From assembly GCA_949879025.1 (NCBI GenBank), contig CATLBO010000002.1:20636-84635 (forward strand): DNA of 64,000 nucleotides. The letters are read 5' to 3'. Positions 1-64,000 of the stretch are shown piece by piece. The translations under genes and the position numbers were made by a program. Positions within the stretch are counted from its first letter, which is position 1, and each line of letters starts with the position of its first letter. Source of the DNA: an uncultured Hungatella sp. GTDB lineage: Bacteria; Bacillota; Clostridia; Lachnospirales; Lachnospiraceae. Below the pieces are notes generated by a model. It searched no databases. It was not told the DNA's origin and saw only the letters and a program-made list of their open reading frames with translations.

Positions 1-1023
1 AGTGAATATAAAACCGATGTTCCTTATCCACGTGACGCAAAATTGTCGCTGAAAGTAATTTACAAACACTTCGAGAAGAAATACCGCATTACAAGGGACA
101 CTTCCAGAAACAAGACAGCATTAACATTACATGGATATTCTTTTTCAGAAGATATTGTCGATTATACAAAATCAGGTTCCGTAAGTACTTTGTCAAAAGA
201 AAATATATCCGAACTTAACAATATATCCATACATGAACCTCTTAATACGCATAAACATGGTAAAGAGTATCACCATTGCATCGCCGAGATTGGATATAAG
301 GTTAACTTGGATTACAATAGTATGAATACCATTATACGTAAGCTGTTTCTTCACGGATTAAGGTGTGAATCTAAGATTCTCAAAATTGAAACAAGAGAAT
401 TATATGCTTTTGTGATTAACAATAAACGTTTGTTAGTTGAGGATGTCCGCCAGGCTATGGCAGATGAAACGCTGCAGCTTTCTATGGCAATACCGAAAAT
501 CACAGAAAAACCTATTTGTTTTCCATTCGAAATGATTTTTACTTATGATGGAACTGCAAAATCGCAGGCGGAATTGACAAAGAATGTATATAAAGGCTAC
601 CTTTCTTCTGCCGAAAAGCGTTCGATGCCGGAAAAACTTTTTGAACGCTACTGTGAGAGCAATTCACACATTCAATGGTTTTACAAAAATGGGGATAAAG
701 GTATTGAGTATCTTTCTATTGTGTATACAGATAACTTTAGAAAACAGAAATCATTTTATCCTGATTATATTGTTGGAACGGATGATGGAAGTATATGGAT
801 AATCGAAACAAAAGGCGGATTTACGAAAACAGGTAATAGCGAGGATATTGACAAGTACACTGCCAAAAAATTCGAAGTTTTGAAGAAATATACGGACAAA
901 TATCATTTGCTCGGAGGTATTGTCCGGCAGGATATGCAAAGCAGCGAACTTTGCATCTGCACAAAAACCTATTCTGATGATATTAAGAGCGACAGCTGGA
1001 AACTATTATCAGACGTGTTGTAA
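1..1023 (+). CDS. Type III restriction enzyme Res subunit, C-terminal part (5' end outside window)
   Basis: The reading frame is open from base 1, so the TTG used by the ORF track at 43 is internal and the gene starts before the window. The visible part lacks the helicase motifs. Near its end it carries a PD-(D/E)xK nuclease signature: FYPDYIV, then the ETKGG strand, about 20 residues apart. This arrangement is typical of the C-terminal endonuclease domain of type III Res proteins. In that family Res works with a Mod methyltransferase to cut at unmethylated sites. The mod gene would lie upstream, out of view. A related DEAD/DEAH helicase-nuclease of a defence island is an alternative. Confidence 0.75.
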   Translation, partial: SEYKTDVPYPRDAKLSLKVIYKHFEKKYRITRDTSRNKTALTLHGYSFSEDIVDYTKSGSVSTLSKENISELNNISIHEPLNTHKHGKEYHHCIAEIGYKVNLDYNSMNTIIRKLFLHGLRCESKILKIETRELYAFVINNKRLLVEDVRQAMADETLQLSMAIPKITEKPICFPFEMIFTYDGTAKSQAELTKNVYKGYLSSAEKRSMPEKLFERYCESNSHIQWFYKNGDKGIEYLSIVYTDNFRKQKSFYPDYIVGTDDGSIWIIETKGGFTKTGNSEDIDKYTAKKFEVLKKYTDKYHLLGGIVRQDMQSSELCICTKTYSDDIKSDSWKLLSDVL

Positions 1024-1301
1024 AAGGGCTGATTAAATAATGCGGGATATTTCATATTCACATGGAAAGCTATTTTGATGCTACCGTACTAATACTGTCT
1101 TGCGGAAATAACAGTGGAGCAACTGCCCTCTGTCTATACCCGCTGCACGCCTGCAAAGATAGATATAGCAGGCACCTGCTACACCGTCACTTTGCAGACG
1201 CATAGACGACCATTCCGCAAGGCAGTACTCACTAAGGACTTGGCTTATCTGGCAGAGTAGTTATTGGCTGACCAGAATAATCCAATATAAAAGAGTTTGT
1301 C
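1024..1301. other. Degenerate intergenic stretch with an inverted repeat and a short open frame
   Basis: No intact gene is visible. A 15-base inverted repeat with one mismatch (ATACTGTCTTGCGG-type arm at 1093-1107, TTCCGCAAGGCAGTA at 1213-1227) brackets about 105 bases. One frame (1093-1260) stays open for 55 codons and ends in DLAYLAE-stop, but it has only a GTG start without a clear ribosome site. A second frame from the ATG at 1062 is also open. This looks like the remnant of a small mobile-element gene or a tiny element with paired ends. No family was recognised. Confidence 0.35.
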
Positions 1302-2393
1302 TTAAGGCGCAAAAATCAGTTCCTCTATATCCACATCCGTCTCTATCATCTGATTCTCTTTCATAAACTGTTCTGTTTTCTTCATAGCCTCAATATCCGA
1401 ATCCTTTATGGCCATGTCAAAGTCATATAAAGGATACATCTCTTTCACGGCTTCCACTGTCAGCTCTGTCTCTTTGGCTGCGGCTTCCATGGCCTTCTCT
1501 TCCTCAGCATCTATATAATCCAGCACCTGCTTCTGGGCCTCCAGGAATGTCTTTATCTCTTCCGGATGCTCTTTCGCATACTGGCCCCCAACAGCTACCA
1601 CGATAGTAGCCTCTGTCAGCCCCTCGCCGTCCGTCACCACATTGAAGCCGTCCTTTTCCGTGTTATAGGCCGCAGGTCCTGCCAAAAGGGCTGCATCCAC
1701 ACTGCCGCCCATGAGAGCTGCCTGGGAGTCCGGAATGCCCATGGACAAAAACTCAATATCCTGTTCTGTCATTCCTGCACTGGCCAGATATGCTGTGAGC
1801 AGTTCATGGAGAATGGTTCCCTTGGGGCCTGCCACCTTCTTGCCCCGCAAATCCTCCGGCGACTGAATGGCTCCGTCCTTGCTGAAAAGCTTAAAGGCTT
1901 TTGGGGAACGGCTGTATGTGCTTATAATCTTTATATCCAGTCCATTGGACGCCGCCAAAATCACGGATGTGGCTCCCACTGCATTCAAAAACTGAATATC
2001 CCCTGAAGCCAAAGCCTGGGTCTGTTCCGGCCCTGTAGTTAAATCTGAATATCCCACCTCATACCCCAGTTTCCCAAATGCCTCCGCAAAGATCTCCTGA
2101 TCCTTTTCCACAATCGAAGGCACATTAAGAGGAGACTTCACATATGTCACCATAATCGTTCCTTTAGGTTCAGTTTTTGCATCTTCCTGAGATCCGGTTT
2201 CGATCTGGGAATCGGACTGGGTCTGTGCTTCTGACTCTGTTCCCTGCTCACTGCTGCTTTCCTCCTGCCTGGCTGCCCCGCTGCCCTGCTCCTTCTGCTG
2301 TCCTTCTCCGCATCCTGCCAGTATCCCGGCGCTTAGTACTCCAGCCAGCATCCATGCAATTCCTTTTTTCAAAACTTTTTCTCTGAATTTCAT
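1302..2393 (-). CDS. NitT/TauT-type ABC transporter substrate-binding lipoprotein
   Basis: The protein has an N-terminal signal peptide ending in a lipobox (GILAGC), then a Ser/Glu/Gln-rich linker of about 45 residues, then an NMT1/SsuA-like binding domain (TYVKSPLNVPS, GDIQFLNAVGATS, LRGKKVAGPKGT). It should be a membrane-anchored solute receptor for the ATPase and permease encoded just upstream. Substrates in this family include sulfonates, nitrate, taurine and thiamine precursors, and the true ligand cannot be read from sequence. It is the last gene of the hydE-hydF-permease-ATPase-receptor string, with a 69-base gap and its own ribosome site (GGAGGAG). Confidence 0.8.
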   Translation of the reverse strand: MKFREKVLKKGIAWMLAGVLSAGILAGCGEGQQKEQGSGAARQEESSSEQGTESEAQTQSDSQIETGSQEDAKTEPKGTIMVTYVKSPLNVPSIVEKDQEIFAEAFGKLGYEVGYSDLTTGPEQTQALASGDIQFLNAVGATSVILAASNGLDIKIISTYSRSPKAFKLFSKDGAIQSPEDLRGKKVAGPKGTILHELLTAYLASAGMTEQDIEFLSMGIPDSQAALMGGSVDAALLAGPAAYNTEKDGFNVVTDGEGLTEATIVVAVGGQYAKEHPEEIKTFLEAQKQVLDYIDAEEEKAMEAAAKETELTVEAVKEMYPLYDFDMAIKDSDIEAMKKTEQFMKENQMIETDVDIEELIFAP

Positions 2394-2462
2394 CTTCTTT
2401 TACTCCTCCATTTTCAAAAATCATTGTTTGCTTATGTCAGCCTGTCTTTCAAAAACGCCGCC

Positions 2463-3206
2463 TTATGGAAACATTCCAATTTCACCGGTCTTTTCCATCT
2501 CCTCAACGATCCCCTTCTTAATCTTCCCCATTTTCTCTGAAAGCAAATCCCTGGGATAAGGTATATTTCCCAAATCATACTCTTTCCTGCATCCCCCATC
2601 TTCCAATATAACCACCTTGTTTCCAATAGTCAGCGCCTCATCAATACTGTGGGTCACAAACAGGATTCCCTTTTGTTCCGCCTGATGAATCTTTAAAAGC
2701 TCCCTCTGCATCTGGTTTCTGGTAAAGTAGTCCAGAGCCGCAAAAGGTTCATCCATCAAAAGGTAATCCGGCTTATAAGCCAGCGCCCTGGCAAGGGCTG
2801 CCCTCTGCTGCATTCCGCCGGAAAGCTGGGACGGATATGCATCTTCAAATCCCTTCAGGCCAGTCAGCTCCAGCAGATAATCAAGATGTCTGTCCAGAAC
2901 TTTTTGTTTCCCTCTCCCCTGCCTCTTTCCCGTTCCGAAAAGAATGTTGTCTCCTGCCGTAAGCCAGGGCATAAGGCGAGGCTCCTGAAAAATGACTCCC
3001 ACCTTTGTATCTGATCCCATTTCCACGCATCCTCTGTCTGCCTGTTCCAGCCCTGCTGCCAAACGGAGAAGAGTGGTTTTTCCACATCCGCTGCGTCCAA
3101 GCACCACTGTGATTCCATGATTATCCACATCCAGATTCAGGCCTTTCAACACTTGAATGCGCTTTGCTGCAACCCGATATTCCTTATATAAATCCCTGAT
3201 TTTCAT
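2463..3206 (-). CDS. NitT/TauT-type ABC transporter ATP-binding protein
   Basis: This is a single nucleotide-binding domain of 247 residues with Walker A GRSGCGKTT near residue 38, the Q-loop IFQEPRLMPW, signature LSGGMQQR, Walker B YLLMDEPFAALD and H-loop FVTHSIDEA. The family resembles SsuB/TauB/NrtD. It powers import through the permease whose gene it overlaps by 23 bases. Translation is probably coupled to that gene. Confidence 0.88.
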   Translation of the reverse strand: MKIRDLYKEYRVAAKRIQVLKGLNLDVDNHGITVVLGRSGCGKTTLLRLAAGLEQADRGCVEMGSDTKVGVIFQEPRLMPWLTAGDNILFGTGKRQGRGKQKVLDRHLDYLLELTGLKGFEDAYPSQLSGGMQQRAALARALAYKPDYLLMDEPFAALDYFTRNQMQRELLKIHQAEQKGILFVTHSIDEALTIGNKVVILEDGGCRKEYDLGNIPYPRDLLSEKMGKIKKGIVEEMEKTGEIGMFP

Positions 3207-3960
3207 GCGCCGCTCCTTTTGTGCTTCCCTTTACAGCCATCCGGCCAATCACCTGAAATACTTTGTCACAGGCCATTCCCACAGCCCCTATGGTAAGAAT
3301 CCCTGCCGCCACTTTATCGGATCTTGACATCTGCTGAGCGTCCAAAATCAGATATCCGATACCTTTGGATGCTGCAATCATTTCTGCGCCGATAATGGCC
3401 CGCCAACTGTATCCAAGGCCCACTTTCATGCCAACGAGAATATCAGGAACTGCCCCAGGAAGGACAATCCTGGTAAATTGCCTCCATCTTCCAAACCCAA
3501 AGGCCCGCCCTACCTCCAAAAGCTTTTTGTCTATGGAAACAAATCCTTTTCGGATATTGAGATACATGGGAAAAAAGGATGCCAGCACAATGATGATAAT
3601 TTTGGAAGTCTCTCCAATACCAAACCACAAAATCAGCAGCGCAATCAAACTGATTGGCGGAACATTTCTCATAAACTCCAGGAATCCTTTGTAATACTCT
3701 TCTATTCCCGGCAGCTCATAAGCTGTTGCTCCCCCGGCAAATGCCAGGAGAAAAGCAATGGAAAATCCCTGGAAAACCCGTTTCAGGCTGACAAATATGT
3801 GCTGCCACAGCACTCCGCTTTCCAACATTGTCCACAAAGCTCCAGCCACTTTGTCTGGGGAAGGGAGAATATAAGAACTCCATATGCCAGACCAGGAGGC
3901 CCCCTGCCAGATAACTGCCAGGAGAATAATGCCAAGAACCTGTTTCCCCCGCCGATTCAT
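3184..3960 (-). CDS. NitT/TauT-type ABC transporter permease
   Basis: The product is a 258-residue integral membrane protein with about six hydrophobic segments. It has the inner-membrane transport EAA-type loop (EVGRAFGFGRWRQFTRIVLPGAVPDIL) that contacts the ATPase, as in SsuC/TauC. The start overlaps the hydF stop by four bases (ATGA). This makes it part of one translationally coupled operon with the hydrogenase maturases, which is unusual for this transporter family. Confidence 0.87.
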   Translation of the reverse strand: MNRRGKQVLGIILLAVIWQGASWSGIWSSYILPSPDKVAGALWTMLESGVLWQHIFVSLKRVFQGFSIAFLLAFAGGATAYELPGIEEYYKGFLEFMRNVPPISLIALLILWFGIGETSKIIIIVLASFFPMYLNIRKGFVSIDKKLLEVGRAFGFGRWRQFTRIVLPGAVPDILVGMKVGLGYSWRAIIGAEMIAASKGIGYLILDAQQMSRSDKVAAGILTIGAVGMACDKVFQVIGRMAVKGSTKGAAHENQGFI

Positions 3961-5204
3961 GATCCGCCCCTTTTATGCAGCAAAGCACAGATATCAGGAA
4001 ACGGCTCCAGACTTCGCTGCAGGATTCCGTGAACATGGGCAATGAGGATTCCGTAGTTTGTCATGGGGATGTTCTGCTCCCTGGCACAGGCCTGACGATA
4101 CTCCATTTCCCGTTCATTAAGCATGCATCCGCCGCAGTGGACAATCATGCGGTACAAAGAAAGATCCTCAGGAAATTCGGTACCGGAGGTAAAGGAAAAC
4201 TGAGGTTCCTTTCCTGTATACTGACGAATCCACGCCGGAAGCTTTTCTGTACCGATATCTCCGCATTGACGGTGATGGGTACACCCTTCACCAATGAGAA
4301 TGTTATCATTATCCTGGATCTCGTCCAGCCTGCAGACGCCTTCTACAGCCTGCTGCAGGTTCCCTTTGTATCTGGCGAACAGAATAGAAAACGAGGTAAG
4401 GAGAATTTCCTTTGGCACCATGGCTGATACCTTTCCAAATGCCTGGCTGTCCGTAATCACAAGATCCGGTTTTCTCTCAAGACTTTTAAGAGCCATTTCC
4501 AGTTCTGTCTCACGGACAGTTACAGTCATGCATCCATGCTCCAGCAACGCCCGTATGGTCTGCTGCTGAGGCAGGATCAGCCTTCCTTTTGGTGCTGACT
4601 TATCAATGGGAGTTACAAGAATCACCAGGCTGCCGGGATTTACCAAACCTTCCAGCAGATCCCGTTCCTGCCTGTGCGGAATCATAGAGCCCAGAAGTTT
4701 TTTCAGCTCTTCGATTCCTGTTTTGTCAGCAGCACTGACCCAGAGGCAGTTTTCGGATAGATGACTGCTTTCATCTGACTGACGTCTTTCCCATACCAGA
4801 CCTTCCCTTCCCAAATCCGCTTTATTAAACACCACCACATAAGGCACCTGTTTTTTCCGAAACAATTCTGCTATCCGGTAATCCTCTTCTTTCATCCCTT
4901 CCTGGCTGTCTACCACCAGAACTGCCAAATCTGTTTTGTTCAGCACTTGACGGCTTTTCTTTACCCGAAGCTCACCCAATCCCCCTTCATCGTCTATGCC
5001 AGGGGTGTCAATCATGACCACCGGTCCCAGAGGAAGCAATTCCATTGTCTTGTAAACCGGATCTGTAGTGGTTCCTTTTACCTCAGAAACTACAGCCAGG
5101 TTCTGTCCGGTAACTGCGTTCATCACGCTGGACTTTCCCGCATTTCTCCTTCCGAAAAATCCGATGTGGATTCTCTCTGAAGCAGGCGTCTCATTTCTTC
5201 CCAT
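3957..5204 (-). CDS. hydF: [FeFe]-hydrogenase H-cluster maturation GTPase HydF
   Basis: An N-terminal Era-like GTPase domain has G1 GRRNAGKSS, G2 region KGTTTDPV, G3 DTPGIDD and G4 NKAD. It is followed by a dimerisation region and a C-terminal cluster-binding domain with the conserved CTHHRQCGD and HCGGCML cysteines and histidines. HydF is the scaffold on which the di-iron subcluster is assembled before transfer to the hydrogenase. Length (415) is normal. It overlaps hydE by about 14 bases and the permease by four. HydG and the hydrogenase itself are not in the window. Confidence 0.93.
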   Translation of the reverse strand: MGRNETPASERIHIGFFGRRNAGKSSVMNAVTGQNLAVVSEVKGTTTDPVYKTMELLPLGPVVMIDTPGIDDEGGLGELRVKKSRQVLNKTDLAVLVVDSQEGMKEEDYRIAELFRKKQVPYVVVFNKADLGREGLVWERRQSDESSHLSENCLWVSAADKTGIEELKKLLGSMIPHRQERDLLEGLVNPGSLVILVTPIDKSAPKGRLILPQQQTIRALLEHGCMTVTVRETELEMALKSLERKPDLVITDSQAFGKVSAMVPKEILLTSFSILFARYKGNLQQAVEGVCRLDEIQDNDNILIGEGCTHHRQCGDIGTEKLPAWIRQYTGKEPQFSFTSGTEFPEDLSLYRMIVHCGGCMLNEREMEYRQACAREQNIPMTNYGILIAHVHGILQRSLEPFPDICALLHKRGGS

Positions 5205-6285
5205 TTTCTTGTTCCTCCCTTTTCACACATACCTTTTTTGCAGGCCCGGCTGCACCCAAAGCATTGCCTGAATCATATCCGGCCCGGTCACCTCTGCTGC
5301 ACACTACTCTGTAGCCTATGGCCTCCATGGAGCATTTCAGATTGTGAAGATTTTCTGCCGCTTCTGATCCAGTACATAATTTTCCATTGTAAAGCTGGTA
5401 CTTATCCCTCACATCTGCCGGGGAAAGGTTAGGCATGACCACATTGGCCCCGGCCAATATCCCTTTTTCACGCCCATCCTGTTCAATGGTTCCCAGCGCC
5501 GTAGTGGCGGGAAGAAGAACCTGGGGAAGAATCAGCCGTACAACAGCCAAAAGGCGCAGTGTCTGATCTACGGTTCCTGGCTTTTTGTCGGAAAACGGTG
5601 TTTCGCAGTGGGGGATAAAGGGGCCGATCCCCACCATATCCGGCTGCAGTTCCTGGAGAAACTCCAGATCCTCCAGTATGCACTCCAGCGTCTGTCCCGG
5701 ACTTCCCACCATCATGCCGGCTCCCACTTGAAAGCCTATCTCTTTTAAATCCCACAGACACCTTTTCCTGTTTTCCAGAGACATCTCTTTTGGATGAAGC
5801 TGCCCATAGTGAATATCATTGGCTGTCTCATGGCGGAGAAGATACCTGTCTGCTCCTGCTGCATAAAACATCTCATAGGCTTTTCGGCTTCTCTCCCCTA
5901 CGGAAAGGGTCACGGCGCAGTCTGGGTAAATTTCTTTTATTGCTGCCACAATCCGGGCAAGACGCAGATCCGTAAAGAACAAATCTTCCCCGCCCTGAAG
6001 CACAAAGGTTCTAAATCCCAGATCATACCCCTTCTTACAGCAGGAAAGGATTTCCTCCTCTGCCAGGCGGTACCGCACAGCCTTGTTGTTGCTTCTGCGG
6101 ATTCCGCAATAGAAGCAGTCATTTTTGCAGTAGTTGGTAAACTCAATCAGCCCGCGGATGTATACATCCTTTCCATACCAAGATTCTCTTGTATGTCTGG
6201 CCTGGGCATACAGCTGCTGCTCCAGAACCTTATTTTTTGTCTCAATCCATTCTCTCCACTGCTCTCTTTCTCCGGTTGCTGCCAT
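5191..6285 (-). CDS. hydE: [FeFe]-hydrogenase maturation radical SAM protein HydE
   Basis: The radical SAM cluster motif is clear (CKNDCFYCGIR, residues about 58-68), followed by a biotin-synthase-like TIM barrel (LQGGED, GVGPF-like region GIGPFIPH). HydE acts on an iron-cysteine intermediate during H-cluster synthesis. I start at the ATG at 6285 (MAATGERE), because a GGAAG ribosome site sits eight bases upstream. The ORF track's GTG at 6294 is less likely. It is first in a five-gene operon. A palindrome lies in the leader region. Confidence 0.9.
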   Translation of the reverse strand: MAATGEREQWREWIETKNKVLEQQLYAQARHTRESWYGKDVYIRGLIEFTNYCKNDCFYCGIRRSNNKAVRYRLAEEEILSCCKKGYDLGFRTFVLQGGEDLFFTDLRLARIVAAIKEIYPDCAVTLSVGERSRKAYEMFYAAGADRYLLRHETANDIHYGQLHPKEMSLENRKRCLWDLKEIGFQVGAGMMVGSPGQTLECILEDLEFLQELQPDMVGIGPFIPHCETPFSDKKPGTVDQTLRLLAVVRLILPQVLLPATTALGTIEQDGREKGILAGANVVMPNLSPADVRDKYQLYNGKLCTGSEAAENLHNLKCSMEAIGYRVVCSRGDRAGYDSGNALGAAGPAKKVCVKREEQENGKK

Positions 6286-6673
6286 TATCACCACTTCCTT
6301 TTTGTCTGGGTTTTCTTGTTCGGCTTTTAGTGTCTGAAATACTATGGCGCCGTTTTCTGGAACTTCTTTGACAAAACGGCTTATTATACTTGTCCTTAGA
6401 CATTTCGAAGCAAAAACATTCCTCCACGCAAAAAAATGTACCCAAATGGGTACACTGACAGACTTATCCTGGTTATTCGCAATTTTACTCCTTTGCCTTC
6501 CTACTTGGATTCTTCCTTGTGTCAGTGCATGGGTTTAGTTTTTGAATCTTCCTTGGCTTTGGGGTAAGTATGCATACTCACGCCTCAGTGACAGGAATTA
6601 TTGCTATTTTAAATTAATTTTTGGCGAATGTCAATGGGGATATAAATTTATGTAAATTGTTTGTAAACTATTT

Positions 6674-6687
6674 ATGAACACGTTCAT
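6674..6687. promoter_or_regulatory. TetR-type operator O1
   Basis: The perfect dyad ATGAAC-AC-GTTCAT lies just upstream of the -35 box of the tetR-type promoter. The identical half sites recur at 6727-6740. Confidence 0.75.
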
Positions 6688-6693
6688 GTAACA

Positions 6694-6722
6694 TTGACAA
6701 AAGGCGTATACGCAGCTATAAT
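6694..6722 (+). promoter_or_regulatory. Consensus sigma-A promoter of the tetR-type operon
   Basis: TTGACA (6694-6699) and TATAAT (6717-6722) are separated by exactly 17 bases. Both boxes match consensus fully. The promoter lies between two copies of the ATGAAC/GTTCAT operator, so repressor binding at both would block it. This suggests tight autoregulation of a strong promoter. Confidence 0.85.
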
Positions 6723-6726
6723 ATAA

Positions 6727-6740
6727 ATGAACTTGTTCAT
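6727..6740. promoter_or_regulatory. TetR-type operator O2
   Basis: The dyad ATGAAC-TT-GTTCAT starts four bases after the -10 box, over the expected transcription start. It has the same half sites as O1, and the two centres are 53 bases apart. Confidence 0.75.
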
Positions 6741-6764
6741 AAACAAAAGAAGGAAGGGAGAGAT

Positions 6765-7313
6765 ATGAGGAAAAAAAATGACACCCTCCGTGACACGCTG
6801 CTGAATCTGTCCCGTGAGATTGCGGACACCGAGGGCTTTGAGGCTTTGAATATCCGTTCTATCGCCAGCAAGGCCGGGGTTGCCACGGGAACAGTGTACA
6901 ATTATTTTTCTAATAAGGATGAGATTCTTCTTGCCCTGACAGAGGAATACTGGAAGCAGACCCTGGCGGAGATGGGAAACTCTGTTACCGCTGACTCTTT
7001 CTGCGGACAGGTACAGGAGATGTTTTTCTTTCTGAAAGACAGGATTGACCAGTCTGCAGGGAAGCTGATGAACAGCCTTAGAAGTGTGGAAACGGCAGGG
7101 TTGGCACGCATGGCTTACATGCAGGCTTCACTTGAGACTTCTTTCGTGTACCGCATGGAACAGGACCCGGAGATCCGTAAGGATGTGTGGGATGAAACAT
7201 TCTCTAAAGAGCAGTTTGCAAGATTCATTATGATGAACTTAATGATGCTGCTAAAGATGAAAGCGCCGGATATTGACTTCTTTCTTGCCATTATCAGACG
7301 CACCATTTATTGA
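6765..7313 (+). CDS. TetR/AcrR family transcriptional regulator
   Basis: The N-terminal helix-turn-helix is typical (IRSIASKAGVATGTVYNYFSNKDEIL, residues about 28-53). A helical ligand-binding domain of about 120 residues follows and is not recognisable as a specific subfamily. The start ATG follows GGAAGGGAGAG. Two matching operators in its own promoter point to autorepression that also covers the two downstream membrane genes, which follow without a gap. The ligand is unknown; in such arrangements it is often a substrate of the co-transcribed membrane proteins. Confidence 0.88.
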   Translation: MRKKNDTLRDTLLNLSREIADTEGFEALNIRSIASKAGVATGTVYNYFSNKDEILLALTEEYWKQTLAEMGNSVTADSFCGQVQEMFFFLKDRIDQSAGKLMNSLRSVETAGLARMAYMQASLETSFVYRMEQDPEIRKDVWDETFSKEQFARFIMMNLMMLLKMKAPDIDFFLAIIRRTIY

Positions 7314-7330
7314 AATTGAAGGAAGGGGAT

Positions 7331-8005
7331 ATGATTATGCCGCAGGCAATTGGAGAAACTGTTTTTGATATTTTGTACCTTGGTTTTGCGTTGATTGCAG
7401 GGCTTACTATGGCGGTGAAGGGAAAGACCCGGCTGGTGAAAAAGGCGGGGATTATGGCCGTTCTTCTTGGAACGGGGGATTCGTTCCACCTGGTTCCCCG
7501 CTCCTATGCCCTCTGGACCTTGGGACTGGAAGCAAACGCAGCTGCTCTGGGAATTGGAAAGTTTATCACTTCTATTACCATGACGATTTTCTATGTTATC
7601 TTGTATTATGTGTGGCGGGAATATTTTCAGGTGAAGGACAGAAACAAGGTTACGAAAGCCATGTGGGTTTTGGCTGCACTGCGCATCGGTCTATGCCTTC
7701 TTCCCCAAAATCAGTGGCTTTCTTACCGTCAGCCGCTTCTGTTCGGCATCCTGCGCAATGTGCCCTTTGCTGTTATCGGAGTCATCATTATCGTTATTTT
7801 TGCTCAGGAGGTCAAACGTACCCGAGATCATGTATTCCGATTTATGCCTCTGGCAGTGGGACTCTCTTTTGGATTCTATCTTCCGGTAGTGCTGTTTAGC
7901 GGGACAGCTCCTATTGTGGGCGTCCTTATGATCCCAAAAACAATGGCTTATGTGTGGATTGTGTTAATGGGTTGGAAACTTTATAAAAAGGAGGAGTTAC
8001 AGTAA
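7331..8005 (+). CDS. Unknown multi-spanning membrane protein of the TetR operon
   Basis: This is a strongly hydrophobic protein of about 224 residues with roughly seven predicted membrane segments and no recognised motif. The ORF track begins at a TTG overlapping the tetR-type stop. The ATG at 7331 (or 7337) after the AAGGAAGGGG ribosome site is a better start. It sits between the TetR-type gene and the DUF2871 gene and overlaps the latter by one base, so the two membrane proteins are probably made together. No function is assigned. Confidence 0.7.
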   Translation: MIMPQAIGETVFDILYLGFALIAGLTMAVKGKTRLVKKAGIMAVLLGTGDSFHLVPRSYALWTLGLEANAAALGIGKFITSITMTIFYVILYYVWREYFQVKDRNKVTKAMWVLAALRIGLCLLPQNQWLSYRQPLLFGILRNVPFAVIGVIIIVIFAQEVKRTRDHVFRFMPLAVGLSFGFYLPVVLFSGTAPIVGVLMIPKTMAYVWIVLMGWKLYKKEELQ

Positions 8006-8415
8006 TGGTTAAACGTTATGCAAATTTGGCTTTGGTTTATGGGATTGCGGCAATGGTGTTTGGGGTTTTTTACAGGGAATTTACCAAGTTCAGCCATTTT
8101 ACTGGCAAGACTAATCTCTCTGTGATGCACACTCATTATTTTCTGCTGGGAATGTTTTTCTTTCTTATGATGATGGTAATTGAAAAGGTGTTTGCTTTTT
8201 CTGATAAGGGGATTGGAAAAACAGTTGTCGTCTACCAGGTTGGGTTAAATATTACAGGAATTGGCTTTCTTATGAGAGGGCTGACTCAGGTTTGGGGGAC
8301 ACAGCTAAGCAGAGGATTGGATGCTTCGATTTCCGGAATTGGGGGGATTGGACATATTTTGATGTGCGGTTCTATGATTATCCTGTTGGTAAAGATACGA
8401 AAAACGGCAAAGTAA
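8005..8415 (+). CDS. DUF2871-family membrane protein
   Basis: A 136-residue protein with four hydrophobic segments and the segment SVMHTHYFLLGMFFFLMMM that I associate with the DUF2871 family. The function of the family is unknown. A strong AAGGAGGAG ribosome site lies inside the end of the preceding gene. The conserved HTH-type histidines at the membrane border could bind a metal or haem, but that is only a guess. Confidence 0.75.
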   Translation: MVKRYANLALVYGIAAMVFGVFYREFTKFSHFTGKTNLSVMHTHYFLLGMFFFLMMMVIEKVFAFSDKGIGKTVVVYQVGLNITGIGFLMRGLTQVWGTQLSRGLDASISGIGGIGHILMCGSMIILLVKIRKTAK

Positions 8416-8462
8416 AGGAATCTGCTGTTGACTGGTCAGAAAAGCAAATGTCGATTCCCTTC

Positions 8463-8491
8463 TTGAAATTTTCGCCGCATCATGCGATAAT
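8463..8491 (+). promoter_or_regulatory. Promoter of the first YheO-type regulator gene
   Basis: TTGAAA (8463-8468), a 17-base spacer and GATAAT (8486-8491). The run TTGAAATTTTC and the spacer end CATCATG recur in the promoter of the second YheO-type gene at 26183-26211, so the two regulators seem to have related control regions. Confidence 0.65.
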
Positions 8492-8546
8492 GAAACTTAC
8501 AAATCTCTTATGAGCCTGGCAATGCTGCCAATCAATGTCAATACGT

Positions 8547-8593
8547 GACGGGCACATTTACCATCCTTGAACGCAAACCGCCTCCTAACGGCA
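8547..8593 (+). repeat. Degenerate copy of a dispersed repeat in the leader of the YheO-type gene
   Basis: It shares GACGGGCACATTT and a CCGCCT...CGGC core with the copy at 26298-26362. It lies about 35 bases before the regulator start, in the same position relative to the gene as the second copy. Confidence 0.5.
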
Positions 8594-8627
8594 GATATTA
8601 GAGCAAAGTACGCAGAAAGGAATCGCC

Positions 8628-9326
8628 ATGACCCCACCTATCCTTCACCAATACACCATCCTTGTAGATTTTTTGGGTAAAGCACTGGGCCCGGACTATG
8701 AAATCGTACTTCATGACATCACTGCCGAGCCCAGCAGAATCATTGCCATTGCCAACGGTCACATAAGCGGCCGTGCTATAGGGAGCCCCACTACCAATTC
8801 CGCATTGCAGACATTGGCTGCTAACCCCTATAAAACCAATGATTTCCTATACAATTATCAGATATCCACAAAAGACGGACGTATCCTTCGAGCCTCTACC
8901 ATGTTTATAAAAGATGATGACGGAAATCCCATCGGACTTCTGGGAATCAATTTTGACGATGCCCGCTATCGGGAGCTTTATACAAAAATGCTTTCCGTCA
9001 TCCACCCTGACCAGTTTTTAAAACCACCTCTTGTGCCTTTTCCGGCTGTTCCTGCATCCCTGGAGGGTATTTCCCTGCAGCCCTATACCCTTGCGGATGA
9101 TTTCTCCATGGATATCTCTACTCTGATGGAAAAATCTTTTGACAGCGTTACCGCCTCTATAAGCACCCCAATGGAACGTTTAAATCAACAGGAAAAACGG
9201 GATATCGTTCAAAAACTTCAGGAACGGGGGATGTTCAAGCTAAAAGGAGGAATCTCTTTTGTGGCTAAGCGGCTTTCCTGCTCCCCCGCAACCGTGTATC
9301 GCTACTTAGGCGAGCTGGAAAATTAA
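8628..9326 (+). CDS. YheO-type PAS/HTH transcriptional regulator (copy 1)
   Basis: A 232-residue protein. Residues about 5-115 form a YheO-like PAS domain (YEIVLHDI, GRAIGSPTTN, DGRILRASTMFIKDDDGNPIG). The C-terminal 60 residues form a helix-turn-helix domain (SFVAKRLSCSPATVYRYLGEL). It is closely similar throughout to the protein at 26388-27086. It sits upstream of the ygeW/BMP-transporter operon, so it is the probable local regulator, perhaps sensing a purine or purine product. The ligand is not known from sequence. A terminator-like hairpin follows. Confidence 0.85.
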   Translation: MTPPILHQYTILVDFLGKALGPDYEIVLHDITAEPSRIIAIANGHISGRAIGSPTTNSALQTLAANPYKTNDFLYNYQISTKDGRILRASTMFIKDDDGNPIGLLGINFDDARYRELYTKMLSVIHPDQFLKPPLVPFPAVPASLEGISLQPYTLADDFSMDISTLMEKSFDSVTASISTPMERLNQQEKRDIVQKLQERGMFKLKGGISFVAKRLSCSPATVYRYLGELEN

Positions 9327-9360
9327 ATTTAGGGCAAGTTTAACAGTTTTCTCATTTCTG

Positions 9361-9389
9361 CCGCCCTTTGGGCTTTTCCCAAAAGGCGG
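9361..9389 (+). terminator. Probable terminator after the first YheO-type gene
   Basis: A 12-base stem with one mismatch (CCGCCCTTTGGG / CCCAAAAGGCGG) has a five-base loop and is followed by an AT-rich run, though not a pure U tract. Confidence 0.55.
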
Positions 9390-9589
9390 TATATTTATAG
9401 CTTTTTATAAATAGATGTCATAAATACTCTCCCGCTGCTGCTGGGCGGAATTTCGGGATCTCCTGTAGTTACGGCCTTACAGTTTGTTTTTTATCTGATT
9501 TCCCTGCTTTTATATGTTTTCTATATTTTTTATAGAAAATTTCTGCTTTTTCTGTACTTTTTATCTTATAGAAAAATAAGAAAAATTTT

Positions 9590-9646
9590 ATTATAATGAT
9601 ATTTTCTTATATTTTTGTTGACTTCTCACAATCAATATATTATAAT
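9590..9646 (+). promoter_or_regulatory. Promoter with conserved AT-rich upstream box, ygeW/BMP operon
   Basis: TTGACT (9618-9623), 17 bases, TATAAT (9641-9646). The 28 bases before the -35 (ATTATAATGATATTTTC...) closely match the same position of the ygeX promoter (34439) and resemble the YheO-2 promoter (26157). Similarity with the ygeX locus continues into the transcript leader. The box may be an UP element or an operator of the YheO-type regulators. Confidence 0.7.
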
Positions 9647-9705
9647 TTCCTTAAAGAGATGATAAAACAGCCAATCCAATGTATGCGAAAAGGAGGATCG
9701 CATTC

Positions 9706-9735
9706 ATGTGCCAGTCTCAATTAATTCCCAACTGA
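9706..9735 (+). pseudogene. Nine-codon stub resembling the start of ygeX
   Basis: After AAAAGGAGGATCG there is ATG followed by codons for MCQSQLIPN and a stop. The intact ygeX start at 34556 has the same surroundings (AAAGGAGGATTGTATC, ATGTGC) and encodes MCNSQGAS. The matching promoter, leader and ribosome site argue that a ygeX gene once stood here and was deleted down to its first codons. It might now serve as an upstream open frame translationally coupled to ygeW. Confidence 0.6.
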
Positions 9736-9758
9736 AACACGATGCTAAAGGAGGAACT

Positions 9759-10952
9759 ATGGATACATTTCAGAACTATATTGACAAGTTAAATTCGCTG
9801 CACTTTAAAAATATGTACAACGGAGATTTCTTCCTTACCTGGGAGAAAACTTATGAGGAACTGGAAGCAGTATTTACGGTTGCTGATGCCCTTCGGTTTT
9901 TAAGGGAGCGCAATATTTCCACAAAAGTGTTTGAAAGCGGTCTGGGCATTTCTCTGTTCCGTGACAATTCTACACGGACACGGTTCTCTTTTTCCTCTGC
10001 ATGTAATTTGCTGGGACTGGAAGTGCAGAACTTGGATGAAGGAAAATCCCAGGTTGCCCACGGCGAAACAGTCCGCGAAACTGCCAACATGATTTCTTTT
10101 ATGGCTGATGTTATCGGCATCCGCGATGACATGTATATTGGAAAAGGCAACAAGTATATGCATGAAGTTGTGGATTCTGTTATCCAAGGCAAACGGGACG
10201 GTATTTTGGAGCAGAAACCTACTCTGGTAAATCTCCAGTGCGACATTGACCATCCCACTCAGGCCATGGCGGACATGCTCCATATTATCCATGAATTCGG
10301 CAGTATAGAAAACTTAAAGGGAAAGAAACTGGCCATGACCTGGGCTTACTCACCTTCTTATGGGAAGCCCCTGTCAGTTCCCCAGGGGATCATTGGACTT
10401 ATGACCCGCTTCGGTATGGATGTGGTGCTGGCTCATCCTGAGGGCTATGAAGTATTTCCGGAAGTGGAAGCTGTAGCTGCTGCAAATGCTGCCAAATCCG
10501 GCGGTTCTTTTTCAAAGACAAACCAAATGGCGGATGCTTTTAGGGACGCAGATATTGTATATCCGAAAAGCTGGGCTCCCTTTGCCGCCATGGAAAAACG
10601 GACTGAATTATATGGAAACGGCCATATGGACGGCATCAAAGCTCTTGAAAAAGAGCTGCTGGCACAAAATGCACTGTATAAAGACTGGACCTGCACAAAA
10701 GAGCTTATGGCATCTACCAGAAACGGAAAAGCGCTCTATATGCATTGCCTCCCAGCTGACATCTCTGGCATTAGCTGCAAAGAAGGTGAGGTGGAGGCCT
10801 CAGTATTTGATCGTTATCGCAATCTTCTGTATAAAGAAGCCAGCTTTAAGCCTTATGTTATTGCCGCCATGATTTTTCTCGCAAAATTTGCTGATCCTGC
10901 AGATGTTCTGAAAAATCTGGAAAGCAAGGGAACCCCAAGGGTTTTCAGGTAA
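9759..10952 (+). CDS. ygeW: YgeW-type knotted carbamoyltransferase (copy 1)
   Basis: A 397-residue transcarbamoylase-fold protein with the carbamoyl-phosphate motif DNSTRTRFS (about residue 75) and HCLPADISG near residue 330. The YgeW family has a trefoil knot, and its members occur in anaerobic purine-degradation clusters. They are thought to release carbamoyl phosphate from a carbamoylated nitrogen compound. The start is the ATG at 9759 after AAAGGAGG; the track's start 17 codons earlier lies inside the ygeX-like stub. It is almost identical over long stretches to the copy at 37331. It heads the BMP transporter/racemase/amidohydrolase genes. Confidence 0.88.
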   Translation: MDTFQNYIDKLNSLHFKNMYNGDFFLTWEKTYEELEAVFTVADALRFLRERNISTKVFESGLGISLFRDNSTRTRFSFSSACNLLGLEVQNLDEGKSQVAHGETVRETANMISFMADVIGIRDDMYIGKGNKYMHEVVDSVIQGKRDGILEQKPTLVNLQCDIDHPTQAMADMLHIIHEFGSIENLKGKKLAMTWAYSPSYGKPLSVPQGIIGLMTRFGMDVVLAHPEGYEVFPEVEAVAAANAAKSGGSFSKTNQMADAFRDADIVYPKSWAPFAAMEKRTELYGNGHMDGIKALEKELLAQNALYKDWTCTKELMASTRNGKALYMHCLPADISGISCKEGEVEASVFDRYRNLLYKEASFKPYVIAAMIFLAKFADPADVLKNLESKGTPRVFR

Positions 10953-10970
10953 ATCTTTACGGCCCTGTAT

Positions 10971-11041
10971 CTGGCCGCTTCCCATGTCTCCCCAGGAAAC
11001 TAAATGGGTAACATCTAAGATTTCCAAGGGTAAGCGGCCAG
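10971..11041 (+). other. Candidate structured RNA or long hairpin between ygeW and the BMP receptor gene
   Basis: CTGGCCGCTT (10971-10980) pairs perfectly with AAGCGGCCAG (11032-11041). Inside, CCCAT (10981) can pair with ATGGG (11004-11008). No U tract follows, so it is not a standard terminator. It might be a processing or stability element, or a ligand-sensing leader of the transporter genes. Confidence 0.45.
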
Positions 11042-11141
11042 GTAAAAAATGGAACTGTATTTTACCTGTACATTTGTTATTATATGGAATTTTAGTGAAA
11101 AACTAAGTTTAAAGATTAAAAACAGTCAGGAGGAAACGCAT

Positions 11142-12119
11142 ATGAAAAAAAAGTTAGCGCTGCTATTAGCATCATCCATAGTTCTTACAACATTGGCCGC
11201 CTGTGGAAACGGTAATAACAGTAAGGCCGATAATCCTGAATGGAAAGGCAGCGTGGCCATGGTCATGCCTGGTCTGATTACAGATGAAGCATTTAATCAA
11301 TACACATATGAAGGCATGGTAAGAGCCAGCAAAGAACTTGGCATCAAGACAGCCTACAGAGAGGAAGTTGCGCAGGATGAACAGATTGAAGTGCTCCGCC
11401 AGTTTGCACAGCAGGGATATGAGACGATTATTGGACAGGGCGGGCAGTTTGGCGAGGCCCTGCAGACGGTGGCCAAAGAATTTCCTGATAAAAATTTCAT
11501 TTTCAGCGTAGCGACAGACACTGGCGGCGTTCCCAATCTGACAGCTTCCACCGTCAGTTACAGCCATGCAGGTTATTTAGCCGGCATTATGGCTGCATCA
11601 GCTACCAAAAATAAAAAGGTGGCATTTGTTACAGGAGAGTGGTATGACCCCCATCGTCAAATGGAGGCAAGTTTTTACAAAGGTGTTGAATATGTTGACC
11701 CAAATATTGAGTCTACAGCTATAACCACTGGTTCCTGGTCTGATGTTACTAAAGCCAGAGAGGCATCTCTTGCATTGATTGCCAGCGGTTATGATGTACT
11801 GTTCTTTAATCTGGATGCAGCCTATGTAGGCGTTCTGGCGGCAGCACAGGATTCCCGTGATGTGTATGTGGTTTCTGCTGTTGTTGACTCGTCTGATATT
11901 GCACCTGATGTAACCATTGGAAGTGTTGTGTTTAACTGGGAAGAATTAGGATATCAGGAATGCATCGGCTCTCTTTCAGACGGAGGGACTCATGTACTGG
12001 GCATCGCCGACAATGGCATCCTTCCTGTGACCACAGATTTGCTCTCTGACGAAGGCAAAGCAGCTGTGGATACGGCTGTAGAAGACTTAAAAGCCGGAAA
12101 AGTCGATATTGATCCTTGA
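11142..12119 (+). CDS. BMP/PnrA-family nucleoside ABC transporter substrate-binding lipoprotein
   Basis: The signal peptide ends in the lipobox LAAC. The mature domain has BMP-family features (VAMVMPGLITDEAFNQ, GYETIIGQGGQFGEAL, KVAFVTGEW, DVLFFNLDAAYVGVL). BMP-family receptors bind purine nucleosides and related bases and deliver them to the YufOPQ-type importer encoded next. I start at the ATG at 11142 after CAGGAGGAAACG; the track's earlier start would add 31 non-signal residues. It stands in a purine/hydantoin gene neighbourhood, so a purine breakdown product such as an allantoin-like or hydantoin compound is a possible ligand (inference). Confidence 0.85.
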   Translation: MKKKLALLLASSIVLTTLAACGNGNNSKADNPEWKGSVAMVMPGLITDEAFNQYTYEGMVRASKELGIKTAYREEVAQDEQIEVLRQFAQQGYETIIGQGGQFGEALQTVAKEFPDKNFIFSVATDTGGVPNLTASTVSYSHAGYLAGIMAASATKNKKVAFVTGEWYDPHRQMEASFYKGVEYVDPNIESTAITTGSWSDVTKAREASLALIASGYDVLFFNLDAAYVGVLAAAQDSRDVYVVSAVVDSSDIAPDVTIGSVVFNWEELGYQECIGSLSDGGTHVLGIADNGILPVTTDLLSDEGKAAVDTAVEDLKAGKVDIDP

Positions 12120-12131
12120 CATCTTATACTG

Positions 12132-12160
12132 TAGGCAGCATCCTCTGCGGATGCTGCCTA
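12132..12160 (+). terminator. Strong hairpin between receptor and ATPase genes
   Basis: A perfect 12-base stem (TAGGCAGCATCC / GGATGCTGCCTA) with a five-base loop lies 12 bases after the receptor stop, without a U run. It probably protects the receptor mRNA or partly ends transcription, giving more receptor than transporter. Confidence 0.6.
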
Positions 12161-12182
12161 TTAAAAAAGGAGGCGAACTCAT

Positions 12183-13703
12183 ATGGAAGAACCTAAATTT
12201 GCTTTACAGATGACTGATATTACAAAGCGTTTTCCCGGCGTTCTGGCAAATGACCGCATCAGTCTTGATTGTAAAAAAGGGGAAGTTCTGGGGCTGTTGG
12301 GAGAAAACGGCGCAGGCAAGACAACACTGATGAATGTCTTATATGGTATGCATCAGCCAGACAGCGGAAAAATCCTCATAAATGAAAAGGAGGTAGAAAT
12401 TACATCTCCGTCAAAGGCTATTGAGCTTGGTATCGGCATGGTTCACCAGCACTTTAAACTGGTGGAAACCCTTACAGTTTTAGAGAACATTGTCCTTGGC
12501 ATTCCTTCAAACAAAGTGTTTCTTGACCTGGAGCCTATACGCAGGCGGCTTTTAGAACTGTGCCAAGAGTATGAATTATATGTAGACCCGGATGCCGAAG
12601 TGTGGAAACTGCCTGTGGGCCAGCAGCAGTGGGTGGAAATCCTGAAAGCCCTGTACAGAAATGCCCAGGTTTTGGTACTGGATGAACCTACTGCTGTACT
12701 GACCCCTTCCGAGAGCGACCAACTGTGCCGCGCTATCCGGCGCCTTACAAGTGAAGGCCGCTCTATTATTTTTATCAGCCATAAACTGAGGGAAGTGGTG
12801 GAGATTACCGACAGGGTTACGATTATCCGTGACGGCAAGCTGGTAGGAACCATACCTACCTCGGAGGCGACTCAGGCAAAACTTGCCCATATGATGGTGG
12901 GGCGTCCTGTTTCAATCGACCGCCGTTCCCGTCCGGCTTTACAGCAGAAAAAGCCTGTACTGGTTATGAAGGATGTAAATGCTCTTGACGAACGAGGGAT
13001 TCAGGCTTTAAAAAATTTTAATCTGACGGTTCATGCCGGCGAGATCGTCGGGGTTGCCGGAGTAGACGGCAATGGACAGAAGGAACTGGCTGAGTGTATT
13101 TCCGGCCTTAAAAAACCTGTAAGCGGAACGATTTCTGTCAATGACACCCTGATTACAGATGTTGTGGCAGACCCGAAGTTTATCGGATTTATTCCTGAGG
13201 ATCGCCAGAAAACAGGACTTGTGATGGATTTCAGCGTTGCCGAAAATCTGATTATCAAAGAGTATGACAAGGAGCCTTATGCGGAAAAAAGGCTGCTTAA
13301 TCTTCAGAATATCAAAGAGCATGCCCAGGACATGATTAAAAAATATGGTATCAAGACCCCTACAGACACAGTTAAAGTAAGCACGCTCTCCGGAGGAAAC
13401 CAGCAGAAAGTCATTATTGCCAGAGAACTGGATTCGGAACCGATTCTGGATATTGCATGCCATCCTACCCGCGGCCTGGATATGGGAGCCGTTGCAGGGG
13501 TTCATGACGTGTTGATGAAAGAGCGTGAGCGCGGGGCTGCCGTTTTGTTTGTCTCTGCGGAATTACAGGAGATCCTGGCTTTAAGCGACCGCATCATTGT
13601 ATTATTCCGCGGGGAAATCATGGGCGAGGTAGATGGAGATACAGCGGATGCCTTTACCATTGGCCAGCTGATGTTAGGACAGGCACTGGAGGAAAAAACA
13701 TGA
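12183..13703 (+). CDS. Nucleoside-type ABC transporter ATP-binding protein (two NBDs)
   Basis: The protein of 506 residues holds two nucleotide-binding domains, as in YufO/NupA. The first has GENGAGKT, a LPVGQQQWVEIL signature region and LVLDEPTAVL. The second has the degenerate Walker A GVDGNGQKE, signature LSGGNQQKV, and a Walker B in which ACHPTRGLD replaces the usual exporter form. These are typical of BMP-dependent purine nucleoside importers. It overlaps the first permease gene by four bases. Confidence 0.88.
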   Translation: MEEPKFALQMTDITKRFPGVLANDRISLDCKKGEVLGLLGENGAGKTTLMNVLYGMHQPDSGKILINEKEVEITSPSKAIELGIGMVHQHFKLVETLTVLENIVLGIPSNKVFLDLEPIRRRLLELCQEYELYVDPDAEVWKLPVGQQQWVEILKALYRNAQVLVLDEPTAVLTPSESDQLCRAIRRLTSEGRSIIFISHKLREVVEITDRVTIIRDGKLVGTIPTSEATQAKLAHMMVGRPVSIDRRSRPALQQKKPVLVMKDVNALDERGIQALKNFNLTVHAGEIVGVAGVDGNGQKELAECISGLKKPVSGTISVNDTLITDVVADPKFIGFIPEDRQKTGLVMDFSVAENLIIKEYDKEPYAEKRLLNLQNIKEHAQDMIKKYGIKTPTDTVKVSTLSGGNQQKVIIARELDSEPILDIACHPTRGLDMGAVAGVHDVLMKERERGAAVLFVSAELQEILALSDRIIVLFRGEIMGEVDGDTADAFTIGQLMLGQALEEKT

Positions 13704-14806
13704 AAACAGAAAAAAAGCCAAATATTACTACGATCCCTTTTTTGGGAGACATTATCTTATCCGGCTCCCGGACCCTCACCGGCATAGCCCTGGGACTTTT
13801 GACCAGCGGCATTCTTATTGCATTGTCCAATGCTAATCCTCTTGTGGCTTATGGAGCTATGATCAAAGGTGCATTTGGAGATATCTATGCTTTCTGTAAT
13901 GTGCTTGTACGAGTATCTCCTTTGCTTTTAGGTGGTATGGGAGTTGCCATCGGCAATAAAGCAGGCATATGGAATACAGGTATCGAAGGGTATATGTATC
14001 TGGGGGCTATTGGTTCAGGGCTTGTGGCGATCCAGGACTGGGGGCTTCCTTCTGCCCTTCATATTCTTCTCGCTGTTATTGTGGGAATGGCTTTTGCAGC
14101 TGTCTGGGGGCTGATTCCCGGATACTTAAGAGCCCACAGAGGCGTCAATGAAGTTACCTGCACCATTATGCTGAATTATGTTGCAATATACCTGACCAAC
14201 TGGCTGGTATCAGATGCCGGATTTTTTGCGGAATCAGGTGCCTTTTTCCCTATGTCTAAAATCTTTCAGGACAGTGCGCAGCTGCCGATTTTATTGAGAG
14301 GTACAAGCCTGCATCCGGGAGTTTTTGTGGGGATTATTGTCTGTCTCATATTTTTCTTTCTTTTAAAGTACACTCCTTTTGGCTTCCGAACCCGTATGCT
14401 TGGAGGAAACCCCAATGCTGCTCGCTACAGCGGAGTGGATATTAAAAAGCAGATTGTCCTTGTTATGGTGCTGGGTGCAATGCTTGGAGGCCTGGGCGGA
14501 GCCATTGAGGTTATCGGCTTAAGGCACCGGGTGTACAGCGATTTTGTTACTGGCGTTGGCTACGAATGTATTGCTGTAGCGCTTCTGGCCGGAGGAAATC
14601 CTGTCGGAGTTATTTTTGCTGGTTTCTTTTTTGCGATACTGAAAGTAGGCGGTGCCACTATGTCTATTGAAACCGGCGTCAGTTCATCCATGACCAGCAT
14701 TATTATGGCTTTATGCGTACTGTTTGTTATTGGCGTGGGATTGACAGACAATCATCGGGTTAAGAAAAAATCAAATAAAGCTGACGTTAAACAGAAGGAG
14801 GAATAA
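13700..14806 (+). CDS. Nucleoside-type ABC transporter permease 1
   Basis: A 368-residue membrane protein of the BPD_transp_2 family (YufP-like) with about eight to ten hydrophobic segments. It has the motif GNKAGIWNTGIEGYMYLGAIG and the conserved loop GGNPNAARYSGVDIKK. It pairs with the next gene as the two-subunit channel. Start ATGA overlaps the ATPase stop. Confidence 0.88.
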   Translation: MKTEKKPNITTIPFLGDIILSGSRTLTGIALGLLTSGILIALSNANPLVAYGAMIKGAFGDIYAFCNVLVRVSPLLLGGMGVAIGNKAGIWNTGIEGYMYLGAIGSGLVAIQDWGLPSALHILLAVIVGMAFAAVWGLIPGYLRAHRGVNEVTCTIMLNYVAIYLTNWLVSDAGFFAESGAFFPMSKIFQDSAQLPILLRGTSLHPGVFVGIIVCLIFFFLLKYTPFGFRTRMLGGNPNAARYSGVDIKKQIVLVMVLGAMLGGLGGAIEVIGLRHRVYSDFVTGVGYECIAVALLAGGNPVGVIFAGFFFAILKVGGATMSIETGVSSSMTSIIMALCVLFVIGVGLTDNHRVKKKSNKADVKQKEE

Positions 14807-14808
14807 TT

Positions 14809-15735
14809 ATGTCGTATGATATTATCTTTAGCTGGCTGCAAGCGACTCTGCGCTGGTCTGCTCCCCTGCTTTTAGTAGCTGTCGGCGAAATATTTTCTGA
14901 GCGTTCGGGAATTATTAATATGGGAATTGAAGGCATTATGCTGTGCGGTGCATTGTGCGGCATTGCCGCTTCGTTCTATTCACAAAACATTCTCGTGGCA
15001 GTACTGGCTACCATAGCGCTTGGAGCCATAATGGGCCTTGCCGTGGCTTATCTGACAGTATCCCGCCGCACAAATCAGGTTGTTACAGGGCTTATGGTAA
15101 ATATGCTTGCCACTGGGGCAACCAACCTGTTGTTTGCTATGATGTCGGAAACCCGCAGCACCCGTGTAGGTACATTCCCCATTATATTTCCTCAGGCAAT
15201 GCAGAAGATACCGGTTTTGGGTGAAATCTTCTTTTGCCAGCCCATTAGTACCTGGATTGCCTTCATTCTTCCTTTTATAGCTGCGGTTGTACTGTATAAG
15301 ACGAAATGGGGGCTGAATGTACGAGCTGTGGGAGATCATCCTCAGGCAGTTGCCACAGCCGGGCTTTCTGTTATAAAGATTAAGTATCAGGCAGTTATCT
15401 GCAGCGGTATTTTTGCTGCTTTAGGCGGCTGCGTTCTGACCCTGGGAGAAGTAGGCTATTTTGCATCCGGCGGAATGACTGGAGGAAGAGGATTTATTGT
15501 AATGGCTGCCGTTGTGGTCGGAGGATGGGACCCGCTTAGAACTGCCATTGCCTGTATTATTTTTGGTGCAGCGGATGCGGCGCAGCTCCGTCTTCAAGGT
15601 ATGGGATCTGTGATACCATATCAGTTTTTGCAGATGCTGCCTTATTTGATTACTGTTGTCGCTCTCACTGGCATGGTTAAGAGTTCCCATGTACCGAAAA
15701 CCTGGGGGGCTGCCTATGACCCTGACAGCCATTAA
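14809..15735 (+). CDS. Nucleoside-type ABC transporter permease 2
   Basis: A 308-residue permease of the YufQ type. It has the family motif SERSGIINMGIEGIMLCGALC, the loop AVGDHPQAVATAGLSV, and a glycine-rich final region (GGMTGGRGFIVMAAVVVGGWDP). It follows the first permease after two bases and is followed by the racemase gene after eight bases, so a single operon is likely. Confidence 0.88.
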   Translation: MSYDIIFSWLQATLRWSAPLLLVAVGEIFSERSGIINMGIEGIMLCGALCGIAASFYSQNILVAVLATIALGAIMGLAVAYLTVSRRTNQVVTGLMVNMLATGATNLLFAMMSETRSTRVGTFPIIFPQAMQKIPVLGEIFFCQPISTWIAFILPFIAAVVLYKTKWGLNVRAVGDHPQAVATAGLSVIKIKYQAVICSGIFAALGGCVLTLGEVGYFASGGMTGGRGFIVMAAVVVGGWDPLRTAIACIIFGAADAAQLRLQGMGSVIPYQFLQMLPYLITVVALTGMVKSSHVPKTWGAAYDPDSH

Positions 15736-15743
15736 GGAGAGAA

Positions 15744-16436
15744 ATGAAACGATTATTAATTGTTAACCCAAACAGTTCTGAAAAAATGACCCAGGATATC
15801 AGAAACACCGTATCTTATGGTATTGATAAAGATTTCTCAATTTATGTAACTAAAACACCAGGCAGCCCAGATGTTTTGGAAAGCTTTGCTGATTATACAG
15901 AGGCTGGCAGGGAAGTAATCTCTTTCCTGAAAGGTATGACGGCCCAGGGAGCATTTCCATATGACGGAGTCTTATTGGCCTGCATGGGCGATCCCTGTTT
16001 ATATGGGGCTAAAGAGGTGTGTCCTGTCCCTCTTATCGGCATTGCGGAAGCGGGTATTTCTACTGCCCTTTTAACTGGTTACAAATTTTCTATTCTGGCT
16101 TCCTCCAATAAGGCTAAGCCAATGATGGAATCCATGGTCATGACATATGGACTTATGGCCCGTCTTGCTTCTGTTGAGACGTTTGGCGTTCCGATTGAGG
16201 ATTTTATGCAGGATGAGAAAAGGCTGTGTGCTTATATTAGGGAAGCCTCGAAAAAGGCTGTCAGCAATGGAGCTGATGTGCTTTTGCTTGGATGCGCCGG
16301 CATGACCATGGTTCAGGACATGCTTTCTGAATTGTCGGATATTCCGGTTATTGACCCGATTAAAGCTGGCCTGGAACAGCTGAAAGGAATTTTAAGAGGC
16401 GGTTTTTCTGTTTCCCGCAGCGGCCTTTATGCCTGA
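15744..16436 (+). CDS. Asp/Glu/hydantoin racemase family protein
   Basis: A 230-residue two-lobed racemase with the opening VNPNSSEKMT and both catalytic cysteines (LLACMGDP near residue 76, LLGCAGMT near residue 186). Relatives interconvert enantiomers of hydantoins or allantoin. Placed directly before a hydantoinase-like amidohydrolase, it probably supplies the right enantiomer of a ring compound brought in by the BMP transporter. Substrate identity is not shown by sequence. Confidence 0.82.
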   Translation: MKRLLIVNPNSSEKMTQDIRNTVSYGIDKDFSIYVTKTPGSPDVLESFADYTEAGREVISFLKGMTAQGAFPYDGVLLACMGDPCLYGAKEVCPVPLIGIAEAGISTALLTGYKFSILASSNKAKPMMESMVMTYGLMARLASVETFGVPIEDFMQDEKRLCAYIREASKKAVSNGADVLLLGCAGMTMVQDMLSELSDIPVIDPIKAGLEQLKGILRGGFSVSRSGLYA

Positions 16437-16473
16437 ACCGCACTGCAGCATAGCAGAAAGAAAGGAAATGATT

Positions 16474-17988
16474 ATGTCAAAAATGATTATTAAAAACGGC
16501 GCCTTGGTATCTTCCAGTAAAGTCTGCAAAAAGGATATTTATATTGAGAACGGAAAAATTAAAGGAATCGGAGAGCCTGGGGATTTTCTGGATGAGGAAA
16601 AAAATGCCGAAGAAATATATGATGCAAAAGGAAATTACGTGCTTCCTGGACTTATTGAACCTCATATGCATATAAAGGCGCCTTTGGGAGGGATTGTTGA
16701 CATTCTGGATTTTGACAGCGCCAGTGTATGCGCAGCCTATGGCGGGGTTACTGCGTTTATGGATTTTTCCTCTACGCTTCCAGGGGATTCCCTGACAGCT
16801 GCCGTAGAAGCGCGGAAAGAGGAGATGCATACTTCTAAACTTGATTATTCTCTCCACTGCAAAGTGGTGAATCTTGCAGATGCCCAGGATATTGCAGGCG
16901 CCATGGCTGCAGATGCTGCCTTTGCAAAGGATAAAAACGAAAGAACTATGGCCGCAGTCCAGGAGGCAAATGAAAGGGTTAAGGCCCAGGTAAAAGCCAG
17001 GCTGGAAGAAATACCGAATATTGTTAAAAACGGAAAGATCCCTACATTTAAGCTGTTTATGACATATCGGAAAGCTAATGTTATGATTGATGATGTTTCA
17101 ATGCTTAAGGTCATGGCTGCGGTCAGGGATGCAGGAGGCCGATGTGGATTTCATGCAGAAAGCAATGCCATCGCAGAGTATAATGAAGAACTTTTTGAAC
17201 AGGAAGGCAAGCTGGATTGGCGCTATTTTGCGGAATATAAAGGAAATCTATGTGAGGCAGAGGCAGTCCGCCGGGTACTTTACTATGCGGAACTTCTCAA
17301 GGCTCCCGTGTATTTTTTCCATCTCTCTACAAAGGAAGCTATTGAGGCAGTAAAAGAGGCACGAAAAAAAGGGATTGATGTTATTGCGGAAACCTGCTGT
17401 CATTATCTGGCTTTTACCAAAGAGAAAAATGAGGGAGAAGACGGAATCCTCTATCTGATGAGTCCTCCGCTGCGCACAAAGGATGATCAGGAGGCTTTGT
17501 GGCAGGCTGTTAAAAATGACGATATCAAAATTGTAAGCTCTGACAACTGCACATTTCCCCGCACCATGAAGGAAGCTCCTTTGACGGACAATAAGCCGGA
17601 TTTCCGTAAGCCTATCAGCGGCGTTTCTGGCCTGGAAGAACGGTTTGGAGTTTTGATGAGGGCTGTTAATGAAGGGAAAATTGGAATTCAGGATTTAGTC
17701 CGTGTTGCCTGCGAGAATCCTGCAGTCTATTTTGGATGTGGAAACCGCAAAGGATTTCTTAAAGAAGGATATGACGCAGATATTGTTGTTGTGGACAGAA
17801 TGAAACAGGTTACTTTAAACAGGGAATCTCTTCATTATCCTAAGCAGCTGGAATATGCACTTTATGAAGATATTGAGGTCTTAGGGTATCCTGTCACAAC
17901 AATCCGCCGGGGAGAGTATCTTGTGAAAGACGGCGTTTATAATGAGAATGCTTCCTGCGGTCTTTTTATTGAAAGAGAACTTGTTTAG
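16474..17988 (+). CDS. Hydantoinase/dihydropyrimidinase-like amidohydrolase
   Basis: A cyclic-amidohydrolase fold with the metal motif EPHMHIK, a carbamylated-lysine candidate in IPTFKLFMTYR, later ligands GFHAES and FFHLS, and the SSDNCTF catalytic aspartate region. Compared with HyuA at 27174 it carries about 40 extra charged residues (KDKNERTMAAVQEANERVK...) before the lysine motif. The start is the ATG at 16474 after AAAGGAA; the ORF track start overlaps the racemase. It likely opens a hydantoin, allantoin-like or dihydropyrimidine ring. It is the last gene of the operon and is followed by a strong terminator. Confidence 0.82.
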   Translation: MSKMIIKNGALVSSSKVCKKDIYIENGKIKGIGEPGDFLDEEKNAEEIYDAKGNYVLPGLIEPHMHIKAPLGGIVDILDFDSASVCAAYGGVTAFMDFSSTLPGDSLTAAVEARKEEMHTSKLDYSLHCKVVNLADAQDIAGAMAADAAFAKDKNERTMAAVQEANERVKAQVKARLEEIPNIVKNGKIPTFKLFMTYRKANVMIDDVSMLKVMAAVRDAGGRCGFHAESNAIAEYNEELFEQEGKLDWRYFAEYKGNLCEAEAVRRVLYYAELLKAPVYFFHLSTKEAIEAVKEARKKGIDVIAETCCHYLAFTKEKNEGEDGILYLMSPPLRTKDDQEALWQAVKNDDIKIVSSDNCTFPRTMKEAPLTDNKPDFRKPISGVSGLEERFGVLMRAVNEGKIGIQDLVRVACENPAVYFGCGNRKGFLKEGYDADIVVVDRMKQVTLNRESLHYPKQLEYALYEDIEVLGYPVTTIRRGEYLVKDGVYNENASCGLFIERELV

Positions 17989-17997
17989 AACTGCCAA

Positions 17998-18038
17998 GGG
18001 GCTGCTGCACAAAGATCCTGCAGCAGCCCCTCTTTTTA
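17998..18038. terminator. Bidirectional terminator
   Basis: A perfect 12-base stem GGGGCTGCTGCA / TGCAGCAGCCCC with a nine-base loop is followed by TCTTTTTATC. It ends the plus-strand operon and probably also serves the convergent MATE gene. Confidence 0.9.
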
Positions 18039-19379
18039 TCTGTTTTTAGACTCCCTTATTCTGAAAAATACATAGAAACCAACACAGATCACTGCTGAAA
18101 GCAGCGATCCCAGCGGCGCTGCCCACCCCATGGGATACAAGGTTTCCGGGAACATGATGCTGGCCAGATAAGAACCTGGGATTCGGATCAGAAGGATGGA
18201 TATAATGTTATGTATAAAGGATATCAATGATTTCTGATCTCCGCAAAAGTATCCGCTGAAACAGAAATGAACCCCTGCAAAGATGCAGTCAAAGGAGTAA
18301 GATCGCATATAGGCGCAGCCTGCTGCCAGCACGGCTTCTTCTTTTGTAAACAGCCCTATGAGCGTATGGGGAAGAACCTGATTGTACAAGCAGCAGAAAA
18401 TTCCCCATCCTACAGTTATCATCAGGCCATAGTGCAGAGACTTTCTGGCCCGTTCCGGCTTTCCTGCCCCCATATTCTGGGCGGTAACTGCAGATATGGC
18501 GGACAGGAATGAGGATGGCACCAGGAACATAAATCCAATAAGCTTTTCCACAATCCCTACGCTGGCTGCTGCAATAAGTCCCCGGCTGTTGGCAATTACG
18601 GTAATCACCACGAAAGCCACCTGAATCATGCCGTCCTGAAGGGCAATAGGTGCTCCCACTTTTAAGATATCAGACAGAATCCGGCGGCTGGGCTTCATGG
18701 TCTGACGGTTCATGGCAAAGCCAAAATCTTTTTTCCGAAGCATGGCAAGGGCCACCAGGACGCTGACTGCCTGGCCGCAGATGGTGCCCAGGGCAGCTCC
18801 GGCTGCACCCATGCCCAGGATACCAATAAAGGCAAAGTCAAGGACTATATTGACCACACAGGCCACTGCAACAAAGTACATTGGGCTGCGGGAGTCACCA
18901 GCCCCCCGGAACAGGCTGCTGATAACATTGTATGCAGTAATAAAAGGGATTCCCAAAAAGCAGATCCGCAGATAGATTACGGTTTCAGCAGCCGCCTCCG
19001 TGGGAGTCAGCATAATGCGGGCGATACCATCTGCCATCAGAAACAGTGTCACAGTGAGAATGCAGGCAAATCCAATGAAAAATACGGCAGTAGTTCCCAT
19101 AGTCCGGGCCGCTGCCTTCCCGTCCCCTGCTCCTACTGCATGGCCGATACGCACTGTGGTTCCCATGGCAAATCCCAACAGTATGACAGTAAGCATATGC
19201 ATAACCTGGCTGCCCACAGACACAGCGGTGATGGTAGCGGAACCATTATATAATCCGGTAATAAATAAATCGGCCATTCCGTAAAAGGTCTGCATAAAGC
19301 TGGACAGCAAGTAGGGCACAGCGAAAAGAATCAGGGTCCTTCCTATGCTTCCGGTAATCAGCTTATTCTTTTCATTCAT
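18036..19379 (-). CDS. MATE family multidrug/cation antiporter
   Basis: A 447-residue protein with 12 hydrophobic segments and MATE signatures (VPYLLSSFMQTFYGMADLFITG, AVGAGDGKAAAR, RGAGDSRSPMYF, AQNMGAGKPERARKSL). MATE proteins use Na+ or H+ gradients to export organic compounds. It is transcribed away from a second MATE gene. The substrate is unknown. Location beside the purine cluster may be chance. Confidence 0.88.
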   Translation of the reverse strand: MNEKNKLITGSIGRTLILFAVPYLLSSFMQTFYGMADLFITGLYNGSATITAVSVGSQVMHMLTVILLGFAMGTTVRIGHAVGAGDGKAAARTMGTTAVFFIGFACILTVTLFLMADGIARIMLTPTEAAAETVIYLRICFLGIPFITAYNVISSLFRGAGDSRSPMYFVAVACVVNIVLDFAFIGILGMGAAGAALGTICGQAVSVLVALAMLRKKDFGFAMNRQTMKPSRRILSDILKVGAPIALQDGMIQVAFVVITVIANSRGLIAAASVGIVEKLIGFMFLVPSSFLSAISAVTAQNMGAGKPERARKSLHYGLMITVGWGIFCCLYNQVLPHTLIGLFTKEEAVLAAGCAYMRSYSFDCIFAGVHFCFSGYFCGDQKSLISFIHNIISILLIRIPGSYLASIMFPETLYPMGWAAPLGSLLSAVICVGFYVFFRIRESKNR

Positions 19380-19481
19380 CGTTTTTTCCTCCCCGTGATC
19401 CCCTTATGATCATTCTCAACTAATTTAAAAACGGTTCCCATTATAACATAGTCCTAAACAACTTTCAACGAAAAAACTTTT

Positions 19482-19512
19482 ATACTTTAAAGCAATAGTT
19501 GCTCTAAAGTAT
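19482..19512. promoter_or_regulatory. Inverted repeat between the divergent MATE genes
   Basis: ATACTTTAAAGCA and TGCTCTAAAGTAT form a 13-base inverted repeat with one mismatch and a five-base centre. It is AT-rich, lies about 100 bases before one gene and 170 before the other, and looks like a regulator site. No regulator gene is adjacent. Confidence 0.45.
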
Positions 19513-19570
19513 TCTTAAAACACCTTTTCATGTGTTTGAAAATGCCGGTTTTAAAAATTCCTGCTTTAAG

Positions 19571-19599
19571 TTGAAAGACCTGCCAACATTCTGTATAAT
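19571..19599 (+). promoter_or_regulatory. Promoter of the plus-strand MATE gene
   Basis: TTGAAA (19571-19576), 17 bases, TATAAT (19594-19599), about 60 bases before the start codon. Confidence 0.7.
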
Positions 19600-19657
19600 G
19601 TGACCAGATAGGTTTGCTAGCCATAAAAAAATTAAACAGACTTGTGGAGTGTTGTAC

Positions 19658-21064
19658 ATGATGGAAAAAAAGAAAAAGCATTCACAGAAACTAAATATGG
19701 AAATGGTATCTGTTATCATGGCTCTGGCATGGCCTACCATGCTGGAGCAGCTGATGCAGACTGCAGTTCAGTATATTGACACTGCCATGGTAGGCTCCCT
19801 GGGAACCCAGGCAACGGCAGCTGTCGGGGCTACCAGCACTGTAAACTGGCTTATCGGAAGCACGATCTCGGCTCTCAGCGTAGGGTTTCTGTCTTTCATC
19901 GCCAGATCCTGCGGGGCAGGGGATGAGGAGGCAGCAAAGCGGTCTGTGTCCCAGGCGGTGCTTGCAGTGATGGTTACGGGGATATTTTTTACGGCGCTGA
20001 CTCTGGCTTTAAGCGGGTATGTGCCTGTATGGATGCAAGTGGATAAAAGCATTCAGACATTAGCTGCTCGATATTTCTTTATTTTGTATATTCCCATGCT
20101 TCCCAGAACCGCCAGCATTATTTTCGGCACGGTTCTGAGAGCGGCAGGGGATACGAAAACTCCCATGAAAATCGGAGTGGTTGTCAATCTGATTAATGTT
20201 GTGCTGAATTTTCTTCTTATTTATCCCACCAGGCCGATAAATGTATTAGGTGTCTCTTTTTCCATGCCTGGGGCCGGTATGGGTGTTATTGGGGCTGCTG
20301 CTGCCAGTGCAGCAGCATTTACCGCAGGCGGTATCTGTATTACGGCTGTGGTCTGGAATCATCCCAAGATTTCACCTAAGGGGCAAAGTTTTCGGCCTGA
20401 TGCCAGGATTCTCAGACCATGCCTGCAGGTTGCGTTTCCCAATATGCTGCAGCGGTTCGGAACTTCTCTGGGATATGTGGCTTTTGCCTCTATGATCAAT
20501 TCTCTGGGAGAGGTTTCTACTGCAGCCCACACCATAGCCAACACCGTAGAGTCGGCTTTCTATATTCCTGGGTACGGGATGCAGACTGCGGCGGCAACCT
20601 TGGCAGGCAATGCTTACGGGGCCAAAGACGGGAAACGGATGAAGGAACTGGCAGCCATGTTTATTCCCATTGAAATCGGCCTGATGATCTTCTCCGGAGG
20701 TGCTCTGTTTTTGCTGGCTCCCAGACTTATGAGGATCTTTTCCGGCAGCGAGGACGTGATTTTGCTTGGGAGTACAGTACTGCGGATGGTTGCTGTCTCA
20801 GAGCCTTTTTATGGGTTTTCCATTATTATTGAAGGCATGATGCAGGGGGTCGGAAAAACAAAGGAGCCTTTTGTCTTTAATATCATCGGCATGTGGGGAA
20901 TTCGTATTGCAGGGACTTTCATCTGTACCCAAATGTTAGGGCTTGGCCTGGTGTCAGCCTGGGGGTGTATGATCGCCCATAATCTGTTTCTCTTTGCAAT
21001 ATTTTTGTACTGCTATGTGAACGGGGTCTGGAATCCTCTGCATAAGAAAGCGCATAAACCATGA
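19658..21064 (+). CDS. MATE family multidrug/cation antiporter
   Basis: A MATE transporter of about 468 residues (AWPTMLEQLMQTAVQYIDTAMVG, ARSCGAGDEEAAKRSV, RAAGDTKTPMKIGV, GNAYGAKDGKRMKEL). The ATG at 19658 follows TGGAG; the track's GTG three codons earlier is less likely. It belongs to a different MATE subgroup from its divergent neighbour, judging by the lack of close sequence identity. The convergent gltA/nfnB-type gene begins 55 bases beyond its stop, with a weak hairpin (GAAAAGCT/AGCTTTTC) between. Confidence 0.87.
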   Translation: MMEKKKKHSQKLNMEMVSVIMALAWPTMLEQLMQTAVQYIDTAMVGSLGTQATAAVGATSTVNWLIGSTISALSVGFLSFIARSCGAGDEEAAKRSVSQAVLAVMVTGIFFTALTLALSGYVPVWMQVDKSIQTLAARYFFILYIPMLPRTASIIFGTVLRAAGDTKTPMKIGVVVNLINVVLNFLLIYPTRPINVLGVSFSMPGAGMGVIGAAAASAAAFTAGGICITAVVWNHPKISPKGQSFRPDARILRPCLQVAFPNMLQRFGTSLGYVAFASMINSLGEVSTAAHTIANTVESAFYIPGYGMQTAAATLAGNAYGAKDGKRMKELAAMFIPIEIGLMIFSGGALFLLAPRLMRIFSGSEDVILLGSTVLRMVAVSEPFYGFSIIIEGMMQGVGKTKEPFVFNIIGMWGIRIAGTFICTQMLGLGLVSAWGCMIAHNLFLFAIFLYCYVNGVWNPLHKKAHKP

Positions 21065-21119
21065 AAAGCTGTTCTCTTTGCGGAAAGCTTTTCTCCAATG
21101 AAAAAGGTATGGCAGACTG

Positions 21120-22514
21120 CTATGGTGTCCCGGTTTTTGTCAAATACTCATCAATCCCTCTGGCACCTGCCCGCCCCGCCTCCATGGCAAGAATTACCGT
21201 GGCAGCCCCGGTCACTGCATCTCCTCCGGCATACACGCCCCTTTTGCTGGTCTTCCCGTTAACCTCTTCTGCCACAATGCATTTTTTCCTATTCACTTCC
21301 AGTCCCTTAGTAGTTCCGGAGATCAGAGGGTTTGGCGAAGTTCCCAAGGACATAATTACCGTATCCGCATCAATCACAAACTCCGAACCCTTAACAGGTA
21401 CCGGCCGCCTTCTCCCGGAACTATCCGGCTCACCCAGTTCCATGCGGATACACCGCATTCCCTTCACCCATCCGTTGCCATCTGTCAGAATTTCCGTAGG
21501 ATTAGTCAGCAGATCAAAGATAATCCCCTCTTCCTTGGCATGATGGACTTCCTCCGCCCTGGCCGGAAGCTCTGCCTCACTTCTTCTGTACACAATATGC
21601 ACATCAGCTCCCAGGCGCAGTGCCGTCCTGGCTGCATCCATAGCCACATTGCCGCCGCCCACTACGGCCACTTTCTTACCTGCCGCAATAGGCGTGTCAT
21701 AATCATCCCGGAACGCTTTCATAAGATTGCTTCTGGTCAGATATTCATTGGCTGAGAACACTCCATTTGCATTTTCCCCTGGAATCCCCATAAACATAGG
21801 AAGTCCTGCGCCGGACCCGATAAATACGGCGTCAAATCCATCTTCCTCCAAAAGCTGGTCAATGGTCACCGATTTTCCGATAATCACATTTGTCTCAATC
21901 TTTACACCCAATTTTTTTACATTTTCAATCTCCGGCTTCACCACGTTTTCTTTTGGAAGGCGGAACTCTGGAATCCCGTAGATCAGTACGCCGCCAGGCT
22001 CATGAAGAGCCTCAAAAATAGTCACCTCATACCCCTTCTTAGCTAAATCCCCGGCACAGGTCAGCCCTGCCGGGCCAGAACCGATGACAGCCACTTTTTT
22101 TCCGTTGGTATGTTCAGGCTTATCCGGCACAACTCCATTTTCCCTGAACCAGTCTGCCACAAACCGCTCCAGTTTGCCGATGGAAACCGATTCTCCCTTT
22201 ATTCTGCGGATGCACTGTCCTTCGCACTGGCTTTCCTGCGGACAGACACGGCCGCACACGGCGGGAAGGGCTGAAGACTCGGCAATGACCTTTGCCGCTT
22301 CATGAAAATTGCCTTCCTTGACCTGCCGGACAAATCCCGGTATGTCAATGGCTACCGGACAGCCTTTTATGCACTTGGCGTTCTTACAGTCTAAGCATCT
22401 GGAGGCCTCTTTCATAGCCTCCTCTTTATTATATCCAAGACAAACCTCATGAAAATTTGCGGCCCTTGTTTTCGGATCTTGTTCCCGAACCGGAACTTTT
22501 TTTAACATATCCAT
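21120..22514 (-). CDS. nfnB: NfnB/GltA-type NADPH-dependent oxidoreductase subunit
   Basis: Domain order is an N-terminal [4Fe-4S] module (CLDCKNAKCIKGCP, CGRVCPQESQCEGQC), then an FAD fold (VIGSGPAGLTCAGDLAKKGYEV) and an NADPH fold (VVGGGNVAMDAARTALRLG). This is the small-subunit glutamate-synthase-like protein that, beside an NfnA gene, forms NADH-dependent reduced ferredoxin:NADP+ oxidoreductase. I start at the ATG at 22514 after GGAGGAG, which avoids overlap with nfnA. It is the last gene of the xdh-nfnA-nfnB string. Confidence 0.87.
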   Translation of the reverse strand: MDMLKKVPVREQDPKTRAANFHEVCLGYNKEEAMKEASRCLDCKNAKCIKGCPVAIDIPGFVRQVKEGNFHEAAKVIAESSALPAVCGRVCPQESQCEGQCIRRIKGESVSIGKLERFVADWFRENGVVPDKPEHTNGKKVAVIGSGPAGLTCAGDLAKKGYEVTIFEALHEPGGVLIYGIPEFRLPKENVVKPEIENVKKLGVKIETNVIIGKSVTIDQLLEEDGFDAVFIGSGAGLPMFMGIPGENANGVFSANEYLTRSNLMKAFRDDYDTPIAAGKKVAVVGGGNVAMDAARTALRLGADVHIVYRRSEAELPARAEEVHHAKEEGIIFDLLTNPTEILTDGNGWVKGMRCIRMELGEPDSSGRRRPVPVKGSEFVIDADTVIMSLGTSPNPLISGTTKGLEVNRKKCIVAEEVNGKTSKRGVYAGGDAVTGAATVILAMEAGRAGARGIDEYLTKTGTP

Positions 22515-22573
22515 AATCTCCTCCATTCCACAAAAAACATATTTCCGACATCTGAATTTACGTGCTTTTGGGC

Positions 22574-23455
22574 CTAATGGCAATGACCGCACCCTCCATG
22601 GTGAGTATCTCCTTCATTCAGTTTCAGTACAGCGCGCCCTTCCTCTGTACGATACATTTGCTGCCTCTTCATAGCTTCGTCAAAGTTCACTTTGTGGCCG
22701 TCAAATTCCGGTCCGTCGACACAGGCAAATTTCACTTCCTCCCCAACCGTCAGGCGGCAGGCGCCACACATTCCTGTGCCGTCTACCATAATAGGGTTCA
22801 TACTGACAATTGTAGGGATATTCAGTTTTTTCGTAAGCAGGCATACGAATTTCATCATGATCATAGGGCCGATAGCTACACAGATGTCGTAATGTCTGCC
22901 CTGATTTTCCACTAAATCCTTTACCACATCAGTAACCATGCCTTTTTGTACATAAGAACCATCATCAGTGGTTATGTAAAGATTCCCGGCCACTGCTTTC
23001 ATCTCTTCTTCCAGAATCAGCATATCCTTTGTTTTTGCTCCTGCCACAACGTCTGCGTCAATACCATGGGTTCTTAACCATTTTACCTGGGGATATACAG
23101 GCGCAGCACCCACTCCTCCTGCCACAAACAGCATTCTCTTCTTCTTCAAAGCTTCCAAATCCTCATGGACAAATTCTGACGGTCTTCCAAGAGGGCCTGC
23201 AAAATCCCGGAAACTGTCCCCGGTTCTCAGCGCAGCCATTTTCTGGGTAGAAGCCCCTGCAATCTGAAATACGATGGTAACAATTCCTGTCCCTCTGTCA
23301 TAATCGCAGATAGTCAGAGGAATCCTCTCTCCTGCTTCATCCATTTTTACAATAACAAATTCTCCCGGCTCACAGGCCTTGGCTACTCTGGGCGCTTCCA
23401 CGTCCATGAGGTAGATTTTCTCTGCCAGCTGCCGGGCTTTGACGATCTTATACAT
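22574..23455 (-). CDS. nfnA: NfnA/dihydroorotate-dehydrogenase-electron-transfer-like FAD and [2Fe-2S] subunit
   Basis: A ferredoxin-reductase-like domain binds FAD and NAD (RIPLTICDYD, LFVAGGVGAAPVYPQ) and ends with a [2Fe-2S] site (GTGMCGACRL, then CVDGPEFDGH). Paired with NfnB it makes the electron-bifurcating transhydrogenase. The tail HHGGCGHCH adds two more Cys and several His that may bind metal. It lies 103 bases after the Mo-hydroxylase gene, with a strong hairpin between. Confidence 0.87.
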   Translation of the reverse strand: MYKIVKARQLAEKIYLMDVEAPRVAKACEPGEFVIVKMDEAGERIPLTICDYDRGTGIVTIVFQIAGASTQKMAALRTGDSFRDFAGPLGRPSEFVHEDLEALKKKRMLFVAGGVGAAPVYPQVKWLRTHGIDADVVAGAKTKDMLILEEEMKAVAGNLYITTDDGSYVQKGMVTDVVKDLVENQGRHYDICVAIGPMIMMKFVCLLTKKLNIPTIVSMNPIMVDGTGMCGACRLTVGEEVKFACVDGPEFDGHKVNFDEAMKRQQMYRTEEGRAVLKLNEGDTHHGGCGHCH

Positions 23456-23510
23456 CTGCTTCCTCCCGTCTTACCATGCCATACACATGCAAATATAATA
23501 TATGCATTTT

Positions 23511-23541
23511 CCCAGCCGCTCCATATCTGTAAGCGGCTGGG
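23511..23541 (-). other. Strong hairpin between xdh and nfnA without a U tract
   Basis: A perfect 10-base GC-rich stem (CCCAGCCGCT / AGCGGCTGGG) with an 11-base loop. The minus-strand run after it is AAAATGC, so termination is doubtful. An mRNA processing or stability role that sets xdh and nfn levels apart is more likely. Confidence 0.5.
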
Positions 23542-23558
23542 AGATAAATCAATAATAT

Positions 23559-26120
23559 TTATTTTGTCTTCTTATAATATGTATCCTGCAACGGCATTGT
23601 TGTCCGCAGTTTTCCATCCAGTCGGTAATATGCATGAGCACAGGCAGCTCCTGTAGGAATCATGCATAGTTCCCCGCATCCCTTTGCCCCATAAGCCAGC
23701 GGAATCTTCCCCGGCCCCTGAACCAGCTTAACCTCAAGCTTCGGCACGTCTGTTGCCCGCATCAGTCCCAGCGTGCCCAGCTTGGTTTTGCAGTATCCAT
23801 CCACACACTTAAACTCCTCTGTCAAGGCGTATCCAAGTCCCATAACCATCCCGCCTTCAATCTGACCTTCCACGGACTGGATATTTACCGGAGTTCCCAC
23901 ATCATAGGCAGCCACCACTTTCTCGATCTTTCCATTTTCATCTGGAAACACCACCTGTACTCCATAGCTGTAGCTTACATGGCGCACTGGGAATTCTTTG
24001 GTGGAAGTCAGGCCATCTGTCATAGGATGGTATTCTCCGTAATATTCCTTTCCTTCCAAGTCAGCCAATGCCTTTCCTTCATCCATATCCTTCTTAAGCT
24101 TCTCTGCAGCTATTCTTGTGGCTTCCCCGGTTACCACAGTCTGACGGGATGCAGTGCTGGTACCGGAATCCGGGGTTGTCAAAGTGTCCGCATCTTCATG
24201 AATTACCAGGCTTGGATCAATGCCGGCTGCTTCACAGAGTATGGTCTTGCACATAATGGCTATTCCCTGACCCATACAAGCTGCAGAGGTAAGCACATGT
24301 ACCCTGCCGCCTTTTACTGCAAGCCTGCATCTCCCGCTGTCAATAATGCCCACACCTTTTCCGCTGTTCTTCCATCCCAGGGCAATACCTGCATTAGGAT
24401 TGGACTCAAAAATTTCTTTCACTGCCTCCAGGCATTCCACAGCTCCTGTACTTTCATCTGCAATCTGGCCATTTGGCAGGATCTGGCCTGGGCGGATGGC
24501 GTTTCGGTAACGGATCTCCCACGGAGAAATGCCTGCCTTTTCAGCCAGAAGATTCAGGTTCTGCTCCATGGCAAAATTACTCTGGGCCGCTCCGAATCCC
24601 CGGAAGGCTCCTGACACCATATTATTGGTATAAACCGACATTCCCAAAATGTCCACGTTCTGGTAATTATAAGGCCCAGCTGCATGAGTGCAGGCACGGT
24701 CAAGCACCGGGCCGCCCAGGGATGCATAGGCTCCTGTGTCAGCAATGATAACAGCCTTCATTCCTGTCAGGATTCCGTTTTCATCACAGGCCGTCGTAAT
24801 CTCGATTTCCATGGGATGGCGCTTGGTATGGTAAGCCAGGCTTTCCTGTCTGGTAAACTTTACCTTTACCGGCTTCTTGGTATACCAGGCCATCAGCGCC
24901 GCATGATGCTGTACACTCATGTCCTCCTTTCCCCCAAAACCGCCGCCTACCAGCATAGAATGGCAACGGACTTTTTCCCTGGGGATTTTAAGCATCCCTG
25001 CAATCTCCCGCTGCTCATCATATACAGACTGTCCGCCTGTATACACAAGAAGCCCGTCCTCGCCCTCCGGCAGCGCAACAGCACACTCCGGCTCCATAAA
25101 TGCATGTTCCTGATGGGGTGTCTTATATTTCCTTGTAACCACATATTTTGCATTGGCAATAGCTGTCTTCACATCCCCGTTTACAAGGGTGGATTTACTC
25201 ATAATATTTCCGTCCTCATGGATCAGAGGAGCGTCTCCCCGAAGGGCATCCTGGGGTGTTGTTATGGGGGTCAGCTCCGTGTAGTCTACCTCAACCAGGG
25301 AAACCACCTCTTCCAGGCTTTCCTTCCTGCTTACTGCCACCAAAGCCAGGCAGTCTCCCACATATCGGGTAATATCACCTTCCCCCAGCAGCACATCCCA
25401 GTCCTTTTTCATATGTCCAATCACATTATCCGGCACATCTTTTTTCAATAGAATACGGACACAGTCCGGGTGAGCCAGGGCTTTTGAAATGTTGATTTTA
25501 TTTACTCTTGCACGGGGGTATTTGGAGCGAACTGCTTTTGCATGAAGCATCCCTTCAAATTCTAAATCATCCACATATTTTCCGGTTCCATTTACTTTCC
25601 CTGCTGCATCCGGACGGTTAAAATGCTCATTCATGTGCAGCGTTTTCGGGTTCTGGGGAATTGCCAGATTCTCACGGAAATATTTTCCGGCCATAAGAAT
25701 GGCCTCCTCAATCTTCTTGTAACCTGTACAGCGGCAGATATTTCCCCGGATTGCCTTTTTCACATCACCCACCGCAGGATCTGGATTTTTATCAAGAAGC
25801 CCTTTAGCGCAAATTACCATGCCTGGAATACAGAAGCCGCACTGTACTGCGCCTGCCGCCGCAAAGCAGTATTCATACACTTCCCGCTCCCGCTGGCTTA
25901 ATCCCTCTACTGTCACAACAGATTTTCCCACAAATTTAGAAACCTTTTGGACACAGGCTTTTATGGCCCTGCCGTCCACCAGGACTGTACATGTACCGCA
26001 GGCGCCTTCGCTGCATCCATCCTTTGCCGAAGTAATCTTCAAATCATCTCTCAAAAATGACAGCAAAGTTTTGTCTGTCTCGGAATATACGGTCTTTCCG
26101 TTAATGTATAATTCGAACAT
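23559..26120 (-). CDS. Xanthine-dehydrogenase-like molybdenum hydroxylase, fused [2Fe-2S] and Mo subunits
   Basis: Residues 1-155 form the XDH small subunit with both [2Fe-2S] sites (CSEGACGTC; CGFCIPG and CRCTG). The rest is the molybdopterin subunit (GGGFGGKED, GAFRGFGAAQSNF, and the catalytic Glu in AKGCGELCMIP). The fusion without an FAD subunit matches the family annotated as selenium-dependent xanthine dehydrogenase, found near ygfK and ssnA. It should hydroxylate or dehydroxylate purines such as hypoxanthine, xanthine or urate. No selenocysteine codon is needed; selenium in this family is a labile cofactor. The electron partner may be NfnAB encoded next (inference). Confidence 0.88.
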   Translation of the reverse strand: MFELYINGKTVYSETDKTLLSFLRDDLKITSAKDGCSEGACGTCTVLVDGRAIKACVQKVSKFVGKSVVTVEGLSQREREVYEYCFAAAGAVQCGFCIPGMVICAKGLLDKNPDPAVGDVKKAIRGNICRCTGYKKIEEAILMAGKYFRENLAIPQNPKTLHMNEHFNRPDAAGKVNGTGKYVDDLEFEGMLHAKAVRSKYPRARVNKINISKALAHPDCVRILLKKDVPDNVIGHMKKDWDVLLGEGDITRYVGDCLALVAVSRKESLEEVVSLVEVDYTELTPITTPQDALRGDAPLIHEDGNIMSKSTLVNGDVKTAIANAKYVVTRKYKTPHQEHAFMEPECAVALPEGEDGLLVYTGGQSVYDEQREIAGMLKIPREKVRCHSMLVGGGFGGKEDMSVQHHAALMAWYTKKPVKVKFTRQESLAYHTKRHPMEIEITTACDENGILTGMKAVIIADTGAYASLGGPVLDRACTHAAGPYNYQNVDILGMSVYTNNMVSGAFRGFGAAQSNFAMEQNLNLLAEKAGISPWEIRYRNAIRPGQILPNGQIADESTGAVECLEAVKEIFESNPNAGIALGWKNSGKGVGIIDSGRCRLAVKGGRVHVLTSAACMGQGIAIMCKTILCEAAGIDPSLVIHEDADTLTTPDSGTSTASRQTVVTGEATRIAAEKLKKDMDEGKALADLEGKEYYGEYHPMTDGLTSTKEFPVRHVSYSYGVQVVFPDENGKIEKVVAAYDVGTPVNIQSVEGQIEGGMVMGLGYALTEEFKCVDGYCKTKLGTLGLMRATDVPKLEVKLVQGPGKIPLAYGAKGCGELCMIPTGAACAHAYYRLDGKLRTTMPLQDTYYKKTK

Positions 26121-26156
26121 CTGACGCTCCTCCTTTTAAATTATTAATAATTTCTC

Positions 26157-26211
26157 ATTGTAATAATTTTTTATTTTTTCTCTTGAAATTTTCTCTCCAT
26201 CATGGGATAAT
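26157..26211 (+). promoter_or_regulatory. Promoter with AT-rich upstream box, second YheO-type gene
   Basis: TTGAAA (26183-26188), 17 bases, GATAAT (26206-26211). The core matches the promoter of the first YheO-type gene. The AT-rich box before it (ATTGTAATAATTTTTTATTT) resembles the boxes at 9590 and 34439. The region also contains the leader of the divergent xdh gene, so both directions could be controlled here. Confidence 0.65.
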
Positions 26212-26297
26212 AAAGAAACCTTATCTTTGCCTGAGACAATGACCGAAGTAAACCTGCATGCGCCCGGATGTGGACGCAGCACCATACAAGAAAGTCC

Positions 26298-26362
26298 GAC
26301 GGGCACATTTGGCATCTCTGAATTTATGCCGCCTAATCGGCGGCGGGACTTTTAAAGTAACC
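26298..26362 (+). repeat. Dispersed repeat, copy in the leader of the second YheO-type gene
   Basis: The 44 bases from 26318 match 40709-40752 with two differences. The core GCCGCC-TAATC-GGCGGC is a perfect small hairpin, followed by the short dyad ACTTT-T-AAAGT. The preceding GACGGGCACATTT is shared with the copy at 8547. Confidence 0.75.
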
Positions 26363-26387
26363 AGCACATCAGAAAGGAACTTTTCCC

Positions 26388-27086
26388 ATGACCCCTTCCA
26401 TCCTCCATCAATACACACTTTTAGTAAATTTTCTCGGCAAAACTCTTGGCCCTGACTATGAAGTGGTACTTCATGATATTACCTGCGAACCCAGCAAAGT
26501 CATTGCCATTGCCAACAGCCATATCAGCGACAGGACTGTAGGCAGCCCTACCACCAATGCTGCCCTGCAGATGCTCGCCGCAAATTCCTACAAAACCAAC
26601 AATTACTTGTATAACTACCAGGTATCCACAGAAGACGGACGTATCCTCCGCGCTTCCACCATGTTCATCAAAGATAACGACGGCAGCCCTATTGGGCTTC
26701 TGGGAATTAATTTTGATGACAGCCGATACAAAGATTTCTGTAAAACGCTTCTTACCAATATTCACCCTGATGAGTTTTTAAAAGTAATCCCTGCCTTTTC
26801 TCCAACCAGTACCTCTTTCTTGGAAAATCCGGCAGCCCAGCCAGACTCTCTGTCCGACGATTTTTCCATGGATATATCCACTCTAATGGAGAAATCTTTT
26901 AACACTGTTACCGTCTCCTTAGCCACTCCATTGGAACGTTTAAATCAGCAGGAAAAAAGGACTATTGTCCAAAAGCTGCAAGAACGGGGCGTTTTCAAGC
27001 TGAAAGGCGGTATTTCGTTTGTTGCCAAACGTCTCTCCTGTTCCCCGGCCACTGTGTACCGTTACTTAGGCGAACTGGAAAACTGA
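26388..27086 (+). CDS. YheO-type PAS/HTH transcriptional regulator (copy 2)
   Basis: It has the same length (232) and domains as the protein at 8628: an N-terminal YheO-like PAS domain and a C-terminal HTH (SFVAKRLSCSPATVYRYLGEL). The variable linker (about residues 130-160) is where the two copies differ most. It lies between the xdh-nfn operon and the permease-ssnA-ygfK-hyuA operon, transcribed divergently from xdh. A role in switching purine genes on or off is likely. The signal it senses is unknown. Confidence 0.85.
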   Translation: MTPSILHQYTLLVNFLGKTLGPDYEVVLHDITCEPSKVIAIANSHISDRTVGSPTTNAALQMLAANSYKTNNYLYNYQVSTEDGRILRASTMFIKDNDGSPIGLLGINFDDSRYKDFCKTLLTNIHPDEFLKVIPAFSPTSTSFLENPAAQPDSLSDDFSMDISTLMEKSFNTVTVSLATPLERLNQQEKRTIVQKLQERGVFKLKGGISFVAKRLSCSPATVYRYLGELEN

Positions 27087-27106
27087 AAAATTCTTATCTA
27101 TACTGA

Positions 27107-27147
27107 TACTGCCTTGCAAAATTCATAAAAATGAACCCAAGGCAGTA
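27107..27147. terminator. Possible terminator between YheO-2 and hyuA (convergent genes)
   Basis: TACTGCCTTG (27107-27116) and CAAGGCAGTA (27138-27147) form a 10-base stem with a 21-base loop. No U tract follows. The same TACTG(C/T)CTTG arm occurs in the inverted repeat at 1093-1227. Confidence 0.4.
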
Positions 27148-27173
27148 CCACTGTGTATCTGAAAAGCTTTCCG

Positions 27174-28541
27174 TTAAATGGCTGTCACATAGTTCCCTTC
27201 ATAGGCCTTCTCAATCACGCCGTCCCTTGCTGCCAGCATTCCCCTCAGATACACCTGCTCCGCCCTGCCTTTCAGGTGTGTTCCTTCTAAGGGACAGTAA
27301 TCAGCCGCTGACTGGTGGGTCTCTGCCGACAATGTCCATTCTGTCTGCGGATTCCACACCACCAGATCCCCGTCGCTTCCCGGCGCAATGACGCCCTTTC
27401 GGGGATACAGGCCATACAGTCTGGCCGGGTTCTCTGCAAGGTAACCGCACATTTGCTCCAGGCTAATCCTGCCCTGGCTTACTCCGAAATGGTAAATCAG
27501 TCCCGGCCGTTCCTCTGCTCCAGGCATTCCACAGGGTGTCCTGGAAAAATCCTCTGCCCCCATATTTTTCTGTTCTGCCGTAAAGCTGCAGTGGTCTGTG
27601 GCAATGGTCTGAATCTGTCCCTCCGCCAAAGCTTTCCACAGGATCTGCTGATCCTCTTCCCCGCGCAAAGGCGGGGCAATCAGGTATTTTCTCGCTTCCC
27701 GGTCTGTCAAATTATATCGGCTTTGATCCATCAAAAGGTACTGGGGGCAAGTCTCAACAAACACCTGCTGCCCTTGCTGCCTGGCTTGCCTTATCTCCTC
27801 ATACCCTTCCTTAGAACTCAAATGAACAATCATTACAGGCGCATCTGCACAAGCAGCAATTTTTAAAACACGGCTTACTGCCTCTGCTTCTGCAAGTCTG
27901 GGTCTGGTCCATGGGTAATCAGAAACTCTTTTCCTGCTTCCCCTATCCTTCAGCACCTGCTCCAGCCGTGCGTCAATGATTCCCTTATTTTCGCAGTGTA
28001 CTCCCGCAATTCCTCCCAATTCCTTCACCCTGGAAAAAATCTGATAAATGGTTTTGTCATCCACCACCATGCTGTCATAGGTGGTGTACAGTTTAAATGA
28101 TCGAATACCATTTGCTGTCACCGTCTCCATCTCACGGCTCACGCTGTCATTCCAGTCAGACAAAGCCAGATGAAACGCATAATCACAGCTTGCTTTTCCT
28201 TCTGCCTTTTCGTGCCAGCGGTCAAGGGCAAATTTAAGGCTTTCTCCCCGGTTTTGTGTAGCAAAATCTACAATGCATGTAGTCCCTCCTGAAAGCTCTG
28301 CCTTTGTCCCGGTTTCAAACCCGTCAGCAGTCACCGTACCCGACACCTCCAAGTCCATATGAGTGTGAGCGTCGATAAATCCAGGAAAAATATATTTTCC
28401 TGTCACATCAATCTTCTTGGCATCCCCTGCCTCCAGGTTCATTCCAACCGCCTTAATTTTTCCGTCTTCCAACAGGACATCAGCTTTTCTGACCCCAGTC
28501 CCGGAAACCACTAAACCTCCGTGGAATAATCGTCCTTCCAT
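27174..28541 (-). CDS. hyuA: HyuA-type hydantoinase/dihydropyrimidinase
   Basis: A 455-residue binuclear metal amidohydrolase with GFIDAHTHMD, the carbamylated lysine candidate in SFKLYTTYD, GVHCENK, MIVHLSS and TIATDHCSF. Homologues beside ygfK, ssnA and ygeWXY are part of the anaerobic purine-degradation gene set of gut bacteria and are believed to open a heterocyclic ring intermediate. It is the last gene of the minus-strand operon, 26 bases after ygfK. It is distinct from the amidohydrolase at 16474. Confidence 0.86.
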   Translation of the reverse strand: MEGRLFHGGLVVSGTGVRKADVLLEDGKIKAVGMNLEAGDAKKIDVTGKYIFPGFIDAHTHMDLEVSGTVTADGFETGTKAELSGGTTCIVDFATQNRGESLKFALDRWHEKAEGKASCDYAFHLALSDWNDSVSREMETVTANGIRSFKLYTTYDSMVVDDKTIYQIFSRVKELGGIAGVHCENKGIIDARLEQVLKDRGSRKRVSDYPWTRPRLAEAEAVSRVLKIAACADAPVMIVHLSSKEGYEEIRQARQQGQQVFVETCPQYLLMDQSRYNLTDREARKYLIAPPLRGEEDQQILWKALAEGQIQTIATDHCSFTAEQKNMGAEDFSRTPCGMPGAEERPGLIYHFGVSQGRISLEQMCGYLAENPARLYGLYPRKGVIAPGSDGDLVVWNPQTEWTLSAETHQSAADYCPLEGTHLKGRAEQVYLRGMLAARDGVIEKAYEGNYVTAI

Positions 28542-28567
28542 AAATAAGCCCCCTGACCATCAAAAAA

Positions 28568-31555
28568 TCATATATCCAGTAAATAAGCATAGTCCCTGCA
28601 AACTGTCTCCATCACCATCTCAAGCCCCTTTTCCAGCCGGCTCTCCTGACCTTTTTTCCAGGTAAACTCCTCTCCCAGGTACCTTACCCTGCACATCACG
28701 TTTTCTTTATCCAAAACAACAAATCCCTGGTTCTTGCTGTCAGCCATGTCTCTCTCGCTGGCAAACAGAGTAAATTTATCCAGATAGGGCGCACCTGCGT
28801 AAGGACAGAAACTTCTGCAGTTTCCGCACTCATTGCACATATAATCCACATGGACAATCTGGGTCTGCAAAAGTCCCGGCACCTGTATGGCCACATTGGC
28901 CCGGTTGGGACAAACATCTGCACAATTTTCACATACGGATGAACATCCCAGGCACCTTTCTGCCTCGCTTCCATTGCCAGGCTCAGCCAGAATTCCCTTT
29001 CTTTCGTAAATGACATCTGCATCCACCGGCTGACTCATATCCTCAGATACCCTCCTGCCTGCAATGGACTCTGCGGCTTTCATAGCATCTGCCATTCCCT
29101 TAACCACTAAAGACGGGCCGTACAAGCCATCTCCAACCACATACACACCGTCCAGATTAGTCTCCAGACTAGAACTTACCACAGCCCTTCCTGTCTCATC
29201 CACTTGGATTTCGCTGCTCTCATAAAAATCCGTGGGAACCTTCTCCCCTACTGCCGCAATCACTGTGTCTGCAGGAACTGTCTCTGTCTCCCCAGTAGGA
29301 TTCACCCCGGCTCTTCCTGAATCGTCTATGGTTCCCAGGGCCATTTTATTACACAGCAATGTACCGTTTTCCATTCTGACAGGGGCCAGAAGCTCTTTAA
29401 ACTCCACCCCGTCCTCTATGGCAAGCTGCAATTCCTGTTCATCTGCAGGCATATACCGCTTCGTGCGGCGGTAAACAAGGTAAACATGTTCCACGCCTCT
29501 GCACCTTTTAGCAGCCCTGGCCGTATCCATGGCTGTATTGCCGCCGCCGATGACCACCACATTTCTCCCCAGATCCACATTCCCCTTACTTCTGTTGAAA
29601 TCCTCCAAAAATTCCAGGGCATTGCGGGCCTGTTTTCCTTCCAGCTTAAGCTGTCCCCGTTTGCAGGCGCCTACAGCCAGAACTACGCTGTCATACATTG
29701 CCCGCAAATCCTTTACCGCCGGAGCCTCCGCCCCGCACCGGATGTCCACTCCCAGCTGAATAAGCAAGGCCGCATCTTTTCCAATAGCCTCATCATCAAT
29801 TCGAAAATCAGGAATCACAGCGCTTACGATTCCACCCAGTCTCTCCCGCTTCTCATAAAGTGTCACTTCTACGCCCATTTTCGCCAGATAGTAAGCCGCT
29901 GCCATGCCGGAAGGCCCGCCGCCCACCACTGCCGCCTTCTTTCCGCAAGATTTCCCCGGCTTCAATGTTGTCAGCACCTTGTCATATGCCTTCTGGGCAC
30001 ATAAAAGCTTGGTATTGCGGATTTCTACTGAAGACTCGTAGAAATTGCGGGTACAGTGACTCTGACACCCATGGGCGCAAATGGTTCCTGTAATAAAAGG
30101 CAGTGCATTTCTATTCAAGATTACCTGCAGCGCCTCCTCATACCGCCCCTCCCCTGATAATTTCATGTAGGTGGTAATTTCCTGGTGAATAGGGCAGGCA
30201 TCCTGGCAGGGGGCCGTAAAACATCCAATCAGCGGCACCTTTTCCCCTGACTTCCTGGACGCAGGCATTTTGGCTGGCTTCACATGGTGCTTATCTGTCA
30301 CGACGTCCTTGGCTGTCTGGTTCAGCCCATCTACATCAATTGCTGTAAAAGGCTTCACTCCCATGTGATCCAAAAGCTCTGCCGCCTGCTTTAGCCTCTG
30401 ATAACCTCCTGGCTTTAAGATAGAAGTGGCAATGGTAACCGGCCATACGCCAGAACCCACGATCCTGCAGATATTAAACGCATCCGCCCCGCCGGAATAG
30501 GCTATGCGAAGTTTCCCGTCAAAGTCCGCCGACAGCTTTGCAGCCAGAGCAATGGACAGCGGATACAGAGATTTCCCAGACATATACATCTCCTGGCTGG
30601 GCAATTCCCCTGCCTTCACGTCTACAGGGAATGTATTGGTAATCTTTACGCCAAACTCCAGCCCCAAATCACCGGAAAGCTTCATGAGCCGTCTCAGCAT
30701 GGGCACTGCATCCCTGTATTGCAGATCATCTTCAAAGTGGAACCGGCCAAATGCAATGTAGTCATACCCCATCTTGTCCAGGGTTTCTCGTGCAAACTCA
30801 TATCCCAAAAGAGTAGGGTTGCATTTAATAAACGTATGCATGTTCTTTTGGGTCAGCAGATAATTGGCAATGCTCTCAATCTCCTGAGGCGGACATCCGT
30901 GGAGCGTGGAAATAGTTGCGGAATTGCATATTTCTGGAGAAATATGTTCAATATCCTCTTTTGTCATGTGCTTAAACTCTCCGGCATGGGCCAGCAGAGT
31001 TTCTCTGCACTCCTTAAAAACCGGAGTCTGCCCGGCATTTTTCATGTTCTCAATAAAAGTATTAATTTTTTCAGATTGAATCCCCTTCAAATCATATCCT
31101 ACACTAATATTAAACTGGAATCCCTCCATGCTTCCCAGTCCATATTCTTTTGCCATAAACGAAAGCAAGAACCAAGCCTTAATGTATTCGTCCTGAGCCT
31201 GGGGAACGTAAAGCTCTGTGGACCACTCACAATTGTAGCACTCATCGTCTGCCTTGATACAAGGTTTATTCACACATGCAGCCAGTTCAGCTCCATCCAT
31301 GGCCTGGACTGTCTTTAGCTCAAAAAATCTGCTTCCAGCGTAATAAGATGCCGCAATATTCTGGGCCAGCTGACTGTTTGGTCCTGCTGCAGGCCCTATG
31401 GGAGTCTCCAGGCTACGGCCGAAAATCACCTGGCTGTTTTTTGAATCCGCAATGTAAGGCCTTCGCACTCCAAAGACAGAGTTTTTCTTATCATGCTCTG
31501 TCCGCATCCAGTTTAAAAGCTGCCCAAAACTCATACAACGCATCATATCACTCAT
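28568..31555 (-). CDS. ygfK: YgfK, multidomain flavin/iron-sulfur oxidoreductase (old name putative selenate reductase)
   Basis: A 995-residue protein. The N-terminal half resembles a dihydropyrimidine/dihydroorotate dehydrogenase barrel (GRSLETPIGPAAGPNSQ, NISVGYDLKGI). The centre carries a GltD-like cluster and FAD/NADPH folds (CFTAPCQDACPIHQ, VVGGGPSGMAAAYYLAK, VVIGGGNTAMDTARAAKRC). The C-terminus has a ferredoxin module (CENCADVCPNRA, CNECGNCRSFCPY). Published work on gut anaerobes ties it to purine/urate breakdown, probably as the reductase that dearomatises the ring. The selenate-reductase label is historical. Confidence 0.9.
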   Translation of the reverse strand: MSDMMRCMSFGQLLNWMRTEHDKKNSVFGVRRPYIADSKNSQVIFGRSLETPIGPAAGPNSQLAQNIAASYYAGSRFFELKTVQAMDGAELAACVNKPCIKADDECYNCEWSTELYVPQAQDEYIKAWFLLSFMAKEYGLGSMEGFQFNISVGYDLKGIQSEKINTFIENMKNAGQTPVFKECRETLLAHAGEFKHMTKEDIEHISPEICNSATISTLHGCPPQEIESIANYLLTQKNMHTFIKCNPTLLGYEFARETLDKMGYDYIAFGRFHFEDDLQYRDAVPMLRRLMKLSGDLGLEFGVKITNTFPVDVKAGELPSQEMYMSGKSLYPLSIALAAKLSADFDGKLRIAYSGGADAFNICRIVGSGVWPVTIATSILKPGGYQRLKQAAELLDHMGVKPFTAIDVDGLNQTAKDVVTDKHHVKPAKMPASRKSGEKVPLIGCFTAPCQDACPIHQEITTYMKLSGEGRYEEALQVILNRNALPFITGTICAHGCQSHCTRNFYESSVEIRNTKLLCAQKAYDKVLTTLKPGKSCGKKAAVVGGGPSGMAAAYYLAKMGVEVTLYEKRERLGGIVSAVIPDFRIDDEAIGKDAALLIQLGVDIRCGAEAPAVKDLRAMYDSVVLAVGACKRGQLKLEGKQARNALEFLEDFNRSKGNVDLGRNVVVIGGGNTAMDTARAAKRCRGVEHVYLVYRRTKRYMPADEQELQLAIEDGVEFKELLAPVRMENGTLLCNKMALGTIDDSGRAGVNPTGETETVPADTVIAAVGEKVPTDFYESSEIQVDETGRAVVSSSLETNLDGVYVVGDGLYGPSLVVKGMADAMKAAESIAGRRVSEDMSQPVDADVIYERKGILAEPGNGSEAERCLGCSSVCENCADVCPNRANVAIQVPGLLQTQIVHVDYMCNECGNCRSFCPYAGAPYLDKFTLFASERDMADSKNQGFVVLDKENVMCRVRYLGEEFTWKKGQESRLEKGLEMVMETVCRDYAYLLDI

Positions 31556-31567
31556 GTTGTTCTCCTC

Positions 31568-32899
31568 CTATCCGTTTATGCTCTTCCACAGCTTTGCAGA
31601 TTCTTCCCTGCATTTTGCCATAACTTTCTCTGTATCCGCTACCTTAACTTCCCTGTCCTGCATAAGGATTTTTCCGTTTCCAATTGTGGTAACCACATCT
31701 CTTCCGGTCATGCCGAACAAAATATGTCCGTTAATATTATTTTCGTCTAAATAAGTGGGCGGATCATAATCTGCTACAATCACGTCTGCCCCAGCCCCTT
31801 CTTTCAGGACTCCAAGAGGAGTTTTAAAATATCGGCTGGCAATGGCCGCATTGTTTTTAAAAAGCATTTCTGGCACTTCGCTCCAGGCGGCATTGGCATC
31901 GCACAAATGGTGTTTGTGAAGCACATTAGCAACCTTATAAGATTCCGTCATGTCATGGGTGTACCCATCCGTTCCAAGCCCTGTTAAGATCCCCCTGCGA
32001 ACCAGTTCCATAACAGGCGGACATCCGCAGGCATTTCCCATATTTGACTCCGGATTATGCACTACCATGGTTCCTGTATCCTTAATCAAATCCATTTCAT
32101 GGGAATTAATATAAATACAATGTCCAAGCAGTGTCTTTTCTCCCAATATATTCCAATCCATCAGCCGATCCACTATCCGCTTGCCGTACTTTTTCAGACA
32201 GTCATGAAGATCCTCAATCCCTTCTGCCACATGGATATGGTATCCTGCTTCCTTCGGCTTATTTGCTGCCGCCAATTCCATAGTGGCATCCGAAATAGTA
32301 AACTGTGCGTGCATCCCCATCATTCCGGCAATCATATCCGTATCATCTTTTAATGCAAATCGAATGAATTCCCCATTTTCCAGAACTGCCTCTTTCGCTT
32401 TCTCTGCCCCGTCCCTGTCCGAAACTTCATAACAGAGACAAGCCCTTATTCCCAGCTCCTTAGCCGCCTCCGCAATAGTAAACAAACTGCCTTTAATGTG
32501 GCCAAAGCTTGCATGGTGGTCAAATATGGTGGTGACTCCATTGCGGATGCAGGAAATCATAGTATCCATGGCACTATACCTAATCTGTTCCATGGTAAGT
32601 TTCCGGTCAATGGTCCACCACTGGCCATCCAAAATATCCAAAAATCCTTTAGGATTATAGCCTTTAATGCTTAAACCTCTTGCCATAGCACTGTAAATAT
32701 GTTCATGGGTATTAATAAATGCCGGCATAATAATGCGGTTTTTGGCATCTATGTAATCAGCATCCTTATATAAATTTCTCAAGTCTGGCGTGGCTCCGAC
32801 TTTTACGATTTTTGTTCCGTCAATGGCCAGGGCGCCGTTTTCTATGAACGGTAACTTGCTGTCTCTTGTAATTAATTTTCCATTTCCTACTATTAGCAT
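31568..32899 (-). CDS. ssnA: SsnA amidohydrolase
   Basis: A 443-residue metal-dependent hydrolase with INTHEHIYSAMARG, the HIHVAEG strand, LLGHCIYIN and LGTDGYTHDM. It resembles guanine/chlorohydrolase-type enzymes and is annotated as the putative selenium-metabolism protein SsnA because it travels with Se-dependent Mo-hydroxylases. In purine clusters it is thought to carry out a hydrolytic step on the ring or a side group. It is 12 bases upstream of ygfK and 28 bases downstream of the permease, in one operon. Confidence 0.88.
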   Translation of the reverse strand: MLIVGNGKLITRDSKLPFIENGALAIDGTKIVKVGATPDLRNLYKDADYIDAKNRIIMPAFINTHEHIYSAMARGLSIKGYNPKGFLDILDGQWWTIDRKLTMEQIRYSAMDTMISCIRNGVTTIFDHHASFGHIKGSLFTIAEAAKELGIRACLCYEVSDRDGAEKAKEAVLENGEFIRFALKDDTDMIAGMMGMHAQFTISDATMELAAANKPKEAGYHIHVAEGIEDLHDCLKKYGKRIVDRLMDWNILGEKTLLGHCIYINSHEMDLIKDTGTMVVHNPESNMGNACGCPPVMELVRRGILTGLGTDGYTHDMTESYKVANVLHKHHLCDANAAWSEVPEMLFKNNAAIASRYFKTPLGVLKEGAGADVIVADYDPPTYLDENNINGHILFGMTGRDVVTTIGNGKILMQDREVKVADTEKVMAKCREESAKLWKSING

Positions 32900-32927
32900 A
32901 GATATCCTCCCATTTTAAAGTTTTATT

Positions 32928-34262
32928 TTATGTTTCTGAATCTCTTCCCGGCAAAACCAAATTTAGCACAATTGCCGTTATTGTAGCCAATACCACCGGT
33001 GATTTTCCAAAAATCGTTGTAACCCAGGCCGGAAAACTCCCCAATGCCGCATTGGCCTGGGTAATCCCCATTCCCAGTGCAACAGCCAGCCCAACAATGG
33101 TAGTATTCCGATAATCCATAGGTGCAGCCGTAATCAGTTTCACTCCTGTCATGGCAATCGAAGCAAACACTGATACAGTAGCTCCTCCTAAAACGCAATT
33201 GGGAATCGTCAGCAGCACCGAAGAAAATTTGGGAATCAGCCCTGCAATCAAAAGAATACATGCTGCCATGCCAAACACCCTCTTAGCCACAACCTTAGTA
33301 GAAGACACAATCCCTACATTCTGACTGAATGTAGCCGTAGGAAGCCCTCCAAACAGAGCACTTATAATATTGCAGCACCCATAAGCCACAATCCCGCCAT
33401 TCAGCTCTTCGTCTGTAGGCATCCTGTCCATACCGCCTGTGGTGGTAGCCGTAAAATCTCCAATAGCCTGAATCGAATTGATGGCAAATAGAATCCCTAT
33501 GGCAACGCAGGCGGAAGGTTCAAAAACCACTCCAAAATGCAGAGGCATGGGAATCTGAAAGAAAGATGCTCCAGAGACTGCCGAAAAATCAACTATCCCA
33601 AAAAAGAGTGCCACCACATACCCTGAAATAATCCCTATTAAAATAGAAGATAATTTCCAAATTCCTTTTCCGTAATGGTTCAGTCCTGTAACAATAATCA
33701 GAGTAATAACAGCAATCACCCAGTTCTGCCATGAACCGTACTGAGGGTTTCCCACTCCTCCAGCCATGTAATTAATAGCTGTGGGATACAGCGAAAGCCC
33801 AATGGAAAACACCACGGTTCCTGTAATCAGCGGCGGAAAAAACTTCCGAATCTGTTTAATGAATATTCCCACAAGAACCGCAATGATCCCGCCAACGATC
33901 TGGGCTCCCAAAATTGTTCCCACGCCGAAGTCACCTGCAATAGCCTGCATAGTAGGTACATAGGCAAAACTGATACCCATAATCACCGGAAGCCCGGACC
34001 CAATCCGCACCTTTCCCTTTTGAAACGGATACAGCTGTACCAGAGTCGTAAGGGCTGACAATACCAAGGCCGCCTGTATCAAAATAACCGAATCTTTATC
34101 AGAAAGCCCTCCCACTCCTGCTACAATAATAGCCGGGGTCACGCATCCTACAATCATGGCAACTACATGCTGCAGTGCCAAAGGGAATGCCTGGCTGGCA
34201 GACGGCTTTCCATACAAATCAAATAACATAGCGGATGTCCGTTCCTTTGTTTCTCCATTCAT
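32928..34262 (-). CDS. NCS2-family purine (urate/xanthine-type) permease
   Basis: A 444-residue membrane protein of the nucleobase:cation symporter-2 family with about 12-14 segments and the motifs ATTTGGMDRMPTDEELNGG and FGGLPTATFSQNVG. E. coli UacT, XanP and XanQ belong here. The first position in the ssnA-ygfK-hyuA operon makes urate or xanthine the likely substrate. The start ATG follows GGAGGAGAG. A candidate minus-strand promoter lies at 34391-34419. Confidence 0.87.
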   Translation of the reverse strand: MNGETKERTSAMLFDLYGKPSASQAFPLALQHVVAMIVGCVTPAIIVAGVGGLSDKDSVILIQAALVLSALTTLVQLYPFQKGKVRIGSGLPVIMGISFAYVPTMQAIAGDFGVGTILGAQIVGGIIAVLVGIFIKQIRKFFPPLITGTVVFSIGLSLYPTAINYMAGGVGNPQYGSWQNWVIAVITLIIVTGLNHYGKGIWKLSSILIGIISGYVVALFFGIVDFSAVSGASFFQIPMPLHFGVVFEPSACVAIGILFAINSIQAIGDFTATTTGGMDRMPTDEELNGGIVAYGCCNIISALFGGLPTATFSQNVGIVSSTKVVAKRVFGMAACILLIAGLIPKFSSVLLTIPNCVLGGATVSVFASIAMTGVKLITAAPMDYRNTTIVGLAVALGMGITQANAALGSFPAWVTTIFGKSPVVLATITAIVLNLVLPGRDSET

Positions 34263-34390
34263 TTCCTGTTTCTCTCCTCCTCTTCCTGCTACAGTGATTT
34301 TCTGTTAATCTGCTGCATATTGGTATCTTTATCAGGGAGACGGTTTCAATACTTTGGGAAATTTTAACAAATTCACATCCCATTGCTCCT

Positions 34391-34419
34391 ATCTTATCAT
34401 GGGTTTTAGCTTATTACAA
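34391..34419 (-). promoter_or_regulatory. Candidate promoter of the permease-ssnA-ygfK-hyuA operon
   Basis: On the minus strand TTGTAA (34414-34419), 17 bases, TAAGAT (34391-34396). It stands back to back with the ygeX promoter. Confidence 0.45.
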
Positions 34420-34438
34420 GCATTTTTAATAATTTTTT

Positions 34439-34494
34439 ATTATAATAAAAATTTTTTATTTTTCTGTTGATTTTTCAAAATTCCATGCTATAAT
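34439..34494 (+). promoter_or_regulatory. Promoter with conserved AT-rich upstream box, ygeX operon
   Basis: TTGATT (34467-34472), 16 bases, TATAAT (34489-34494). The upstream box ATTATAATAAAAATTTTTTA aligns with those at 9590 and 26157. Leader similarity with the ygeW-1 locus continues past the -10 (CCTTA..GAGA.GA.AAAA). Confidence 0.7.
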
Positions 34495-34555
34495 GACCTT
34501 AGGGAGACGACAAAATAACCAATTGAAACGCTCAATTTTAAAGGAGGATTGTATC

Positions 34556-35806
34556 ATGTGCAACTCACAAGGGGCTTCCATTAAGTGGACCCTCAACCAT
34601 ATTCCGAAGAGCGATGACAAGCAGCTTCCGAATATGTCTCTTAAGGAAATGAAGAAAGCCAGCGATTTTCACAAAAGCTTTCCGCAATATTCCGTAACCC
34701 CTCTTACCCGGCTTTCAAGCCTGGCTGAGTACCTGGGACTGAAGCGTCTTTATGTAAAAGATGAATCTTACCGATTCGGCCTTAACGCATTTAAAGTGCT
34801 GGGAGGCTCTTATGCCATTGCAAGGCATATTGCCCAGGAGCTTGGCAAAGATGTAAGCCAGGTTCCATACAATGTCCTTACTTCTAAGCATCTTAAAGAT
34901 GAATTTGGCCAGGCAACCTTCTTCACTGCCACTGACGGAAACCATGGCCGGGGTGTTGCATGGGCCGCCAACAAGCTGGGACAGAAATGTGTAGTCAGAA
35001 TGCCCAAGGGAACCACTCAGACCCGTCTGCAGAACATTGCCAAGGAAAATGCCACGGTTACCATTGAAAATCTTAACTATGACGACTGTGTCCGCATGGC
35101 AGCCAAAGAGGCTTCTGAGACGAAACGGGGCATTATGGTACAGGACACAGCCTGGGAAGGATATGAGGAGATTCCCACTTGGATTATGCAGGGCTACGGC
35201 ACTCTTGCCATGGAAGCTGATCAACAGCTTTCCGCAGACGGAAGCCGCCCTACCCATATTTTCATACAGGCTGGCGTAGGTTCTCTTGCAGGTGCTGTAA
35301 TCGGTTATTTTGCAAATCGTTTTAAAGAAAATCCTCCTGTTATGGTGGTTGTAGAAGCAAAAGCTGCAGATTGCCTTTATCAGTCCGCAATGCAGGCTGA
35401 TGGCAGCCGGGTAAATGTCACAGGTGATATGCTTACCATTATGGCCGGACTTGCCTGCGGGGAGCCGAATACGGTTTCCTGGGATATTTTAAGAAATCAT
35501 GCGGACGCATTTGTTTCCTGTCCGGACTGGGTAAGCGCCAACGGAACACGTATTTACGGCGCTCCCATAGGTAATGATGACCGAGTGATTTCCGGTGAAT
35601 CCGGCTCCGTAACCTTGGGCCTGGTCCATGCGCTGATGACTAATCAGCAATATAAAGAACTTAAAAATGCGCTGAATCTGAATTCCAGTTCGGAAGTTCT
35701 TCTTGTATCGTCCGAAGGCGATACTGACCCAGATCGCTACCGTGAAATTACATGGGAAGGACTGTGCGGGACTCAGAAAAAGCCTTTTGCAGATTTACAA
35801 AGCTAA
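34556..35806 (+). CDS. ygeX: Diaminopropionate ammonia-lyase (YgeX)
   Basis: A PLP fold-type II enzyme with the lysine in LNAFKVLGGSYA and substrate/phosphate loops TATDGNHGRGVAW and GVGSLAGAV. It converts 2,3-diaminopropionate to pyruvate and ammonia. In purine clusters diaminopropionate is a late breakdown product. The ATG at 34556 after AAAGGAGGATTG is chosen; the track's start 21 codons earlier overlaps the promoter. About 416 residues, typical for the family. It heads the ygeX-ygeY-ygeW-carbamate kinase operon. Confidence 0.93.
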   Translation: MCNSQGASIKWTLNHIPKSDDKQLPNMSLKEMKKASDFHKSFPQYSVTPLTRLSSLAEYLGLKRLYVKDESYRFGLNAFKVLGGSYAIARHIAQELGKDVSQVPYNVLTSKHLKDEFGQATFFTATDGNHGRGVAWAANKLGQKCVVRMPKGTTQTRLQNIAKENATVTIENLNYDDCVRMAAKEASETKRGIMVQDTAWEGYEEIPTWIMQGYGTLAMEADQQLSADGSRPTHIFIQAGVGSLAGAVIGYFANRFKENPPVMVVVEAKAADCLYQSAMQADGSRVNVTGDMLTIMAGLACGEPNTVSWDILRNHADAFVSCPDWVSANGTRIYGAPIGNDDRVISGESGSVTLGLVHALMTNQQYKELKNALNLNSSSEVLLVSSEGDTDPDRYREITWEGLCGTQKKPFADLQS

Positions 35807-35841
35807 ACAGACTTAAAATATAAAATGAGGAGATTCATATT

Positions 35842-37158
35842 ATGTCAGATTTCGGAAAAATCAAGGAAGCCGCTCAGAATTACAGTGCGGATATGAATGC
35901 GTTTTTAAGAGCAATTGTAAAAAATCCAGGAGAAAGCTGTGATGAAAAGGCTCATATAGAGACCATTGCTGCTGAAATGAAAAAGGTTGGATTTGATGAG
36001 GTTCAGATTGATCCCCAGGGCAATGTTATCGGATATATGGGAACCGGAGACAGAATCATTGCCTATGATGCCCATATTGACACTGTAGGCATCGGAAATA
36101 TAGAAAACTGGGATTTTGACCCTTATGAGGGCTATGAAAATGAGACGGAAATCGGCGGACGCGGCGTTTCCGACCAGTGCGGCGGTATAGTCTCTTCTGT
36201 CTACGGTGCAAAGATTATGAAAGACTTGAACCTGATTCCAGAAGGCTGCAAGGTAATGGTAGTGGGAAGCGTACAGGAAGAGGACTGCGACGGGCTTTGC
36301 TGGCAGTACATTATTAATGAAGATAAAGTCCGCCCTGAATTTGTGGTATCCACAGAACCTACAGACGGCGGCATCTACCGTGGCCAGAGAGGACGTATGG
36401 AAATCCGTGTGGATGTAAGAGGTGTTTCCTGCCACGGCTCTGCACCGGAAAGAGGCGACAATGCCATCTATAAAATGGCTGACATTCTTCAGGACATCCG
36501 TTCTTTAAATGAGAATGACGCAGACGACAAGACAGAAATAAAAGGTCTTGTAAAAATGCTTGACCCCAAGTACAACAAGGATTGGGAAGAGGCCAGGTTC
36601 CTTGGCAGAGGCACAATTACCACTTCCCAGATTTTCTACACTTCACCAAGCCGCTGTGCAGTTGCTGACTCCTGCTCCGTATCTTTGGACCGCCGCATGA
36701 CTTTCGGCGAAACATGGGAAAGCTGCCTGGAAGAAATCCGCTCCCTTCCCAGCGTGAAAAAGTACGGCGACGACGTGAAAGTGTCCATGTACAACTATGA
36801 CCGCCCGTCCTACACTGGATGCGTGTATGAGATTGAGTGCTACTTCCCAACATGGGCTATTCCTAAAGATCACAAAGTGACTAAGGCTTTGGAAAGCGCC
36901 TACATCAGCCTTTACGGAGACAAGAGAATCGGTGCCGAAGAGACTCTGGAAATGCGTCAGGCCCGCCCTCTGACTGACAAATGGACCTTCTCCACCAACG
37001 GCGTTTCGATTATGGGAAGAAATAATATTCCATGTATCGGCTTTGGACCAGGTGCAGAGGCACAGGCTCATGCTCCCAATGAGAAGACCTGGAAGCAGGA
37101 TCTAGTTATCTGCGCAGCCGTGTATGCGGCGCTTCCTGCAGAGTATTTTGCAGAGTAA
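35842..37158 (+). CDS. ygeY: YgeY, M20-family metallo-hydrolase
   Basis: A 438-residue M20/ArgE/DapE-like dizinc peptidase with [10 protein letters not shown], the bridging GVSDQCGG, the catalytic [15 protein letters not shown] and a late histidine (AQAHAPNE). YgeY homologues accompany ygeX and are proposed to release diaminopropionate or a related amine from its acyl or carbamoyl derivative. It is 35 bases after ygeX, with RBS ATGAGGAG. A weak hairpin (ATGAAAG/CTTTCAT, 37210-37236) lies before the next gene. Confidence 0.9.
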
Positions 37159-37330
37159 ACCTGCATAGGCCCCAGCTTCAGACACACGGCTTCAGATGCA
37201 CCATCACTTATGAAAGCCCGATGGCAGGACTTTCATTAATATGGCCTCTGCCTGACATGACAAACTATTGCTAATCCATGCAAATCCATTCATTTAAATA
37301 ATTTTTATAAAGCTATTAGTAGGAGGATAT

Positions 37331-38524
37331 ATGAAAACATTACAGGATTATATTGACAAATTAAATAAGTTAAATTTTAAGGACATGTACAATGGCGACT
37401 TTTTCCTTACCTGGGAAAAGACGGATGAAGAGCTGGAAGCAGTGTTCACCATTGCTGATGCCCTTCGTTTCATGAGAGAAAACAACATTTCCACTAAGGT
37501 GTTTGAAAGCGGCCTGGGAATTTCCTTGTTCCGTGACAATTCCACCCGTACTCGTTTCTCATTTGCATCCGCCTGCAATCTGCTGGGCCTGGAGGTTCAG
37601 GATCTGGATGAAGGCAAATCCCAGGTGGCACACGGTGAGACAGTCCGTGAAACTGCCAACATGATCTCTTTCATGGCTGATGTAATCGGCATCCGTGATG
37701 ATATGTACATCGGAAAAGGCAACAAATATATGCATGAAGTGGTTGACTCCGTAACACAGGGCAATAAAGACGGCATTCTGGAACAGAAACCGACCCTTGT
37801 TAATTTACAGTGCGATATTGACCATCCTACACAGGCCATGGCCGATATGCTCCACATTATCCACGAGTTTGGCGGCGTTGAAAATTTAAAAGGCAAAAAG
37901 CTGGCCATGACCTGGGCTTACTCTCCTTCCTATGGAAAACCTTTGTCTGTTCCCCAGGGCATTATCGGCCTGATGACCCGCTTTGGCATGGATGTGGTAC
38001 TGGCTCACCCAGAAGGTTATGAAGTATTCCCGGAAGTTGAGGACGTGGCTGCTGCCAATGCAAAGAAATCCGGCGGTACATTTACCAAGACCAACAATAT
38101 GGCAGAGGCCTTTAAAGATGCTGACATCGTATATCCAAAGAGCTGGGCTCCATTTGCGGCTATGGAGAAAAGAACTGAGCTTTACGGCAACGGAGACACG
38201 GAAGGCATCAAGGCTCTGGAAAAGGAACTTTTGGCTCAGAATGCACAGCACAAGGACTGGGCCTGTACAGAAGAGCTTATGGCAACTACGAAAAACGGAA
38301 AGGCACTTTACATGCACTGTCTCCCGGCTGACATCTCTGGTGTCAGCTGCAAAGAAGGGGAAGTGGATGCAACAGTATTTGACCGCTACAGAGACCCGCT
38401 GTACAAGGAGGCCAGTTTTAAGCCTTATATTATTGCAGCTATGATTTTCCTTGCAAAATTTGCTGATCCGGCTGACGTTCTCAAAAAGCTGGAAGAAAAA
38501 GAAACCCCAAGAGTTTTTAAATAA
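37331..38524 (+). CDS. ygeW: YgeW-type knotted carbamoyltransferase (copy 2)
   Basis: It has the same 397-residue length and motifs as the copy at 9759 (DNSTRTRFS, HCLPADISG), with long identical runs such as the region around GIRDDMYIGKGNKYMHEVVDS. Here it is followed by carbamate kinase, so it most likely makes carbamoyl phosphate that is turned into ATP. RBS AGGAGG sits six bases before the start. The 172-base gap after ygeY carries no clear promoter. Confidence 0.9.
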   Translation: MKTLQDYIDKLNKLNFKDMYNGDFFLTWEKTDEELEAVFTIADALRFMRENNISTKVFESGLGISLFRDNSTRTRFSFASACNLLGLEVQDLDEGKSQVAHGETVRETANMISFMADVIGIRDDMYIGKGNKYMHEVVDSVTQGNKDGILEQKPTLVNLQCDIDHPTQAMADMLHIIHEFGGVENLKGKKLAMTWAYSPSYGKPLSVPQGIIGLMTRFGMDVVLAHPEGYEVFPEVEDVAAANAKKSGGTFTKTNNMAEAFKDADIVYPKSWAPFAAMEKRTELYGNGDTEGIKALEKELLAQNAQHKDWACTEELMATTKNGKALYMHCLPADISGVSCKEGEVDATVFDRYRDPLYKEASFKPYIIAAMIFLAKFADPADVLKKLEEKETPRVFK

Positions 38525-38537
38525 TCTGTGCTGATAT

Positions 38538-38606
38538 ACAGGCATTTGTGAAAACCGAAGTTGTCACGAAGCTTTCCGTTTTGCAAATGCCTGTAGTTAT
38601 TTTTTG
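38538..38606 (+). terminator. Terminator/attenuator between ygeW-2 and carbamate kinase
   Basis: ACAGGCATTTG (38538-38548) pairs with CAAATGCCTGT (38584-38594) and is followed by AGTTATTTTTTG. It resembles an intrinsic terminator placed inside the operon, so kinase expression may be reduced or conditional. Confidence 0.65.
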
Positions 38607-38622
38607 AAAGGAATGGAACGTT

Positions 38623-39567
38623 ATGTCAAAGAAGAAACGAATTGTCATTGCCCTTGGCGGAAATGCACTGGGCAACACGCTTCCTGAGCAGATGAAAGCC
38701 GTAAAGATTACGGCCAAGGCTATTGTGGATTTGATTGAAGAAGGATGCGAAGTTGTGGTTGCCCATGGAAACGGGCCCCAAGTAGGCATGGTAAATAATG
38801 CCATGATTGCCTTGACTCATGAAGATGCCGACCAGCCTAACACGCCTTTGTCCGTATGCGTTGCCATGAGCCAGGCCTACATAGGGTATGATTTGCAGAA
38901 TGCTTTAAGGGAGGAAATGCTGAACCGGGGCATTGAGAACATCCCTGTTGCTACCATGATAACCCAAGTAAGAGTGGATGAAAGTGATCCGGCATTCAGC
39001 GCTCCATCGAAACCTATCGGCAAGTTCGTGTCCGCTGAACAGGCTAAAATGATGGAAGAGAAATTTAATTATGTTATGAAGGAAGATTCCGGCCGGGGAT
39101 ACCGTCGTGTGGTTGCTTCTCCCAAACCTGTTGAGATTATTGAGATTGGCACCATCCGAACTATGGTAGAGTCCGGAGATTTGGTTATTGCCTGCGGCGG
39201 CGGCGGTATTCCTGTTATCCGCCATGGAAATCATTTAAAGGGAGCCAGTGCTGTTATTGACAAAGACTTTGCCAGCTGCCTCCTTGCCAAGGAACTGGAT
39301 GCCGATTTCCTGATTATCCTTACCGCTGTGGAACAGGTGGCTCTGAATTTTGGAAAGCCGGATGAAAAATGGCTTTCAGATGTATCTTTGGATGAAACTG
39401 AAAAATATATAAAGGAAGGCCACTTTGCACCAGGATCTATGCTTCCTAAAGTACAGGCGGCTGTGGATTTTGCAGGGTCAAAAAAGGGAAGAACAGCCCT
39501 TATTACTCTGCTTGAAAAATCCAGAGATGCGATCCAAGGAAAGACAGGGACTATGTTCCATATATAA
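38623..39567 (+). CDS. Carbamate kinase (YqeA/ArcC type)
   Basis: A 314-residue amino-acid-kinase fold with IALGGNAL, VAHGNGPQVGMV, VIACGGGGIPV and LTAVEQVALNFG. It converts carbamoyl phosphate and ADP to ATP, CO2 and ammonia. With YgeW upstream it gives the energy-yielding end of purine breakdown. RBS GAAAGGAATGG. The gene is followed by an excellent terminator. Confidence 0.93.
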   Translation: MSKKKRIVIALGGNALGNTLPEQMKAVKITAKAIVDLIEEGCEVVVAHGNGPQVGMVNNAMIALTHEDADQPNTPLSVCVAMSQAYIGYDLQNALREEMLNRGIENIPVATMITQVRVDESDPAFSAPSKPIGKFVSAEQAKMMEEKFNYVMKEDSGRGYRRVVASPKPVEIIEIGTIRTMVESGDLVIACGGGGIPVIRHGNHLKGASAVIDKDFASCLLAKELDADFLIILTAVEQVALNFGKPDEKWLSDVSLDETEKYIKEGHFAPGSMLPKVQAAVDFAGSKKGRTALITLLEKSRDAIQGKTGTMFHI

Positions 39568-39594
39568 AAGAGATGTTCGTTTTATTAGCTGAAG

Positions 39595-39648
39595 AAAAAC
39601 GGCAGCATACCATTCTGGAAGATCAGAAGGGAGCTGCCGTTTTTTACT
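39595..39648 (+). terminator. Intrinsic terminator after carbamate kinase
   Basis: Stem AAAAACGGCAGC / GCTGCCGTTTTTT with a 26-base loop that can fold further, ending in a T run. Confidence 0.85.
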
Positions 39649-39677
39649 GGAAATCCAGTACTGCACCTCTAATAAAG

Positions 39678-39713
39678 ACAGCCAGATGTTCCTTTATCAT
39701 AACATCTGGCTGT
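39678..39713 (-). terminator. Terminator of the rubredoxin-fusion operon
   Basis: A perfect 13-base stem ACAGCCAGATGTT / AACATCTGGCTGT with a 10-base loop. On the minus strand it is followed by CTTTATT. Confidence 0.75.
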
Positions 39714-39737
39714 ATATAGGCCATTTATAATTTTATA

Positions 39738-40349
39738 TTATTTTCTCTCAAAATCGGATGCAGGATGTTTGCACAGCGGACAGACAAAGTCTGCCGGAAG
39801 CTCCTCGCCCTCATAGATATAGCCGCATACAGTGCAGCGCCATGCTGTTTTCCCAGCAGAGGGCTGCTGAGCCGGCTTCGGTTTGATCTCAGACTGATAG
39901 TAAGCGTAGGTTGCCGATGGATCTTGGGAAAGCACCCCCATATCGTCCACGACGGCAATGAACAGCATGTGGCTGCCCAGGTCAACAGCCTGCTCTACTT
40001 CAGCACTAATATAGGCATTGGTTCCGGAAGTAACATAGTAAAGTCCATTCGCACTTCGTTTGCAGTCTGAATATGCAGCAAATTTATCCGTATCCCTGCC
40101 AGACTGGAATCCAAAGTGTTGGAAGACTTCAAATTTAGCTGATTCGCTGAGAATAGAGAGATTGAATTTGCCGCTCTTTTCTACAAGCTCCTTCGTAAAA
40201 TTCGCCTTGTTCACCGCAATGGTGATGCAGTTTGGATCACTGGTTACCTGGATTCCAGTGTTAATGATACAGCCGCTGTCTTTACCCTCAAAAGCAGAGG
40301 TGAGTACAAACAACCCATAGCTTAACTTATACATTGCTTTTTTATCCAT
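39738..40349 (-). CDS. Flavin reductase-rubredoxin fusion (high-molecular-weight rubredoxin type)
   Basis: Residues 1-150 form an FMN-binding flavin-reductase domain (YKLSYGLFVLTSAFEGKDSGCIINT). After a Pro/Gln linker comes a rubredoxin with both CxxC knuckles (WRCTVCGYIYEGEE, FVCPLCKHPASDF). Such fusions pass electrons to oxygen- or NO-reducing flavodiiron proteins in clostridia. I start at the ATG at 40349 after GAGGGAGG; the track's 29 extra residues are not coding-like. It follows the truncated Fur/PerR gene by 41 bases, fitting an oxidative-stress unit. Confidence 0.87.
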   Translation of the reverse strand: MDKKAMYKLSYGLFVLTSAFEGKDSGCIINTGIQVTSDPNCITIAVNKANFTKELVEKSGKFNLSILSESAKFEVFQHFGFQSGRDTDKFAAYSDCKRSANGLYYVTSGTNAYISAEVEQAVDLGSHMLFIAVVDDMGVLSQDPSATYAYYQSEIKPKPAQQPSAGKTAWRCTVCGYIYEGEELPADFVCPLCKHPASDFERK

Positions 40350-40390
40350 AGAAAAGCCTCCCTCATATAATAATGATTCCTTATATGATT

Positions 40391-40669
40391 TTAAATATTC
40401 TCTTGATTTTCCTCTCGATTCCGGCAATCTGGACATAGGTAAAAGACTTTCAGATCATACGAGAGAAACTCCTCCCCTAATTGCCTGCGCAGAGAGTCAG
40501 TCAAATCCTCCAACGAGATGTCCGCTAATTTGCCGCATCTTTGACAAACCAAATGGTCGTGCTTAGTTAAACGGTCATATCTGTCCAGCATATTTTCAAC
40601 AGAGACTTTGCGAATCATCTCGGCTTTCCACAGCCTGTTTAAATTGTTATATACCGTGAATTTTTCCAT
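40391..40669 (-). pseudogene. Fur/PerR-family regulator, N-terminally truncated
   Basis: Only the end of the DNA-binding domain (TVYNNLNRLWKAEMIRKV) and the metal/dimer domain (HDHLVCQRCGKLADI, YLCPDCR) remain. About 50 N-terminal residues with the main HTH helices are missing. A stop codon lies two codons before the ATG in the same frame and there is no ribosome site. A copy of the dispersed repeat lies about 40 bases upstream, so an insertion or rearrangement probably removed the 5' part. It may be non-functional. Confidence 0.75.
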
Positions 40670-40708
40670 TTGTCAAGAACGTCAGCCAGTTCTATTGCTG
40701 TTTTTTTG

Positions 40709-40752
40709 CTGAATTTATGCCGCCTAATCGGCAGCGAGACTTTTAAAGTAAC
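40709..40752 (+). repeat. Dispersed 44-base repeat, copy beside the truncated Fur gene
   Basis: It matches 26318-26361 with two base differences, including CTGAATTTATGCCGCC and GACTTTTAAAGTAAC. The small hairpin has one mismatch here. Confidence 0.75.
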
Positions 40753-40837
40753 TGCCATCTTAAATAAAAAATATAAAAGAGAACGCTTCAATGATATTCT
40801 TCCAATCACTGCAGCATCCTCTGTATATTCTTCCTTT

Positions 40838-41959
40838 TCATTCTTTTCCAATTAAGTCCTCCATCACCTGCTCAACTGTCTCAATCCTCTGTGCTTTCCA
40901 GGCATTACTCCCGCAAAACAGCAAAGCATCATTCAGTTCCCCCTGAGCCGCATTTACCAAGGCACTGGTAATGCAATAAGGCGTAACCGAAGGCTCACAT
41001 CTCTCCAAACACCCATAACACCGCTCCGGCGCAATCCTTCCTTTTGCCGCCCTCTCCAAAAACGGATTTACAATGGCCCGCCCAGGCATACCCACGGGAC
41101 TTTTCGTAATTACAATGTCCTTTTTCTCGGCCTTTATATAAGCCTGCTTATAGCTTTCCGGCGCATCACATTCCTCTGTAGTCACAAATCTGGTAGCCAC
41201 CTGGACGCCGTCCGCCCCAAGGCTCATTTGGTGAAGCACATCCTCATGGCTGTAAATCCCTCCGGCTGTCACCACGGAAATGTGTCTTCCATGCTTCTCA
41301 CCATATTTTTTCACCACATCCAGGATCTTTCTAATCTCATGGTCATACTCTTCACGCTTAAAGCTGGCTTCCACATCTTCCGTGTCCGCCCCGTATTCCC
41401 CTAATTCTTCCCTGGAAAATCCCAGATGCCCGCCGGCCAGCGGACCTTCAATAACCACCAGATCCGGCGCTTTTCCATATTTCCTGTCCCACATTTTGCA
41501 GATGACATTGGCTGATTTTGCAGTAGAGACAATGGGGGCAATCAATGTCCGTTTTCCAATCCCTGATTCCCTCTGTGCTTCTTCCACATACTCTGGCAGA
41601 GAAACCGGAAGCCCGGCTCCGGAAATAATAAGATCTGCCCCGGCCTTTACCGCTGCTTTCACATACTCTTTATACTGCCTGGTAGCTACCATAATATTAA
41701 ATCCAATTACTCCATCAGGCGCTGTCTCCCTGGCCTTACGAAGTTCCAGGCCAATGGCCCGCAGATTGGCCTCCATAGGATTGATTCCAAAGTCCGGCTC
41801 CCGAAAACCAATCTGCGCTGTAGAAATAATTCCCACGCCGCCTGCCTTAGCCACAGCCCCTGCCAGACGGTGTAAGCTGATTCCAACCCCCATTCCGCCC
41901 TGGATCACTGGCTTCTCAACAGTAAAATCCCCTATTATTAACGGCTTTATCTTTCCCAT
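40838..41959 (-). CDS. Nitronate monooxygenase-like flavoprotein (NPD/FabK superfamily)
   Basis: A 373-residue FMN barrel with PVIQGGMGVGISL, NIMVATRQ, EGPLAGGHLGF and the phosphate loop VTAGGIYSHEDV...GADGVQVATRF. It resembles 2-nitropropane dioxygenases. An added cysteine-rich tail (RCYGCLERCEPSVTPYC) is common in clostridial members of unknown role. It lies 49 bases after accDA and may be the last gene of the fatty-acid operon. A second enoyl reductase role cannot be excluded but FabK itself is present at 49582. Confidence 0.82.
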   Translation of the reverse strand: MGKIKPLIIGDFTVEKPVIQGGMGVGISLHRLAGAVAKAGGVGIISTAQIGFREPDFGINPMEANLRAIGLELRKARETAPDGVIGFNIMVATRQYKEYVKAAVKAGADLIISGAGLPVSLPEYVEEAQRESGIGKRTLIAPIVSTAKSANVICKMWDRKYGKAPDLVVIEGPLAGGHLGFSREELGEYGADTEDVEASFKREEYDHEIRKILDVVKKYGEKHGRHISVVTAGGIYSHEDVLHQMSLGADGVQVATRFVTTEECDAPESYKQAYIKAEKKDIVITKSPVGMPGRAIVNPFLERAAKGRIAPERCYGCLERCEPSVTPYCITSALVNAAQGELNDALLFCGSNAWKAQRIETVEQVMEDLIGKE

Positions 41960-42008
41960 GATAATCTCCTGCTGCCTTCTGCTTTATTCTGAAATGAAAT
42001 ATCCGTCC

Positions 42009-43727
42009 CTAAATCCCGCAAAACCTTTCATATCTCTGTTTCTGCAGTTCTTCACTTCCTAGCTTCCCATACTCTTCCAAGAACCCGCAGATCTTCTCCT
42101 CCATATACCAGGCAATCTCCTTCAGATTGTCGGCGCAGGCAGGCTCCCTCTCCGGAATCACTTTATCAATAATACGAAGTTTCAAAAGATCTCCCGCCGT
42201 AATCCTCATTACCTCAGCAGCCTCCTGAGCTCTTTTGCTGTCCTTCCACAAAATCGACGCAAATCCTTCCGGCGACAGCACAGAATAAATGGCATTCTCC
42301 ATCATCCACACTTCGTTGGCTACAGCCATCGCCAGAGCTCCGCCGCTTCCTCCTTCACCGATAACGACAGACAGAACAGGCACCTTCAAATCCGAAAGCT
42401 CAAACAGGTTTCGGGCAATAGCTTCCCCCTGTCCCCGTTCCTCTGCCTCAATCCCGCAGAACGCTCCCGGCGTATCCACAAAGCAGATAACCGGACGGCC
42501 AAATAATTCTGCCTGCTTCATGAGACGAAGGGCCTTTCTATACCCCTCCGGAGACGGCATTCCAAAATTACGGCTGATATTTTCCTTGGTTGTCTTGCCC
42601 TTTTGCTGTCCGACGACAGTCACAGCCTGACCGTGGAACATGGCAATTCCTCCAACAATCGCTCCATCGTCGCCGAAATACCGATCCCCGTGAAGCTCCA
42701 TAAAATCATCAAACAGTTCCTCTATATAGTCCAATGCTGTAGGCCTGTCTGCCCGTCGGGACAGCTGCACATGCTCCCAGGCAGTTTTTCCGCTGACAAA
42801 TTCATTCCCCGCAGACATATCCACAGCCACAGTACTGGCTTTATTCCTGCCATCTTCATCCTGACACTTGACACCACTGGCCCGATGCATATGCAGCAAT
42901 TTTCCCAGCGTATCTTTCATTTCCTCTCTTGGTACAATCTTGTCCACAAATCCATGAGCCAGCAAAAACTCTGATCTTTGGAAACCTTCCGGAAGCTTCT
43001 GCCCAATGGTCTGCTGAATCACCCGCGGCCCTGCAAAACCGATGAGAGCCCCTGGCTCCGCCAGAATCACATCCCCAAGCATGGCAAAACTGGCTGTTAC
43101 TCCGCCGGTAGTAGGATCTGTCAAAACACTGATAAATAAAAGCCCAGCCTCATGATGCTTTTTCAAAGCACCGCTGGTCTTGGCCATCTGCATCAGGGAC
43201 ACACACCCTTCCTGCATCCTTGCGCCGCCGGAGCAGGCAAAAATAATTATCGGAAGCCTCTGCTTGGTAGCCCGCTCCACCATCCGTGTAATTTTCTCGC
43301 CAACCACATGACCCATGCTGCTCATCAAAAACCTGGAGTCACAGACCCCAAGAGCCGTTTTCTCCCCGTTGATCAGGCATTTTCCCGTGACAATGGCCTC
43401 ATTAAGCCTGGTCTTCTCCCTAGCCTCCCGCACCTTATCCTCATAGCCCGGAAAATCCAGAGGATTGCCAAACTCCATGGAACTGTCCCACTCCTCAAAA
43501 CTTCCCTTATCAGCAGTAATCTCAATTCTTCTGAAAGCATGAACACGGAAATACGCCCTACATTTCGGACACGTGTACAAACTGTCCATCACGTCATCCC
43601 GATAAACCGGCTGACCGCATTTTCTGCATTTTCTCCACAATCCCTCCGGAACATTGGGTTCCCTGGTCTGGCCTTTGTACTTTGTATCAATCAATGTATA
43701 TGTTTTCTTAAACATATCCTTCAGCAT
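42009..43727 (-). CDS. accDA: Acetyl-CoA carboxylase carboxyltransferase, fused beta and alpha subunits
   Basis: The N-terminal AccD part has the four-cysteine zinc site ([17 protein letters not shown]) and SGGARMQEG. The C-terminal AccA part begins near residue 320 ([20 protein letters not shown]) and has [10 protein letters not shown]. AccD and AccA are separate proteins in most bacteria, and the fusion is seen in several Clostridia. It transfers CO2 from carboxybiotin to acetyl-CoA. I start at the ATG at 43727 after AAAGGAG. Confidence 0.93.
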
Positions 43728-43764
43728 ATTCCGGTTTCTCCTTTCAAACTTCCACAATCACACC

Positions 43765-45117
43765 CTACTTTCCATACTGGGGAAAATAAGTAGGAATAAA
43801 ATGGGTATCCGTGTCACCCTGGTCAAAGGCCTCATGATTCAAAATCTCATACTGAAAATCCAGATTCGTCTCAATACCCTCAATCACCAATTCTCCCAGG
43901 GCGCTGCGCATCTTAGCTATAGCTGACTCTCTGTCTTTCCCATGGACAATCAGCTTCAAAAGCATGGAATCATAATTAGGCGGCACCCTGTAATCACAGT
44001 AAATGTGGCTGTCCACCCGAATGCCGTTGCCGCCTGGCGTGTGAACATTGGTAATCAGGCCTGGACAAGGCATAAAATGCTTTGACGGGTTCTCCGCATT
44101 AATCCTGCACTCAATGGCATGGCCCTGAATCCGAACCTCATCCTGGGTCACAGACAGAGGCTCTCCAGCAGCAATCCGAATCTGCTCTTTGATCAAATCC
44201 ATGCCCGTTACCATCTCTGTCACCGGATGTTCCACTTGAATCCTGGTATTCATTTCCATAAAATAAAAATTTTTGTTTTTATCTAAAAGGAACTCAATGG
44301 TTCCTGCATTTTCATATCCAACTGCCCTTGCAGCCCGAACAGCCGTCTCCCCCATTTTTTTCCGCAGCTCCTCGGAAATAGCAATAGACGGGGACTCCTC
44401 CAAAACCTTCTGGTGCCGTCTCTGAATGGAACAATCCCTCTCTCCAAGATGTACCACGTGGCCCTGTTTATCCGCCATAATCTGAAACTCAATATGCCTT
44501 GGCTTTTCAATATACCGTTCAAGATACATGGTATCATCGGAAAATCCCTTCACCGACTCCATCTGGGCATTGAGAAAATTTGCCTCAAAATCATCAGGCC
44601 CGTATGATATTCTCATACCCTTTCCGCCGCCTCCAGAAGAAGCCTTAATCATCACAGGATAACCGATTTCCTCTGCCATGACTTTAGCCTCTTCCACCTT
44701 GTACACTGGCTCCTTGCTTCCTGGCACCACTGGCACCCCGGCCTCTATCATAGTCTTTCTGGCTTCCGATTTATTGCCCATTTTATTGATTAAATCCGCC
44801 GACGGCCCAATAAACGTAATGCTGCACTTCTCACAAAGCTCTGCAAACCTGGCATTCTCCGATAAAAATCCGAATCCGGGATGAATGGCCTCTGCTTTCA
44901 TTGCCACAGTAGCCGAAATAATCCTCTCCATGTTCAGATAGCTCTTATCTGAAGGAGCCGGACCGATACAGATAGCTTCATCTGCCAGAAGAGTATGGAG
45001 AGAATCCTTGTCAGCTTCCGAATATACGGCCACTGTCTTGATACCCATTTCCCTGCATGCCCTGATAATCCGAACCGCAATCTCTCCCCTGTTGGCAACC
45101 AATATTTTTGTAAACAT
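43765..45117 (-). CDS. accC: Biotin carboxylase (AccC)
   Basis: A 450-residue ATP-grasp enzyme: opening KILVANRGEIAVRIIRACREMG, glycine-rich loop ASSGGGGKGMR, and EMNTRIQVEHPVTE. It carboxylates biotin on AccB. It sits between fabZ and accDA with 11- and 37-base gaps. Confidence 0.95.
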   Translation of the reverse strand: MFTKILVANRGEIAVRIIRACREMGIKTVAVYSEADKDSLHTLLADEAICIGPAPSDKSYLNMERIISATVAMKAEAIHPGFGFLSENARFAELCEKCSITFIGPSADLINKMGNKSEARKTMIEAGVPVVPGSKEPVYKVEEAKVMAEEIGYPVMIKASSGGGGKGMRISYGPDDFEANFLNAQMESVKGFSDDTMYLERYIEKPRHIEFQIMADKQGHVVHLGERDCSIQRRHQKVLEESPSIAISEELRKKMGETAVRAARAVGYENAGTIEFLLDKNKNFYFMEMNTRIQVEHPVTEMVTGMDLIKEQIRIAAGEPLSVTQDEVRIQGHAIECRINAENPSKHFMPCPGLITNVHTPGGNGIRVDSHIYCDYRVPPNYDSMLLKLIVHGKDRESAIAKMRSALGELVIEGIETNLDFQYEILNHEAFDQGDTDTHFIPTYFPQYGK

Positions 45118-45128
45118 AAGGCATTCCC

Positions 45129-45551
45129 CTATCCAATCATAAAAGTCAATTCCGCTGACACAGCAACCTTTCCATCCACCGTAGCCGTAGCCTTTCCGAT
45201 ACCCATAGGCCCTTTCTGCTTAATAATCTCACACTCCAGCCGAAGTTTGTCCCCTGGAACCACCTTTCTCTTAAATCTGGCATGATTGATGGCCCCAAAA
45301 TATGCGGTCTTGCCTTTGTTCTCCTCAACACTCAAAATCGCCACAGCCCCTACCTGGGCCAGAGCTTCCACCATCAGCACCCCCGGCATTACCGGTTCTT
45401 GGGGAAAATGCCCCTTAAACTGAGGCTCATCATAAGTGACACATTTATATCCCACAGCCCTGATCCCCGGCTCCAGCTCCTCAATACAGTCAATTAAAAG
45501 AAACGGATGACGATGGGGGATGATCTCCTGAATTTCCTTAATTCCAAGCAT
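45129..45551 (-). CDS. fabZ: 3-hydroxyacyl-ACP dehydratase FabZ
   Basis: A 140-residue hot-dog-fold protein with [12 protein letters not shown], the catalytic His in [19 protein letters not shown] and the Glu in the same helix. No FabA/FabM is in the window, so this operon as seen has no dedicated enzyme for unsaturated chains. Confidence 0.95.
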
Positions 45552-45565
45552 ATGATTTTCTCCTT

Positions 45566-46297
45566 TTAACGAATCCTGAACAATGGCTGATTGTATTCCA
45601 CCACATCTTCGTTATTGACTAAAATAGCCTCAACCACTCCGTCATACTCACTTTCAATCTCATTCATCAGCTTCATAGCCTCAATAATTCCTAAAACCTG
45701 GCCCTTTTTCACAACATCCCCAACTTTTACGAAATTCTCTGCATCCGGGGAAGAGGCGCTGTAAAATACGCCCACCAGCGGCGAAACCACCACTTTATCA
45801 GAGCCAATAGCCGCCGGAACCGCAACTGCCTGTCCTACAGCAGCAGCTGCTGCAGCCTGGGCAACTGCTCCTGTTCCCAAAACGCCTGCTGCTGGTACGG
45901 AAGATATTGCCGCACTTCCACCCCCCAAAGTTCCAGCTGCTCCTGGAACCACGGCCACATTTCCAACCATTCCCGGAATCATGCCAACATTACCTGATGC
46001 CCCTGACAGTACAGCCGCATTTCCAACTGTTACAGCTGCTCCTGGAATGGCTGCCATTTCTCCAACAGTCCCCAGACCATTTCCCACATTTGCTGCGCCT
46101 GAACCTGTCACAGCAGTCTGAACCATCGCCCCGGCCGAAGCCGATCCAATCCCGTTTTCTCCATGCGCTGCCGTCGGTGCGCCACCAAAATTATCTTTTC
46201 GAAGAGAAATCTTAACCCCATTATCCTCCACATCCAGCGTCGTAAGCCCGTGATCCGTAAAAGCCTGGATCAGCGCAAGAACACTCTGTAATTCCAT
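45566..46297 (-). CDS. accB: Biotin carboxyl carrier protein of acetyl-CoA carboxylase (AccB)
   Basis: It has a short N-terminal helix region and a C-terminal biotinyl domain with the biotin lysine in [13 protein letters not shown]. Between them lies an unusually long linker (about residues 45-165) made almost only of Ala, Gly, Val, Pro and Met with loose VPGAAG- and VGNA-type repeats. With 243 residues it is well above the 150-170 usual for AccB. The linker probably acts as a flexible tether. Confidence 0.93.
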
Positions 46298-46309
46298 ACC
46301 TGATTCCCC

Positions 46310-47551
46310 CTATTCCTCAAATTTCTTAATAAGCAATGTGGCATTATGGCCGCCGAATCCAAGTGAATTGCTCATGGCGTACCGGATATCCGCCTTTATG
46401 CCGTCTCCCTTGGTGTAATCCAAGTCACAGCCTTCATCCTCTGTCTCCAGGCCAGCCGTGGCATGGACATATCCCTCCTCTATGGCCTTCACGCAGGCAA
46501 TAAACTCAACACCGCCTGCTGCGCCTAAAAGGTGCCCCACCATAGATTTTGTGGAATTAATATGAACCTTATATGCATGCTCTCCCAGAGCCAGCTTAAT
46601 GGCCTTTGTCTCAAACAAATCATTGTGATGTGTTCCGGTTCCGTGGGCATTGATATAATCCACATCATCCGCCTGGATGCCTCCATCCTTCATAGCCATC
46701 TCCATCGCCTTGGCTGCGCCGCTTCCGTCCTCCGCCGGCGACGTAATATGGTAGGCATCACAAGTAGCCCCATAGCCAACCAGCTCCCCGTAAATTTTCG
46801 CACCTCTGGCTCTGGCATGATCCAGAGACTCCAAAACCACAACGCCGGCGCCTTCACCCATAACAAACCCATTTCTCTCACGATCAAAAGGAATGGATGC
46901 TCTCAATGGGTTTTCTGAAGCAGACAGCGCTGTCAATGCGCCAAATCCTGCAATGCTCAGAGGCGTGATAGAAGCCTCCGTGCCGCCTGCCACCAGAACA
47001 TCCGCTTCCCCATACTGAATCGAACGGTACGCCTCTCCAATAGAATGTGTTCCTGTAGCGCAGGCCGTAACCACATTAAAGCATTTTCCCTTAAGGCCAA
47101 ACTGAATAGCCACATTGCCGGCCGCCATATTGCCAATCATCAAAGGAACCAGAAGAGGATTCACCCGGCTTGGCCCCTTTTCCAGAAGTTTCTTATACTC
47201 CCTCTCAATAGACTGCAGGCTTCCGATTCCCGAACCGATACACACGCCCATACGGTAAGGGTCCTCTTTCTCCATCTCAAGGCCGGAATGCTCCAGAGCC
47301 TCCTTAGCCGCTGCAACCGCAAACTGAGAAAACCTTTCCATCCTCTTGGCTGTCTTTGGGTCCATGTAATTCTTACCTTCAAACCCTTTTACTTCAGCCG
47401 CCAGTTTCACCTTGTAATTCTCTGTATCAAAAACCGTAATAGGCCCGATTCCCACCTTTTTTTCCTTCAGCCCGCTCCAAAATTCATCCACACTGTTTCC
47501 AATAGGGGTAATCGCTCCCATTCCGGTAACAACCACACGATTGCTCATCAT
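46310..47551 (-). CDS. fabF: 3-oxoacyl-ACP synthase II (FabF)
   Basis: A thiolase-fold elongating enzyme with the Cys in TACATGTHS, His in NAHGTGTHHND and in STKSMVGHLLGAAG, and the C-terminal SLGFGGHNATLL. The start is taken at the first ATG after AGGAGGAGTGAA (47551), the second being 47548. It sits between fabG and accB. Confidence 0.95.
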   Translation of the reverse strand: MMSNRVVVTGMGAITPIGNSVDEFWSGLKEKKVGIGPITVFDTENYKVKLAAEVKGFEGKNYMDPKTAKRMERFSQFAVAAAKEALEHSGLEMEKEDPYRMGVCIGSGIGSLQSIEREYKKLLEKGPSRVNPLLVPLMIGNMAAGNVAIQFGLKGKCFNVVTACATGTHSIGEAYRSIQYGEADVLVAGGTEASITPLSIAGFGALTALSASENPLRASIPFDRERNGFVMGEGAGVVVLESLDHARARGAKIYGELVGYGATCDAYHITSPAEDGSGAAKAMEMAMKDGGIQADDVDYINAHGTGTHHNDLFETKAIKLALGEHAYKVHINSTKSMVGHLLGAAGGVEFIACVKAIEEGYVHATAGLETEDEGCDLDYTKGDGIKADIRYAMSNSLGFGGHNATLLIKKFEE

Positions 47552-47665
47552 TTCACTCCTCCTGTCTTCTGCCGGGTTGTGCCCCACTCAAACATTCCTT
47601 CAAATCCACATGTACTTTTTCCAGTACTGTCCTGCAAAAATACCGGTTAAATCGATACGTCTCAG

Positions 47666-48406
47666 TTACATAGCCATACCGCCGTCTACGCACAGCACCT
47701 GCCCTGTAATATATCTGGCTTTATCCGAAGCCAAAAATGCCGCTGTCTCTGCAACATCCTTTGTCTCACCGAATTTCTTCATGGGAATCTGGGCTATGGC
47801 TCCCTCCTTCACCGCATTCGACAGCACTTCCGTCATCTCCGTATTAATAAAACCTGGGGCAATAGCATTGACTGTAATTCCCCTGCTTGCCAGCTCCCTG
47901 GCTGCAGATTTGGTCATACCAATGATCCCTGCCTTGGAAGCTGCATAGTTTACCTGTCCTGCGTTGCCCAAAACTCCTGACACCGAAGAAATATTGATGA
48001 TCCTGCCGCTCTTCTGTTTTAACATCTGCCGGGCCACATGGCGCATACAATTAAAAGCTCCCTTCAGATTTGTCCTGACAACCGCATCAAAGTCTTCCTC
48101 CGACATGCGCATCAAAAGCCCATCCTTAGTAATCCCAGCATTATTCACAAGAATATCAATATGCCCGTAATCTTTAATCACCTGCTCCATAAACTTCCCG
48201 GCTTTCTCAAAATCAGACACGTCACACTGGATGGCTTCCGCCTTGCCGCCATTGTCCTCAATTTCTCTAACCGTTTCCTCCGCCCTTTGGGCCGAACCAT
48301 TATAATTAACAATCACCGCAGCCCCCGCAGCAGCCAAAGTCCTGGCAATCTCCCTGCCGATTCCCCGGCTTGCTCCGGTAACCACCGCCACCTTACCTGT
48401 CAGCAT
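47666..48406 (-). CDS. fabG: 3-oxoacyl-ACP reductase (FabG)
   Basis: A 246-residue short-chain dehydrogenase with TGASRGIGRE, the NNAG motif, catalytic Ser and YAASK, and the C-terminal ITGQVLCVDGGMAM. It uses NADPH to reduce 3-oxoacyl-ACP. Confidence 0.95.
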   Translation of the reverse strand: MLTGKVAVVTGASRGIGREIARTLAAAGAAVIVNYNGSAQRAEETVREIEDNGGKAEAIQCDVSDFEKAGKFMEQVIKDYGHIDILVNNAGITKDGLLMRMSEEDFDAVVRTNLKGAFNCMRHVARQMLKQKSGRIINISSVSGVLGNAGQVNYAASKAGIIGMTKSAARELASRGITVNAIAPGFINTEMTEVLSNAVKEGAIAQIPMKKFGETKDVAETAAFLASDKARYITGQVLCVDGGMAM

Positions 48407-48494
48407 CTGTTCTTTCCTCCTCTATATTTCAGTGAATCCTGCAAACCTGAACCCGGACAAGAATGACATTCTCCCTGGCTCCGCAGCAAATTCG

Positions 48495-49406
48495 CTATTT
48501 CACTTTCTCCAAATCATCCATTTTCTCTATATTAAGAACCGTAACGTTCCTATTAATCTTCTTTATAAACCCGCTAAGAGTCTTCCCTGGTCCAATCTCC
48601 ACAAATGTATCCACGCCGTCCTTAAGCATAGTCTCCACACTCTGCTGCCATCTGACCGAAGAATACACCTGCTGCATCAACAAAGGCTTAACCAATGCTT
48701 CATCTGTCACATACTCTGCCGTAACATTGGCCACATAAGGAATCTCTGGTTTTGACACTTTCACGCTCTCCAGCACCTTTCCCAGCTTTTCCCCGGCCCC
48801 TTTAAGCATCTTTGAATGGAATGGCCCACTGACATTAAGAGGTACCACCCTTTTAGCCCCGGCCTCCTTCAGCTTTATTCCCGCTGATTCTACAGCTTCC
48901 TTTTTCCCCGAAATTACAATTTGACCCGGGCAATTATAATTGGCAATTTGAACATCCTGAATATCCTTGATTATCTGTTCTATACTTTCCCCATCCATGG
49001 CCAGAACCGCAGCCATAGCACCAATCCCCAGAGGAACCTCACCCTGCATCAAGATCCCTCTCTGCCTCACAGTAGTAATGGCATCATCCACAGACATAAC
49101 GCCTGCAGCAGCCAGCGCACAATATTCTCCCAGGCTGAGCCCCGCAGCCACATAAGGCCTCATATCCGTTTTTTCCATCAGTACCTTCATCATGGCAATG
49201 CCTGCAGTCACCATAGCCGCCTGGGTATACTCCGTAATATCCAGACGGTCATTGCTCTCAAAGCACAGCTCCGGCATAGAAAAACCCAAAAGATCTGACG
49301 CCCTGTCAAAAATCCGCCTTGCAGTCTCTGTATTATCGTAAAAATCCTTACCCATACCAACAGTCTGCGCTCCCTGTCCTGGGAAAATAAATGCAACTTT
49401 ATTCAT
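48495..49406 (-). CDS. fabD: Malonyl-CoA:ACP transacylase (FabD)
   Basis: A 303-residue acyltransferase with FIFPGQGAQTVGMG, the nucleophile serine in GLSLGEYCAL and the His in GPFHSKML. RBS AAAAGGAG. It follows fabK after a 175-base gap that holds no recognisable gene. Confidence 0.95.
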   Translation of the reverse strand: MNKVAFIFPGQGAQTVGMGKDFYDNTETARRIFDRASDLLGFSMPELCFESNDRLDITEYTQAAMVTAGIAMMKVLMEKTDMRPYVAAGLSLGEYCALAAAGVMSVDDAITTVRQRGILMQGEVPLGIGAMAAVLAMDGESIEQIIKDIQDVQIANYNCPGQIVISGKKEAVESAGIKLKEAGAKRVVPLNVSGPFHSKMLKGAGEKLGKVLESVKVSKPEIPYVANVTAEYVTDEALVKPLLMQQVYSSVRWQQSVETMLKDGVDTFVEIGPGKTLSGFIKKINRNVTVLNIEKMDDLEKVK

Positions 49407-49581
49407 GAAATACTCCTTTTACTATCGCTTTTCTTTGCAGGGCCGGCAGCAAATGCCTGCCATACTCCTGCTCATGGCCAAATTAAATGCCTTCAGATCA
49501 AACCAATTATAAGGCACTCTCTGCCAGGCAGTTCCAATTGCTCATTTCATTTCCAAGCTGATTTCTGTCAGATAATATCAA

Positions 49582-50508
49582 TTAATTCCACTTCATCAGC
49601 GTTTTGGCCTGAGCCATCATTTCCTCAACTATCTCTTTACAAGTCTGCTCTTTCGTAATCAGCCCTGCAATCTGCCCTGCCATCACTGTTCCCTTGGCTA
49701 CATCGCCCTCCTGAACCGCCCGGCGCAAAGCTCCCAGAGTCATATACTCCAACTCCTCAAAGGATTTACCCTCTGCCTCCATTTTCACATACTCTCTGGT
49801 CATCTCATTTCTCAAACAGCGGATTGGATGGCCATGGCTTCTCCCGGTTACTGCCGAATCAATATCCTTTGCCTTGATGATTCTCTGCTTATAATTCTCA
49901 TGTACCACGGCTTCTTTTGACACCACAAACCTGGTGCCGATCTGAACCGCCTCAGCTCCAAGCATAAAAGCCGCTGCAATCCCTCTCCCGTCGCCGATTC
50001 CCCCTGCTGCAATGACAGGAATCTTAACTGCATCCACAACCTGTGGAACCAGGGTCATGGTAGTCTGCTCTCCGATGTGCCCTCCGGACTCACATCCTTC
50101 AGCCACTACTGCATCTGCCCCATGCCTCTCCATGCGCCGGGCCAATGCTACAGAAGCCACCACAGGAATCACCTTCACGCCTGCTGCCTTCCATATGTCC
50201 ATATACTTCTCAGGATTCCCGGCACCAGTGGTAACCACCTTAATACCTTCCTCCACAATTACCTTGGCTACATCATCTGCATAAGGGCTCATAAGCATTA
50301 CATTCACCCCAAATGGCTTGTCCGTCAGCTTCCTTGCCTTACGGATTTCGTCCCTGACTACCTCTCCTGGTGCATTAGCCCCACCAATAAGTCCCAGACC
50401 TCCAGCCTCAGAAACCGCAGCCGCCAGATGGTGTTCTGCCACCCAGGCCATGCCTCCCTGTATAATCGGGTATTCTACCCCCAAAAGCTCTGTAATCCTT
50501 GTTTTCAT
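49582..50508 (-). CDS. fabK: Enoyl-ACP reductase II (FabK)
   Basis: An FMN-dependent enoyl reductase of the nitronate monooxygenase superfamily (YPIIQGGMAWVAEHHLAAAVS, AEGCESGGHIGE, AAGGIGDGRGIAAAFMLGAEAVQIGTRF shortened here). Its place between acpP and fabD is the classic FabK location. The ATG at 50508 is chosen over the overlapping TTG at 50517. FabK-type cells are typically insensitive to triclosan. Confidence 0.93.
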   Translation of the reverse strand: MKTRITELLGVEYPIIQGGMAWVAEHHLAAAVSEAGGLGLIGGANAPGEVVRDEIRKARKLTDKPFGVNVMLMSPYADDVAKVIVEEGIKVVTTGAGNPEKYMDIWKAAGVKVIPVVASVALARRMERHGADAVVAEGCESGGHIGEQTTMTLVPQVVDAVKIPVIAAGGIGDGRGIAAAFMLGAEAVQIGTRFVVSKEAVVHENYKQRIIKAKDIDSAVTGRSHGHPIRCLRNEMTREYVKMEAEGKSFEELEYMTLGALRRAVQEGDVAKGTVMAGQIAGLITKEQTCKEIVEEMMAQAKTLMKWN

Positions 50509-50509
50509 T

Positions 50510-50740
50510 TTACTCAACGCCTTTTTCCTTCAGATAATTCATTACTTCGCCTACAGTCAGAAGATTCTGCAGATCCTCTGCCGGAATCTCTACAGAGTAC
50601 TCATCTTCCAGGGCCATTACAAGCTCAAACAAATCCAAAGAATCTGCCGCCAAGTCATCCTTAAAATTAGAATTCTCCGTAATGGTATCTGCATCCACAC
50701 TCAACTGCTCCGAAATAATTTCCTTCATCTTCTCTAACAT
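50510..50740 (-). CDS. acpP: Acyl carrier protein
   Basis: A 76-residue acidic four-helix protein with the phosphopantetheine serine in AADSLDLFELVMALE. It carries growing acyl chains. RBS AGAGGAGAG. A FabT-like box lies upstream at 50814. Confidence 0.95.
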   Translation of the reverse strand: MLEKMKEIISEQLSVDADTITENSNFKDDLAADSLDLFELVMALEDEYSVEIPAEDLQNLLTVGEVMNYLKEKGVE

Positions 50741-50813
50741 AGTTTTACTCTCCTCTTCTTATACTTTTTAAATTGTTGTCTATATAGCAAGCTTTCGACA
50801 AAAATCGAAAAAC

Positions 50814-50826
50814 TTTGACTATCAAA
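50814..50826. promoter_or_regulatory. FabT-like operator upstream of acpP
   Basis: TTTGACTATCAAA, close to the TTTGATTATCAAA-type box bound by FabT-class MarR regulators of fatty-acid genes in Firmicutes. A second, similar box precedes fabH. Confidence 0.6.
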
Positions 50827-50906
50827 TCAATTCTATAAAAAATTTTTCTGCACTGACCGTCTTACAGTGCCAGCAAATCGCCTGTACTGCATCCACTGCC
50901 TGCCGA

Positions 50907-51878
50907 TTACCACTCAACCAGCATTGCTCCCCAGGTAAGACCGGCCCCAAATCCTGCCAGAACCAACTTGTCACCTCTGCAAAGATTCCCCTGCTGGTTC
51001 AGCTCGTCAAGAAGGATAGGTATGGTAGCTCCGGAAGTATTGCCGTACCGATCTATATTCATAGGAATCTTGTCCATGGAAATCTTAAGCCGTTTGGCAA
51101 TAGACTCACAAATACGATAATTTGCCTGATGCAGCACAAGATATTTCACTGCACCTATGTCTGTACCAGCATTCCTCAACAGGCTGTCCACGCACTCTGG
51201 TACTTTTTTCACCGCAAACTTAAAAACCTCCTGGCCTTCCATAGCAATATAGCCTGGTTCAGGCTTTCTTCCCGTAAGAAAATTTTCCATAGACCTGGCC
51301 TGGCATGTTAAAACTGACGCTTTGCTTCCATCAGAACCTACTTTGCCGCATATCAGGCCCCTATCCCCGCTTTCACTGGCTTTCACCACCGCTGCCCCTG
51401 CGCCGTCTCCAAACAGCACACAGGTACTTCTATCCGACCAGTCCACATTCTTGCTGAGATTATCAACCCCAATCACCAGCCCTGTGCTGTATGTTCCTGT
51501 CTTTATCAGCGCATCCATGGTGTGCATGGCAAAGATAAATCCCGAGCAGGCCGCACTCACATCATACCCGACTGCATTCCCTGCCCCCAAAATCCCCTGA
51601 ACCTCACAGGCAGTACTAGGAAAACAATAGTCAGCTGTAGTGGTAGCTGCTATAATAATATCAATCTCTTCCGGCTTTACCCCTGCGTCTTCCAGTGCCC
51701 GTTTCGCTGCCTCCGCTGCCATCCAAGTAGTACCTGGCCCTTCTGAAATGCGCCTCTGGACAATTCCGGTCCGGGTCCTTATCCACTCATCACTGGTATC
51801 TACAATCTCCGCCAAATCGTCATTGGTCACGACCCTGGGCGGGGCAAAAGAACCAGTTCCTATAATCACTGTTTTCAT
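50907..51878 (-). CDS. fabH: 3-oxoacyl-ACP synthase III (FabH)
   Basis: A 323-residue initiating condensing enzyme with the Cys in VSAACSGFIFAM, the His in VLHQANYRI and the Asn in RYGNTSGATIP. It is first in the operon and starts chains from acetyl- or branched acyl-CoA. Promoter and operator lie upstream. Confidence 0.95.
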   Translation of the reverse strand: MKTVIIGTGSFAPPRVVTNDDLAEIVDTSDEWIRTRTGIVQRRISEGPGTTWMAAEAAKRALEDAGVKPEEIDIIIAATTTADYCFPSTACEVQGILGAGNAVGYDVSAACSGFIFAMHTMDALIKTGTYSTGLVIGVDNLSKNVDWSDRSTCVLFGDGAGAAVVKASESGDRGLICGKVGSDGSKASVLTCQARSMENFLTGRKPEPGYIAMEGQEVFKFAVKKVPECVDSLLRNAGTDIGAVKYLVLHQANYRICESIAKRLKISMDKIPMNIDRYGNTSGATIPILLDELNQQGNLCRGDKLVLAGFGAGLTWGAMLVEW

Positions 51879-51901
51879 TCTTAGATTTGTCCTTCAAAAT
51901 A

Positions 51902-51916
51902 TTTTGATTTTCAAAA
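51902..51916. promoter_or_regulatory. FabT-like operator in the fabH leader
   Basis: TTTTGA-TTT-TCAAAA, an almost perfect palindrome just downstream of the fabH -10 box. Binding here would block transcription of the whole operon. Confidence 0.65.
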
Positions 51917-51918
51917 TA

Positions 51919-51947
51919 ATAGTATATAAATATCCATATTTTGTCAA
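51919..51947 (-). promoter_or_regulatory. Promoter of the fatty-acid synthesis operon
   Basis: On the minus strand TTGACA (51942-51947), 17 bases, TACTAT (51919-51924). Confidence 0.75.
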
Positions 51948-51988
51948 GAGGAAATTTATACTCCCGGCAAATTTTACGATGAAACTTG

Positions 51989-52016
51989 TACAGCCAAATA
52001 GGCAGCATAAGTTCAG
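51989..52016 (-). repeat. Degenerate inverted copy of the dispersed repeat
   Basis: Read on the minus strand, CTGAACTTATGCTGCCTA matches the start of the repeat at 26318 and 40709 (CTGAATTTATGCCGCCTA) with two changes. The following bases are only loosely similar. The three-frame peptide context (LNLC..G..) is also shared. Confidence 0.5.
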
Positions 52017-52058
52017 AGTTGCTGCGTACCGATGACATGAGATGGACATGAACCAGAA

Positions 52059-52090
52059 AGGACGCCGCAAGTCTCCTGCTTCGGCGTCCT
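52059..52090 (-). terminator. Probable terminator of the MATE gene at 52130
   Basis: A nine-base perfect stem AGGACGCCG / CGGCGTCCT with a 14-base loop. It is followed by TTTCTGG on the minus strand and CTTTC on the plus strand. Confidence 0.55.
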
Positions 52091-52129
52091 CTTTCAAGGA
52101 AAAATATCAACATAAAATCATTCAGCAGA

Positions 52130-53500
52130 TTAAACCTTAACACCCTGATCCAGTATTCTGTTCAATCGTGAAAACAACATAAAAGCTGTAACTGATGCTG
52201 CCAAAATATCACTTACAGGTTCTGCCACAAAAACGCCGAACACCTGATTAGAGAGAACCATAGGCAGAATAAAAATCAGCGGAATCAAAAGTACCAGTTT
52301 TCTGAGACATGCCATAAACAAACTGATTTTAGCCTGTCCCAGAGCCATAAAAGTCTGCTGGCAGGAGATCTGCACTCCTGTGGAAAAGATTCCTGCCATG
52401 TAAATTCTCATAGCCCAAACTGTAAAATCTACCAGAGAAGAATCGCTGCTGAAAATATTTGCAAATACTTTTGGAACCATAAGAAAGAGAATCCACAGTA
52501 AAGTGGCATATCCTGTACATGCCAAAAACTGGCAGGCAAATGTCTGCTTGACCCGTTCCTTTTTGCCGGCTCCGAAATTATAGCTCATAATAGGCTGTCC
52601 CCCCTGGCAGATTCCCTGCAGAGGCAGTGTTACCAGCTGGCTGCAGGAAGAAATGATAGTCATAGCTCCTACAGCCACATCACCTCCAAAGCGGGACAGG
52701 CTGCTGTTAAAGCTGATATTTAAAAGGCTTTCTGTACTAAGCATGACAAAGGTGGAAATTCCCAAAGCCAGACACGGAAAGATAACCCTGAACTCCAGCT
52801 TTAAGTCAGCAAGCGTAAGCCGAAGCATGGTCTTTCTCCCTCTTAAAAAGATCAAAACCCATACGGCGCTGACAGCCTGGCTGATTACCGTAGCAATAGC
52901 GGCTCCCCGAACCCCCATATTTAATCCGAAAATAAGAATAGGGTCCAGGATAATGTTGCACACTGCCCCCATGACTGTGGTCATCATGCTGAATTTAGCA
53001 AACCCCTGGGTAGTAATAAAAGGGTTCATTCCCATAACAATCATAACAAAAACAATTCCCAGAATATAGATGCGGGCATAGGACAAAGCGTAAGGCAATG
53101 TAACATCACTGGCGCCGAAAAGCCTTAGAAGCTGAGGCGCAAAAGTATAAAAAATTACAGTCAGCATCACCGCAAAGATCATAAGCACGCAGAAACAGTT
53201 CCCCATAATCTTCTGGGCATTTGTCTGGTCATTCTTTCCCATAGCAATAGCCGCCCTGGGCGCACCGCCGGAACCGGCCAGCATGGCAAACGCATTAATC
53301 ATCATAAGGATAGGCAGAAACAGTCCGACTCCTGTCAGCGCCGAGGCCCCTGCATCAGGAATATGTCCGATATAAATGCGATCCACAATATTGTACAGCA
53401 TATTGATGAGCTGGGCCACCACTGCTGGTATAGCCAGGTTCAGCATCAATCTGGGAATGCTTCCGCTTCCCATGTCCTGTTTTGCTTTTGACTGTGCCAT
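52130..53500 (-). CDS. MATE family multidrug/cation antiporter
   Basis: A 456-residue, 12-segment MATE protein (NLAIPAVVAQLINMLYNIVDRIYIG, GSGGAPRAAIAMGKNDQ, CQGGQPIMSYNFGAGKKERVKQTF). It is the third MATE gene in the window and of a different subgroup. RBS AAGGAGG. Substrate unknown. Confidence 0.88.
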   Translation of the reverse strand: MAQSKAKQDMGSGSIPRLMLNLAIPAVVAQLINMLYNIVDRIYIGHIPDAGASALTGVGLFLPILMMINAFAMLAGSGGAPRAAIAMGKNDQTNAQKIMGNCFCVLMIFAVMLTVIFYTFAPQLLRLFGASDVTLPYALSYARIYILGIVFVMIVMGMNPFITTQGFAKFSMMTTVMGAVCNIILDPILIFGLNMGVRGAAIATVISQAVSAVWVLIFLRGRKTMLRLTLADLKLEFRVIFPCLALGISTFVMLSTESLLNISFNSSLSRFGGDVAVGAMTIISSCSQLVTLPLQGICQGGQPIMSYNFGAGKKERVKQTFACQFLACTGYATLLWILFLMVPKVFANIFSSDSSLVDFTVWAMRIYMAGIFSTGVQISCQQTFMALGQAKISLFMACLRKLVLLIPLIFILPMVLSNQVFGVFVAEPVSDILAASVTAFMLFSRLNRILDQGVKV

Positions 53501-53760
53501 AAAATGTTTTCCTCCTTAATATTTTAGTACTTATATGTTTTTATGGAAATTAATACAAATATCTGATTACAGTTAATCATATCTCTTCTACCATAATTTT
53601 TCAACTACTAACAGTCAGCCATTTTCCTGATTCCTTTAAATTCTCTTTCTTCCCTCATAGATAATCAAAAACAGCAGCTCTGATTATTCAAAGCCGATGT
53701 TCCTTTTATGATTCTTCTTTTATTCTGCACTAAAAAAATTTATATAGTAGGCGTCCAGTA

Positions 53761-54498
53761 TTATCCATATCCTACATATGCACCTTGCGGATCTGCATAT
53801 CCGGTCTGCCCGTCCATATTAACAATCACCCACTGATGAATATTCTGATTTTCATTTTTGTGCGTCCACGAAAACCCCATAAAATCCAAAACCCGGCCAA
53901 GAGCCCTTGTTTCTCCAGCACAGGAATAACTCTTTGTAACAAATACCCCATATGGAGAACGGTAATCTCCCTCAGCAGTATCCTCATAAGCAGGCTTTAA
54001 ACAATATAAATTAATAAGCTGAGCCGCCTCTGTTACTTTCTTCAAGTCCGTATCATTAGCCGGATTATTGAGAACAATAGATGCCAAAAGCTGAGCATGA
54101 AGATCTGCCTCTGCAGCCTGTTCCTCACTTAATCCTTTATAATAATTATGGCCATTATCACCTGGATTCTCCACTGTAGGAACTGATGGGCTGTAAATAC
54201 CATTTTCATCGAAACGATAATGGCTAATGGTTGTATTAACTGCCATAGAGCCGTCTGTTGTCATATAGTACCACTTTCCCTTATATGGCACCCAGCCTGT
54301 AACCATCCAGCCATTTTCCTGTAAATAATACCATTTTCCCTGATCCTGAATCCACCCTGTTGCTTTGGAACCATCATCTTTCAGATAAACTGATTCCTCT
54401 CCCTCCTTTGACCATCCTGCTGCATAGGCAGGTATTGATGACATTTCGATGCATATAACAGCAGCCAAACACAGTATAACTGTTTTCCTCGATTTCAT
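53761..54498 (-). CDS. Secreted protein with cell-wall-binding repeats and a transglutaminase-like domain
   Basis: A signal peptide (cleavage near SIPAYA) is followed by two to three glycine/aromatic repeats of the CW-binding type (GWIQDQGKWYYLQENGWMVTGW). The C-terminal domain has a Cys-His-Asp triad typical of transglutaminase-like proteases (KSYSCAGETRAL, HQWVIVNMDGQTGYADPQ). It could cut or cross-link surface proteins or peptidoglycan. The ATG at 54498 after AGGAGGAAGC is used. It is placed 29 bases after a second secreted gene. Confidence 0.75.
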   Translation of the reverse strand: MKSRKTVILCLAAVICIEMSSIPAYAAGWSKEGEESVYLKDDGSKATGWIQDQGKWYYLQENGWMVTGWVPYKGKWYYMTTDGSMAVNTTISHYRFDENGIYSPSVPTVENPGDNGHNYYKGLSEEQAAEADLHAQLLASIVLNNPANDTDLKKVTEAAQLINLYCLKPAYEDTAEGDYRSPYGVFVTKSYSCAGETRALGRVLDFMGFSWTHKNENQNIHQWVIVNMDGQTGYADPQGAYVGYG

Positions 54499-54527
54499 AT
54501 TGTGCTTCCTCCTAATCGAATTATTTT

Positions 54528-55343
54528 TTAAAGACTTATCCATGCACCGCTCTCATCAAAGAAACCTTCTTGCCTTTCCCAATCAAAATGAGTCAGTACA
54601 GAAATCACGCTGTCTCCCTGAAACACTCCCTCATGAGTACAGGAAAAAATAGAGTAGTCATGTCCATTGTAAGTAAATGTTGCATAATGTCTGTCTTCAA
54701 AAAGAGCAGCGCCTATGGTAATCTTTACTCCAAGTACTTCTTCCAATTGGGCGCAAGTAATCGTATCTGTACCGCTGCAAGTAAAAAATGCAGCAAAAGG
54801 GCCTCGGGCATTAATGCAGTAACTGTCCTTGTTTGTAGCGCTGTCAATATGAAAAACCACACTTGGACAGTTCTCAAATGTATAAAGCTTCGGTTCTCCA
54901 TGGACTCCTATACAAGGTTGAATCGGGCCTAAGGCCTTCACCATGTCTTTTTCATATGCACCTATCTGAACAGAAAGTCCCGTATCTGCAAGAGTAGGGG
55001 CTGCTGCTTTAATTGTAGTGGGATAATAAGGAAACAGCTCCTTCTCACCGCCGTCATATACAATAGGTTTCCCGTCCTTCGTCTTTGCACCGCTTCCATC
55101 CACAGTACTTCCATCCGGCGTAGTCGTATTCATAAGAATATGTCCGGTTTCGTCAAAATAGTAAAGTTTTCCATTAATAATTTCCCATGTATTATTAGGA
55201 GTAGTTCCGTCCCTGTTTACAAATGTCCATCCTGAAGAATCATTAATCCATGTTCCTCCTGAAGGTGCAGCCGCCATAGCAGTAAAAGCAGAGACAACAG
55301 TCAGGCATAACGTAAATGCCATGGAAAAAAACATTTTTTTCAT
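54528..55343 (-). CDS. Secreted protein with a cell-wall-binding-like repeat, unknown C-terminal domain
   Basis: The signal peptide ends near FTAMAA. One or two WINDSSGWTFVNRDGT / NGKLYYFDETGHI repeats resemble choline/cell-wall-binding modules. The remaining 190 residues show no family I recognise. They contain five cysteines and end with FFDESGAWISL, which looks like another partial repeat. It is probably co-transcribed with the downstream transglutaminase-like gene. Confidence 0.65.
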   Translation of the reverse strand: MKKMFFSMAFTLCLTVVSAFTAMAAAPSGGTWINDSSGWTFVNRDGTTPNNTWEIINGKLYYFDETGHILMNTTTPDGSTVDGSGAKTKDGKPIVYDGGEKELFPYYPTTIKAAAPTLADTGLSVQIGAYEKDMVKALGPIQPCIGVHGEPKLYTFENCPSVVFHIDSATNKDSYCINARGPFAAFFTCSGTDTITCAQLEEVLGVKITIGAALFEDRHYATFTYNGHDYSIFSCTHEGVFQGDSVISVLTHFDWERQEGFFDESGAWISL

Positions 55344-55417
55344 CTATCTTTCCTCCAATAAAATAATAAACTTTATTTTACCACTAAGTATCAGAATTCT
55401 CAATCCCCGGTCTTCTC

Positions 55418-56281
55418 TTACTTCCCCATCAGTTTCTGATACACATCCCTCCTGCGAATCCCCCTGTCCTTAGCTGCCATCCGCATTGCTTCTTTCTGAT
55501 CCGCCCCTGCATTTTCGTAGTAAGCCACATGCTCTTCTATACTCATTTCATCCCAAGCCTGTTTTTTCTCTTCTTCTTTCTCCTGAAAACTCTTTCCCTC
55601 AATCACCAGAACGCATTCGCCTTTAGGTTCCTCCGACTCATATCTTGCAAGGGCCTCTCTAACTGTAGTCTGTTGCGCTTCCTCATGCTTTTTAGTCAGT
55701 TCCCGGCACAAAGTCATTTTTCTGTCCCCGAGAACCTTCAGGATTTCCTCCAGAGTTCTCACAAGCCGATGAGGTGCCTCATACAAAATAATAGTTCTGG
55801 TTTCCTCCTTCAGTTCCTCCAGAATTCTCTGCTTTTCCTTTTTATCAGAAGGCAAAAAGGCCTCAAAACAAAACCTTCTGGTACTCATTCCGGACAGTGT
55901 CAAAGCCGTGATGCAGGCGGCCGGCCCAGGAAGAGAAGTAACGGGAATCCCCGCCTCATAACACTGCCTTACCAGTTCCTCTCCAGGGTCTGAGATCCCC
56001 GGAGTCCCTGCATCCGTCACAAGGGCCACATGAATCCCTTCTCTCATCTTTCCCACCAGATATCTGGCTTTGTCAATCTTGTTATACTCATGATAACTGG
56101 TCATAGGAGTCTTTATCTCAAAATGATTCAGTAGCTTAATACTATGTCTGGTATCTTCCGCTGCAATCAAATCCACTTCCTTTAATGTCCGAACAACACG
56201 AAAGGAAATATCTTCCAGGTTCCCAATAGGGGTTGCACACAAATACAACATTCCAATCCCATTATCCTGCTCCACTGCCAT
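55418..56281 (-). CDS. rsmI: 16S rRNA (cytidine1402-2'-O)-methyltransferase RsmI
   Basis: A 287-residue tetrapyrrole-methylase-fold protein with LYLCATPIGNLEDIS, AAEDTRHS, VTDAGTPGISDPGEELV and GPAACITALTLSG. It modifies the ribosomal P site. Start could be the ATG at 56281 or an internal ATG at 56251. It belongs to a housekeeping operon with trmN and ricT. Confidence 0.93.
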   Translation of the reverse strand: MAVEQDNGIGMLYLCATPIGNLEDISFRVVRTLKEVDLIAAEDTRHSIKLLNHFEIKTPMTSYHEYNKIDKARYLVGKMREGIHVALVTDAGTPGISDPGEELVRQCYEAGIPVTSLPGPAACITALTLSGMSTRRFCFEAFLPSDKKEKQRILEELKEETRTIILYEAPHRLVRTLEEILKVLGDRKMTLCRELTKKHEEAQQTTVREALARYESEEPKGECVLVIEGKSFQEKEEEKKQAWDEMSIEEHVAYYENAGADQKEAMRMAAKDRGIRRRDVYQKLMGK

Positions 56282-56298
56282 CTCCCTTCCCCCTGTTC

Positions 56299-57069
56299 CT
56301 AATACCCGTAAACCTCATAAATTTCATCTGTGTAAACTCCAATATCCCTGTACACCACCAAAGGAGGCTCCACCTTAATCATAGATTTCCCGCCTCTGAC
56401 AGCCTCAATCAGCACCATATTGGCATCCTTATCTGCAAAAGGATGCACCATTTTCATCCGTTTCGGCTCCAGCTTATACTTAACCAGCATAGAAATTATC
56501 TCAATCAGCCGATGGGGGCGATGCACCATAAAAAACCGTCCTCCCGGCTTCAATATCCCAGCTCCTTCTCTCACCACATCTTCCAGAGTGCACAACACCT
56601 CATGCCTGGCAATTGCTTTTGGAAGTTGTGGATTCTTAAGTCCATGGGCATCATTCATATAAGGAGGATTGCAGGTAACCACATCGAACACAGCCAACCC
56701 GAACAACTCCCTGGATTTACAGATATCCCCTCTCACGATCTGAATCTTTTCCTCCAAGCCATTGAGTCTTACGCTTCTGGCCGCCATCTCCGCCATCTCA
56801 TCCTGAATCTCAAGCCCTGTATAATGTTCTCCTTCATATTTTGCCTCAAGCAAAATCGGAATAATACCCGTCCCGGTTCCCAAATCGATGACCCGCTCAC
56901 CAGGCCTTACCTGGGCAAACCCAGACAAAAGCACTGCATCCATCCCAAAACAAAATTTATCTCTGTTTTGAATAATTCGATACCCATTTCTCTGAAGGTC
57001 ATCAATCCGTTCGTTTTCCTTTAATTCGATAGATACCTGTCCTGCTCTTTCACCCTGTATTTTTTCCAT
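56299..57069 (-). CDS. tRNA1(Val) adenine-N6 methyltransferase family protein (TrmN6/YfiC)
   Basis: A class I SAM methyltransferase of 256 residues: VIDLGTGTGIIPILL and the adenine-N6 motif NPPYMN. It is found in this order with rsmI and ricT in many Firmicutes. Exact tRNA target is inferred from the family. Confidence 0.87.
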   Translation of the reverse strand: MEKIQGERAGQVSIELKENERIDDLQRNGYRIIQNRDKFCFGMDAVLLSGFAQVRPGERVIDLGTGTGIIPILLEAKYEGEHYTGLEIQDEMAEMAARSVRLNGLEEKIQIVRGDICKSRELFGLAVFDVVTCNPPYMNDAHGLKNPQLPKAIARHEVLCTLEDVVREGAGILKPGGRFFMVHRPHRLIEIISMLVKYKLEPKRMKMVHPFADKDANMVLIEAVRGGKSMIKVEPPLVVYRDIGVYTDEIYEVYGY

Positions 57070-57093
57070 TAAACTAACCTGCTTGCTGAAAAA

Positions 57094-58005
57094 TCATCCT
57101 TCACCTAACTTAGACTTCCTGTCCCGCTTCTCCAAAGCTTCCAGCTTCTTCAATTCATCATCCTGAACATGAACCTTCTCTTTTTTCTTTCTTGGCTTAA
57201 ATCGAAGCTGTTCTACCTTATACTCCCGAATCTCTTTCTCATCCTTTTCAACCGTCACCACAACTTTAACTAACTGCCGCAGCACATTAACACTGTGAAC
57301 CTCCCCCCGGAGATTATCATCTGTAGTCACATAATCTCCAATCCCCGGAAGCTTGCTGTTCAAATACTCATACGTCTCCTCCTCATTTTTCAGACAGCAC
57401 ATCAGCCGTCCGCACACTCCGGAAATCTTAGTAGGATTCAGAGAAAGATTCTGTTCCTTAGCCATCTTAATAGACACCGGAATAAACTCTGACAAATAAG
57501 AATGGCAGCACAAGGGCCGTCCGCAGATTCCCACTCCTCCCAGAATCTTTGTCTCATCCCGCACACCTACCTGCCGCAGTTCAATCCTTGTTTTAAATAC
57601 TGCTGCCAGATCCTTCACCAGCTCTCTAAAATCAATCCTCCCATCTGCCGTAAAGTAAAACAAAATCTTGTTATTGTCAAACGTGTACTCCACGTCAATA
57701 AGTTTCATCTCCAGCTCATGTTTCCTGATCTTTTCCAGGCAGATTTTAAACGCTTCCTTTTCCTTTCTTTTGTTTGAAGCTTCAATCTCCTCATCCTCTT
57801 TAGAAGCCATACGGATAACTGACTTCAGCGGCTGAATCACTTTGGACTCCTCCACCTCTCTGCATCCCAGAACCACATATCCATACTCAATCCCTCTGGC
57901 CGTCTCCACAATCACATGCTCTCCAGCCTCAATTTCATATTTCCCAGGGGCAAAATAATATATTTTTCCCGCATTCCTGAATCTGACTCCAATCACTTCT
58001 ATCAT
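57094..58005 (-). CDS. ricT: PSP1-domain regulatory protein (RicT/YaaT type)
   Basis: A protein of about 303 residues with the PSP1 domain (RELVKDLAAVFKTRIELRQVGVRDETK) and conserved cysteines (GICGRPLCCHSY, SGVCGRLMCCLKNE). In Bacillus it belongs to the [4Fe-4S] RicAFT complex, which affects mRNA processing and development. The charged tail is rich in Lys/Glu. The ATG at 58005 is used instead of the track's TTG. Confidence 0.9.
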   Translation of the reverse strand: MIEVIGVRFRNAGKIYYFAPGKYEIEAGEHVIVETARGIEYGYVVLGCREVEESKVIQPLKSVIRMASKEDEEIEASNKRKEKEAFKICLEKIRKHELEMKLIDVEYTFDNNKILFYFTADGRIDFRELVKDLAAVFKTRIELRQVGVRDETKILGGVGICGRPLCCHSYLSEFIPVSIKMAKEQNLSLNPTKISGVCGRLMCCLKNEEETYEYLNSKLPGIGDYVTTDDNLRGEVHSVNVLRQLVKVVVTVEKDEKEIREYKVEQLRFKPRKKKEKVHVQDDELKKLEALEKRDRKSKLGEG

Positions 58006-58041
58006 TCTGATTTTAATTCCTCTCTTCTCTTTCAACAAAAA

Positions 58042-59031
58042 CTAATTTTCCTTCATTGCCAAAAACATCAGTTCTAATGCAAGTTCCATATTCACATTAG
58101 CCTCCAGCCGTACCTTTGCCTTGTCAATAGCCTGCAAAATATTTTCAAAGCCATCATAGCCTGTCTTCTGGCTCAACTCATTGATAGCGCTGTATTCATC
58201 CTTAAAAATCAGCAAATTGGCATCCTTAGTCACTTTAAACATCAACACATCACGGTACCATATCTGCATAAAATCCAGACACTCAAAAAGATCCGCATCC
58301 TCTTCCTTCATTCTTTTAATGTAACTTAACAACATGGAAATATCCATATCCCGAATATTTTTCAGCAGATACAAAAGCTCATCATACAAATGCTGAAAAT
58401 CCTCTGACTCGGCAATCTTCTTAGCCCTTCCCAGATTTCCTCTGGCAAATGCCGCATAAACATCTGCCTTGATTTCCGGAACTTCCATATTATCCGTCAG
58501 AAAATCCCGAATTACAGAATCCCTTAAAGGTTTCAATTTCAGCTGAACGCACCTGGAAAGAATAGTAGGCAAAAATCCGTCCGGGTTACTTGTAATAAGA
58601 ATCATTACTGCATATTTGGGTGGCTCCTCTATGGTCTTAAGCAAAGCATTTTGAGCCTGGACAGTCATTTTTTCTGCCTCATCCACAATATAAATTTTAT
58701 AATTCCCGCTGTAAGGCCGAATCATAATGGTATTATTAATCTGTATCCTGATATCATCCACACCTATGCTTGCAGGCTTTTCATGAGTAACATAAATCAA
58801 ATCCGGATGATTGCCTGACAACACCTGTTTACAGCCGTGACAGGACAAACACGGATTCGTACCATGCTTCTCACACAAAAGAGTCAGCGCAAATGCATCT
58901 GCCAGAGACTTCCGGCCCGTCCCTGCCTCCCCTGATAAAATATAGGCATGAGACACTTTATTGTTCTCAACCGCTTTCTTAAAATGAATCTTTATATGAT
59001 CCTGGCCCTGTATATCCTGAAAGCCTGGCAT
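58042..59031 (-). CDS. holB: DNA polymerase III delta' subunit (HolB)
   Basis: A 329-residue AAA+ clamp-loader protein with GEAGTGRKS, the four-cysteine zinc site CEKHGTNPCLSCHGC, IVDEAEKM and NALLKTIEEPP. It loads the sliding clamp. It is followed by ricT as in other Firmicutes. Confidence 0.92.
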   Translation of the reverse strand: MPGFQDIQGQDHIKIHFKKAVENNKVSHAYILSGEAGTGRKSLADAFALTLLCEKHGTNPCLSCHGCKQVLSGNHPDLIYVTHEKPASIGVDDIRIQINNTIMIRPYSGNYKIYIVDEAEKMTVQAQNALLKTIEEPPKYAVMILITSNPDGFLPTILSRCVQLKLKPLRDSVIRDFLTDNMEVPEIKADVYAAFARGNLGRAKKIAESEDFQHLYDELLYLLKNIRDMDISMLLSYIKRMKEEDADLFECLDFMQIWYRDVLMFKVTKDANLLIFKDEYSAINELSQKTGYDGFENILQAIDKAKVRLEANVNMELALELMFLAMKEN

Positions 59032-59241
59032 GGCAATTTCCTCCGTTTTTCATTTTGTGCTGCACAGCTTGCCGTATTGCATCCATCAGATACTGATTTT
59101 TATCGTACCTTGTTGATAGTTTCCATGCTGCGGACAAGTGATACGTCTCTTAATTATATCATGAAACCTTTTCAATTCAAATACCTTATATTTCCTCTAT
59201 CAAACAATATAAAATCATTCATCAAAATTGTAGATGATTTT

Positions 59242-59946
59242 TTATGGATTATGAGGAACCATCAACTGCCATTTCTCCAAAATTGCCTTCTGAATCCTGT
59301 CGTGAATCACCTCAACAGACTCCATGTCTCCCTTATCATCACAGCATTGTATATTCCTCCATCCATACTTCTTCCCGACAAAAATGCTGTTCTCATAAGA
59401 TCTTACTAAAAAATCCTTGTTGCTCTCATGAATATCTTTTTCCGATTTATGAGTAATCTTATTTTCTCTGTCTTTCATCAGCCGAAATGCAGTTTCAGGT
59501 AAAACATCTAGAAAAAAAACCAAATCAGGAACTGGAAGTCCGCCTTTTACAAACTCAAAATCATACTCCCAGTCTAAAAATGCCTCCTTTTCCTCCAAAG
59601 AATTTAGTTTTGAAGTTTGATGCAGCATATTGCTGGTTACATATCGATCGCAGATTACGACTGCATCCTCTGAGGACTCGTAAAAGTTCTTCCAATTTTT
59701 AAGATAAGAGGCAAAACGGTCCACTGCAAAGAAGGAAGCCGTTACATAAGCATTGACGCCATAAGGATCATGGCCAAACTCACTTCCCAAATACATTTTC
59801 ACCAAAGAGGACGATGGGCTGTCATAATCAGGATAAGAAACCATCCTTACCTTTCTCCCCTGTCCTTTTAAAAAATCAAAAAGAAGCTTCGTCTGAGTAG
59901 CCTTCCCACTTCCGTCACTTCCCTCAATCACAATTAATTTACCCAT
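59242..59946 (-). CDS. Thymidylate kinase-like nucleotide kinase
   Basis: A P-loop kinase with IEGSDGSGKATQTK, CDRYVTSNMLHQ and a DLVFFLDVLPETA strand. At 234 residues it is longer than usual Tmk (about 205-215) and has an atypical Ala in the P loop. It is in the place of tmk near holB, so dTMP kinase is the best guess. A 210-base gap before holB shows nothing notable. Confidence 0.83.
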   Translation of the reverse strand: MGKLIVIEGSDGSGKATQTKLLFDFLKGQGRKVRMVSYPDYDSPSSSLVKMYLGSEFGHDPYGVNAYVTASFFAVDRFASYLKNWKNFYESSEDAVVICDRYVTSNMLHQTSKLNSLEEKEAFLDWEYDFEFVKGGLPVPDLVFFLDVLPETAFRLMKDRENKITHKSEKDIHESNKDFLVRSYENSIFVGKKYGWRNIQCCDDKGDMESVEVIHDRIQKAILEKWQLMVPHNP

Positions 59947-61417
59947 TTCTGACTACCTCCATTATTCTGTTTTTTCTGTCCTTTAATCCTTGCACCGGAA
60001 GCCCCAGCCGCCTGTACTGTAAAATCTCTTCCAAAACCTTTTTAGTAATCCTCTCCCCCGGAACCACTACCGGAATCCCTGGCGGATACAGATACACAAA
60101 TTCCCCGCTAATTTTTCCCTCACATTCCTCCAGCACAGCCTGTTCCTTTTCCCCCTCCCATGCCTCATAAACTGTCATCACCTGTTCTAACTCCAATTCC
60201 CACCTTTTCTCACAATCGCCGCTCCCCTGTCCTGCATCATCATCCTCATTTCCAACCAATCCTGCATCAATCTCCATCAGTCCGTCTCTAAGCCTTCTAA
60301 GCCCCTCCTTTGTATCCATTACCGTAGTAATAGCCGTCACATAATCTTCTGTACACATTTCCAGTTCAAGGCCATATTTTAGCCGCAGTTTTTCACATAG
60401 ATGTACTCCGCTTATATTTGTCCCTCTTACAGAGACAATGATTTTAGAAATATCCAAATCATAAATATCCCTGGTTCCCACTACATTTTTCCCAAGAAGC
60501 CGCAAATGCCTCATCCCTTTAAGTTCCTGCCGTATAGTAACCAGTTCCCTGGAAAATTCCTTCATTCTTTCCCTTCCATCCCCTTCCATCCACCTTATAC
60601 CTTGTTCAATCCCCGCCATTAAAATGTAAGAAGGGCTGCTGCTCTGATAAATCTGAAGAAACCTCTCAATCCTTTCCCTGTCCACGTACCCTGATCTTAT
60701 ATGGAGAATTGCTGACTGGGTAAAACAAGGCAATGTCTTGTGAACGCTCTGAATCACCACATCCGCTCCCAAATCCAAGGCAGACACTGGAAACACATCG
60801 CTGTACCTAAAATGTGCTCCATGGGCCTCATCCACGATCAGGGGAATCCCATGTGTGTGACATATCTTTCCAATAGCTCCAATATCCGATACAATTCCGT
60901 CATAAGTAGGAGAAACAACAAATACAGCCGAAATATCCTGAAACCTTTTCAACATTTTCTCAATCTTGCAAGGACTTAATCCACATTGCACCCCATATTC
61001 CCCCATAAATTGTGGATAAACATACCTTGATTTCATTTGATTGAGGAAAACCCCATGATAAACTGCTTTATGACAATTCCGGCTCATAAGAATTGCACCG
61101 GATTTTCCTGCAATGCTGCTTACTGCACTTAAAATTCCGCTGCTGCTTCCATTTACAAGATAATATGTTTTATCTGCTCCATACACAGAAGCCGCCCATT
61201 CCATAGAATCTCTGATAATTCCTTCAGCATGATGGAGATTGTCAAATCCTTCTATTTCTGTGATATCCAAAGCATAAGGGTTAGGGAAATGAACCGCCGG
61301 CCCGACAGATAATTGTCTCTTATGGCCAGGCATATGAAAAGGATAGAAATTCTTACAACTATATTTCTTTAATTCTTCATACAAATGGGGCTCTTGGTTC
61401 CATTTACTCTTATTCAT
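59939..61417 (-). CDS. Orn/Lys/Arg decarboxylase family protein
   Basis: A 492-residue PLP fold-I enzyme with YPFHMPGHKR, VDEAHGAHF and the lysine in VIQSVHKTLPC. It resembles the YaaO/SpeA-like proteins near tmk and holB in Firmicutes. Substrate cannot be fixed. It overlaps the kinase gene by eight bases. Confidence 0.88.
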   Translation of the reverse strand: MNKSKWNQEPHLYEELKKYSCKNFYPFHMPGHKRQLSVGPAVHFPNPYALDITEIEGFDNLHHAEGIIRDSMEWAASVYGADKTYYLVNGSSSGILSAVSSIAGKSGAILMSRNCHKAVYHGVFLNQMKSRYVYPQFMGEYGVQCGLSPCKIEKMLKRFQDISAVFVVSPTYDGIVSDIGAIGKICHTHGIPLIVDEAHGAHFRYSDVFPVSALDLGADVVIQSVHKTLPCFTQSAILHIRSGYVDRERIERFLQIYQSSSPSYILMAGIEQGIRWMEGDGRERMKEFSRELVTIRQELKGMRHLRLLGKNVVGTRDIYDLDISKIIVSVRGTNISGVHLCEKLRLKYGLELEMCTEDYVTAITTVMDTKEGLRRLRDGLMEIDAGLVGNEDDDAGQGSGDCEKRWELELEQVMTVYEAWEGEKEQAVLEECEGKISGEFVYLYPPGIPVVVPGERITKKVLEEILQYRRLGLPVQGLKDRKNRIMEVVRNG

Positions 61418-61533
61418 TAAAATATTCCTCTTTATTTTTTAGCAGAAATTTTCTCTTTATTCTATTTTGAGATCATCAGGTATAAACAGTAACATTTTAA
61501 CACACAACCATTTATACGGTCAAAAAATTTATA

Positions 61534-61562
61534 TTTACAATCTTTTATTATTTTTCTATAAT
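61534..61562 (+). promoter_or_regulatory. Promoter of the small conserved gene
   Basis: TTTACA (61534-61539), 17 bases, TATAAT (61557-61562), about 40 bases before the start codon. Confidence 0.7.
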
Positions 61563-61602
61563 AATACAAATGAATAAATTACCTTTATAGAGGGAGCCTT
61601 TT

Positions 61603-61833
61603 ATGAGAGAAATTGAATTTAAAATGGAACGGCCCGGATTGGTGGAAGCCGGACAGACTGTAGAAATCACAGAACATGAAGCTCTCAGCGGATGCAGTTA
61701 TATTATTGAACCTGCAGTCGCCATGTCAGCCTGCTATAAAGGCCGTGACCGTTTAAAGTCTGATCATGGCGTTGTCAAAGAAATAAAGCACAATGACCGG
61801 GGTTATTATGTGATTGTAAATTTTGATGAATAA
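61603..61833 (+). CDS. Small conserved hypothetical protein
   Basis: A 76-residue soluble protein (ALSGCSYIIEPAVAMSACYKGRDRL...). It has a good promoter and a GAGGGAG ribosome site. The composition looks coding and a beta-rich fold seems likely. No family or function was recognised. Confidence 0.7.
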   Translation: MREIEFKMERPGLVEAGQTVEITEHEALSGCSYIIEPAVAMSACYKGRDRLKSDHGVVKEIKHNDRGYYVIVNFDE

Positions 61834-61921
61834 CGTTAACAGCCCGATTATGGCCGGAACTGTTACATATACAGAATTTACATACTATTTGTCATCAGTA
61901 TACAGAAAGGAACATTATTCT

Positions 61922-63007
61922 ATGAAGAGACTATTGAAATATGCTTTATCCATTGCTGTCATGTCCGGCCTGGCTGTCACCCCTGTATTTGCCCAGACTG
62001 AGATCCATGTTCTGGATGTAGGCCAGGGTTTGTCTGTCCTTGTTGAATCCCGTGGACATTATATGCTTTATGATGGAGGGGACAGAGATAAGTCCAGTTT
62101 TGTAGTATCTTATCTGAAAGAAGAAAAAGTTAGTTCTTTGGACTATGTCATTGCCAGCCACTATGATGCCGATCATTTAAATGGAGTTGTGGGTGCGCTC
62201 AATGTATTTCCGGTCAAACAGGTCTTCAGTCCGGATTACACTGCAGACACAAGAGTTTTCAATTCTTTCCAATCTGTCATAGAAACAAAATCCATTGAAA
62301 GAAAACAGCCTCGAGTGGGTACTACCTATGAATTAGGTGATGCATCTTTCCAGATTCTTTCTCCATCAGGGGAAAATTATTCTGACCCCAATAACTATTC
62401 TATTGGCATTCGCATTACAGATGGTGCCAGCAGCTTCCTCATAACAGGTGATGCTGAATCTGACAGTGAAAAAGAAATATGTAAAACCAATCTGGAACTT
62501 GAAAGTAATGTATATATTATGGGGCATCATGGAAGCGGCACCTCTACCAGCTGGCAACTTTTGCAAAAAGCCACTCCCGAATATGCCATTCTATCTTGCG
62601 GAACAGGCAATACATATGGACATCCGCACATTGAATCCATGGAAAAGCTTCAGGATATGGAGATCCAGCTGCTTCGCACCGATAAGCAGGGAACTATTAT
62701 AGCATCTACAGATGGAACATCCATTGCCTGGAATACTGCTCCTTGTAATGATTACAGTACTGGAGATATTAATGATAAACCGATACAGCCTCAAAAGCAA
62801 GACACTCAAAAACAGAGTTCTAATGTAACCCAGAATCAGGTCACCACAGGCGCAGAATATATTCTAAATACATCCACAAAAAAAATACACTACCCTGACT
62901 GCAATAGTGTAAAACAGATGAAAGAAAAAAATAAAAAAGCAACTTCTGAAAGCAGAGATTCCCTGATTACTCAGGGATATAGTCCTTGCGGAAACTGCAG
63001 ACCGTAA
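61922..63007 (+). CDS. Secreted metallo-beta-lactamase-fold protein (ComEC-C-like) with a C-terminal Cys motif
   Basis: After a signal peptide (VTPVFA) comes an MBL domain similar to the C-terminal part of ComEC (HVLDVGQGLSVLVES, SHYDADHLNG, LITGDAESDSE, MGHHGSGTSTSW). A Gln/Lys/Thr-rich linker leads to a short Ada-like zinc module (KIHYPDCNSV ... GYSPCGNCRP). The architecture points to an extracellular nuclease or phosphodiesterase. Start ATG 61922 after AAAGGAAC is preferred; the ORF track start lies in the previous gene. Confidence 0.85.
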   Translation: MKRLLKYALSIAVMSGLAVTPVFAQTEIHVLDVGQGLSVLVESRGHYMLYDGGDRDKSSFVVSYLKEEKVSSLDYVIASHYDADHLNGVVGALNVFPVKQVFSPDYTADTRVFNSFQSVIETKSIERKQPRVGTTYELGDASFQILSPSGENYSDPNNYSIGIRITDGASSFLITGDAESDSEKEICKTNLELESNVYIMGHHGSGTSTSWQLLQKATPEYAILSCGTGNTYGHPHIESMEKLQDMEIQLLRTDKQGTIIASTDGTSIAWNTAPCNDYSTGDINDKPIQPQKQDTQKQSSNVTQNQVTTGAEYILNTSTKKIHYPDCNSVKQMKEKNKKATSESRDSLITQGYSPCGNCRP

Positions 63008-63027
63008 TGAATGTATTCAAAAAGATC

Positions 63028-63083
63028 GGGACTGATATAATGTGGTATTCACATACTACGTTTGTACAGTCCCCCTTTTCTTT
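63028..63083 (+). terminator. Possible terminator of the MBL gene
   Basis: GGGACTG (63028-63034) pairs with CAGTCCC (63067-63073), with an internal ATGTG/CACAT hairpin, followed by CCTTTTCTTTG. Confidence 0.5.
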
Positions 63084-63100
63084 GTAAACAAAATATTGCA

Positions 63101-63131
63101 ATAAAAAAGAATCCAGTAAATACTGGATTCT
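63101..63131 (-). terminator. Terminator of the rRNA-tRNA operon
   Basis: On the minus strand AGAATCCAGTA-TT-TACTGGATTCT followed by TTTTTTATTG. Confidence 0.9.
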
Positions 63132-63135
63132 TCCG

Positions 63136-63208
63136 TGAGCGTGCCGGGGTTCGAACCCGGGACAACTTGATTAAAAGTCAAGTGCTCTACCGACTGAGCT
63201 ACACACCC
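63136..63208 (-). tRNA. tRNA-Lys (UUU)
   Basis: A 73-nt cloverleaf, anticodon loop CTTTTAA between CTTGA and TCAAG, T-loop GGTTCGAACCC. Acceptor pairs GGGTGTG/CACGCTC. No encoded CCA. Confidence 0.95.
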
Positions 63209-63232
63209 ACAAGTCTTATGATGTAAAAAGTA

Positions 63233-63305
<73 letters not shown>

Positions 63306-63339
63306 ACATTTGCGCTTAGTCCTCAAACCTCACACAAAA

Positions 63340-63413
<74 letters not shown>

Positions 63414-63465
63414 GCAATTATTAAATTATATAATGCAATAGTAGATTTTATTCATCTATTGCGAG

Positions 63466-63547
63466 TGGGGGAAGGTGGATTCGAACCACCGAAAGCACAG
63501 CTAACAGATTTACAGTCTGCCCCCTTTGGCCACTCGGGAATTCCCCC
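63466..63547 (-). tRNA. tRNA-Tyr (GUA)
   Basis: 82 nt, class II with a long variable arm, anticodon loop CTGTAAA, acceptor GGGGGAA/TTCCCCC with A73. Confidence 0.95.
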
Positions 63548-63569
63548 ATATGATAAATTTTTATTACTA

Positions 63570-63642
63570 AGCCGATGATCGGACTCGAACCGATAACCTG
63601 CTGATTACAAATCAGCTGCTCTGCCAATTGAGCCACATCGGC
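63570..63642 (-). tRNA. tRNA-Thr (UGU)
   Basis: A 73-nt cloverleaf, anticodon loop TTTGTAA between GCTGA and TCAGC, acceptor GCCGATG/CATCGGC, U73. Confidence 0.95.
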
Positions 63643-63664
63643 ATTACATATTATGTGAAGAGAA

Positions 63665-63737
63665 TGGGGCCTATAGGGCTCGAACCTATGACCCTCTGCT
63701 TGTAAGGCAGATGCTCTCCCAGCTGAGCTAAGACCCC
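63665..63737 (-). tRNA. tRNA-Val (UAC)
   Basis: A 73-nt cloverleaf, anticodon loop CTTACAA between TCTGC and GCAGA, acceptor GGGGTCT/AGGCCCC with A73. Confidence 0.95.
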
Positions 63738-63775
63738 GTATTCACTTTCATTAAAACTTACCTTGTTTGGTAAAA

Positions 63776-63849
63776 CGACCCGGATGGGATTCGAACCCAC
63801 GACCTCCGCCGTGACAGGGCGGCGCTCTAACCAGCTGAGCCACCAGGCC
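63776..63849 (-). tRNA. tRNA-Asp (GUC)
   Basis: A 74-nt cloverleaf, anticodon loop CTGTCAC between CCGCC and GGCGG, acceptor GGCCTGG/CCGGGTC with G73. Confidence 0.95.
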
Positions 63850-63951
63850 ATTCCTTACTTTAAGGGAATCTATATGCCCTCAAAACCACATACTGCACTA
63901 TATCCTTCCTCTTCATCCTTCTTCGTCCACTTCTTCCACGCTTCCTTCTCT

Positions 63952-64000
63952 GGTCAAGCCCTCGACCGATTAGTATCAGTCAGCTCCATGCGTCTCCGCA
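63952..64000 (-). rRNA. 23S rRNA, 3' end (rest outside window)
   Basis: On the minus strand the conserved 23S end is visible: GAGCTGACTGATACTAAT followed by GGTCGAGGGCTTGACC. The gene continues beyond the right edge. The 102 bases between it and tRNA-Asp do not contain a 5S gene. Confidence 0.88.

Follow-up and report, generated by a model that had tools for sequence, protein, structure and literature searches.

The ygeX-ygeY-ygeW operon serves the reductive degradation of uric acid, and the roles of YgeX, YgeY and YgeW are taken here as in that pathway, in which YgeW removes the ureido group by phosphorolysis (PMC12507026). In all relatives whose operon was covered far enough, ygeW follows ygeX-ygeY. 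Outside the clade from which our sequence comes, the type of promoter that precedes ygeX in our sequence is mostly found before a PAS_6/HTH_22-like regulator gene that is succeeded by ygeX-ygeY-ygeW-arcC (genomes L130, L132, L045, L053, L062, L076, L081 and L083), and it is therefore a promoter of the operon head rather than of ygeX alone. Within the source clade, the head gene of the operon is ygeX itself. The promoter module of these Lachnospiraceae comprises an A/T dyad CTAAAAATTTTTTTAG, TATTGATTTT, TATGATG, and AGRGAGAC at the transcript start; judged on sequence, this module at the head of regulator-ygeX-ygeY-ygeW-arcC is a candidate element of a uric acid regulon.

The stretch of DNA analysed here (hereafter the window, 64,000 nucleotides) is part of a 3.79-Mb draft genome (G000). 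It holds a main uric acid cluster, with an xdh-like gene, an amidohydrolase gene, ygfK, ssnA, pbuX, ygeX, ygeY, ygeW2 and arcC, and, about 24 kb upstream of it, a second locus with dauR1 and ygeW1 followed by a PnrA-type transporter operon. The features that concern us are as follows.

8628..9326, + strand: dauR1, regulator with YheO-like PAS (PF08348) and HTH_22 (PF13309) domains (Pfam, tree, identity to dauR2 and to the G009 orthologue)
9360..9389, + strand: inverted repeat GCCGCCCTTTGGG..CCCAAAAGGCGG 3′ of dauR1, probable dauR1 terminator (read from the sequence; kept in G009)
9618..9646, + strand: sigma-70-type promoter, TTGACT-17-TATAAT, homologous to the ygeX promoter
9647..9705, + strand: 5′ leader CCTTAAAGAGATGATAAAACAGCCAAT.., homologous to the ygeX leader, with the ribosome site AGGAGGAT at 9691-9698
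9706..9735, + strand: remnant of a ygeX start, ATGTGCCAGTCTCAA; the first five codons of the nine-codon frame MCQSQLIPN-stop (hereafter the stub) are homologous to ygeX
9759..10952, + strand: ygeW1, second knotted carbamoyltransferase gene, frame intact, fast-evolving (TIGR03316, 766 bits)
11142..17988, + strand: downstream operon encoding a PnrA/Bmp-type binding protein, an ABC ATPase, two permeases, an Asp/Glu/hydantoin racemase and an amidohydrolase (Pfam)
26388..27086, + strand: dauR2, paralogue of dauR1; in G003 and G005 the only dauR gene stands at this place (Pfam, identity, tree)
34435..34570, + strand: source-type sequence, the intact ygeX promoter, leader and first codons
34556..35806, + strand: ygeX (diaminopropionate ammonia-lyase), intact (TIGR03528, 622 bits)
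37331..38524, + strand: ygeW2, the ygeW copy of the main operon (TIGR03316, 797 bits)

Homology between the ygeW1 leader and the start of ygeX

A preliminary description of this DNA had claimed that the promoter box, leader, ribosome site and the codons ATGTGC ahead of ygeW1 match those of ygeX, and had proposed an alignment of the two regions. The alignment of positions 9585-9722 with 34435-34570 bears this out: it is colinear over the promoter (-35 box TTGACT at 9618-9623, -10 box TATAAT at 9641-9646, spacer 17 bases), the leader, the ribosome site and five codons, with a local alignment score of 112. This score was reached by none of 2000 dinucleotide shuffles (maximum 60), and the upstream regions of 29 other genes in the window scored at most 46. 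The part below the -10 box, to which A/T-richness contributes less, scored 55 by itself, against a shuffle maximum of 36. Moreover, when the whole 64-kb window was scanned for the 27-base leader pattern TATAATNNNNTTANNGAGANGANAAAA with up to 3 mismatches allowed, two sites were found where 0.03 were expected, one before ygeW1 and the other before ygeX.

The coding bases take part in this similarity. ATGTGC lies at 9706-9711, ahead of the ygeW1 ATG at 9759, and the stub reads ATG TGC CAG TCT CAA TTA ATT CCC AAC TGA where ygeX begins ATG TGC AAC TCA CAA (MCQSQ- versus MCNSQ-), such that 9 of the 12 bases after the ATG match in fixed register (binomial P about 4e-4). The nine-codon frame described earlier was thus found at the coordinates expected. 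The 5′ end is homologous to that of an intact gene beyond chance, coding bases included, as befits the remnant of a duplicated operon. Similarity to ygeX stops at about codon 5. The 38 bases between this codon and ygeW1 match neither ygeX nor ygeY nor their spacers beyond shuffles, no spacer sequence of the ygeY-ygeW type precedes ygeW1, and alignment against shuffles detected no further remnant of ygeX (past codon 5) or of ygeY at the junction.

Aligned with ygeX leaders from elsewhere, the ygeW1 leader scored 112 with that of its own genome, 83 with that of G005, 77 with that of G003 and at most 47 with those of other genera; by sequence, it is nearest to the ygeX leaders of its own clade (G005, G003 and its own genome). 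The ygeX leaders of G009, G005 and G003 are 97%, 84% and 81% identical to the window's ygeX leader, and in all three ygeX starts MCN. In other genera ygeX begins differently, L083 being the sole exception. A search for copies of the leader gave strong matches in the genus only before ygeX and at the ygeW1 locus. In the family, the two best matches (L130 and L132) stand before a regulator gene followed by ygeX; those of the weaker family matches that were inspected proved to be unrelated A/T-rich stretches and were discarded.

Descent of ygeW1 and dauR1, and the nearest species

The ygeW1 product is a YgeW over its full length (TIGR03316, residues 4-394, cut-off 500 bits). A longer ygeW1 starting at an upstream in-frame GTG (9708; 414 amino acids) was considered and rejected, as the YgeW family starts at 9759. 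The two copies in the window share 79.6% DNA and 89% protein identity, with silent sites saturated. In the DNA tree ygeW1 falls into one group (98/100 support) with ygeW2 and its counterparts in G009, G005 and G003, its position inside the group being a polytomy, and the protein tree agrees weakly (82/73). There are 43 amino acid differences between ygeW1 and ygeW2, against only 6-9 between ygeW2 and the others of the clade. Out of 261 positions at which 73 other YgeW proteins all agree, 7 are altered in ygeW1 and none in ygeW2. The gene is still under constraint, as it keeps an intact frame and differs mostly at third positions. The gene dauR1 is 75% identical to dauR2 and 96.6% identical to its G009 orthologue, and falls into one polytomy with dauR2 and with dauR from G003 and from G005. 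The neighbours ygeW1 and dauR1 are therefore paralogues of genes of the same operon and of similar age, as expected around a remnant of a duplicated operon. The leader, ygeW1 and dauR1 go back to roughly one common point at the clade base.

Greater detail came from G009, the sister species (also a draft assembly), in which the whole neighbourhood is present in the same order at 86-99% protein identity. Here the interval between dauR1 and pnrA is only 496 bases long, and contains the promoter and leader, ATGTGCCAGTCTCAATT, then GAACCCCAAGGGTTTTCAGGTAA, then a spacer and pnrA. The first 17 bases of the stub are identical in the two species, and GAACCCCAAGGGTTTTCAGGTAA matches the final 23 bases of ygeW1 exactly. 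Since the 3′ end of ygeW1 is present, G009 once had this gene, and in the one draft assembly available it has lost it by a deletion of about 1207 bases (window positions 9723-10929) that ends in the stub. Because G009 keeps both the stub start and the ygeW1 end, the stub start predates the split of the two species. In both, the promoter and the transporter operon have been retained, and therefore the promoter probably now serves that operon.

Several smaller observations were made on the intervals around ygeW1. A stretch of about 116 bases (about 9391-9507), between the dauR1 terminator and the promoter, is absent from G009; it was rejected as a gene remnant, since no match turned up in the genus or among the loci compared. 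A dyad CTATATTTTTTATAG (9521-9535), which lies upstream of the ygeW1 promoter, reads CCATATTTTTTGTGG in G009, where one arm pair has changed on both sides (T/A to C/G) with the dyad kept, and it is a possible operator. Between ygeW1 and pnrA there is an inverted repeat, CTGGCCGCTT ... AAGCGGCCAG (10971-11041), which is partly kept in G009.

Apart from a weaker match at 9569, no consensus promoter other than that at 9618-9646 was found on the + strand between 9300 and 11200, and neither a consensus promoter nor a simple terminator was found between ygeW1 and pnrA. We therefore infer one transcript from this promoter through ygeW1 into the transporter operon, probably under the control of DauR1. 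Given the ureido chemistry of YgeW, the transporter operon may take up or process a related compound, and is possibly linked to purine or hydantoin breakdown. Among the genomes searched, this operon is found only in the window genome and G009.

Origin of the ygeW1 locus

The segment dauR1-promoter-stub-ygeW1 is best read, from its sequence, as a second copy of a dauR-promoter-ygeX-ygeY-ygeW unit that would have lost ygeX and ygeY. It is read as a reduced copy because genome L071, of another genus, keeps the full layout (dauR followed by ygeX-ygeY-ygeW, with 437 bases between them that contain a promoter of this type), and because ygeW1 and dauR1 are paralogues of similar age. Near the base of the clade there would have been two copies of the unit, the second having arisen by duplication or been acquired from a close relative; the branching at this point is a polytomy in both the ygeW and dauR trees. 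The second copy would then have lost the whole of ygeY and everything in ygeX after codon 5, which would have placed the promoter, leader, ribosome site and first five codons of ygeX directly before ygeW1. The promoter would now transcribe ygeW1 and the following genes for the PnrA-type ABC transporter, racemase and amidohydrolase. The stub would probably be translated as a short functionless frame; 23 bases separate its stop from ygeW1, which is preceded by a ribosome site of its own. In G009 decay went one step further, the deletion of ygeW1 putting promoter and stub directly before the transporter operon. Taken as a whole (second copy, internal loss, reuse of the promoter and further decay in G009), we regard this as the probable history of the locus.

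The main alternative is that ygeW alone was copied and landed behind a separately copied fragment carrying dauR along with the promoter and opening codons of ygeX, so that ygeX and ygeY were never complete here. Both the missing trace of ygeX past codon 5 and of ygeY, and the missing ygeY-ygeW spacer before ygeW1, are in its favour. However, such a capture needs two copying events that meet at one point, whereas, given the L071 layout, one block with a later internal deletion is enough, and G009 shows that clean internal deletions ending in the stub do occur at this locus. We consider capture unlikely, though worth keeping in view. No intact ygeX or ygeY was found at the ygeW1 site in the genomes searched: a pnrA-based search for the locus in 299 genomes of the family, 291 of the class and 26 of the genus returned only G000 and G009, the latter without ygeX. 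The preliminary description had offered duplication followed by deletion of ygeX, or promoter capture, and had pointed to relatives as the place to look for an intact ygeX at this position. The proposed link to ygeX holds, and duplication is the best reading of the shared age, the L071 layout and the G009 stub; the relatives yielded no such gene, the L071 layout being in another genus only, and past codon 5 nothing of ygeX, nor any of ygeY, supports the deletion.

The same description had suggested that the stub may act as a leader peptide, and a working leader peptide or translational-coupling element controlling ygeW1 would fit its strong ribosome site, its ATG and the closeness of its stop to ygeW1. 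Identity between the window and G009 is 96.9% from the ribosome site to codon 5, higher than in the promoter part (90.7%) or in the spacer that follows ygeW1 (88.5%); as the first of these stretches has only 32 bases, the support is weak. However, the frame in G009 has 15 codons with another end and no ygeW1 behind it; the peptides (MCQSQLIPN here, MCQSQLNPKGFQVSF in G009) diverge after codon 6 and so are not conserved. Moreover, the frame has no telling codons, the leader RNA folds no better than shuffles (z-score +1.2), and no terminator-like site, attenuator or Rfam family was found in the leader. A small hairpin (ATGCGA..TCGCAT, 9682-9708) that carries the stub ribosome site in its loop is present in both species. 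Control by the stub thus seems improbable, and since the peptide end differs between the species and no attenuator is visible, we treat the stub as a remnant, although one that is probably translated. Finally, convergence of unrelated AT-rich promoters bound by the same regulator has next to nothing to recommend it, since, although both promoters lie near DauR-type regulators and have A/T-rich dyads (by eye) upstream of the -35 box, the two regions still match past the -10 box, in the leader, at the ribosome site and over codons 1-5, and it is the ygeX of this clade that they resemble most.

More speculatively, the promoter with its start codons might behave as a cassette that forms a stable landing stub: a duplicated uric acid operon would lose its genes front first, while promoter and start codons were reused for a newly joined uptake operon, the short frame perhaps tuning translation. 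We hold this to be rather doubtful.

Comparison with known systems

Duplication followed by deletion is in itself an ordinary mechanism. What the locus offers is a readable series of operon rewiring, from the full unit in L071, to the unit lacking ygeX and ygeY here, to that lacking ygeW1 in G009; promoter and start persist at every step. The tie between a uric acid pathway promoter and the operon for a PnrA-type transporter, racemase and amidohydrolase suggests a related substrate.

Of the described systems, a leader peptide or attenuator resembles the stub in that a short frame with a good ribosome site precedes a structural gene, but here the peptide is not conserved, attenuator structure is missing and the gene that follows differs between the two species. 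The likeness to a gene remnant left by duplication and internal deletion is closer, as there is a homologous 5′ end lacking the rest of the gene, a paralogue downstream and a second deletion at the stub in the sister species; the intermediate with ygeX and ygeY was, however, not found in the genomes searched. With the ygeX-ygeY-ygeW operon of reductive uric acid degradation, the locus shares the promoter, leader and start of the ygeX operon head and, by TIGR03316, a YgeW gene, and it differs in lacking ygeX and ygeY and in running on into the genes for the PnrA-type ABC transporter, racemase and amidohydrolase.
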